Positions 1 through 36,750 of a DNA stretch of 36,750 bases are shown here, piece by piece. Position 1 is the first letter of the stretch, and each line of letters starts with the position of its first letter. The notes below the pieces were generated by a model that had not been told where the DNA came from, made no database searches, and saw only the letters and a list, made by a program, of their open reading frames with translations. The position numbers and the translations under genes are program-made. Source of the DNA: an uncultured Clostridia bacterium (lineage in GTDB: Bacteria; Bacillota; Clostridia; Christensenellales; Borkfalkiaceae); NCBI GenBank assembly GCA_947625865.1, contig CANQQD010000015.1:1-36750 (forward strand). Direction: 5' to 3'.

Positions 1-81
1 TTTTATCTTACAAAAAACCTGTTGATTTATTTAACTTTTTTATCTCTTACTGTTGCACTTAGTTTGACAATTCAATTTAAA
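1..81. other. AT-rich left edge downstream of rnpB
   Basis: This lies just beyond the 3' end of the minus-strand RNase P RNA. I see no open reading frame, no clear hairpin and no convincing terminator. A CAACAG hexamer occurs twice on the minus strand, which is probably incidental. Confidence 0.5.
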
Positions 82-443
82 CGATCCGAGATAGATCTGT
101 AAGCCGAGTTCTGTCGTGTACGGTCATCTATCTACGCGCACAGTCGCCTGTGCGCTCAAGCGATATTAACGGACGCATGCGGGCGGGCAACCCTCGCATT
201 TAAGCGAGCACGCGTCCCAATCTTGCATCGGGTGGGGTTTAATTGGCTTGCCCCGTCGCCGGGGCAACGGTGAGCTCTTACCTCGCCATTCCGCCCTTAC
301 CGCGCACGTTGCGCGGCGGTATATTTCTGTTCACTTTCCTTAAAGTCGCCTCCACCTGCCGTTAGCAGGCACCCTGCCCTGCGATGCTCGGACTTTCCTC
401 ACGCTGCAAAAGCAGCCCGCGACCGTATGATCGACTCGGATCG
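82..443 (-). ncRNA. rnpB: RNase P RNA, ancestral type A layout
   Basis: This is the catalytic RNA of RNase P, which matures tRNA 5' ends. On the minus strand the universal landmarks occur in order: GAGGAAAGTCCGAGCA near the 5' end, then GGCAGGGTGCC, AACAGAAA, GGTAAGAGCTCACC, and ACAGAACTCGGCTTAC near the 3' end. The ends were set by the P1 helix: CGATCCGAG (443-435) pairs with CTCGGATCG (90-82), giving about 362 nt. The order around the AACAGAAA segment fits type A rather than the Bacillus type B fold; that class is my reading by eye. It is transcribed away from pyk from its own promoter. Confidence 0.96.
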
Positions 444-448
444 CAAGT

Positions 449-478
449 ATTTTACCACCTTTTTTAAATTAAGCACAA
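449..478 (-). promoter_or_regulatory. rnpB promoter
   Basis: On the minus strand TTGTGC (478-473) and TAAAAT (454-449) are separated by 18 bp. The predicted start falls at about 443-442, which is where the P1 helix of the RNA begins. Confidence 0.65.
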
Positions 479-496
479 CTATTTTTTCGTTTATTA

Positions 497-525
497 TTGA
501 TTTTTACATTATTTTCCTTTAAAAT
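497..525 (+). promoter_or_regulatory. pyk promoter
   Basis: TTGATT (497-502), a 17 bp spacer and TAAAAT (520-525). This gives a short leader of about 30 nt before the ATG at 561, which has the Shine-Dalgarno CAGGGGT at 549-555. Confidence 0.65.
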
Positions 526-560
526 GTATTTGTAAAAATTTTATTTTTCAGGGGTACTTT

Positions 561-1979
561 ATGAAAAAAACCAAAATCATATGCACACTCGGTCCTGCCA
601 GCGACAATGAAATAGTTCTTTCCGCCATGATCGACGCGGGTATGAATGTTGCAAGATTAAATTTTTCGCACGGCACGCACGAGGAGCACGCCCAAAAAAT
701 TGCAATGATAAAGAGATTGAGAGAGCGCAAGAAGGTGCCTCTCCCCATTATGTTGGATACTAAGGGGCCCGAATTCAGAATAAAGACCTTTGCCGACGGT
801 AAAATAACGCTCAAGGACGGCGACCCGTTCATCTTTACCACAGAGGATCTGATAGGCGACAAAACCAAGGTTTCGGTTACGTTCGAAGGGCTTTGCGACC
901 AGATGTATCCCGGCGACAAGATACTTCTGAACAACGGGCTCATGGTGTTCGAGGTCGTACGCGTAGAAAAGCCCAATGTAGTTTGCAAAACGCTCATCGG
1001 CGGCGAGCTTTCAAACAGAAAGAGCATGTTCTTCCCCGATAAACAGCTTGAGATGGTATATCTCTCCGAACAGGACAAATCTGATATCAAATTCGGAGTT
1101 GAACAGGGCGTGGATTTCGTTGCGCTTTCGTTCGTATCCAAGGCGCAGGACGTGATAGACGTAAGAAATTGGCTTAAAATGTGCGGCTCGCCCGAAAAGG
1201 AAATTGAAATTATAGCCAAAATAGAGAGCCGTGCAGGCGTAAATAATCTGGAGGAGATACTGGACGTAGCCGACGGTATCATGGTTGCGCGCGGCGATCT
1301 CGGCGTTGAGGTACCCTTTGAAGAACTGCCGGGTATTCAGAAAAAGATAATCAACGCCTGCCGCATACGCGGCAAGCGCAGCGTGACCGCAACCGAAATG
1401 CTTGAATCCATGATCAAACAGCCCCGCCCTACCCGTGCGGAAATTTCCGACGTTGCCAACGCCGTTTACGACGGTTCCTCGGCAATCATGCTTTCGGGCG
1501 AAACGGCTGCGGGCGCATATCCCGTTGAGGCTGTGCGCGCAATGGCAAAAATAGCCCAACAGGCTGAGTCAAACACAAATTACATAGCGCACATTGACGA
1601 CGGCGAATATCATATAAAAAATCTTTCCGAGGCGCTTTCCCACTCCGCCTGCACGCTTGCGCAGGATATAGACGCAAAAGTTATAGTTGTATGCACGAGA
1701 ACCGGCGGCACGGCGAGAACGGTTTCAAGGTTCCGCCCGATGATAGATATAATCGGCATGACCACCGATGAGCGCGCATACAGAAAGCTTGCCTTGAGCT
1801 GGGGCGTTATCCCCGTAATGAGCGAAGAGTTCTACTCGGTAGACGTGCTCTTCCACTACGCAAAACGTGCGGCAATTGACACGGGACTCGTCCAGAAGGG
1901 CGACAAAATAGTTTTGACGGGCGGCACGCCGAACGGCAAGAGCGGAAACTCGAACCTTATCAACGTTGAAACGGTTTAA
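561..1979 (+). CDS. pyk: Pyruvate kinase
   Basis: Converts phosphoenolpyruvate and ADP to pyruvate and ATP, the last step of glycolysis, in the cytoplasm. The 472-residue protein has the family motifs in order: an N-terminal KTKIICTLGPAS, the GMNVARLNFSHG segment, DTKGPE, the IIAKIES motif with the active-site lysine, MVARGDLGVE, TATEMLESM and the GSSAIMLSGETAAG region. The length fits a short pyruvate kinase; the extra C-terminal PEP-utiliser-like domain of some Bacillus enzymes is absent. The start is supported by a Shine-Dalgarno sequence 6 nt upstream. The gene is monocistronic, with its own promoter and terminator. Confidence 0.98.
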   Translation: MKKTKIICTLGPASDNEIVLSAMIDAGMNVARLNFSHGTHEEHAQKIAMIKRLRERKKVPLPIMLDTKGPEFRIKTFADGKITLKDGDPFIFTTEDLIGDKTKVSVTFEGLCDQMYPGDKILLNNGLMVFEVVRVEKPNVVCKTLIGGELSNRKSMFFPDKQLEMVYLSEQDKSDIKFGVEQGVDFVALSFVSKAQDVIDVRNWLKMCGSPEKEIEIIAKIESRAGVNNLEEILDVADGIMVARGDLGVEVPFEELPGIQKKIINACRIRGKRSVTATEMLESMIKQPRPTRAEISDVANAVYDGSSAIMLSGETAAGAYPVEAVRAMAKIAQQAESNTNYIAHIDDGEYHIKNLSEALSHSACTLAQDIDAKVIVVCTRTGGTARTVSRFRPMIDIIGMTTDERAYRKLALSWGVIPVMSEEFYSVDVLFHYAKRAAIDTGLVQKGDKIVLTGGTPNGKSGNSNLINVETV

Positions 1980-1998
1980 TATCGATAATAAATACTTG

Positions 1999-2031
1999 TG
2001 CCCGCGGCGTCAGCCGCGGGCATGATTTTTT
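1999..2031 (+). terminator. pyk terminator
   Basis: A 10-bp GC-rich stem (TGCCCGCGGC / GCCGCGGGCA) with a GTCA loop is followed by a run of T at 2026-2031. It begins 20 nt after the pyk stop codon. Confidence 0.9.
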
Positions 2032-2049
2032 ATATCCGGCAATAAATTA

Positions 2050-2253
2050 TCAGTCCTCAAGCCCGGCCAAAAAATCTATCGACACGCCGAAAAATTTTGA
2101 AATGACTATCAGCTTGGAAAGCGTCGGCTCACACTTGCCAAGTTCCCACAAGCTTATTACCGATTTGCCGACATCCAACTCTTTTGCGAGCTGGATTTGT
2201 CCTATCCCCTTTTCAAGGCGCAATAAGCGCAGCCTCTCCCCAAATTCTTTCAT
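2050..2253 (-). CDS. Small XRE-family HTH transcriptional regulator
   Basis: A 67-residue protein that is almost entirely one Cro/C1-type helix-turn-helix domain (FGERLRLLRLEKGIGQIQLA, then KSVISLWELGKCEPTLSKL, then FFGVSIDFLAG). I chose the ATG at 2253, not an upstream in-frame ATG, because HTH homology starts there and the upstream stretch contains operators. No effector domain is present. It is divergent from the zinc-ribbon membrane protein gene at 2347, and the shared intergenic region has two identical palindromes, so autoregulation and control of the neighbour are likely (inferred). The Shine-Dalgarno sequence is weak. Confidence 0.88.
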   Translation of the reverse strand: MKEFGERLRLLRLEKGIGQIQLAKELDVGKSVISLWELGKCEPTLSKLIVISKFFGVSIDFLAGLED

Positions 2254-2262
2254 ATAATTATT

Positions 2263-2280
2263 TTCCCATAAAAATGGGAA
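2263..2280. promoter_or_regulatory. Operator 1, TTCCCA-N6-TGGGAA
   Basis: A perfect palindrome; the arms extend to 9 nt (TTTTCCCAT 2261-2269 and ATGGGAAAA 2274-2282). It lies just upstream of the HTH gene start and downstream of its probable -10, so a bound repressor could block that gene. Confidence 0.7.
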
Positions 2281-2286
2281 AAATAC

Positions 2287-2315
2287 TTGATTTCCCATTA
2301 TACTGGGAATATAAT
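2287..2315 (+). promoter_or_regulatory. Promoter of the zinc-ribbon membrane protein gene
   Basis: TTGATT (2287-2292), a 17 bp spacer and a perfect TATAAT (2310-2315). Operator 2 fills the spacer, the classic position for repression by steric exclusion. Confidence 0.75.
2292..2309. promoter_or_regulatory. Operator 2, TTCCCA-N6-TGGGAA
   Basis: It has the same half-sites and spacing as the palindrome 29 bp to its left. It lies between the -35 and -10 of the plus-strand promoter. Its centre also supplies a TATAAT on the minus strand (2302-2297) that may be the -10 of the HTH gene. Confidence 0.72.
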
Positions 2316-2346
2316 AAGGGCAATACATTACAAAGGAGAAGAGGAT

Positions 2347-2679
2347 ATGTTTTGTAAAAATTGCGGAAGAGAAATAAGCGACAGCGCTGTGGTGTGCCCT
2401 CATTGCGGCGTGCAGATAGCCGAATTTAAGAAGAGCGCGTCCAAACAGACCTGTACAATGGCTATTGTAGGTTTTGTGCTCTCGTTCTTAGTATCTGTTG
2501 CGGGGCTGATTTGCAGCATCATTGCCCGTAAAAAGTGCAGAGAGGAAAATCTTGAAGGCGGCGGACTGGCTCTTGCGGGTATAATTATCAGCGCCGTTGA
2601 AATAGTCTTGGGGATAATCTCCGTTTTGGTTGTAATAATCTATTTTGTGGTATTTTTAGGATTTCTTGCGTCGCTGTAA
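2347..2679 (+). CDS. Zinc-ribbon membrane protein (DUF4190-like)
   Basis: A 110-residue protein. Residues 3-20 form a zinc ribbon (CKNCG then CPHCG; cysteines 3, 6, 17 and 20). A basic linker follows, then two long hydrophobic segments (about 38-58 and 72-105) separated by a KKCREENLEGGG loop, resembling small DUF4190-type proteins. The start follows the strong Shine-Dalgarno AAAGGAGAAGAGG at 2331-2343; the reading frame is open further upstream, but that part overlaps the promoter. The function is unknown. The dedicated promoter with an internal operator suggests expression is switched by the divergent HTH protein. Confidence 0.85.
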   Translation: MFCKNCGREISDSAVVCPHCGVQIAEFKKSASKQTCTMAIVGFVLSFLVSVAGLICSIIARKKCREENLEGGGLALAGIIISAVEIVLGIISVLVVIIYFVVFLGFLASL

Positions 2680-2705
2680 ACAGCATTAAATTGCATACTG
2701 TTCTG

Positions 2706-2746
2706 AAAAAGCGTGCCCGGCAAACTGTTCCGCGCACGCTTTTTTA
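2706..2746. terminator. Terminator after the zinc-ribbon gene, possibly bidirectional
   Basis: AGCGTGC (2710-2716) pairs with GCACGCT (2734-2740). The stem is flanked by a run of A at 2706-2710 and a run of T at 2741-2745, so it could act in both directions between the convergent genes. Confidence 0.8.
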
Positions 2747-2755
2747 TGTATGAAA

Positions 2756-2788
2756 GCGGCGCCGCAATGGTTGAAGTTGCGGCGCCGC
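2756..2788. repeat. Perfect 12-bp inverted repeat
   Basis: GCGGCGCCGCAA (2756-2767) and TTGCGGCGCCGC (2777-2788) flank a 9-nt loop. There is no strong U-tract on either side, so it is not a classic terminator. It lies between convergent genes, 10 bp from the preceding terminator, and may assist termination of the minus-strand oxidoreductase transcript. Confidence 0.6.
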
Positions 2789-2862
2789 CTCAGAGAGAAT
2801 ATGAAAAAAGTTGTGTATTCAAATTAATTCTTTTCTCATATTATAGACAGTAATTGTGAATT

Positions 2863-4410
2863 TTAAATGAAAATCATATGATTTTTTATGCTCCCGTAAA
2901 TTTTTTCGGCGACCTTTATGCCGTCGGCGGCGGAGCTTGTGATTCCGCCCGAATAGCCCGCGCCCTCACCGCAGGGATATAAGCCCATAAGCGATACGCT
3001 CTGCAGGTCCTCTCCCCTCTCTATCCTTACGGGCGAGGAGAAGCGGGTCTCCACTCCCGTCAAAACAGCCGAGGGATCTGCAAAGCCCCTTAAGCGCTTG
3101 TCCATATCGGGGATCGCCGCCTTCAATGCAGAAACCGCAACTTGCGGCAACACCTCGTTCAACGGTGCAAAAACTGTTCCGGCGGAATAGGTGGGCAAGA
3201 CCTCGCCGAAATTCTGTGAAATCCTGTCTGCCGCAAAATCCTTATAGAGTTGCACGGGCGCCGAATATGTTCTGCCGCCGGCTTCAAACGCCTTGCGCTC
3301 TATAGTTCTTTGAAATTCCATTCCGTCAAAGAGATTTTCGCCGAAATCGGAGGCTCTCATCTGGACCATTAGCGCGGAATTTGAGTTGACGCCGTTACGG
3401 GCATAGTCCGACATACCGTTTACCACTACCCCGCCCTCTTCGCTTGCTGCGGGAATTACCACGCCGCCCGGGCACATACAGAATGTGAACACCGTGCGCT
3501 CGTGCGCGTGGCTTACGAGCTTATAGTCAGCTGCGGGCAAAAGCTTATAATTTTTACCGAACTGAGAAAAACCTATTTCAGAAGCAAGGTGCTCGATACG
3601 AACGCCTACGGCGAAGTCTCGCGGGGTCATTTTTATTCCCGAGCCATAGAGCATTTCAAAGGTGTCGCGCGCAGAATGTCCCACTGCAAGGACTGCGCAG
3701 TCGGCTTGAAGCTCGCTTTCCTCACCGGTTCTTGTGTTTTGCAGAATAAGAGCTTTAAGACGCCCGTTGGAGCTGTTAAAACCGGTCAAACGGGTGTTAA
3801 AAAGATATCTGCCGCCGTTTTGTACAATAAATTCACGGATGTTTTTGAGAACGCTCTTTAGTTTGTCGCTGCCGATATGAGGCTTATTCAGATACAGAAT
3901 TTCTTCGGGCGCGCCGAAGCGGACAAAATACTCCAAGACGTCGCGGTTCAAGCCGTCGTGAGTTTGTGTGTTGAGCTTTCCGTCCGAAAACGTGCCCGCA
4001 CCGCCCTCGCCGAATTGGACGTTGGATTGCGGATCCAAAATACGTTTCTCAAAAAATTCACGCGTGGTTTTTTCACGCTCCTCCACGCGCTCGCCGCGCT
4101 CTATTATTAAGGGCGATATCCCGTGTTCAACAAGGCGGAGCGCGCACATAAGCCCCGCGGGACCGCTGCCTACGACCGCCACCTGAGGCGATCCCTTAAG
4201 CTTTTCCAAAGCCGGCTTCTGCCGTTCTGGCTCGTCCGAAAAGGCTATGGAATAAACCCATAAAATATTGCCCTTGTCGCGTGCGTCCAGCGACTTTTTG
4301 ATAATTTTAAAATATTTTACAGGTTTTTTCAGGCTCTTTTGGGCAATTTTCAACAGCTCGCGCTCGTTCACGCCAATATGAAGTTTTATGTTATCAAGCC
4401 GCTTGATCAT
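2863..4410 (-). CDS. FAD-dependent oxidoreductase, COG2509 type
   Basis: A predicted soluble flavoprotein of 515 residues. Residues 1-65 form the basic N-terminal domain typical of COG2509 proteins. The FAD-binding Rossmann motif follows (VAVVGSGPAGLMCALRLVEH, about residue 77 on), then an acidic strand end (IIERGE), the characteristic VQFGEGGAGTFSDGKLNT segment, and a C-terminal GEGAGYSGGITSSAADG flavin-binding motif. The substrate is unknown for the family. Its start overlaps the stop of the upstream FAD gene by 4 bp (ATGA), so the two are translationally coupled. Confidence 0.9.
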   Translation of the reverse strand: MIKRLDNIKLHIGVNERELLKIAQKSLKKPVKYFKIIKKSLDARDKGNILWVYSIAFSDEPERQKPALEKLKGSPQVAVVGSGPAGLMCALRLVEHGISPLIIERGERVEEREKTTREFFEKRILDPQSNVQFGEGGAGTFSDGKLNTQTHDGLNRDVLEYFVRFGAPEEILYLNKPHIGSDKLKSVLKNIREFIVQNGGRYLFNTRLTGFNSSNGRLKALILQNTRTGEESELQADCAVLAVGHSARDTFEMLYGSGIKMTPRDFAVGVRIEHLASEIGFSQFGKNYKLLPAADYKLVSHAHERTVFTFCMCPGGVVIPAASEEGGVVVNGMSDYARNGVNSNSALMVQMRASDFGENLFDGMEFQRTIERKAFEAGGRTYSAPVQLYKDFAADRISQNFGEVLPTYSAGTVFAPLNEVLPQVAVSALKAAIPDMDKRLRGFADPSAVLTGVETRFSSPVRIERGEDLQSVSLMGLYPCGEGAGYSGGITSSAADGIKVAEKIYGSIKNHMIFI

Positions 4411-5585
4411 TTTAATTTTGAATTTATATCGTCTGCGACCGCGACGCCGCTTGAAAACGCCCAGTGCAGATTATATCCTCCGCAATCGCCGTCCACGTCT
4501 AAAATTTCACCCGCAAAATAGAGATTTTTACAGAGCCTGCTCTCGAGGTTTTCTGATATATCCTCCATACTCACGCCACCTTGAGTAACCTGCGCATAGT
4601 CGAAGCCGAGCGTGCCGCATACTTCGAGCGTAAAGCTTTTTACGGTTTTTACTATTAAATCTATATCTTCGGCTCCCGCTCTCTTTAAAACGACGCGGGC
4701 TATCTGATTGTGGAGAATACCGCATAAAATATCGGAATAAGCGGTTCCCTCGGCTAAGCGGGCTTTGAGCGTTTTGACGAGAGTTTCCTCCGGATAATTA
4801 GGCAGAAAATCTATCAAAACCGTTCCGCCGTGGGCTGTAAGCTCGCTCGAAAGATAAAATATCGCATTGCCAGATACGCCGTAATCCGTAAAAATCACAT
4901 CGCCATGCACTGCTTTTTTGCAAACGCCGCCTATTATGGCTTTTACAAAGCAATTAGCGCGGATACCTTTAAGGGGCTTTACATAACCGTCATCCGTTTT
5001 CAATTGAACAATCGCGGGATAGAGCGGCGTTACGGCATGTCCGAAGGCTTGCGCAAGCTTATAAGCCGAACCGTCCGTTTTAAACTGCCTTTGCGCCTTT
5101 CCGCCCGCGGCAAGCACAACAAAAGCCGCGGCAAACTTTTTATCGCCGCAGTCGACAATAAAGCCGTTTGAAATATTCACAACGCGCGTCAAGAGCAAAA
5201 TTTCAACGCCGCGCCCTTTGAGCCTGCGTAAAAGAATATCCGTGAGCGAGGAAGCTTGCAAGCTGTGCGGATAAATTCTGCCCGAACCGTCGCTCTTATA
5301 GAGCAGCGTGCCGAATATCCTTCTGCAAACCTCTGCGGACGGATCGTTTACGGCGGGGCAGGCAATTTTTTCAACAATTTTTAAATTCCCGCTACGGTAA
5401 TGCTCAATGGACATATCGTTATTACCGATATTGCCCTGACCGTTACCCGTAGCCGAAAGCTTTTTGCCCGCACGCTCGCCGGCGTCGACCACAAGAATTT
5501 TAATGTCTTTATTTTCGGCAAGCGCGACCGCGCATGCAAGTCCTGCCGCACCACCGCCGACAATTATTACGTCGTACCTCTTCAT
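4407..5585 (-). CDS. FAD-dependent oxidoreductase, COG2081 (HI0933/BaiN-like)
   Basis: 392 residues. It begins directly with a dinucleotide-binding fold (MKRYDVIIVGGGAAGLACAV), followed by VVDAGERAGKKLSATGNGQG and a C-terminal segment with TQGGVSMEDI, LYFAGEILDVDGDCGGYNL and WAFSSG, all hallmarks of the HI0933-like family. The usual GRCN-type motif reads GQGN here. Some relatives in gut Clostridia reduce bile-acid or other substrates, but nothing here fixes a substrate. A near-perfect promoter ends 7 bp before the ATG, so the mRNA is predicted to be leaderless. It is co-translated with the downstream COG2509 gene. Confidence 0.9.
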   Translation of the reverse strand: MKRYDVIIVGGGAAGLACAVALAENKDIKILVVDAGERAGKKLSATGNGQGNIGNNDMSIEHYRSGNLKIVEKIACPAVNDPSAEVCRRIFGTLLYKSDGSGRIYPHSLQASSLTDILLRRLKGRGVEILLLTRVVNISNGFIVDCGDKKFAAAFVVLAAGGKAQRQFKTDGSAYKLAQAFGHAVTPLYPAIVQLKTDDGYVKPLKGIRANCFVKAIIGGVCKKAVHGDVIFTDYGVSGNAIFYLSSELTAHGGTVLIDFLPNYPEETLVKTLKARLAEGTAYSDILCGILHNQIARVVLKRAGAEDIDLIVKTVKSFTLEVCGTLGFDYAQVTQGGVSMEDISENLESRLCKNLYFAGEILDVDGDCGGYNLHWAFSSGVAVADDINSKLK

Positions 5586-5592
5586 CGTGTAG

Positions 5593-5622
5593 ATTATACT
5601 TTATCGAAAAGCGTTATGTCAA
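5593..5622 (-). promoter_or_regulatory. Promoter giving a leaderless oxidoreductase mRNA
   Basis: On the minus strand TTGACA (5622-5617), an 18 bp spacer and TATAAT (5598-5593). Only CTACACG separates the -10 from the ATG at 5585, so the expected start site coincides with the start codon. The -35 hexamer contains the TGA stop codon of the ferritin-like gene. Confidence 0.78.
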
Positions 5623-6128
5623 CCCTTAAAATCCGATAAAATTTTCTGAAGCGCTTCGAGATGTAATTTTTCGTCGGCACGGATCCGTGAAACAATTTCT
5701 ATGACGCGCTGATTTTTCAGCTTTTTAAGCATATGGTCATACTGGCATATTGCTTGCCTTTCGCCTATGATATCGTCCTCAAGCATAAACCGCAGGGAAC
5801 GCGAATAGGCAACATATTTTGTGCTGTAGAAATCAAATCCGTTATAAGGGCACCTGCAATACACGGGAAAAGCGCCGAGAGCCAAAATAGTTTGACCGAG
5901 CAAATTCAAATGTATCATTTCCGCAACCGCTATGGAGACGAGCTTTTCCGCCACCTCTCCAAAGCCACGGTCTTTAAAAAAGAACGAATGATAAATGTAC
6001 TGCAATACTGCGTTAAGCTCTCCTGTGGAGGAAGCGTACGCGGGAGAAATCAATCTGAGGCTGTATGCGTCCTCGCACAGTCCGTCGGTTGTGGGAAATG
6101 GTTGCGGAAGGGTAAAAGGTTCGGGCAT
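5619..6128 (-). CDS. Ferritin-like di-iron protein
   Basis: A 169-residue four-helix protein with ligand residues in ferritin-like spacing: Glu37 (GELNAVLQYIYHS), Glu70 and His73 (AEMIHL), Glu123 (GERQAICQYDHM), and Glu153 and His156 (DEKLHLE). These would form a two-metal centre as in rubrerythrin or bacterioferritin relatives; no rubredoxin Cys pair is present. It resembles manganese-catalase/CotJC-like proteins of sporeformers, but I cannot assign a subfamily. The start follows AAGGAGC. It ends inside the promoter of the flavoprotein pair, and a role in oxidant handling is only inferred. Confidence 0.8.
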   Translation of the reverse strand: MPEPFTLPQPFPTTDGLCEDAYSLRLISPAYASSTGELNAVLQYIYHSFFFKDRGFGEVAEKLVSIAVAEMIHLNLLGQTILALGAFPVYCRCPYNGFDFYSTKYVAYSRSLRFMLEDDIIGERQAICQYDHMLKKLKNQRVIEIVSRIRADEKLHLEALQKILSDFKG

Positions 6129-6376
6129 TGTCAGGCGCTCCTTAAACGGTATAATTCAAGGTATGAATTTACAAAAATTTTGGTGCCGACATTCAAAGGT
6201 TAAATTTTTATTTCCCGATATAAAAGGCAGCAAATTTAGCCACAAGCAACTTTTTAGCTCAAAATCAGCAATTATGTGTAACATAGTACTATATTAAACC
6301 GCAAAATTTATATATTTTGGCAAAAAATATCGGCAGAAGTCCGACTTTCAGACGACTGCCGATTTATGCTTTACTA
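6129..6376. other. Intergenic region between uvrA and the ferritin-like gene
   Basis: It contains the uvrA terminator at its right end and the Shine-Dalgarno sequence of the ferritin-like gene at its left end. A weak promoter-like TTTTGT-N17-TATACC on the minus strand near 6155-6180 could serve the ferritin-like gene. Nothing else is recognised. Confidence 0.5.
6322..6363 (-). terminator. uvrBA operon terminator
   Basis: On the minus strand the stem ATCGGCAG / CTGCCGAT (6363-6356 and 6336-6329) is followed by a run of T at 6328-6322. It begins 13 nt after the uvrA stop. Confidence 0.85.
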
Positions 6377-9199
6377 CTACTTTTTGTTGAAAATCTTTTT
6401 TAAGAACTGTCCGGTATAGCTTTCGTAACAGGCGGCTACATCCTCTGGCGAGCCTGAAGCAATTACGGTGCCGCCACGATCCCCGCCCTCGGGGCCCAAA
6501 TCTATTATCCAGTCCGCGCACTTGATTACGTCGAGATTGTGCTCGATTACAAGCACTGTATTTCCGCCGGCTCTGAGACGCGCAAGTATTTTAATCAACT
6601 TATCCACGTCGTAGCTGTGAAGCCCTGTTGTCGGCTCGTCGAGAATATAGAACGTTTTGCCCGTACTCCTCTTTGAAAGCTCTGTGGCGAGTTTCACTCT
6701 CTGCGCTTCGCCGCCGGAGAGCGTAGTTGAACTCTGACCGAGCTTTATATATCCTAATCCAACGTCGTTTAGGGTTGAAATTTTATTGTAAATCGAGGAT
6801 ATCGGTTTGAAAAATTCACAAGCCTCGGCAACCGTCATTTCAAGCACGTCCGAAATCGATTTTCCTTTATATTTAACCTCTAATGTTTCACGGTTATAGC
6901 GTTTGCCGCCGCACACTTCACAGGGAACGTAGATATCCGGCAGGAAGTGCATTTCGATTTGGATTATGCCGTCGCCCTGACAGTGCTCGCATCTGCCGCC
7001 CGGAATGTTGAATGAAAATCTTCCACTCTTATACCCCCTCTCCTTTGAATCCGGGGTTGCCGCAAACAAATCCCTTATTGCCGTAAACACGCCGGTGTAT
7101 GTTGCAGGGTTGCTTCTCGGAGTTCTGCCAATGGGCTGCTGGTCTATCGCAATGACCTTATCAAAATGCTCCAGTCCCTCAAATTTTTCCGCATTTCCGA
7201 GAGGTTGACGGGCGCGGTTGAGTTCATTTGCAAGATAAGGATAAATTATTTCGTTTACGAGACTCGACTTGCCGCTGCCGGACACGCCCGTTACAGCCGT
7301 TATCAGCCCCGCAGGTATCTCCACATTGATATTTTTAAGGTTGTTCTGTTTGCAACCGTAAACCTTTAGCCATTTGTCCGTGGGCTTCAACCGTACCTTC
7401 GGTACTTCTATCTTCCTTCTGCCCGCAAGAAAATCGCCCGTTATAGAGTTTGGCTCGTTCATTATGTCCTCTTGGGTGCCGCAAGCGACTATTTCTCCGC
7501 CGTGCACGCCCGCCATGGGACCTATATCCACAATGTAGTCCGCCGCACGAATAGTGTCCTCGTCATGCTCTACAACTATCAAAGTATTGCCGAGATCGCG
7601 TAAGCCCTCAAGCGAATGTAAAAGCTTTTCGTTGTCCCGTTGGTGCAGACCGATACTTGGCTCATCGAGAATATATAAAACACCTGTAAGCGCGCTGCCT
7701 ATCTGCGTCGCAAGACGTATTCGCTGGCTCTCGCCGCCCGAAAGCGTCGCAGCCGATCGCGAAAGCGTAAGATAACCTAATCCAACGTCCTCCAAAAAGC
7801 TTATGCGGCTGTCGATTTCCTTGATTATACTGTCGGCTATAAGATGCTCGGTCTTATTGAAAAACGAAAAATCCGCAAACGACTTCAGATCGTCGACCGA
7901 CATGTCGCATACTTCAGCTATATTTTTACCGCCGACGGTAACTGCCAAAGCCTCTTTTTTAAGCCTTTTACCGTGACAAAGCGGGCAATCCGATGTGCGC
8001 ATATATCGCTCAATGTCCCATTTTACGCTGTCGGACGAGGTTTGGTTATAGCGGCGCTGTAAATTGGTTACAAAGCCCTCCCATGCGGTTTTATAGCTTC
8101 CCGAAAAGCGGTAAGCGTTATATGCAAGGTCTATCTGCTCGCCGTTATTGCCATACATCAGCATGTCGTACACGCCCTCGGGGAGATCCTTCACGGGCAC
8201 GTCGAGCGAGAAATTGTAAATCTTGGACAGCGAACTCAGATACATTTGCGTCATGGCTGAGCTATCGAGATTCCAGCCGCTTATTTTTATTGCGCCCTCG
8301 CGCAGGGTCTTTGTTTTATCGGGGCATATCAAATCGGGGTCGACGATCTGTCTGAAGCCGAGTCCCGAACACTCGGGGCAGGCGCCCCACGGCGTGTTGA
8401 ATGAAAACAGGCGGGGCTCGATCTCCTCGATAGATACGCCGCAGTCGGGGCAGGCATAGTTCGAGGAATATAATTCTTCCTTGCCCTCGCTGTCGATTAT
8501 AACAAGCCCGTTGGCAAGCGAAAGAGCGCTTTCAAGGCTCTCCGTAAGCCTCTTTAATATGCCGTCCTTGATAACAAGGCGGTCGATAACCACCGAAACA
8601 TTGTGGCGTATATTTTTTTCGGGATGAATTTCTTCCTGAAGATCGTAAATTATTCCGTCTATTTTCACTCTGCCGTAGCCGCTCTTTTTCCAGCTTGCAA
8701 GCTCCTTTTGAAATTCGCCCTTTTTCCCGCGGACAACGGGGGCTTCAACTATGATCTTGCTGCCGTCCGGCATAGCCATGACCCTGTCTGCGATCTCATC
8801 TACGGACTGTCTGCGTATCTCTCTGCCGCAGTTCGGGCAGTGCGGAATACCCACACGGGCGAAAAGCAGGCGGAAATAATCGTAAATTTCCGTAACGGTG
8901 CCCACAGTGGAACGCGGATTGTGCGAGGTTGTTTTCTGGTCGATGGAAATTGCGGGTGAAAGCCCGTCTATAAGCTCCACGTCGGGCTTTTCCATCTGCC
9001 CCAAAAATTGACGGGCGTATGACGAAAGACTTTCTATATATCTGCGCTGACCCTCGGCGAAAATCGTGTCGAAGGCAAGCGTGGATTTGCCGCTGCCCGA
9101 AAGCCCCGTAAACACAGTTAAGGTGTTGCGAGGTATGTGTACGTCTATATTTTTAAGATTGTTTTCCTTTGCGCCCTTGACGTAAATTTCTTCTTTCAT
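6377..9199 (-). CDS. uvrA: UvrABC excision nuclease subunit A
   Basis: The damage-recognition ATPase of nucleotide excision repair, acting as a dimer with UvrB. The 940 residues carry two ABC ATPase modules: Walker [13 protein letters not shown] near residue 32 and [13 protein letters not shown] in the second half, with signature [12 protein letters not shown] and [12 protein letters not shown]. Zinc-binding cysteine pairs are visible (CPDCG with CPECS; CEHC with CEVCGG). Length is normal for the family. The start overlaps the uvrB stop by 4 bp (ATGA), indicating coupled translation. uvrC is not in this window. Confidence 0.99.
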
Positions 9200-11163
9200 G
9201 ATTTTTTGCTCATTATAAGTTTCTTTTTAAGCTGCGCGATCGTATCGCGTATCTCTATTGCACGCTCGAAATCAAGCTGGGCTGAAGCCACTTTCATAAG
9301 CGCCTTCAGTTTTTCTATTTCGGCGGGAATATCCTTTAATTTTATATCCTCGCCAACAGTCTTTTTGCCCGTTATTCCTATAGAATTTTTAACTTCCTTG
9401 ATTATTGTTTTCGGTACAATTCCGTGGGCTTTATTGTAATCGCTTTGAATTTTTCGGCGGCGGTTTGTCTCGTCGATGGCACGGCGCATGCTGCCCGTGA
9501 TTACATCGGCATACATTATTACCCTGCCCTCGGCGTTTCTCGCCGCCCTGCCGATGGTTTGCACAAGTGAGGTTTCGCTGCGCAAAAAGCCCTCCTTGTC
9601 GGCGTCGAGAATGGCTACGAGCTTGACCTCGGGCAAGTCCAAGCCCTCGCGCAGAAGATTTATGCCGCAGAGGACGTCAAATTCGCCGCCGCGCAAGCCG
9701 TTGATTATGTCAATGCGCTCCAAAGCGTCTATATCGCTGTGCATATAGCGGACTTTGAGCCCGTGTTCTTTCAAATAATCGGTGAGGCTCTCCGCCATGC
9801 GCTTTGTCATTGTGGTGATCAAAACTCTGCCTTGTTCGGAAATAACCTTTTTGATTTCGCCCAACAGATCGTCTATCTGCGTTTTTGTGGGGCGGACTTC
9901 GACCTCGGGGTCCAATAGCCCCGTGGGGCGTATAAGTTGTTCGACAATGTTGCCCGCCTGCTTCAATTCATACTCCGCGGGAGTTGCCGAAACGCATATC
10001 AGTTGGGGCACGCGCTCGTCAAATTCCTCAAATGTGAGCGGGCGGTTGTCGTAGGCTGATTTTAAGCGGAAACCATAGTTAACAAGATTTTCTTTTCTGG
10101 AACGGTCGCCGTGATACATTGCTCCTATTTGCGGAATGGTCATGTGGCTCTCGTCTATAAAAACAAGGAATTTGCCCGCGGGAAAATAGTCCAAAAGCGT
10201 GAACGACGGCTCACCCGGGAAACGCCCGTCAAAATAGCGGCTGTAATTTTCCACGCCGCTGCAATAGCCTATCTCGCGCATCATCTCCAAATCGAATGTG
10301 GTGCGCTGTTCGAGGCGTTGGGCTTCCAAAAGCTTGCCCTCGTCACGGAAGGCTTTCACCTCGTCGTGCATGTCCCGCTCTATCATTGCAAGCGCGGTCC
10401 GCATTTTGTCGGAGCCGACCGCATATTGCGAAGCGGGGAATATTAAAACGTGTTTCAGTTCAGAAATTATATTGCCCGAAACAGCCTCCTCTTCGCAAAT
10501 TCTGTCTATTTCATCGCCGAAAAACTCAACACGTATTGCGATTTCCGAATTTGAAGCGGGAAAAATTTCCACAATGTCGCCGCGCACGCGGAAGGACGAA
10601 CGCTGAAAATCTATATCCCTTCTCGCGTACTGAATTTCAACGAGGCGGCGGATAAGCGCGTCCCTTTCAAGCTCCATTCCCGGGCGCAGACTTATTGCCA
10701 AACGGAAATATTCCTCGGGTGCGCCCAAACCGTAGATACAGCTGACCGAAGCCACAACAATAACGTCCTCGCGCTCGCCCAAAGAACTGGTTGCCGAGTT
10801 GCGGAGCTTGTCTATTTCGTCGTTGAGGCTCATATCTTTTTCGATATAAGTGTCGGTTGACGGTATGTAGCTCTCGGGCTGGTAATAGTCGTAGTACGAA
10901 ACAAAATATTCCACGCGGTTGTTGGGGAAAAATTCCTTAAATTCGTTGCAAAGCTGCGCCGCAAGCGTTTTGTTGTGCGCGATGACCAAAGTGGGGCGGT
11001 TTACATTTTTTATGACGTTAGCCATTGTAAACGTTTTTCCGCTGCCCGTAACGCCCAAAAGCACTTGGGTGCGTATGCCGTCCAGCACCCCCTCCGTCAG
11101 GCTCTGAATTGCCTGCGGCTGGTCGCCCGTAGGCTCAAATTTTGAATGTAGCTCGAATTTCAT
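9196..11163 (-). CDS. uvrB: UvrABC excision nuclease subunit B
   Basis: A DNA helicase-like subunit that verifies damage after UvrA loading and recruits UvrC. The 655 residues begin [19 protein letters not shown]; an upstream in-frame ATG at 11199 is rejected because family homology begins at 11163. Visible motifs are Walker [17 protein letters not shown], the beta-hairpin region [12 protein letters not shown], the DESH box ([11 protein letters not shown]), the QTIGRAARN motif VI and the C-terminal UVR motif ([20 protein letters not shown]). Two promoters lie upstream. No LexA-type GAAC-N4-GTTC box was seen. Confidence 0.98.
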
Positions 11164-11204
11164 ATTAATAAACCTGCGCCGTTCCGCGCAAAACCGCATA
11201 TAAA

Positions 11205-11233
11205 ATTATAACCCTTTTTATGTTGATTTACAA
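11205..11233 (-). promoter_or_regulatory. uvrB proximal promoter
   Basis: TTGTAA (11233-11228), a 17 bp spacer and TATAAT (11210-11205) on the minus strand, about 40 bp upstream of the uvrB ATG. Confidence 0.6.
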
Positions 11234-11272
11234 CAAAATTTCACATTCAAGGGCTGAATAAACTTATGTTTA

Positions 11273-11301
11273 ATTATAACAATCGCGTCAAATTTTGTCA
11301 A
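11273..11301 (-). promoter_or_regulatory. uvrB distal promoter
   Basis: TTGACA (11301-11296), a 17 bp spacer and TATAAT (11278-11273) on the minus strand, matching the sigma-A consensus. It lies immediately downstream of a minus-strand terminator, as expected for a new transcription unit. Confidence 0.78.
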
Positions 11302-11303
11302 TG

Positions 11304-11327
11304 AAAAAGAGCCTTAAATCAAGGCTC
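11304..11327 (-). terminator. Orphan minus-strand terminator upstream of uvrB
   Basis: GAGCCTT / AAGGCTC (11327-11321 and 11315-11309) with a 5-nt loop, followed on the minus strand by a T-run at 11308-11304. No intact minus-strand gene lies upstream for it to terminate, only the coding remnant ending at 11329. Confidence 0.75.
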
Positions 11328-11328
11328 C

Positions 11329-11430
11329 TCAATCAATTCCAAAAAGCGCGTTCGGCAAGGCAGGCTCAACCGAATATTTATATTTATCGGTGTGTATGCC
11401 CTGCGGATTTTTATAAACTTCTTGACTTTT
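11329..11430 (-). pseudogene. Possible remnant of a gene 3' end
   Basis: The minus strand reads 33 codons of ordinary-looking protein sequence (containing KNPQGIHTDKYKYSVEPALP) ending LFGID and a TGA stop. The orphan terminator begins just after the stop. A stop codon lies directly upstream (11433-11431) and there is no start codon. I do not recognise the family. The coupling of a plausible C-terminus with a terminator suggests a gene truncated by arrival of the lipoprotein unit; it could also be chance. Confidence 0.35.
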
Positions 11431-11450
11431 TTATATTATAATGTTATATT
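11422..11450 (+). promoter_or_regulatory. Promoter of the lipoprotein leader
   Basis: TTGACT (11422-11427), a 17 bp spacer and TATATT (11445-11450). The predicted start is near 11457, giving a leader of about 220 nt before the ATG at 11676. Confidence 0.65.
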
Positions 11451-11465
11451 TTAAGTACCACATTT

Positions 11466-11663
11466 CACAAACTAAATAAACTGCGCGAATTTTTTGTGCT
11501 TTTTTACACATATTACTGTGTACTCAATGGCAGTGTGTATCTCTGTTTCTGTTGTGCATGGTAATTTGTGTAAATTTTCGCGCATACAGTTTGTGAGGTG
11601 TGGTGACCTGAGGAGATACCGTGCGGTGTGCTCTTTCGGGCACACCTTATTTTTTTACCGCAC
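11466..11663 (+). ncRNA. Candidate structured regulatory leader with internal terminator
   Basis: Three nested pairings build one long hairpin: CACAAACT 11466-11473 with 11588-11595, GCGCGAA 11483-11489 with 11577-11583, and TTTACACATATTAC 11503-11516 with 11561-11574 (13 of 14). The apical loop holds GTATCTC (11537-11543). This can pair with GAGATAC at 11613-11619 or with the identical GAGATAC at 11668-11674 that forms the gene's own Shine-Dalgarno region. A small hairpin (AGGT/ACCT, 11596-11609) and an intrinsic terminator (GGTGTGC 11625-11631 / GCACACC 11640-11646, T-run to 11656) follow. It matches no riboswitch class I know. The architecture is seen in the sequence; the switching is inferred. 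Confidence 0.5.
11625..11656 (+). terminator. Intrinsic terminator inside the lipoprotein 5' leader
   Basis: GGTGTGC / GCACACC stem with an 8-nt loop and a TTATTTTTTT tail, placed 19 nt before the gene's ATG and 8 nt before its Shine-Dalgarno AAAGGAG. An outer pairing GTGCGGT (11621-11627) with ACCGCAC (11657-11663) competes for the base of the stem. The position indicates attenuation rather than end of a gene. Confidence 0.75.
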
Positions 11664-11675
11664 AAAGGAGATACT

Positions 11676-13280
11676 ATGAAGAAAAAACTTTTACTTTTAT
11701 TTGCTGTACTGTTTACGTTTAGCTGCCTTACAGCATTTGGCTGCTCTGTTGACTCGCATACACATGACTGGGGCGATTGGCAAGTAACCACCCCTGCCAC
11801 CTGTGTTAAGGAAGGCTTGGAAACCCGCACATGCAGAGCCGATGAAACCCACAAGGAAACAAGACCGATTGCCATAAACCCAAATGCGCACAATATTGTA
11901 CATTTAGCTGCAAAAGCCGCAACCTGTTCGTCAACCGGCTATAACGAGCATGACGAATGTAGTCTCTGCGGGTATTCAACCAACAAGGTTGAAGAACCTA
12001 TCGACGCTAACGCGCACGATTTGACGTTGATTGAAGAAGTTTACGCAGATTGCGAAACAGACGGCGTTGCAGAGCACTATAACTGCTCTCTCTGCCATAA
12101 AAATTTCGACGAAAATATGACTGAGCTGGAGGATAAGGATTTAATTATTGAGCAATACGGACATTCATGGGACAACGGAACCATAATTGCCGAAGCAACC
12201 TGCAAATCCGCAGGAAGCATATTATACACTTGTCGTTGGGACGACAGCCATACATATACCGAGGAAATACCCATAAATCCCCAAGCTCATGTATGGGAAA
12301 CAGAGCTAACGAAAGAAAATAAAAAGAGATGCTCAATCTGCCTGACCGAACAGGATATCTATACGTTGAGTTCTGATGGCAAAAAGGTATATTTCGGCGA
12401 GTATCCGCAAACAGAAGTAAAAGACAATGACTTAAAAACCGTCCTGAATAAGCAAGCGGGTTCCAAGCCCGACGGATTGTTCCCGAACAGAAAATGGATA
12501 AGTTATCGCTACTACGCAAACGGCAAGCAGAGCGACTTTATGTGGTATCAGGACATAAGTTATGAAAACGCAAAGTATCGCGGCGTCTATTTTTCAAAGT
12601 ACAGACCTGAATGGACGACAAAAAACTATGACAAAAGCGAAAGCATGATAGATAACAGCGGCTATAATGCATATACGGTATATTGGTTTAAATTTGAACC
12701 GATAGAGTGGCGGATATTGTCCAAAGAAGACGGTGGCGCTCTCTTGATGTCCGAAATGATTGTCGACAGTCAACAGTATTATCAAAACGATAAAGACAGA
12801 ACGCTAAACGGAAAAACTGTGCATGCTTCCAACTACGCGAACAGCGATATACGCACGTGGTTGAACGCAGATTTTTATGATACGGCATTCGATAGTTATT
12901 GCAAACAGATAATAGAAAAAACTTTGGTGGACAACAGCGCCGATTCGGTAGACCCCGATGACAGAGATTTTCTCAGTCGATACGAATGTGTTTGCGAAAA
13001 TACCGAAGATAATGTCTTTTTATTGAGCTATAAAGAAATCAATGGCGTAAACGGTTTTGCCGCAGGAAACATTGACGATCCGGCAAGACAGCTTAAAGCC
13101 ACGGACTATGCAAAAATACAGGGACTTGACTATATGTACGATACACCTTTCTGGCGGTTGAGGTCGCCCACAAGCAAAACACACGGACAAGTTGTTTTCT
13201 ATAACGGATATTCAGGTAACGGTCACATAGCACACGTCACTTCTGACGGAATTGTACCCGCTTTGAATATTAAATTATAA
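11676..13280 (+). CDS. Surface lipoprotein with Cys/His repeats and a DUF6273-type C-terminal domain
   Basis: 534 residues. An N-terminal signal sequence (KKKLLLLFAVLFTFS) leads to an imperfect lipobox with Cys23, so lipid anchoring is likely. Residues about 28-225 contain roughly four degenerate repeats with H-x-W or AH starts and paired cysteines (TC...G...C; CSLCG; CSLCHK; CSICL). The C-terminal half starts with VYFGEYPQTEV and ends with WRLRSP and a glycine-rich stretch, as in DUF6273 proteins of gut Clostridia. The function is unknown; a cell-surface role is inferred. It is a lone plus-strand gene with its own promoter, structured leader and terminator, so it looks like a movable unit. 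The start follows AAAGGAGATACT. Confidence 0.82.
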   Translation: MKKKLLLLFAVLFTFSCLTAFGCSVDSHTHDWGDWQVTTPATCVKEGLETRTCRADETHKETRPIAINPNAHNIVHLAAKAATCSSTGYNEHDECSLCGYSTNKVEEPIDANAHDLTLIEEVYADCETDGVAEHYNCSLCHKNFDENMTELEDKDLIIEQYGHSWDNGTIIAEATCKSAGSILYTCRWDDSHTYTEEIPINPQAHVWETELTKENKKRCSICLTEQDIYTLSSDGKKVYFGEYPQTEVKDNDLKTVLNKQAGSKPDGLFPNRKWISYRYYANGKQSDFMWYQDISYENAKYRGVYFSKYRPEWTTKNYDKSESMIDNSGYNAYTVYWFKFEPIEWRILSKEDGGALLMSEMIVDSQQYYQNDKDRTLNGKTVHASNYANSDIRTWLNADFYDTAFDSYCKQIIEKTLVDNSADSVDPDDRDFLSRYECVCENTEDNVFLLSYKEINGVNGFAAGNIDDPARQLKATDYAKIQGLDYMYDTPFWRLRSPTSKTHGQVVFYNGYSGNGHIAHVTSDGIVPALNIKL

Positions 13281-13307
13281 AACTTATTTTGTTATTAAAA
13301 CGCAACG

Positions 13308-13339
13308 GCCGCCGCGGCAGAATTGCCGCGGCGGCGTTT
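13308..13339. terminator. Terminator between the lipoprotein gene and pnp
   Basis: A perfect 12-bp stem (GCCGCCGCGGCA / TGCCGCGGCGGC) with a 4-nt loop, followed on the plus strand by GTTTAATTT. On the minus strand a short T-run follows after several bases, so it may also end the pnp transcript. Confidence 0.75.
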
Positions 13340-13341
13340 AA

Positions 13342-13425
13342 TTTGCAATTTATCTTTTTACAATTATTAATTTTGCAATTATAAGTTTTTTGCAATTACT
13401 ATTTTTAATTTTAAGTTATTGCAAA
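13342..13425. repeat. AT-rich degenerate TTTTGCAATTA repeats
   Basis: Variants of TTTTGCAATTA occur at 13342-13352, 13371-13381 and 13388-13398, with related ACAATTATTAA and an inverted TTATTGCAAATTT nearby. This is low-complexity sequence between convergent genes; no coding capacity is seen. Confidence 0.5.
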
Positions 13426-13432
13426 TTTTATT

Positions 13433-15526
13433 TTAAGATAACTTTTCGAGGAGCTTGAGGTCGATGCCCTTGTCGCCGATTTTTATAATTTCAACCTTTA
13501 CCGTGTCGCCGATATTTACAACGTCCTCCACTTTGTCCACGCGCTTATCGGAAAGCTTGGAAATGTGGATCATGCCGTCCTTGCCGGGGGCAAACTCAAC
13601 AAACGCGCCGAAGTTCAAAATTCTTACTACCGTGCCGACAAACATATCGCCGACTTCGGGGTCGTGAGCTATGGAAAGCACGATCGCCTTTGCGCGCTCT
13701 GCGTTCTCGATGGGACCCGTGCAGGCGATATAGCCTCTGCCGCTGTCGTCCTCGTTGAACTCTATTTCGGTGCCCGTCTCCTCCATTATCTTTTTTATCA
13801 CGCAGCCCTGCTTGCCGATAACGTCGCCGATCTTTTCGGGGTCGATTTCAAAGCTGATGATCTTGGGAGCGTAAACGGAGAGCTGGGGCGCAACCTCGGG
13901 CACGCATTCGAGCATTTTGGAGAGAATGAACTGCCTGCCCTCGTTTGCCTGGTCGATTGCAGTGTGCATAATCTCCTCGGAGATGCCCTTGATTTTGATA
14001 TCCATCTGAATTGCGGTTATGCCCTTTTGGGTGCCCGCAACCTTGAAGTCCATATCGCCGAGGAAGTCCTCCAAGCCCTGAATATCGGTCAAAACCTTAA
14101 ATTCGCCCGTCTCTTGGTTTTTGATAAGCCCCATTGCAACGCCCGCTACGGGGGCCTTTATGGGCACGCCTGCGTCCATTAAAGCCATTGTGGAGCCGCA
14201 CACGGAAGCCATCGACGACGAGCCGTTGGACGAAAGAATATCGTTTACCACCCTTATTGCATAGGGGAAGCTCTCTTCGTCGGGAAGCACGGGAATGAGC
14301 GCGCGCTCTGCAAGAGCGCCGTGACCGATTTCACGCCTGCCGGGGGAGCGGAGAGCCTTTGCTTCGCCCGTGCAGTAGCCGGGGAAGTTGTATTGGTGCA
14401 TATATCTTTTCGAAGTCTCCTCGTCGAGCCCTTCAAGTTTCTGAGCCTCGGTGAGCATTGCGAGGGTGCATGTCGTCATGGTTTGGGTTTGTCCGCGGGT
14501 GAATATCGCCGAGCCGTGTACTCTGGGGAGTATGTGGCGCTCGCACCAGATGGGACGGACGTCCTTTAAGCCTCTGCCGTCGGGACGAATACCCTTGTCG
14601 AAAATCTTTGCGCGAACCTTTTCCTTTGTGAGGTAATAGAGGCTGTCCTTTATCTCGCGCGTATTGTCGGGATAGATTTCGGCAAAGTGCTCCAAAACCT
14701 CTTTTTCGGCCTCTTCCTGTCTCTTCTCCCTCTCCTGCCTGTCGAACGTGTCGATAGCCCAGTCTATTTTTTCGGAGGCGTATTCGCGTACGACCTTGTC
14801 AAGTTCTTCGGGAACGTGATAGAGCTCAATCTCGCGCTTGGGCTTGCCGACTGCGGGAACGATTTCGTTTTCGATAAATTCGCAAATTTTTTGAATTTCC
14901 TTGTGACCGAACATTATCGCGCCGACCATCTGCTCGTTGGTGACTTCGTTTGCGCCAGCCTCGATCATCAAAATCGCGTCCTTGGTGCCTGCGAGATTCA
15001 AATGAATGTCGCTCTTCTGTCTCTGGGCAAGATCGGGGTTTATGATATACTGTCCATCGACCAGTCCTACGACCACGGAGCCTGTGGGACCTGCCCAAGG
15101 AATGTCGGAAATTGCCAATGCAACCGAGGAGCCTATCATGGCGAGAGGCTCGGGGGAGATATCGGGCTCAACCGAAATTGCCTGCGCGGTTACGACAACG
15201 TCGTTGAAAAGTCCCTTGGGGAACAGTGGACGAAGAGGTCTGTCTATAAGCCTTGCAGTGAGTATTGCCTTGTCGCTTGCCCTGCCCTCGCGCTTTTTGA
15301 AACCGCCGGGGATCTTGCCTATTGCGTACATCTTCTCGTCGTAGTCAACCTGCAGAGGGAAGAAGTCCATGCCCTCGCGGGGAGCCTCGGACATACATAC
15401 GGAAACTATAACCGCAGTATCACCGCAACGCACTACGCACGAGCCGTTGGTCTGTTCGGCGTACTTGCCCGTCTCGATGATGACGTCTCTGCCGCCTACC
15501 TTAAGTGTAAATTGTTTAAAATTCAT
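13433..15526 (-). CDS. pnp: Polynucleotide phosphorylase
   Basis: A 3'-5' phosphorolytic exoribonuclease and RNA degradosome component that releases nucleoside diphosphates from RNA. The 697 residues contain two RNase PH-like domains (about 1-230 and 300-540, with FFPLQVDYDEK, GKIPGGF, SEPD-like SVEPDISPEP and SSNGSSSMASVCGS), a KH domain with IGKQG near residue 560, and a C-terminal S1 domain (VGTVVRILNFGAFVEF). The start follows AAGGAG with 8-nt spacing. It lies downstream of rpsO, the widespread bacterial arrangement, separated by a terminator and a leader hairpin. Confidence 0.98.
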   Translation of the reverse strand: MNFKQFTLKVGGRDVIIETGKYAEQTNGSCVVRCGDTAVIVSVCMSEAPREGMDFFPLQVDYDEKMYAIGKIPGGFKKREGRASDKAILTARLIDRPLRPLFPKGLFNDVVVTAQAISVEPDISPEPLAMIGSSVALAISDIPWAGPTGSVVVGLVDGQYIINPDLAQRQKSDIHLNLAGTKDAILMIEAGANEVTNEQMVGAIMFGHKEIQKICEFIENEIVPAVGKPKREIELYHVPEELDKVVREYASEKIDWAIDTFDRQEREKRQEEAEKEVLEHFAEIYPDNTREIKDSLYYLTKEKVRAKIFDKGIRPDGRGLKDVRPIWCERHILPRVHGSAIFTRGQTQTMTTCTLAMLTEAQKLEGLDEETSKRYMHQYNFPGYCTGEAKALRSPGRREIGHGALAERALIPVLPDEESFPYAIRVVNDILSSNGSSSMASVCGSTMALMDAGVPIKAPVAGVAMGLIKNQETGEFKVLTDIQGLEDFLGDMDFKVAGTQKGITAIQMDIKIKGISEEIMHTAIDQANEGRQFILSKMLECVPEVAPQLSVYAPKIISFEIDPEKIGDVIGKQGCVIKKIMEETGTEIEFNEDDSGRGYIACTGPIENAERAKAIVLSIAHDPEVGDMFVGTVVRILNFGAFVEFAPGKDGMIHISKLSDKRVDKVEDVVNIGDTVKVEIIKIGDKGIDLKLLEKLS

Positions 15527-15554
15527 TATCCATTCTCCTTTTCTGTTCTTGTGC

Positions 15555-15572
15555 CTGCGGCGCCCGCCGCAG
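15555..15572 (-). promoter_or_regulatory. Hairpin in the pnp leader
   Basis: CTGCGGC / GCCGCAG stem with a 4-nt loop on the pnp transcript, ending 15 nt before the pnp Shine-Dalgarno. In E. coli a pnp-leader stem is cut by RNase III and mediates autoregulation; by analogy this could be a processing or control site (inferred). Confidence 0.5.
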
Positions 15573-15576
15573 ACTT

Positions 15577-15608
15577 ATGAAAAATGAGCGGAATAAAACA
15601 CCCCGCTC
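15577..15608 (-). terminator. rpsO terminator/attenuator
   Basis: GAGCGG / CCGCTC stem with an 11-nt loop followed by ATTTTTCATA on the minus strand. It lies 16 nt after the rpsO stop, within the rpsO-pnp spacer, so partial read-through into pnp is expected. Confidence 0.7.
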
Positions 15609-15624
15609 AATTTCTTTAAATCTT

Positions 15625-15879
15625 TTACTTTCTGAGTCCCAAAGCAGCGACAATGGCACGGTATCTTTCGATATCCTTGCTCTTCAAGTAGTCCAAAAGA
15701 CCACGGCGGCGTCCTACCATTTTAAGAAGACCACGGCGGGAGTGATTGTCGTGAATGTGCTCTTTGAGATGCTCGTTGAGGTGGTTGATTCTCTCGGTCA
15801 GAAGCGCGATCTGAACTTCGGGAGAACCGGTATCCCCTTCCTTCGTTGCATACTTTGCAATGATTTCGGACTTTTCCAT
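15625..15879 (-). CDS. rpsO: 30S ribosomal protein S15
   Basis: Binds the central domain of 16S rRNA early in 30S assembly. The 84-residue product carries the strongly conserved [44 protein letters not shown] and [12 protein letters not shown] segments. It is about five residues shorter at the N-terminus than typical homologues. The start follows TAGGAGG. Confidence 0.98.
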
Positions 15880-15964
15880 TTACTTTATCCTCCTATGGAA
15901 ATATTTGCGGGAAACAAAGAAAGCCGTTGAGTGTTCGCACCCCTTTGTATCCGTAACGAATAGT

Positions 15965-15993
15965 ATTTTACCATATGCGCGCGGAAATAGCAA
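15965..15993 (-). promoter_or_regulatory. rpsO-pnp promoter
   Basis: TTGCTA (15993-15988), a 17 bp spacer and TAAAAT (15970-15965) on the minus strand, leaving a leader of about 80 nt before the rpsO start at 15879. Confidence 0.65.
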
Positions 15994-16037
15994 ATGATTT
16001 TAAGGAGAAATTTTTAATATTGTTGCCGATCATAAAG

Positions 16038-17396
16038 CTATTTGAAAAAGGCAATGCGTTTTGAAATAATTTCGTCGGCTTTATTTATATATGTCGGAAT
16101 ATCCTTGGGGGTGGCGAAACGCTCTATGCGCTCTTCGGCGGCAAACACACGCTTGGAAATTGCGTTTGCGCCGACGGCAAAATTGTCGCCGAGCTCCTCC
16201 ATTACGTCGATATTATAGACGCACGCCTTGCCGGGCTTACACCAGCCCACATTTTCCAGCCCGCCCGCCTGATACTTCTGACGGTACAGATAGTAGGGCA
16301 CATACCCCGCCGAGGTAAGTATTTCACGCGAAAGCTCTATCATTTGCCCTATTTGCTCAATATGAAGGCGTTTTACGTTTTCTTTGAGCTTCGCGCCCGC
16401 CTTTAAGGAAAGCGTATGCACGGTGATATTCGCGGGATCCAACGAAACCGCCGTTCTGAGCGAATATTCAAAATCGTCCGTATTCTCTTCGGCAAGCCCC
16501 GCGATAAGGTCAATATTTATGTCAAAGCCGTATTTCAACGCCATTTCATAGGCTTTGAGCGTTTGGGCAGCGGTGTGTTTTCTGCCTATGGCTTCAAGCG
16601 TTTTATCGTTGAACGATTGGGGATTTACGCATATGCGGTTTACGCCGTTTTGGCGGGATATGTTGAGTTTTTCCTCCGTAAACACGTCAGGTCTGCCCGC
16701 CTCAACAGTGTATTCGACGGGAGTTTTTATGATGGAAGATATGGCTTTATATACTCTTTTTAAGTGCTCTTCGGAAACAACGAAGGGTGTTCCGCCGCCT
16801 ACATATACCGAGCGAACGCCGTCCATAAGCGGCTGTACGCTTTCGATCTCTTTTACGAGGCAGGAAATATACCTATCCACATATTGCGCGGTTTTTTCGA
16901 TGGGCGCGGTTATAAACGAGCAATAGTCGCACTTGCTCGGGCAGAAGGGCAAGCTTATATAGAACGACTTGCCGCCGGACCTGAAAGGCTGCTGTTCCTT
17001 TAAAACGCGTTCGGTGATAGCTATATTCTGCTCCGAAACGCAAAGCCTTTTGAACAGCTCCTTAAAATCTCTTCTCGCGCCTTGCTCCATGCAGGCGAGC
17101 TTTGTAGGTCTTATGCCCGTGAGCGCGCCCCAAGGGAGCTCCCTGCCCGTGGCTTTTGAAAGGACCTTATAGAAGGCAAGCTTTGTAAAACGCTTAGCAT
17201 AGCGTTTAAATTCCAAATCGTTTTGAGGATCGAATTCATCCTCAAAATCATAAAATTGAGACCTGTATTCGATTGTGTTGAAAAATTTTCCGCCCGAATA
17301 TGAAAAATAATGGGTGAACTCCTCCTCTTCACAATCAAAGGCACGGAGCACGTCCATTATTTCGGGGCGAAGATATTCTCTGTTTGTGTTTAACAT
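16038..17396 (-). CDS. hemZ: HemZ-type radical SAM coproporphyrinogen dehydrogenase family protein
   Basis: 452 residues. An N-terminal region with GALTGIRPTKL is characteristic of HemZ and not of HemN. The radical SAM core follows with Cys152, Cys156 and Cys159 (FCPSKCDYC) binding the 4Fe-4S cluster, then VYVGGGTP, the VEAGRPD segment, NPQSFNDKTLEAIGR and DLIAGL. The family is annotated as oxygen-independent coproporphyrinogen III dehydrogenase, but many carriers lack a complete haem pathway, so the reaction in this organism is uncertain. It is the last gene of a recJ-rel-MBL-hemZ run, 3 bp after its neighbour. Confidence 0.9.
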   Translation of the reverse strand: MLNTNREYLRPEIMDVLRAFDCEEEEFTHYFSYSGGKFFNTIEYRSQFYDFEDEFDPQNDLEFKRYAKRFTKLAFYKVLSKATGRELPWGALTGIRPTKLACMEQGARRDFKELFKRLCVSEQNIAITERVLKEQQPFRSGGKSFYISLPFCPSKCDYCSFITAPIEKTAQYVDRYISCLVKEIESVQPLMDGVRSVYVGGGTPFVVSEEHLKRVYKAISSIIKTPVEYTVEAGRPDVFTEEKLNISRQNGVNRICVNPQSFNDKTLEAIGRKHTAAQTLKAYEMALKYGFDINIDLIAGLAEENTDDFEYSLRTAVSLDPANITVHTLSLKAGAKLKENVKRLHIEQIGQMIELSREILTSAGYVPYYLYRQKYQAGGLENVGWCKPGKACVYNIDVMEELGDNFAVGANAISKRVFAAEERIERFATPKDIPTYINKADEIISKRIAFFK

Positions 17397-17399
17397 AGT

Positions 17400-18002
17400 T
17401 TACCTTATATACGGATTGAAGCGCCGCTCTGCTTCGAGCGTGCTGTTTTCGCCGTGACCGGGATATATCTTATAATCGCCTTCAAGCGAAAATAACTTTT
17501 TTACGCTTGCCGAAAGACGACGCATATCGCCCGTGGGCAGGTCGGATCTTCCAATACTGCGGCAAAAAAGAGTATCGCCCGTAAAAATGCAGTCTTCCGC
17601 GATATAACACAGGCTTCCCGCCGTGTGCCCCGGCGTGTGAATCGCGGTGAAAGATATGCCGCAAAGCGTGAATTTTTCGCCGTCCTTAAAGGTGCGTGAT
17701 ATTTCAAACGCAGGAATAAATACCCCGCCGAATATGCCGCGGTTCTCGGGACTGAATATAAATTCCCTCTCGAGCTCGCCACAGCAGACAGGAACACCGT
17801 TTTTATAAAACTCACCGCACATGCCGACGTGATCAAAGTGACCGTGCGTTAAAAGCACAAATTTGCAACTTAAATTTTCACGTTCGAGCGACTCTATTAC
17901 CCCTTCATCCGCAGGGTCGATAACTATCGCCGTCTTATCGTCGGCAGTAAGAATATACGAATTGCTTGCAAAGCCCTCAGGCTCCACTTTGATAACTCTC
18001 AT
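17400..18002 (-). CDS. Metallo-beta-lactamase-fold hydrolase (glyoxalase II-like)
   Basis: A cytoplasmic 200-residue hydrolase with the metal-binding signature THGHFDH (His53, His55, Asp57, His58), a second histidine in HTPGHTAGS, an aspartate in FTGDTLF and the late YPGHGENS motif. These place it with small glyoxalase II-like (YcbL-type) enzymes acting on thioesters; the actual substrate is unknown. Its ATG shares one base with the rel stop codon (TGATG), so it is co-translated with rel. Confidence 0.9.
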   Translation of the reverse strand: MRVIKVEPEGFASNSYILTADDKTAIVIDPADEGVIESLERENLSCKFVLLTHGHFDHVGMCGEFYKNGVPVCCGELEREFIFSPENRGIFGGVFIPAFEISRTFKDGEKFTLCGISFTAIHTPGHTAGSLCYIAEDCIFTGDTLFCRSIGRSDLPTGDMRRLSASVKKLFSLEGDYKIYPGHGENSTLEAERRFNPYIR

Positions 18003-20131
18003 CAGTTGTTCGTTCTGAAAACCTCTATTATGCGTTTATCACGGGTCAAGCGGTTTACTAAAAGGTCGATATCGGAACGCTTATTTAATGTTACCTTTAT
18101 ATCAAATTCAGCGCGTTTTTCCTTGTTGATACGGCCGACAATGTTGGTCATGGAAAGCTGCATTGCCGAAATTTCCGCGGTAATGAAAGCCATTACGCCC
18201 GTATCGTTGGTGGCGATTATTTTAATACCCGCAATAAACTCGGAATTAAAGTCGCCTGTCCACTGCGCAGGCTGCAGACGCTCGGGTTCCAGCCCGTTGA
18301 GGTTGGGGCAGTCTGTTCTGTGGACAATAACTCCCCTGCCTCTCGAAATAAAGCCGACGATCTCATCGCCCGGCACGGGGTTACAGCAGTGGGCAAGGCT
18401 CACCACAAGCCCCGTAACGCCCTGCACAAGAACGCTGCCTGCGGGAGTATAGCGAAGCTTTGCGTCGTCTATCGCCGAGGTCGGCTTGGGTACTTCCTTT
18501 CTGTAATAATCTATAAGCTTTCCTATAACAGCGTTGACGGATACCGCGCCATAGCCTACGGAAGCCATCATCTCATCCTCCGAGGCAAATACCATTTTAT
18601 TCGAAAGCCTTTTAAAAGAATTTTCGGTGAGAAGATCCGTAAGGCTATAGCCTCTGCGCCTTGCCTCCATTTCGAGCATGGATCTGCCTGTGCGGACATT
18701 CTCCTCCTTCATTTCTTTTTTGAAGAACTGCCTTATTTTAGCTCTTGCCGAGCCGGACTTTACAAATTTGAGCCAGTCCCACGAAGGTCCCTTGCTGTTG
18801 GATTGGGTCAATATTTCCACGATATCGCCCGTGGATAAAATTGTTGTAAGCGGCACTATTTTCCCGTTTACCTTTGCCCCGACGCACTTGTTGCCGACTT
18901 CGGAGTGAATAGCGTATGCAAAATCCACCGGTGTGGCGTTTAACGGCAAGGAAATAACCTTGCCCTTGGGGGTAAATACAAGCAGTTCATTATCGTACAG
19001 GTCGTTTTTCAGGCTGTCGACAAATTCCTTGCTCTCGCCCATGCTGCCCTGCCAATTCATTACGTCGCGGATCCAGCTCAAACGGTCGTCAAAATCCGTT
19101 TTGCTTGTCTTTTGCTCCTTGTACATCCAGTGCGCGGCGATACCGTATTCAGCCGTTTTGTTCATTTCGACCGTTCTTATCTGGATCTCGAAGAATTGAC
19201 CGAAATTTGTAACGACCGTTGTATGCAACGACTGGTACATGTTGGGTTTGGGCGTTGCGATATAATCCTTGATTCTGCCGGGCACGGGCTTCCACTTGTT
19301 GTGGATCTTTCCCAATATCTCATAGCACTCTATTTCAGTGTCGACAATAACGCGGACTGCCGTAATATCGTAGATCTGGTCGAGCGTTTTATTCTGCGTT
19401 TTCATTTTGCGGTAGATGGAATAGAAGTGCTTGGGGCGTCCTATTACTTCGCCCTTTATGTTGCTTTCCTTCAATATTTCCTTTACTTCATTCACAACCA
19501 GATCGACAAATTCACGGCGCTCGGCGAGTTCTTCGTGAATATTTGTAACAAGAAATTCATATGCCTCGGGATCAAGATATTTAAGGCACAGATCTTCAAG
19601 CTCGCATTTTATCTGCGAAATACCGAGCCTGCCCGCGATAGGCGCATATATTTCCAGCGTTTCCTTGGCTATGCGCTGTTGGCGCTCGTTGGAAAGAAAG
19701 TTCAGTGAGCGCATATTGTGGAGCCTGTCGGCAAGCTTTATTATGATTACCCGCACGTCGTTTGCCATTGCCACAAATATTTTGCGGAAATTCTCGGCGT
19801 CCTCTTCTTCATGCGAGTGATAATTGATTTTATCGAGCTTTGTAACGCCCTCGACCAGCGTCATTATTTCTTTTCCGAAACGGGTCTTGATATCCTCGTC
19901 CGTTGCGGGAGTATCCTCTATTACGTCGTGCAAAAATGCCGCCGCTACCGTGGGATAGTCCAATCCCAAATCAATAAGTATTTCGGCGACGGCGCACGGG
20001 TGTGTAAAATACGGTTCTCCCGAGGCTCTTTTCTGACCCCGGTGCATTAACTCCGCATAGCTGTAAGCGGCAAGTAGCTGCTGCTGTTCATCACCGGTAT
20101 ATTTGCTGTGAATTTTATCGAGAACTGTCAT
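18002..20131 (-). CDS. rel: Bifunctional (p)ppGpp synthetase/hydrolase
   Basis: Makes and degrades the alarmone (p)ppGpp in the stringent response. Domains in order: HD hydrolase (HPCAVAEILIDLGLDYP, FLHDVIEDT, KLADRLHNMRSL), synthetase (RPKHFYSIYRKMKT, YDITAVRVIVDT, GRIKDYIATPKPNMYQSLHT), TGS (LVFTPKGKVISLPLNATPVD), the conserved CCNPVPGD region and a C-terminal ACT domain. Both catalytic domains look intact. I place the start at 20131 (709 residues), where ATGA overlaps the recJ stop and a GAGG lies about 9 nt upstream; an ATG five codons earlier has no ribosome site. Confidence 0.97.
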   Translation of the reverse strand: MTVLDKIHSKYTGDEQQQLLAAYSYAELMHRGQKRASGEPYFTHPCAVAEILIDLGLDYPTVAAAFLHDVIEDTPATDEDIKTRFGKEIMTLVEGVTKLDKINYHSHEEEDAENFRKIFVAMANDVRVIIIKLADRLHNMRSLNFLSNERQQRIAKETLEIYAPIAGRLGISQIKCELEDLCLKYLDPEAYEFLVTNIHEELAERREFVDLVVNEVKEILKESNIKGEVIGRPKHFYSIYRKMKTQNKTLDQIYDITAVRVIVDTEIECYEILGKIHNKWKPVPGRIKDYIATPKPNMYQSLHTTVVTNFGQFFEIQIRTVEMNKTAEYGIAAHWMYKEQKTSKTDFDDRLSWIRDVMNWQGSMGESKEFVDSLKNDLYDNELLVFTPKGKVISLPLNATPVDFAYAIHSEVGNKCVGAKVNGKIVPLTTILSTGDIVEILTQSNSKGPSWDWLKFVKSGSARAKIRQFFKKEMKEENVRTGRSMLEMEARRRGYSLTDLLTENSFKRLSNKMVFASEDEMMASVGYGAVSVNAVIGKLIDYYRKEVPKPTSAIDDAKLRYTPAGSVLVQGVTGLVVSLAHCCNPVPGDEIVGFISRGRGVIVHRTDCPNLNGLEPERLQPAQWTGDFNSEFIAGIKIIATNDTGVMAFITAEISAMQLSMTNIVGRINKEKRAEFDIKVTLNKRSDIDLLVNRLTRDKRIIEVFRTNN

Positions 20132-22440
20132 TTTCTGCCTCTGCATTGAATTGTACGGACTCTGTTGTAGAGAGAAGAGTTGACCAAATCGGTTTTGATC
20201 CCGCGGTAAACCATGAGCGCGCCGTTTTCAAAGGATATCAAACCGAGCTGTAAAAATACATGCAGCGCAAAAGCCACCTGCACGGAGGATAATCCCCATG
20301 GATTATATTTTACCACCTCGCTTACAGTGCTGCCGCGGACATTGTTAATATTCGAACAAAGTATGGAGTATATCGCCAACAGATCCTCACGCAGTACGGA
20401 TAAACCGTCTATGTATCTGGGAGTATCGCCGTCGCCGTTGAATTCTATCTCCTTGCCTGCAAGCGATGGTAGCATATCGGTATGGCGTTGCAAAAAAATC
20501 ACCCTTTGATAGCCGCTCAGATCTGCGTCCGGCTGGGGGGATAAAAGTATAACGGACGCAAAATTTTTGGTGGAAGGCACAAAAAGATCGACGTTGAGCC
20601 TTTTTGCATTGTCAAATTCCAGAATATCGCGGTATTCGTTGGCTATAAACAGCGTGCCGAAATCGGGGCAATTGCACATCGCTTCCTCGATTTGTTCCTT
20701 GGAAAGTTTGTTTGCCTTTCTGAAACCGCCGTACACAAGTGAATTGACGCCGTTTAAAGCAATTTCATCTGTCGCATATTCGCCCGCATTTCTTTCATAT
20801 ATAATATCGCGGACAAAGCCCTTTATATATTCCTTGCCGCGGAAGGACGAAACGTTGTATTCAAATATAAGATCCTTTGGAGCGTGGCTTTCGACAAGAT
20901 CGGAAAAGCGGCTCCCGCCGAAATACATAAGCTCTATGCGGTTGTCTTTAATTGTAAGATTGCTGTTCTGTTGCTTGCCCCAGCGTATTGGCGCCGCGCC
21001 CTCCTCAATAAGAAACAGAGGACGTTTATTACCTACGCCGAAGGGTTCTAGAAGTTCAAGCTCTTTTGCAAATCTCGGCGAATACTCACCCTTGAGTATG
21101 CCGCTTATCCGTATGGTAGGTATGAAATCCTCTTCTGTATAGTGCGAGGACATGTATTCGTTAAGCGCGGTTTTTAACGCCTCGTAGTTGACCGCGTTCA
21201 CATTTACGCCCGCCGCTTGGGAATGTCCGCCGAATTCCTCTATATATTCCTCACAGGCTTTTAATGCCTCAAATATATTTACGTTTTCAACCGAACGCGC
21301 GGAGCCGCGCATAACGTCGCCGTTGCGCACAAACAATATTACTGGACGGGAAAATTCATCGGCGAGCCGAGCGGCTACGATACCCACAAAGCCGGCATTC
21401 CAATTTTCCCCGGCAAGTATTATTATATTTCCTTTTACGCCCTCTTCGATAATCATTTTACGGGCGGCTACATATAGCTCGTCGCAGCACTTCTGCCGCT
21501 CCATATTATAGGAAGCAAGCTTTGCGGAAAGCTCGAATATCTTGCTCTCGTTCGTTTCGTTGAAGAGGTCGAGCGCCGCCCTTGCGTCGCCCATTCTGCC
21601 CGCCGCGTTGATTTTGGGGGCAATGGAAAAGGCAAGAGTCTGCGATGTCGCTCCCCCCTCCATTTTATAGAACTGGGAATAGCAAGAGCGCGGCTTGGTG
21701 TTTATAAGTTTCAAGCCCTCATACACGATATCGCGGTTTTCGCCAGTCAACGGCACGCTGTCCGCGACCGTTGCGATCGCTGCAAAGTCAAGATATTTAT
21801 ATGCTTCTTCTCCCAAAAGCGCGCACGCCACCTTGAAGGCTACACCTGCGCCGCAGAGATTGTCATAGATATATCCGTCGTTGAATTTGGGGTTGATACA
21901 GATGCAGTCGGGAATGGTCTCGGGGAGTTCGTGGTGATCGGTGACTATTACTTCCGTCCCCTGCTCCATAATATATTGCACCTCGTTTGCGCCGGATATG
22001 CCGCAGTCCACGGTAATAATAAGCTGAGGATAAAACTCGTCGAAGATATCATCCAAAAGCTTGACGGAAAGTCCGTAGCCATTCCTCCTTTCGGGAATAC
22101 AGAGTATCGGATCGATACCGAACTCCTTCAAGGCGTTGCCCAATATTGTGCTTGCGCATATTCCGTCGGCGTCATAATCGCCGTAAACGACCACGCACCA
22201 TTCCTCATCGCGGGCTTTGGTTATCATATCAACAGCTTCGCGCATGCCGCTCATTTTAAATGGAGATATGAAGTGCGATCTGGACGGATGAAGAAAGCTG
22301 TTTATGCTCTCCTTATCGGTAAGCCCCCTGCCGTAGAGAATTTTAACCGTATCCTCGCACAGGTCGCACTCGGCAGCAAGCTGCCTTACGATATTCAGTT
22401 GTTCCCGGGTAAAATCAAACTCGGTTAAAATTCTTTTCAT
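20128..22440 (-). CDS. recJ: Single-stranded-DNA-specific exonuclease RecJ
   Basis: A 5'-3' ssDNA exonuclease in recombination and mismatch repair. The 770-residue protein has DHH-family motifs: VVYGDYDADGICAS, LIITVDCGISG, VIVTDHHELPE and NPKFND, then CGAGVAFKVACALLG and the DHHA1-region motif EEFGGHSQAAGVNV. No Shine-Dalgarno sequence is visible before the ATG, which lies 9 nt after the T-run of the upstream secF terminator, so initiation is unusual or depends on read-through. It heads the recJ-rel-MBL-hemZ cluster; apt and dtd, which often sit in this cluster in Clostridia, are absent. Confidence 0.97.
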   Translation of the reverse strand: MKRILTEFDFTREQLNIVRQLAAECDLCEDTVKILYGRGLTDKESINSFLHPSRSHFISPFKMSGMREAVDMITKARDEEWCVVVYGDYDADGICASTILGNALKEFGIDPILCIPERRNGYGLSVKLLDDIFDEFYPQLIITVDCGISGANEVQYIMEQGTEVIVTDHHELPETIPDCICINPKFNDGYIYDNLCGAGVAFKVACALLGEEAYKYLDFAAIATVADSVPLTGENRDIVYEGLKLINTKPRSCYSQFYKMEGGATSQTLAFSIAPKINAAGRMGDARAALDLFNETNESKIFELSAKLASYNMERQKCCDELYVAARKMIIEEGVKGNIIILAGENWNAGFVGIVAARLADEFSRPVILFVRNGDVMRGSARSVENVNIFEALKACEEYIEEFGGHSQAAGVNVNAVNYEALKTALNEYMSSHYTEEDFIPTIRISGILKGEYSPRFAKELELLEPFGVGNKRPLFLIEEGAAPIRWGKQQNSNLTIKDNRIELMYFGGSRFSDLVESHAPKDLIFEYNVSSFRGKEYIKGFVRDIIYERNAGEYATDEIALNGVNSLVYGGFRKANKLSKEQIEEAMCNCPDFGTLFIANEYRDILEFDNAKRLNVDLFVPSTKNFASVILLSPQPDADLSGYQRVIFLQRHTDMLPSLAGKEIEFNGDGDTPRYIDGLSVLREDLLAIYSILCSNINNVRGSTVSEVVKYNPWGLSSVQVAFALHVFLQLGLISFENGALMVYRGIKTDLVNSSLYNRVRTIQCRGRK

Positions 22441-22448
22441 AATATAGA

Positions 22449-22472
22449 CAAAAAGGCGGGTCGCCCCGCCTT
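22449..22472 (-). terminator. secF terminator
   Basis: AAGGCGGG / CCCGCCTT with a 4-nt loop; on the minus strand it is followed by TTTTTGTC. It begins 12 nt after the secF stop and ends just before recJ. Confidence 0.82.
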
Positions 22473-22484
22473 TAAAGTTTAAGG

Positions 22485-23480
22485 TTAATTACCCTTCTTT
22501 TTAGAGGGCTTTGCGGCAATTTTTCTGCCAATATTTTTTATAAAGATATAGACATAGGGCATCAACAGCACGTTGCCATATACCGACGCTGCGAACGAGG
22601 CGAGCGCAAGAGCCATGGGCACGAGTGCGGTCGATATCGAAAGCGAGCTGATAGCCACTGCGACAAAGAACAAAACGGCGACGATCGCAAGCAACGCAGG
22701 CAAGGCTATATTTGTTTTAAGCGTCTGGCGGGCGGACAACTCTGCCAAATCCTCAACGGAAAGGCTTGAATTGTCCTTTGCATTGCGTTTTATCCTCTCG
22801 AGCGTGAACGTCACGCCAATCACCGTTACAAGCGTAAGAATTACGCCGAATACAAGTACGGAGGAGGTTACCGGTATGCGGCAGATGGCAAGCAAAGCCG
22901 CATACAATGCAAGATTGTGTAAATCAATGGCTATTGCCGTAAATGCCGCCGAGAACCTGAACCGTATCATTGTATAGATGATCTGTACCGCAACTATTAC
23001 CGCAAGCGCCACGGCGGCTCTCCACAGACTGTATCCGCCGCCAAGCAAACCCTGATGTTCGGAGAACAGCGCGTTTGCCTGAATGACCTGACTTTCGATA
23101 AACTCGGACAGAGTCTCAGTGATCTTGGTATTGATCTTTTCCGTTACGGCTTCGAGCGCCTCGCTGTCCGTTCCGGTTGAAAATCTGAATTCGAGTTGCT
23201 TTTCATCGCTGAACGACGAGCCGTCGAGCTTTGCATAGTATTTTAACCCTGCTTCATCAAAAGCTGTCGTGCAAATCTCCTCAATGTCGTCCCTGTTCTG
23301 GAAATCAATATAGCTATATGATATTGTTACGGATTTATAGCTTGCATATTCGCCGCCGTAATTGAAAAAGCCGTTGGATACAAAATGTAATATCGTTCCG
23401 AGCGCCATTCCTATTACTATGAGCGCGAAGGAAATAACCGCGATTATGCGAAGTTTCAATGCAGGATTTAACTTAGTCAT
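22485..23480 (-). CDS. secF: Protein translocase subunit SecF (divergent)
   Basis: A membrane partner of SecD that helps pull secreted proteins across the membrane. The 331 residues start with a transmembrane segment (LRIIAVISFALIVIGMALG), then an extracytoplasmic domain, then five further hydrophobic segments. The ATG at 23480 overlaps the secD 3' end by 8 bp and follows GAGGTGG; an open frame further upstream is only overlap with secD. In the segment VTVIGVTFTLERIKRN the usual GYSLND-type motif before DRIREN is missing: the conserved Asp position is Gly222. The order secD-secF confirms identity despite this divergence. Confidence 0.88.
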   Translation of the reverse strand: MTKLNPALKLRIIAVISFALIVIGMALGTILHFVSNGFFNYGGEYASYKSVTISYSYIDFQNRDDIEEICTTAFDEAGLKYYAKLDGSSFSDEKQLEFRFSTGTDSEALEAVTEKINTKITETLSEFIESQVIQANALFSEHQGLLGGGYSLWRAAVALAVIVAVQIIYTMIRFRFSAAFTAIAIDLHNLALYAALLAICRIPVTSSVLVFGVILTLVTVIGVTFTLERIKRNAKDNSSLSVEDLAELSARQTLKTNIALPALLAIVAVLFFVAVAISSLSISTALVPMALALASFAASVYGNVLLMPYVYIFIKNIGRKIAAKPSKKKGN

Positions 23481-24993
23481 CTTCTTCCACCTCCCTCGCA
23501 TAGCCGCAGAAGGCAAATTTGTTGCGTACAAGCGACGACATAACATACCACATAAACCTTGTGAACCAATAAAGCGCGAACGAAGCAATGGAACCGACAA
23601 GGAATATAAGTCCGCAAGCCGAGAGCTCGCCGACGCCCACGAGGGTCATTACCGCTGCCGCTATTATGAGAATCACATGAATATCCAATATACCGAACAA
23701 CGACTTTTTATATCCGAGCTTCACCGAGGATTCTATTGTTCTGCCGAGCGCGGTTTCTCTTCTTACAGCCTCGAACGTGAAGAAGTTCGAAAAGCTCAAA
23801 AGCGCAAGCCCGAGTAGCGCGGCGAATAATCCGCCTATCGTAAGCTCTATACCTATAAGATAAATTGCAACAAGCAAAGCTATCGAATAGGTAAGAACCA
23901 TAAGCGCATTTACCAGTCCGAGCAATTTATATTTGATTATGGGAAGCGCTGCGGCAAGGAGTACCACAAGGAGCACTGCCGCGCCTACCCAAATAGCCAC
24001 GTTCCTGCCCGCCACCGGCGAGGATATTATTATATTTTCGTTTTCAACGTCGCTCAGGGGATTTGTAAGCATCTTGCCGTGAGCAATAGAATTTATAAGT
24101 ATCGCGTAATCTTCCGACGAGTCGCTCGTGGACTGGAAAAACAACGATTTATCGGTAAGCGCCGTTCCCATCGTGAATGTAAGTCCGAGGCTCGTTTCAC
24201 CCGCAAACAGATAGGCGCTTGCATCTGTGGAGCTATCTCCGTCGGCAGTGAGAATCTTATTCATTTCCTCAAAGCCTTCGTCGGTAAGATCTATCTTTAA
24301 CGCCGTAGTACCGCTCATCCGGAAAACGGAAGCGCCCTTGAAAAAGCTGTTAAACTTATAGGGGTTGCTCTTGTCAAGCTCCTTATACAGCGCGTTTGTG
24401 TCGGAATAGGTATCCCCAGAACGAATGCTGAGCGCACCGTCAACCGTAATATAGTTCAGGGCGTGGCTCGCAACCGAATATGCGGTATTGCGGAGATTTA
24501 CATCGTCGAGACGGGACTGAACATAGTTGAGTCCCGAAGGAATACTTACTTTTATAAGGTAGTCGTCAACTACGGTCACGGAGTAGGACGAATAGCCCTT
24601 CTCACCGAATCTCTCCGACAGGAGCTCCGCGTCCGCCTTTATGCTTTGGATAAACTTGTTCCTCGCGTCGACCTGCTGCCCGTCAACCGTTTCGTAAAGC
24701 TTGTCCTTTTCAACGTAAACGTCTGCCTCTTCAACGAGCTCGTATTTATCCTTATACTCATTGGCTTTTTCTTCGTTCTCGTAGGTATCGCTATAATACT
24801 TGGCTTCTGCAATAACTCCCTCAGGATAGAACGTTACGGACGCCTCGCCCGAAAGCTCGCTACCAAAGGGAATATTTATCATGAATGCGTCGTTTGAACC
24901 AGACACTCCGAACGATATTGTGGCAAACAGCGTTAAAATAATAATTGCCGACACTAACAGCGCAGTTATTATCGCCGATTTAACTTTGCCCAT
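23473..24993 (-). CDS. secD: Protein translocase subunit SecD (divergent)
   Basis: 506 residues: an N-terminal membrane anchor (AIITALLVSAIIILTLFATI), a large extracytoplasmic domain to about residue 330, then five transmembrane segments. The membrane part aligns with SecD (ELTIGGLFAALLGLALLSFS then NFFTFEAVRRE), but the conserved Asp of the usual VD-x-NV motif is Phe401, while the neighbouring Asn403 remains. The first DLQGG-like motif is also unrecognisable. It shares an mRNA with secF, has its own promoter, and lies in the conserved yajC-SCIFF-secDF neighbourhood. The start follows AAGGAG. Confidence 0.88.
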   Translation of the reverse strand: MGKVKSAIITALLVSAIIILTLFATISFGVSGSNDAFMINIPFGSELSGEASVTFYPEGVIAEAKYYSDTYENEEKANEYKDKYELVEEADVYVEKDKLYETVDGQQVDARNKFIQSIKADAELLSERFGEKGYSSYSVTVVDDYLIKVSIPSGLNYVQSRLDDVNLRNTAYSVASHALNYITVDGALSIRSGDTYSDTNALYKELDKSNPYKFNSFFKGASVFRMSGTTALKIDLTDEGFEEMNKILTADGDSSTDASAYLFAGETSLGLTFTMGTALTDKSLFFQSTSDSSEDYAILINSIAHGKMLTNPLSDVENENIIISSPVAGRNVAIWVGAAVLLVVLLAAALPIIKYKLLGLVNALMVLTYSIALLVAIYLIGIELTIGGLFAALLGLALLSFSNFFTFEAVRRETALGRTIESSVKLGYKKSLFGILDIHVILIIAAAVMTLVGVGELSACGLIFLVGSIASFALYWFTRFMWYVMSSLVRNKFAFCGYAREVEEDD

Positions 24994-25038
24994 CGCATAT
25001 CTCCTTTTATTTTAAACAAAACAAAAATTAACTACTGT

Positions 25039-25067
25039 ATTATATAGTAAAAAAAATTTACAGTCAA
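25039..25067 (-). promoter_or_regulatory. secDF promoter
   Basis: TTGACT (25067-25062), a 17 bp spacer and TATAAT (25044-25039) on the minus strand, just after the scfB stop and about 45 bp before the secD ATG. Confidence 0.75.
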
Positions 25068-25083
25068 TAATTTTACGCCGATA

Positions 25084-26412
25084 TCAGACATTTTTGTTGT
25101 CTTTTTTGTGCGCGAGCGCGTGCATGCCGCATTCTATGCGCTTTTTCATCATCGAACACGTAATTTTATAGGGCTTATTTATATCTCCCTCGTAATGATA
25201 GTTGTTTGCCGCGCAGCCTCCGCTGCATATAAATTTTGCAAAGCAGTCCTTGCAGTCCTCGCGGGTGAAAAGACAGGAATTTGCAAACCTTGAACGTATT
25301 GCGGGATCGAGCTTCCCCTCATAAACGTTGCCCATCAAAAAATCCTTATCCCCGGCAAACTGGTGGCAGGGATATATATCGCCGTTGGGCACTACCGAAA
25401 AATATTCGTTGCCCGCGCCGCACGCGGAAACCTTTTTCTGCAGACATACTCCGCCCTCGAGATCCACGTTAAAATGGAAGAAATTAAAGCCCTCTCCCCT
25501 GTCGTATTTGTCGAGGTATTTCCCCAACAAATTTTCATATTCCGCATTTATCGTATCAAGGTGCTCAGCGCGGATAGCGAGGTCGGGAATATCGGTAACG
25601 ACGGGCTCCATGGAAATACTGTCGAAGCCGTTGTCGGCAAGGAATATCACATCCTTGGAAAAATCGAGGTTTTTGGCGGTAAACGTGCCGCGAACGTAAT
25701 ATGACTTGTCGCCGCGGCTTTTTACGAACCTTTTGATTTTATTTATAATCAAATCGAAACTGCCCTTGCCGTTTATGGTTTTGCGTATAGCGTCGTGCAC
25801 TTCCCTTCTGCCGTCTATACTCAATACGACGTTCTCCATTTCGCGGTTAAAAAAGTCTATGGCGTCGTCGTCCAGCAAAAGGGCGTTCGTGGTCGTCGTA
25901 AACAGAAATTTTTTACCGGCTTTTTCTGCTTGGACGCGGGCGTACGCCACGACGTTCTTTATGGTCTGCAAGCACATCAAGGGCTCGCCGCCGAAAAAAT
26001 CGACCTCGAGCACCCTTCTGTTGCCGCTGTTTTCAATTAAAAAATCTATGGCTCTTTTTGCCGTCTCTTCGCTCATGAACTCGCGCGAAGAATGGTATGC
26101 GCCCTCGTCGGCAAAGCAATAGCGGCACCTGAGATTGCAGTCGTGGCAGATGTGCAGGCAGAGCGCCTTTACCTCGGTCGACTTCAAGGGATAAGTTTTG
26201 ACCTCTTCGGCATCAAAAAGCCCCTGCGCTTTTAACGGCGCGAGGTCCTTTTCTATGCTCGTTATCTGCTCCTCTGAAAAACAGGACAAGTCGCCGCAGC
26301 CCTCATACCTTGCGGCGACATAATTTTTTGTAAGCTCATCGCACTCATGCAGGCTGCCGCTGCCGGAGTCGTATATGTAAAATTTATCTTGACATTTAAA
26401 TGCGTGTACCAT
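25084..26412 (-). CDS. scfB: SCIFF peptide thioether maturase (radical SAM/SPASM)
   Basis: A 442-residue radical SAM enzyme that forms thioether cross-links in the six-cysteine SCIFF peptide. Residues 1-75 resemble a peptide-binding domain. Cys92, Cys96 and Cys99 (CNLRCRYC) bind the SAM cluster, followed by VDFFGGEPL and LSIDGRREVHD. The SPASM region has many cysteines: VCLQKKVSACGAG, YPCHQFAG, CLFTREDCKDCFAKFICSGG and ITCSM. The precursor gene scfA lies 48 bp upstream. No Shine-Dalgarno sequence is close to the ATG; the only purine-rich candidates are in the intergenic hairpin. Confidence 0.96.
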   Translation of the reverse strand: MVHAFKCQDKFYIYDSGSGSLHECDELTKNYVAARYEGCGDLSCFSEEQITSIEKDLAPLKAQGLFDAEEVKTYPLKSTEVKALCLHICHDCNLRCRYCFADEGAYHSSREFMSEETAKRAIDFLIENSGNRRVLEVDFFGGEPLMCLQTIKNVVAYARVQAEKAGKKFLFTTTTNALLLDDDAIDFFNREMENVVLSIDGRREVHDAIRKTINGKGSFDLIINKIKRFVKSRGDKSYYVRGTFTAKNLDFSKDVIFLADNGFDSISMEPVVTDIPDLAIRAEHLDTINAEYENLLGKYLDKYDRGEGFNFFHFNVDLEGGVCLQKKVSACGAGNEYFSVVPNGDIYPCHQFAGDKDFLMGNVYEGKLDPAIRSRFANSCLFTREDCKDCFAKFICSGGCAANNYHYEGDINKPYKITCSMMKKRIECGMHALAHKKDNKNV

Positions 26413-26415
26413 ATC

Positions 26416-26447
26416 AAAAATTAAGGAGCAGAGAATTTCTGCTCCTT
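26416..26447 (-). terminator. Attenuator hairpin between scfA and scfB
   Basis: AAGGAGCAGA / TCTGCTCCTT, a perfect 10-bp stem with a 5-nt loop, followed by AATTTTT on the minus strand. It ends 3 nt before the scfB ATG. It should leave most transcripts with scfA only, giving more substrate than enzyme. Confidence 0.78.
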
Positions 26448-26460
26448 TAAAAATTTTGTA

Positions 26461-26616
26461 TTACTTAATTTTTTCGGGGTTCTGTTCTCTTGTGATTCTT
26501 TCACAGCTTTGGTTGCCCACCGTACAACTCGTTTTGCAAGCCGACTGGCAAGTGCTTCTACATTCGCCGCAGCCCGTTACTTTTCTTTCTACAGGTTTTG
26601 CAACTGTCTTTATCAT
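26461..26616 (-). CDS. scfA: SCIFF precursor peptide (six cysteines in forty-five residues)
   Basis: A 51-residue ribosomal peptide, read by hand on the minus strand. Its core contains GCGECRSTCQSACKTSCTVG followed by NQSC, giving Cys16, 19, 23, 27, 31 and 38. The CQSACKTSCTVGNQ block is the near-invariant signature of SCIFF, a ranthipeptide-type RiPP found throughout the Clostridia. The ATG at 26616 follows AAGGAG with 8-nt spacing. A strong promoter lies upstream and an attenuator downstream. Its proximity to yajC and secDF is typical; the biological role remains unclear. Confidence 0.97.
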   Translation of the reverse strand: MIKTVAKPVERKVTGCGECRSTCQSACKTSCTVGNQSCERITREQNPEKIK

Positions 26617-26655
26617 TTTGAAATCTCCTTGAAAATCAGTGTTGTAGTTTTATTT

Positions 26656-26684
26656 ATTATAAAATATACGCACAAAAAAATCAA
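26656..26684 (-). promoter_or_regulatory. scfA promoter
   Basis: TTGATT (26684-26679), a 17 bp spacer and TATAAT (26661-26656) on the minus strand, about 40 nt upstream of the scfA start. The -35 lies just past the end of the TIGR04086 gene. Confidence 0.75.
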
Positions 26685-26691
26685 GTGTTTT

Positions 26692-27060
26692 TTATGTCTT
26701 TCTTTTTATATTGACGGCAATAACTCCGGCGACGGCGCCCGCAACAGCGCCTATGATAAGCTCAAATATAAATTTCCAGTCGCATGAGAGCGTTCCCGCT
26801 ATCGCCCCGAACAACAAAAAAGTCAGGACAACCGAGAGCACGCCGTGTATCGCGCCCTTTAACAGTCCTTTTTCCCCGCGGATAAATAAAAGTCCCCCAC
26901 CGGCTATCGCAAGCACCTTGAATACCTGGTTCACGGGCTTGATCGCCGCCGACGGAACGGAAAACAGCTGTATTATCACAGTAAAAATAAGTACGAAAGC
27001 AAGGGAAAGAAGTATTGCTCCGAGCACTGCTTTTGCTATCTGAAAAATATATTCGCGCAT
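26692..27060 (-). CDS. TIGR04086-type four-TM membrane protein
   Basis: 122 residues with four hydrophobic segments (about 10-32, 47-60, 66-88 and 97-115) and short charged loops (RGEKGLLKGAIHG). Size, topology and position between yajC and the SCIFF gene match the TIGR04086 family, whose function is unknown. Its Shine-Dalgarno GGAGG (27091-27087) lies inside the 3' arm of the preceding terminator hairpin, and the T-run runs directly into the ATG, so translation probably depends on the hairpin being open. Confidence 0.85.
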   Translation of the reverse strand: MREYIFQIAKAVLGAILLSLAFVLIFTVIIQLFSVPSAAIKPVNQVFKVLAIAGGGLLFIRGEKGLLKGAIHGVLSVVLTFLLFGAIAGTLSCDWKFIFELIIGAVAGAVAGVIAVNIKRKT

Positions 27061-27093
27061 AAAAAAACCTCCGCTTTACTATATGCGGAGGTT
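27061..27093 (-). terminator. yajC terminator overlapping the next gene's Shine-Dalgarno
   Basis: AACCTCCGC / GCGGAGGTT with a 10-nt loop, followed by seven T on the minus strand and immediately by the ATG of the TIGR04086 gene. The 3' arm contains GGAGG. Confidence 0.82.
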
Positions 27094-27103
27094 TGCGCCG
27101 TTA

Positions 27104-27496
27104 TTATTTATTGTCTTGATTATCTTCCGATTTTTGTTCCGTGCCCTTTGCTGTGGGAGGCACGGCGGCATAACCGGAAATGGAAACCTCGGCGGGCTTC
27201 TGTGTTTCGACTACCGCGTCCGTCTGGTAGATCGCCTGCTTATCGAATTTGATATAGCTTTTGCCCGTTGTTTCGGAACCTGTTTCAAGAATGAACGTGT
27301 TTTCCTCGTTGTCCACTTCAACGACTATTCCGCAAACGCCGCCTATGGTCTTGACCTTGTTGCCGGGACCTACCGCATTTATAAGATTCTGGGCGTCCTG
27401 CTCCTGCTTTTTGCGCTTTTTGCTGCTGAAAACCATCCATACTATCAATAATACGATTATTGCGCCAAATACAACATATATAAACCAACCGGGCAT
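27104..27496 (-). CDS. yajC: Preprotein translocase accessory subunit YajC
   Basis: 130 residues: one N-terminal membrane segment (FIYVVFGAIIVLLIVWMVF), a basic stretch (SSKKRKKQ), then the compact YajC domain (VGPGNKVKTIGGVCGIVVEV) and an acidic, low-complexity tail. It associates with SecDF at the translocon. The start follows GGAG. It lies downstream of tgt, with its own promoter. Confidence 0.95.
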   Translation of the reverse strand: MPGWFIYVVFGAIIVLLIVWMVFSSKKRKKQEQDAQNLINAVGPGNKVKTIGGVCGIVVEVDNEENTFILETGSETTGKSYIKFDKQAIYQTDAVVETQKPAEVSISGYAAVPPTAKGTEQKSEDNQDNK

Positions 27497-27522
27497 GTTT
27501 TTATCTCCATTTATTTTTAAAT

Positions 27523-27551
27523 ACTATAATATCTTTTTGAAAATTTTGCAA
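27523..27551 (-). promoter_or_regulatory. yajC promoter
   Basis: TTGCAA (27551-27546), a 17 bp spacer and TATAGT (27528-27523) on the minus strand, 26 bp before the yajC ATG. Confidence 0.55.
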
Positions 27552-27620
27552 GCGATTTGAGCGGCAACCGCAAACTTTTCATTTATTTTACATATAAAAA
27601 GGACAATATTCCGCAGATTT

Positions 27621-28739
<1,119 letters not shown>

Positions 28740-28774
28740 TCAATTATCCATCAGAAAGGCTATAAGACGAGCAT

Positions 28775-28929
28775 CGCGTCCTTGATACTTACGGGAAATA
28801 GGATTGCTTGTTTTTAGAAACGAGCAAGACAAGGAGAGTGCGTAAGCGACGACGGGCGCGTACGCAGAAGTACGTAAACGAGGAGCGCGCAAACTCGACA
28901 CCGTATTGCGAAGTTTATAAGAACAAGCA
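28775..28929. mobile_element. Small insertion in the queA 3' end
   Basis: A 149-bp segment (28781-28929) lies between two direct copies of CGCGTC (28775-28780 and 28930-28935). Deleting one copy plus the segment restores a canonical QueA ending on the minus strand (GDAMLVL then TAG) and a 23-bp gap to tgt. Inside it, TGCTTGTTTTTAGAAAC (28805-28821) and GTTTATAAGAACAAGCA (28913-28929) are inverted repeats matching at 15 of 17 positions. No transposase is encoded, so it resembles a MITE-like or palindromic element; the right repeat is terminal, the left one is 24 bp internal. Confidence 0.6.
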
Positions 28930-29940
28930 CGCGTCGCCGAAGGAGAAAAAGCGATATTTTTCCTCAACGGCAGTTTTATATACGGACAAAATTTCCTCTC
29001 TGCCGATCATGGCGGCGACAAGCATTATAAGGGTGCTCTCGGGCAGATGAAAGTTGGTTATGAGAGCGTCGACGCACTTGAATTTGTAGGGAGGATATAT
29101 AAATATCTGCGTGTTGCCCTTTTGGGGAACAACCCTGCCGCTCTCGTCCGTTGCGCTCTCCAAGGTGCGCACGGAGGTCGTGCCTACGGCAATTATTCTT
29201 CTGCCAGCGCGCTTTGCGGCATTGATAATGTCCGCGGCTTTTTCGGAGACCTCAAAGTATTCCGAGTGCATTTTGTGGTCGGTAATTATATCCTCCTTGA
29301 CGGGGCGGAATGTGCCGAGCCCGACGTGCAGCAGCACCTCCGCAATTTCCACGCCCATATCCCGTATTTTTTGCAGAAGTTCGGGCGTAAAATGAAGCCC
29401 CGCCGTGGGAGCCGCCGCGGAGCCGTCATACTTGGCATATACGGTCTGATAGCGGTTTTTATCCTTTAATTTTTCCTTTATATAAGGAGGCAAAGGCATG
29501 CTGCCGACTTTTTCCAGAATTTCCTCAAACACGCCGTCATACTCGAATCTGACTATGCGTTCGCCGCTGTCTGTCACGGCTAATACGGTGCAGGACAGTT
29601 CTTCGGATATTATAAGCCTCTTGCCCACAACGCATTTTCTGCCCGGCTTTACAAGCACTTCCCAAGTGTCTATATCCTGCCTTTTCAGCAGAAGCACCTC
29701 CACAGCCCCGCCGTGTTCGGTGTGTGCGTAGAGGCGCGCGGGCAGCACCTTTGTGTCGTTTATAACGAGTACGTCGCCGGGCTTTAAATATTCGGTGATA
29801 TCATGAAACACTCTGTGCTCGACGCTTTTCGTCGCTCTGTCGTAAACAAGCAGCCTCGACGAATCGCGCGGGGTCGCCGGAGTCTGGGCAATTAGCTCCT
29901 CCGGCAAATCGTAATAAAAATCGCTCTTTTTATACTGCAT
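28915..29940 (-). CDS. queA: S-adenosylmethionine:tRNA ribosyltransferase-isomerase
   Basis: Transfers and isomerises the ribosyl part of SAM onto preQ1-tRNA to give epoxyqueuosine. The 341 residues contain [59 protein letters not shown] and TTSVRTLE. The family usually ends FFSFGDAMLIL; here the last residues are GDACLFL, supplied by the edge of an insertion, and the older ending is found about 155 bp further on. The enzyme should still be functional, since only the last few residues differ. No clear Shine-Dalgarno sequence is seen. Confidence 0.96.
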
Positions 29941-29963
29941 ATCTGATATAATTTCATATTACA

Positions 29964-29986
29964 GCGCGCCCATTTGTTGAGCGCGC
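29964..29986. repeat. Hairpin between ruvB and queA
   Basis: GCGCGC at 29964-29969 and 29981-29986 with an 11-nt loop, between the ruvB stop and the queA start. There is no T-run on either strand, so processing or weak pausing is more likely than termination. Confidence 0.4.
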
Positions 29987-29991
29987 CGCCG

Positions 29992-31056
29992 TTAATTCTG
30001 GTCATCGAACATCGACGCCTGCTGCCTCTGCTTCTCGCTCATTTTATAACCCAAATGCTCATATCCGCCGCGGAGGATCATTCTGCCGCGGGGAGTGCGC
30101 GCAATAAAACCGAGCTGCAAAAGATAAGGCTCGTACACATCCTCGATAGTGCCGGGGTCCTCGTTTATCGTTGCCGCAAGAGTTTCGAGCCCGACGGGAC
30201 GTCCGTCGAATTTTTCTATCATGGCGCGGAGAAGGGCGCGGTCAACCTCGTCAAGTCCGAGCTCGTCCACTTCCATTTTTGAAAGGGCAAATTTTGCATC
30301 CTCCAATGTTACCGTTTGGTTGCCGTTGATGGTTGCAAAATCGCGCACGCGCTTCAAAAGTCTGTTGGCGATACGCGGCGTGCCGCGGCTGCGGCGGGAA
30401 ATTTCGGACGAAGCCTTGTCGTCTATATTTATGCCGAGCATGCGCGCCGAACGTGTGACAATTTCCTTTAACTCCTCCGGAGAATACATTTCAAGACGGC
30501 AAATTATTCCGAAACGATCCCTTAAGGGGTTAGCTATCATTCCTGCGCGCGTGGTTGCGCCTATCAGAGTAAATTTTTTAAGAGAAAAACGGATATTCCT
30601 TGCCCCCGGACCCTTGCCGACTATGATATCGAGCGCGTAATCCTCCATGGCGGAATACAAGATCTCCTCCACGCTGTGGTTCAGGCGGTGAATTTCGTCT
30701 ATAAAGAGAACGTCGCCCTCGTTGAGATTTGTGAGGATCGCCGCAAGGTCGCCGCTGCGTTCTATTGCGGGGGCGCTGGTCAGCTTGAGCTGTCCGCCCA
30801 TTTCGTTTGCTATAATATGTGCGAGAGTGGTCTTGCCCAAGCCGGGAGCGCCGTATAACAGGACGTGCTCCAAAACCTCGCCGCGCTGTTTTGCGGCGTT
30901 CATATATACCTTTAAATTTTCCTTGACCTTCGTCTGCCCCACATAGGCTTCAAGCGTTTTGGGGCGGAGCACGTTTTCTTCTACGTCAAATTCGCCCTTT
31001 GTACTCTGAACGAGCCGCTCTTCCGTTCCGTATTCCTCGTCGTCTTCAAAAAACAT
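29992..31056 (-). CDS. ruvB: Holliday junction branch migration ATPase RuvB
   Basis: A hexameric AAA+ motor that drives branch migration together with RuvA. The 354 residues carry [11 protein letters not shown], Walker [17 protein letters not shown], Walker [10 protein letters not shown], sensor 1 [18 protein letters not shown] and the winged-helix C-terminus ([26 protein letters not shown]). The acidic N-terminal extension is normal for Firmicutes. It starts 2 bp after the ruvA stop. Confidence 0.99.
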
Positions 31057-31058
31057 AA

Positions 31059-31652
31059 TTACATCCCTTTAAGCGCCGACATTATTATATCTTCCACCGA
31101 AGTTGCGCCGCCGTCCTTTGCCCGTGATATTGCCTTTATACTCTCCTGCCTTGTGAAGCCGAGGGTCATTAAAGCGACTACGGCGTCCTCGTCGCCGACG
31201 GTTACGGGCGGCAGCTGAACGGCTTTTGCACCGCCTTCGGCAGTGGCAATTACCGAAACCTTTTCACGAAGTTCTAAGATTATGCGCTCCGCCGTCTTTT
31301 TGCCGAGCCCCTTAACAGCCGACAGCCTTTTTACGTCATTGGTGGCTATAGCCGCGGCTATATCGCCCGCGCGCATACCCGAAAGTATGGCGATGCCCAT
31401 TTTGGGTCCTACTCCGGATACCGTTATGAGCTTTAAGAACATTTCCTTTTCTTCTGTGGCGGCAAAGCCGTAGAGGGACATTCCGTCCTCCCTGACCTGC
31501 ATATACGTGTAGAGCTCCCCCTCGGTTTTGCCTGCGAGCTTATCATAAGCCGAGGCGGAAATTAAAAGCTCGAAGCCAATGCCGGAGGAAGTGACAATGA
31601 GCGCCGAGTCGGGAGAAAGCGATTTGATCTGACCCTTTATATATCCTATCAT
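31059..31652 (-). CDS. ruvA: Holliday junction DNA helicase subunit RuvA
   Basis: A tetrameric junction-binding protein that targets RuvB. The 197 residues have the OB-fold N-terminus (MIGYIKGQI), HhH motifs [18 protein letters not shown] and [19 protein letters not shown], a variable linker, and the C-terminal RuvB-contact domain ([17 protein letters not shown]). It lies 4 bp after ruvC. Confidence 0.98.
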
Positions 31653-31656
31653 AATA

Positions 31657-32154
31657 TTACCTTATGCCGAAAAGTTTACCGAATCTTGATGTGTGCGCAT
31701 GGCAGAGCGCAACCGCGAGGGCGTCCGCCGCGTCATCGGGGCGGGGAATTTTATTGAGATGCAATATTGATGTTATAACGTGTTGCATCTGGATTTTATC
31801 CGCCTTGCCGTAGCCGGTGAGCGCCTGCTTTATCTGGTTTGGCGTGTATTCATAGAGCTTGCCGCAATATTTTATACATGTCAAAAGCATAACCCCCCTT
31901 GCGTGCGCTACGGGGATGCCCGTCGTTATATTCTTTGAAAAGAACAGCTCCTCTACAGCAATTTCTTCGGGCTTGTACTTGTTTAAAATTTTATTTATGC
32001 CGTCCTCAAGCATTGCAAGCCGCACAGGCAGACTTTCGTCCTTGGGCGTGAGCACTACCCCGTAATCTACGGCAATGACGTTGTCGTTAGGTTGTTTTTC
32101 AACTACCCCGTAGCCCATTGTGGCGAGCCCGGGATCCAGTCCGAGAATAATCAT
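31657..32154 (-). CDS. ruvC: Holliday junction endonuclease RuvC
   Basis: Cuts Holliday junctions symmetrically. The protein starts MIILGLDPGLATMGYGVV with catalytic Asp7, followed by the acidic EEIAVEELFF and the C-terminal RPDDAADALAVALCH with paired Asp. I prefer the ATG at 32154 (165 residues) to the one at 32160, because GGGG lies about 10 nt upstream of the former but only 3 nt upstream of the latter. It is first in ruvC-ruvA-ruvB-queA. Confidence 0.96.
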   Translation of the reverse strand: MIILGLDPGLATMGYGVVEKQPNDNVIAVDYGVVLTPKDESLPVRLAMLEDGINKILNKYKPEEIAVEELFFSKNITTGIPVAHARGVMLLTCIKYCGKLYEYTPNQIKQALTGYGKADKIQMQHVITSILHLNKIPRPDDAADALAVALCHAHTSRFGKLFGIR

Positions 32155-32176
32155 TGGCATATCCCCGACAAAAAAC

Positions 32177-32205
32177 TTGATTTATCGGTTTTTATTATTT
32201 ATAAT
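32177..32205 (+). promoter_or_regulatory. argH promoter
   Basis: TTGATT (32177-32182), a 17 bp spacer and TATAAT (32200-32205). No ArgR-like box is obvious. Confidence 0.7.
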
Positions 32206-32208
32206 TAT

Positions 32209-32237
32209 ATTGTAATTAAATTTTAAGAATAAGTCAA
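32209..32237 (-). promoter_or_regulatory. ruvC operon promoter
   Basis: TTGACT (32237-32232), a 17 bp spacer and TACAAT (32214-32209) on the minus strand. It lies back to back with the argH promoter, with only 3 bp between the two -10 hexamers. Confidence 0.65.
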
Positions 32238-32259
32238 CTTATTAAAGGACGGTTGAGCA

Positions 32260-33633
32260 ATGAAACTGTGGGAAGGGCGGTTCGATAAGCCCGTGGCAAG
32301 GAGTCTTGAGGAATTTAACGATTCTTTGCCGTTCGACAAGGCGCTGTGGAGAGCGGACATTACAGGCTCTCTCGCACATGCGGAGATGCTTGCAAAATGC
32401 GGCATAATTTCCGAAAGCGATGAGGAAGCTATATGCGGCGGCTTGAAATCAATTTATGAGGACATCGAAAGCGGCAATCTCGAAATGACGGGCGCCGAGG
32501 ACATCCACTCCTTTGTGGAGGGCGAACTGGTAAAGAGGATAGGCGACACCGGCAAGAAACTGCACACGGCAAGGAGCCGCAACGATCAGGTTGCAACCGA
32601 CTTCCGCCTCTATGTGATGTGGGCGTTCGACGAGCTGCGAGCTAACCTCAAAAATCTTGTTGAAGCGCTCTGTGAGCGTGCGGCGGACGGTCTGGACTGT
32701 ATTATGCCCGGTTATACGCATTTGAGAAAAGCCCAGCCCATTTGCGCGGGACATTTCTTTAACGCGTACTCGGAAATGTTTTTAAGGGATATCGAAAGAA
32801 CTGCCGAAAGCCGGAAAAGGACTTCTGTTATGCCGCTCGGCAGCTGCGCCCTCGCCGGCACTACCTATCCAATCGACAGAAATATGACAGCCGCCGCGCT
32901 CGGCTTTGAAAAACCCTGCGAAAATTCTCTCGATGGCGTTTCCGACAGAGATTTTGTTGCGGAGTATCTCTTTGACTGCTCGCTGATAGCCTCCCACCTT
33001 TCACGGCTTTCGGAAGATATTATTTTATATTCGACGGGCGAATTCGGATATTTTGAAATTTCGGACGAATATTCGACAGGTTCATCCATTATGCCGCAGA
33101 AAAAGAATCCCGACATACCCGAGCTCATCCGCGGGAAAACGGGCAGGATCTACGGGCACCTGATGGCGATTTTGACGACCATAAAGGCTATTCCGCTTGC
33201 TTATAATAAGGATCTGCAGGAGGATAAGGAAGGGCTTTTCGACGCACAAAAGCATACGAACGGTTGTATTTCCGTCATGGCGGAGTTGTTAAGGAATATA
33301 ACGCTTAAAAAGGAAGCCATGGAGAGCGCGGCAACAGGGGATTTCTGCTGCGCTACGGACGTCGCCGACTATCTTGCAAAAAAGGGTATGCCCTTCCGTT
33401 CCGCCCACGCCGTAACCGGGAAAATAGTCCGCTGGTGCATAAAGAACGGCCGGACATTGCAGGATATGACAGCCGAGGAATACAGGGAATTCGATAATCT
33501 GTTTGAAGAGGACATATGCGAAACCGTCAAAGCAAAGGCTTGCGCCGACGCGCGTCTTTCATACGGTGGCGCTTCCTCCGCCTCTGTTACGGAAAATCTG
33601 AAATCTATCAAACAAAGGTTAAAAAAGCTTTAA
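32260..33633 (+). CDS. argH: Argininosuccinate lyase
   Basis: Cleaves argininosuccinate to arginine and fumarate, the last step of arginine synthesis. The 457 residues show MKLWEGRF, the EDIHSFVE segment, TARSRNDQVATDFRLY and the fumarase-superfamily signature GSSIMPQKKNPDIPELIRGK with the catalytic serine loop. The length is typical. argG is not adjacent, so this copy is isolated. The start follows AAAGGA, and the gene has its own promoter and terminator. Confidence 0.98.
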   Translation: MKLWEGRFDKPVARSLEEFNDSLPFDKALWRADITGSLAHAEMLAKCGIISESDEEAICGGLKSIYEDIESGNLEMTGAEDIHSFVEGELVKRIGDTGKKLHTARSRNDQVATDFRLYVMWAFDELRANLKNLVEALCERAADGLDCIMPGYTHLRKAQPICAGHFFNAYSEMFLRDIERTAESRKRTSVMPLGSCALAGTTYPIDRNMTAAALGFEKPCENSLDGVSDRDFVAEYLFDCSLIASHLSRLSEDIILYSTGEFGYFEISDEYSTGSSIMPQKKNPDIPELIRGKTGRIYGHLMAILTTIKAIPLAYNKDLQEDKEGLFDAQKHTNGCISVMAELLRNITLKKEAMESAATGDFCCATDVADYLAKKGMPFRSAHAVTGKIVRWCIKNGRTLQDMTAEEYREFDNLFEEDICETVKAKACADARLSYGGASSASVTENLKSIKQRLKKL

Positions 33634-33695
33634 CTGCGCATAAAGCAACGCCCGCGACAAGGGAATTTATTAACTGAAATTTTTAACTTTAACGG

Positions 33696-33733
33696 CCCCG
33701 CCGCGCGAAGAATTTCGCGCGGCGGGGTTTTTT
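33696..33733 (+). terminator. argH terminator
   Basis: A perfect 14-bp stem (CCCCGCCGCGCGAA with its complement at 33714-33727), a 4-nt loop and a run of T at 33728-33733. Confidence 0.92.
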
Positions 33734-33741
33734 GTTATATT

Positions 33742-34929
33742 TTATTTATAGCTGTCTGCAAGAGCCTTGAAGGCTGGCAACGAACGCTCGATCATTTCGG
33801 GAGATACACAGTATGAAATGCGGACGTAACCGGGAGTTCCGAAGTCATCGCCCGCAACAAGGAGAAGTTCAAACTGCTTTGCGCGTTCGGCAAACTGCTT
33901 TGCGTCGCGCTCCAACGCTTTTACAAACATATAAAATGCGCCTTCGGGCTTTACGACCTCATAGCCGTATTCCCTGAGAGCCGAAAGAAGGCGGTCGCGG
34001 TTGCGCTTGTATATAGAGATGTCCGAGGTTGTGCCGCACACTCTCTTCACAAGCTGCTGGAAGAGATTGGGCGCGCATACATAGCCCAACGCTCTGCCCG
34101 CGCCGCAAACGCCGGCATATACCTCCTCCCACTCGGGCATTTTGTTGTTTACGGCAATATAGCCTATTCTTTCACCGGGGAGAGAAAGGCTCTTCGAATA
34201 GGAATAGCAAATTATGCTGCGTTCGTAATAATTCATGATAAACGGCACATGCGTTTCTTGATCAAAAACCAGCTCGCGATATGGCTCGTCCGAAATAAGA
34301 TAGATCTCCGTGCCGTGCTTTAGTGAATACTCGCTTATCGCTTTAACGAGGTTTACTATATCCTCTTCGCCGTAAACCACACCCGACGGGTTATTCGGCG
34401 AGTTGATCAGAACGGCTTTTGTACGCGGCGTGAGAACCGCCTTGATATTTTTAATATCTATGCCGAAGGTGCCCTCCGCTCCGTCCACGGCTATCAGTTT
34501 TCCGCCCGCGTGCCCGGTAAAAACCTTGTACTCGGGAAAATACGGGGCGACGGTTATCACCTCGTCGCCGGGGTTCAATATCGCGTTCAAAACTATAGTA
34601 AGGGAAGCCGCCGCGCCGCATGTCATATACAGGCAATCTGCCGTAAGCGCGGTTTGAAAGCGGGAGTTTATGTAATCGGCTATAGTTTTACGCACAGAAA
34701 AGTCGCCCTGCGCGGAGGTATAGCCGTGCAGAACGACGGGATCGGTATTTGCGATAATGTCCTCCAATGCTTCCCTTACCGCCTCGGGGGCGGGCACGCT
34801 CGGATTGCCGAGAGAAAAATCAAATACGTTTTCCTCTCCTATCTCCTCCTTGCGCCTTTTGCCGTATTCGAAGAGCTCGCGTATTGACGAGCGCACTTTG
34901 CCGAGATAAACATTCTTGCTGTTTAGCAT
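33742..34929 (-). CDS. PLP-dependent class I/II aminotransferase
   Basis: A 395-residue cytoplasmic fold-type I aminotransferase. Visible motifs are FSLGNPSVPAP near the N-terminus, LINSPNNPSGVVY, the ISDEPYRELVF aspartate that binds the pyridine nitrogen, and SYSKSLSLPGERIGY with the Schiff-base lysine. The C-terminal FGTPGYVRISYCV contains the carboxylate-binding arginine. It resembles aspartate/aromatic-type aminotransferases of Clostridia; the substrate cannot be set from sequence alone. A promoter directly upstream makes it independent of the sigF operon. Confidence 0.92.
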   Translation of the reverse strand: MLNSKNVYLGKVRSSIRELFEYGKRRKEEIGEENVFDFSLGNPSVPAPEAVREALEDIIANTDPVVLHGYTSAQGDFSVRKTIADYINSRFQTALTADCLYMTCGAAASLTIVLNAILNPGDEVITVAPYFPEYKVFTGHAGGKLIAVDGAEGTFGIDIKNIKAVLTPRTKAVLINSPNNPSGVVYGEEDIVNLVKAISEYSLKHGTEIYLISDEPYRELVFDQETHVPFIMNYYERSIICYSYSKSLSLPGERIGYIAVNNKMPEWEEVYAGVCGAGRALGYVCAPNLFQQLVKRVCGTTSDISIYKRNRDRLLSALREYGYEVVKPEGAFYMFVKALERDAKQFAERAKQFELLLVAGDDFGTPGYVRISYCVSPEMIERSLPAFKALADSYK

Positions 34930-34960
34930 TTTTATACCTTCGTAAATTATTTCAACACAA

Positions 34961-34989
34961 ATTATAGCACTATGTTATGCTTTTAGCAA
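34961..34989 (-). promoter_or_regulatory. Aminotransferase promoter
   Basis: TTGCTA (34989-34984), a 17 bp spacer and TATAAT (34966-34961) on the minus strand, in the short gap just after the sigF stop codon. Confidence 0.7.
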
Positions 34990-34992
34990 GGG

Positions 34993-35718
34993 TTAGCCCG
35001 TTAAATCTTTGCGGAATGTGCGCATTATTCTGTTTTCTATGCGCGAGACCTGCACCTGCGAAACTCCGAGCATGTTCGCCACTTCGCTCTGGGTCATGTC
35101 GCGGAAATAGCGGAGTATTATCACTTTTCTGTCCCGCTCGGGGAGGCTCGATATGGCTGACCTGAGCTGCAGGGAGTCGATTATCTCCTCCTGATTGTCG
35201 AGGGCGGGAAGTTTGTCGAGTAATTCCTGACCCTTATCGTCCTTGTAGTCGCCCCTGTCATAAATGGATACGGGCATGCGCGTGGAGCCCATGGTGAACA
35301 CGACCTCGCTTTCGGGCATGTTGAACTGCTCCGAGATAGCCTTTACCGAGGGCTGGGAGCCGTGGTCTATGGAGTATTGCTCTATAAATTTATTTATCTG
35401 CTTGGCCGTACTCTTCATCGCGCGCGAAACCTTAATGCTGCCGTCGTCGCGCATAAATCTTTTTATTTCACCCGCTATCATGGGCACGGCGTATGTGGAA
35501 AAACGCACGCCGAAACTCTCGTCGAAGCCGTTGATGGCTTTCAGCAAGCCGAGCCCCGCGAGTTGATACAGATCGTCGTACTCCACGCCCTTGTTCAAAT
35601 AGCGGCGGACTATAGATTTCATTAAATTTCCGTTCTGCAGAAGCAACGACTCTTTCGCCGCCGCGTCTCCGTTTTTTGCTCTGCGTATAAGGTCGTTCGT
35701 CTCTTCGACGTCAAACAT
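34993..35718 (-). CDS. sigF: Early forespore sigma factor SigF (SpoIIAC)
   Basis: A 241-residue sigma-70-family factor of the sporulation SigF/SigG group. Region 2 reads DLYQLAGLGLLKAINGFDES and RFSTYAVPMIAGEIKRFMRD, region 3 has a SVKAISEQF helix, and region 4 has LPERDRKVIILRYFRDMTQS and EVANMLGVSQVQVSRIE. It is called SigF rather than SigG because it follows spoIIAA and spoIIAB. The start at 35718 overlaps the spoIIAB 3' end by 8 bp and follows GTGGAG; the longer upstream frame only overlaps spoIIAB. Confidence 0.96.
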   Translation of the reverse strand: MFDVEETNDLIRRAKNGDAAAKESLLLQNGNLMKSIVRRYLNKGVEYDDLYQLAGLGLLKAINGFDESFGVRFSTYAVPMIAGEIKRFMRDDGSIKVSRAMKSTAKQINKFIEQYSIDHGSQPSVKAISEQFNMPESEVVFTMGSTRMPVSIYDRGDYKDDKGQELLDKLPALDNQEEIIDSLQLRSAISSLPERDRKVIILRYFRDMTQSEVANMLGVSQVQVSRIENRIMRTFRKDLTG

Positions 35719-36148
35719 TCTCCACTTCCGGGTTAAAGCTTTTTGACATATAAACGACAGTGCCCTCGCCATAAACGGATTCTACGTTGAATTCGTCCAT
35801 AAAGGTCTGCATAATGGTAAAGCCCATACCGCTGCGCTCGTCTGAGGGAAGCGACGTATAGAAGGGCTGGACGGCTTTTTTTATGTCGGCTATGCCCGCA
35901 CCCTTGTCGCTTACTTTTATATGTAGTTTGTTATCCTCTATTTCGCACTCGACCTCCACAATGCCGCAGGTGTCCCTGTATGCGTGGACGGTGCAGTTGG
36001 TCACCGCCTCGGAAACGGCGGTTTTTACGTCGGAGAGGTCGGAGAGCGACGGATTGAGTTCAAGGCAAAATGCCGCGACTGCGTCGCGGGCGAACGCCTG
36101 ATTGCGGGGATAGGAATAGAATTGAAGTTTTAAATAGTTTTTACTCAT
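35711..36148 (-). CDS. spoIIAB: Anti-sigma F factor SpoIIAB
   Basis: A GHKL-type serine kinase that holds SigF inactive and phosphorylates SpoIIAA. The 145 residues have the N-box EAVTNCTVHAY, the G1 box VSDKGAGI and the G2 region ERSGMGF, closing the ATP pocket. It lies 10 bp after spoIIAA and overlaps sigF by 8 bp, so all three are co-translated. Confidence 0.97.
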   Translation of the reverse strand: MSKNYLKLQFYSYPRNQAFARDAVAAFCLELNPSLSDLSDVKTAVSEAVTNCTVHAYRDTCGIVEVECEIEDNKLHIKVSDKGAGIADIKKAVQPFYTSLPSDERSGMGFTIMQTFMDEFNVESVYGEGTVVYMSKSFNPEVENV

Positions 36149-36158
36149 ACGCTCCTCT

Positions 36159-36470
36159 TTACTCGGCTTTGGGAATAAGTGAATATATACCGCTTAAATT
36201 CAAGATTTTATCGGCTGCAAAATTGGGCTTTTCTATATAGAGCGGCACATTTAAGCGGGAGGCTTTTTTATATCTTCCTATCAAAAAACCTATGCCCGTA
36301 GAATCCATAAACGCCACCCCGGAAAGATTAATAATTATTTTTTTTGCGTTGATATTTTCGTCTATCAGTCTGTCGCAGCGGGCGCGCGCCTCGCGAGAGG
36401 AACATTCGTCCATTTCGCCCGACAGGTTCAAATAGAGCGTTCTATCCTTAACATAGCCCGTGACTACCAT
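36159..36470 (-). CDS. spoIIAA: Anti-sigma F factor antagonist SpoIIAA
   Basis: A 103-residue STAS-domain protein that, when unphosphorylated, releases SigF from SpoIIAB. The phosphorylated serine lies in FMDSTGIGF (Ser57). The ATG at 36470 is chosen because GGAG lies about 8 nt upstream and STAS homology begins there; an earlier in-frame ATG at 36548 has no support. A TCCGACA sequence at 36560-36554 on the minus strand differs by one base from a Spo0A box and might mark control by Spo0A (weak). Confidence 0.95.
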   Translation of the reverse strand: MVVTGYVKDRTLYLNLSGEMDECSSREARARCDRLIDENINAKKIIINLSGVAFMDSTGIGFLIGRYKKASRLNVPLYIEKPNFAADKILNLSGIYSLIPKAE

Positions 36471-36612
36471 ATGATCGCTCCGTGGTTTTTTAAAAATATT
36501 ACTATACGCGGGAATAAAAAATATGTATAAAGGCGTATTTTTATGCAAAGTTTTGTCGGATATTATTTTTGGTTTTTGTTTTAAAAAAATCTTTGAAACA
36601 AAGAAAAATTAC

Positions 36613-36641
36613 TTGACAAAATTTTAAGGGTATATTATTAT
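36613..36641 (+). promoter_or_regulatory. tRNA promoter
   Basis: TTGACA (36613-36618), a 17 bp spacer and TATTAT (36636-36641). The start is expected about 28 nt upstream of the mature tRNA. Confidence 0.78.
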
Positions 36642-36675
36642 AATTTAGCGTTGCGCGGGAAGCGTATGCATTTGA

Positions 36676-36749
36676 GGGACTTTAGCTCAGTTGGTTAGAG
36701 CGGTCGGCTCATAACCGATTGGTCCGCGGTTCGAGTCCGTGAAGTCCCA
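36676..36749 (+). tRNA. tRNA with CAT anticodon (elongator Met, or Ile2)
   Basis: All arms fold: acceptor GGGACTT / AAGTCCC, D-arm GCTC / GAGC, anticodon stem GTCGG / CCGAT with loop CTCATAA (anticodon at 36710-36712), and T-arm CGCGG / CCGTG with TTCGAGT. It lacks the C1-A72 mismatch and anticodon-stem GGG/CCC of initiator tRNA, so it is elongator Met or a lysidine-modified Ile2, which cannot be separated by eye. The window ends one base after the discriminator, so CCA cannot be judged. Confidence 0.93.
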
Positions 36750-36750
36750 C

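Follow-up and report, generated by a model that had tools for sequence, protein, structure and literature searches.

A recurrent, co-varying leader RNA before lipoprotein-type genes of uncultured Clostridia, best read as an orphan riboswitch-like transcription attenuator

A lipoprotein-type gene of an uncultured Clostridia bacterium is preceded by a structured leader holding two copies of its start-site sequence and a terminator, which raises the question of what this leader does. The locus lies in a 36,750-nucleotide stretch of DNA (referred to here as the window), and its leader was compared with related leaders from other genomes. The leader most likely decides between an early stop of transcription and a run into the gene. 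The RNA, which is real, recurrent and co-varying, is best read as an orphan riboswitch-like transcription attenuator.

The window leader was checked against an initial annotation made from the sequence. The duplication described there was confirmed (GGAGATACCGTG at 11612-11623, GGAGATACTATG at 11667-11678), as was the terminator with its U tract between the two copies (11625-11656). GTATCTC, said to lie in a hairpin loop, was located at 11537-11543 in the apical region of the window MFE structure, with 5 of its 7 bases unpaired. The long hairpin itself was present, but its arms had been drawn too short and the outer helix P1 (11457-11473:11588-11604) was missed. P1 is the outermost helix, extends to the expected transcription start (at about 11456-11457, its first base) and holds bases that matter for switching. 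The MFE of the window leader was -81.3 kcal/mol (z = -6.08), and 0 of 200 dinucleotide shuffles were as good. The annotated features are real but form part of a larger recurring RNA. Three paralogues in the same genome, an antiterminator, a helix bracketing the terminator and a promoter placing the start at P1 had also escaped notice. Coordinates are collected in Table 1.

Table 1. Parts of the leader and the gene behind it, in window coordinates
Feature	Coordinates	Strand	Basis or remark
Promoter: -35 TTGACT (11422-11427), extended -10 TGTTATATT (11442-11450)	11422..11450	+	Read by eye
P1 5' strand	11457..11473	+	MFE pairing with 11588-11604; P1 co-varies
J1/2, AAATAAA	11474..11480	+	AATA common here in other leaders
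GGC directly 5' of pseudoknot strand	11529..11531	+	Loop of small hairpin P3 in related leaders
Pseudoknot 5' strand GTATCTCT, apical	11537..11544	+	Complement of 11612-11619; co-variation
P1 3' strand	11588..11604	+	MFE, swap tests, alignment
Antiterminator 5' strand, part one, GGTGTG, inside P1 3' strand	11597..11602	+	
Antiterminator 5' strand, second part, overlapping pseudoknot tail	11607..11613	+	Duplex with 11634-11640
Pseudoknot 3' strand GGAGATAC, the upstream copy of the initial annotation	11612..11619	+	Complementarity, co-variation
Outer helix 5' strand GTGCGGT	11621..11627	+	Pairs with ACCGCAC 11657-11663
Intrinsic terminator: stem 11625-11646, then TTATTTTTTT	11625..11656	+	Sequence; pairs co-vary, 32 leaders
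Antiterminator 3' strand (terminator loop and 3' arm)	11634..11646	+	Complementarity to 11597-11613
Outer helix 3' strand ACCGCAC	11657..11663	+	Only in read-through RNA
Gene behind leader, lipoprotein-type signal sequence and DUF6273 domain	11676..13280	+	

The genome of the window (1.76 Mb, 71 contigs) held four copies of the leader in total, and each of the three paralogues (z = -7.44, -6.99 and -7.30, fold against shuffles) precedes a lipoprotein-type gene. An exact 14-base core occurred in 10 of 61 genomes of the genus and a true leader in 9 of 61; the 14-base pattern had hit one locus (L008), the sole match in genome G057, by chance, and this locus was excluded. Because the length of P2 differs between leaders, the covariance models cover the 3' module and not the full-length leader. 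With the model R1, built from 26 leaders and applied with a cut-off of E 0.001, matches appeared in 34 of 93 genomes from the genus and in 49 of 301 from the family, the latter spanning 8 of 18 genera. A broader model, R2, was built from 102 matches; with a cut-off of E 0.0001 it hit 42 of 396 genomes sampled within the order, representing 17 of 142 genera, and 24 of 391 genomes of the class (17 of 222 genera), the latter including the window's own genome and three family members. A phylum sample served as specificity control, and R2 at E 0.0001 matched 1 of 348 genomes, that of the window; among the 21 entries listed from this sample, 11 were of the window's own class. When named genomes were scanned with a pattern, 44 stretches were found; 38 of them came from 'uncultured Clostridia bacterium' assemblies with isolate names starting Lapin, which would point to the rabbit gut, and the remaining 6 were taken as chance matches. 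Viral contigs yielded 0 stretches with two element patterns, the patterns being strict enough for divergent phage copies to escape.

The leader set was assembled from 101 of 102 R1 matches (search over 100 loci; the weak match L085 1236-1304 was left out) and 33 R2 matches, the latter part of those listed by the order and class searches. Of these 134 leaders 132 were distinct, 106 from the window's family and 26 from elsewhere. Both models start at the 3' strand of P1, and neither the P1 5' strand nor the pseudoknot loop strand, which lie further upstream, depends on them. Although R2 lacks the P1 5' strand, a P1 of at least 8 bp was found in 130 of 132 leaders.

Pairings were compared by a swap test, in which the energy of a leader's own strands was set against that of strands exchanged among representatives less than 80% alike (10000 permutations; kinship was handled by the 80% rule only). 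For P1, own strands averaged -17.27 kcal/mol against -10.21 kcal/mol when swapped (z = -16.0, 30 representatives, 0 of 10000 permutations as good). The pseudoknot proposed in the initial annotation, which joins the loop to the upstream copy, gave -15.74 against -11.88 kcal/mol (z = -11.1, 56 representatives, 0 of 10000), and runs of 6 Watson-Crick pairs were present in 47 of 56 own pairings, yet in 45.0% of swapped ones too. An unconstrained search for the longest complement of the pseudoknot tail chose a GTATCTC-type strand for 79 of 101 leaders; for the other 22, a different stretch scored higher. The signal held within the window's family (P1 z = -13.4, pseudoknot z = -6.5, antiterminator z = -8.8) and outside it (z = -8.8, -7.5 and -5.8, respectively).

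The alignment A5 comprised 32 compact leaders hand-picked from the 132; L066, whose P1 had been misplaced by the script, was left out. P1 was 96.6% paired, and 8 of its 10 pairs had changed on both sides; the pseudoknot was paired in 95.7% of cells (at most 67.3% when slid), with such changes in 3 of 8 pairs. P3 was paired in 63.5% of cells with both-side changes in 2 of 6 pairs, and appears weakly supported. The joint covariation score of P1, P3 and the terminator exceeded 500 of 500 shuffles; the count of 'further pair types' for the same three helices did not exceed shuffles (264 of 500 as high). Exchanges can be read directly in the raw sequences, both in the pseudoknot (GTATCTC:GAGATAC, GTACCTT:AAGGTAC, GTATCCT:AGGGATAC) and in P1 (ACCACA:TGTGGT, GTCACAC:GTGTGAC, GCCTCACA:TGTGAGGC). 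P1 and the pseudoknot co-vary in both the swap tests and A5. A conserved 5' folded domain with compensatory change, a generic riboswitch property, was found.

Conserved bases were sought in the same domain. GGC before the pseudoknot strand was invariant in A5 (32 of 32 aligned compact leaders), although the triplet is paired in the window's own MFE structure (11529-11531); anywhere in the approximately 90 nt before the core it was found in 103 of 132 leaders, a count made without a chance control. Of 130 leaders, 80 had AATA following the P1 5' strand, where shuffles would give 40.1. P1 was preceded by an extended -10 box (TGNTANNWT) in 69 of 130 leaders, compared with 1.2% of random positions, a share inflated because the script favoured P1 positions having such a box. 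The distance from its end to the start of P1 was 5 nt in 57 leaders, 6 nt in 11 and 7 nt in 1, and this constant spacing appears informative. In L015, L018, L027, L030, L090 and L097 (shorter in L095), the P2 5' strand CCGTACGGTATTTTT complements the pseudoknot tail and outer strand AGAGATACCGTGCGG over 13-17 nt, and may be a further competitor for the same strand.

Antiterminator pairing joins 11597-11613 (P1 3' strand and pseudoknot tail) with 11634-11646 (terminator loop and 3' arm). As its strands are shared with P1, the pseudoknot and the terminator, the two folds exclude each other. The swap test gave -11.30 against -7.51 kcal/mol (z = -9.9, 34 representatives, 0 of 10000); runs of 6 were rare among own pairings as well (7 of 34, against 3.6% when swapped). 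In A5 the antiterminator was 88.8% paired against 34-65% when slid, with double changes (7 pairs, 10 cells) that were not above those of the -2 slide (6 pairs, 11 cells). The terminator was 91.1% paired in A5, with both-side changes in 6 of 9 pairs. The two competing structures are balanced in the window, at -15.0 for the antiterminator duplex and -14.7 for the terminator hairpin; the 132 leaders averaged -12.5 and -14.6, respectively. Terminator-based transcriptional control, suggested in the initial annotation, is supported at the level of sequence, and the mutually exclusive terminator/antiterminator platform generic to riboswitches was found as complementarity.

The outer helix gave -7.28 against -5.70 kcal/mol over all leaders (z = -5.1, 51 representatives, 0 of 10000) and z = -4.0 within the window's family (1 of 10000 permutations as good). 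As a universal part of the element it was rejected: outside the family, z was -2.7 (62 of 10000) and runs of at least 6 occurred in 4 of 18 own pairings against 19.3% of swapped ones.

From these parts, namely P1, the pseudoknot, the terminator, the antiterminator complementarity and the promoter position, all of them established by sequence comparison, the following course is proposed. RNA polymerase would initiate where P1 begins. The 5' domain (P1, J1/2 with AATA, P2, P3 with GGC) would fold, and the apical GTATCTC would capture GAGATAC just behind P1. With P1 and the pseudoknot intact, 11597-11613 would be occupied, the terminator would form and the lipoprotein gene would be off. If the fold were not stabilised, 11597-11613 would pair with the terminator loop and 3' arm, and polymerase would read into the gene. 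Because this strand is claimed by both folds, termination should be favoured while the domain is folded and read-through once it opens, so that the folded domain would correspond to OFF; a cellular signal would choose between the two states. The outer helix 3' strand lies past the U tract and is therefore made only in read-through RNA. In the window's family the outer helix (11621-11627:11657-11663) could form in such RNA and might lock it in the antiterminated, read-through state. P1 of the window is 17 bp long; a helix this stable would resist displacement of its outer part, and the window's fold could be permanently closed. That the leader is a cis-acting transcription attenuator of riboswitch type working in this way is considered probable.

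Known RNA families were searched in Rfam 15. At gathering score, the window contained only RNase P RNA and a tRNA, both ordinary (class A RNase P RNA at 83-438, minus strand; tRNA at 36676-36749, plus strand), and 20 related loci contained only an FMN riboswitch elsewhere in L197. A 451-base leader stretch searched to E 10 gave 3 matches, far under gathering scores, and 8 loci searched to E 5 gave 10 matches, every one below gathering. Among these, Phe_leader overlapped the L187 leader (32.9 bits where 55 are required, E 0.051), which was taken as chance or terminator similarity. The earlier remark that the leader fits no known riboswitch class therefore stands for the leaders searched, in which no Rfam 15 family reached threshold.

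T-box leaders (Rfam RF00230) have a structured 5' leader with mutually exclusive terminator and antiterminator. The window leader shares this layout but differs in giving no T-box match, either on the window or the 20 loci (gathering score), on the 451-base stretch (E 10) or on the 8 loci (E 5). In OFF riboswitches of the SAM and purine type, the P1 3' strand is also the antiterminator strand and a stable P1 means termination. The doubling of the P1 3' strand is common to the window leader, whereas its aptamer is another, its P2 is long and length-variable, and its pseudoknot tail enters the antiterminator. In the fluoride (crcB) riboswitch, a pseudoknot strand is swapped with terminator sequence and joins the terminator base (PMC13273304); fold and terminator decision likewise use one strand in the window leader, but the shared strand there serves the antiterminator, its folded domain should favour termination, and it gave no Rfam match. 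The nearest printed idea found was the SLH motif, a riboswitch candidate before surface-protein genes of Clostridia among others, approximately 60% of which precede genes with S-layer-homology domains (PMC6429828). The window leader is likewise a candidate riboswitch preceding surface-protein genes; the two were compared by description only and could be identical. No description of the leader element was met in text searches or in passages of PMC11109978, PMC6429828, PMC13273304, PMC8040213 and PMC8632094, and the element may already be listed elsewhere under a different name.

Of the 132 leaders, 122 had an identifiable reading frame behind them. By a rough rule, under which some assignments are surely wrong, these included 65 lipoproteins and 27 proteins with other signal or membrane starts; the genes appear to be largely those of lipoproteins and other exported proteins. 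Pfam and PHROGs scans were run on 85 proteins hand-picked from 116. Among the 25 listed of 52 Pfam families, the commonest entries were BspA-type LRR_5 (24), DUF6273 (6, found in the window protein behind its lipoprotein-type start) and zinc ribbon (6), with Band 7, LiaF-like, GDSL lipase, AhpC-TSA, TIR and others as singles. No S-layer-homology family was among those 25 for the 85 proteins, many of which were cut at the end of their stretch. The PHROGs search of the 85 proteins gave no informative lead. One metabolite is not suggested, as the downstream genes are too varied.

Of the initial annotation's ALTERNATIVES, neither start-site masking nor a leader peptide was supported across leaders. 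Masking of the real Shine-Dalgarno by the loop, and hence translational control, draws on GAGATAC at the real ribosome site of the window leader (L026) and of 8 others, and the loop paired slightly better with its own site than with swapped ones (z = -2.1, 174 of 10000 permutations as good). Those 9 leaders stand against 106 of 115 in which GAGATAC is absent from the site, and runs of at least 6 between loop and site were found in 25 of 45 own pairings against 41.7% of swapped ones; we regard masking as highly improbable. The duplicated start site would then be coincidental at this locus, or inherited among some of the leaders; what is conserved as the partner is the upstream copy. Control of attenuation by the position of a ribosome on a leader peptide begun at GTG 11621 is the least probable of the accounts considered. 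The 33-codon frame opened there was confirmed, it has an SD-like GAGGAG, and one leader in the frame tally had a frame of length 33; however, GTGCGG occurred in just 50 of 132 leaders and opened frames differing widely in length, some ending after 5 codons and others still open at the end of the 66 codons examined. A conserved short reading frame, as expected of a leader-peptide attenuator, was not found among the frames beginning at GTGCGG. Action in trans, with the terminated leader serving as a free small RNA and base-pairing with GAGATAC at other ribosome sites, would suit a terminator releasing an RNA of approximately 200 nt with the GTATCTC strand, and the four copies in the genome. The partner of GTATCTC co-varies in cis, however, and a gene frame follows 122 of 132 leaders, and we think this very unlikely. 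The leader could also be part of a duplicated promoter-leader cassette that has spread with lipoprotein genes and regulates nothing. Leaders of the window's clade have a very similar 3' module before different genes (79% mean column identity over 26 leaders, picked by an exact 14-base match), and L029 has almost the window's leader before another gene. Compensatory change across families in P1, the pseudoknot and the antiterminator nevertheless needs selection on the fold, and the cassette is judged very unlikely.

With the attenuator as the preferred reading, the nature of the signal was weighed. The signal might be a protein, another RNA, temperature or transcription speed and not a small molecule; the heterogeneous downstream genes suit such a global physiological factor, but bases are conserved where an aptamer would be expected to leave them unpaired (AATA in J1/2, GGC in P3) while the helices vary freely, and this account is held to be possible, short of probable. 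We tentatively put forward a new riboswitch class, spread through the window's class, that would sense one compound, probably a signalling one, and set many unrelated surface and lipoprotein genes. In such a class the pseudoknot tail would also be part of the antiterminator, and in the window's family a helix spanning the terminator, formed only after read-through, would lock ON. An orphan riboswitch-like class would then be represented by 132 distinct leaders, of which those searched gave no Rfam 15 hit reaching threshold, standing before surface lipoproteins (BspA-type repeats, DUF6273) of uncultured Clostridia. These targets make directly testable what the bacteria sense before displaying surface proteins. 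The strand common to pseudoknot and antiterminator, together with the terminator-bracketing helix, is unusual and of interest for co-transcriptional folding.

Three further observations concern single loci. L029, in another genome, has a leader near-identical to window 11260-11760 with similar upstream sequence and a different lipoprotein gene (by eye), which suggests a kept leader with the gene replaced behind it, or an assembly artefact. The 3' module occurs twice on one contig, 481 bases apart, in L084:335-898. In L007:822-1464, two overlapping frames share their first 49 residues (MTPSLVAANLGFKPFALRANGKIAML...), indicating a direct DNA repeat upstream of the C19 leader copy.
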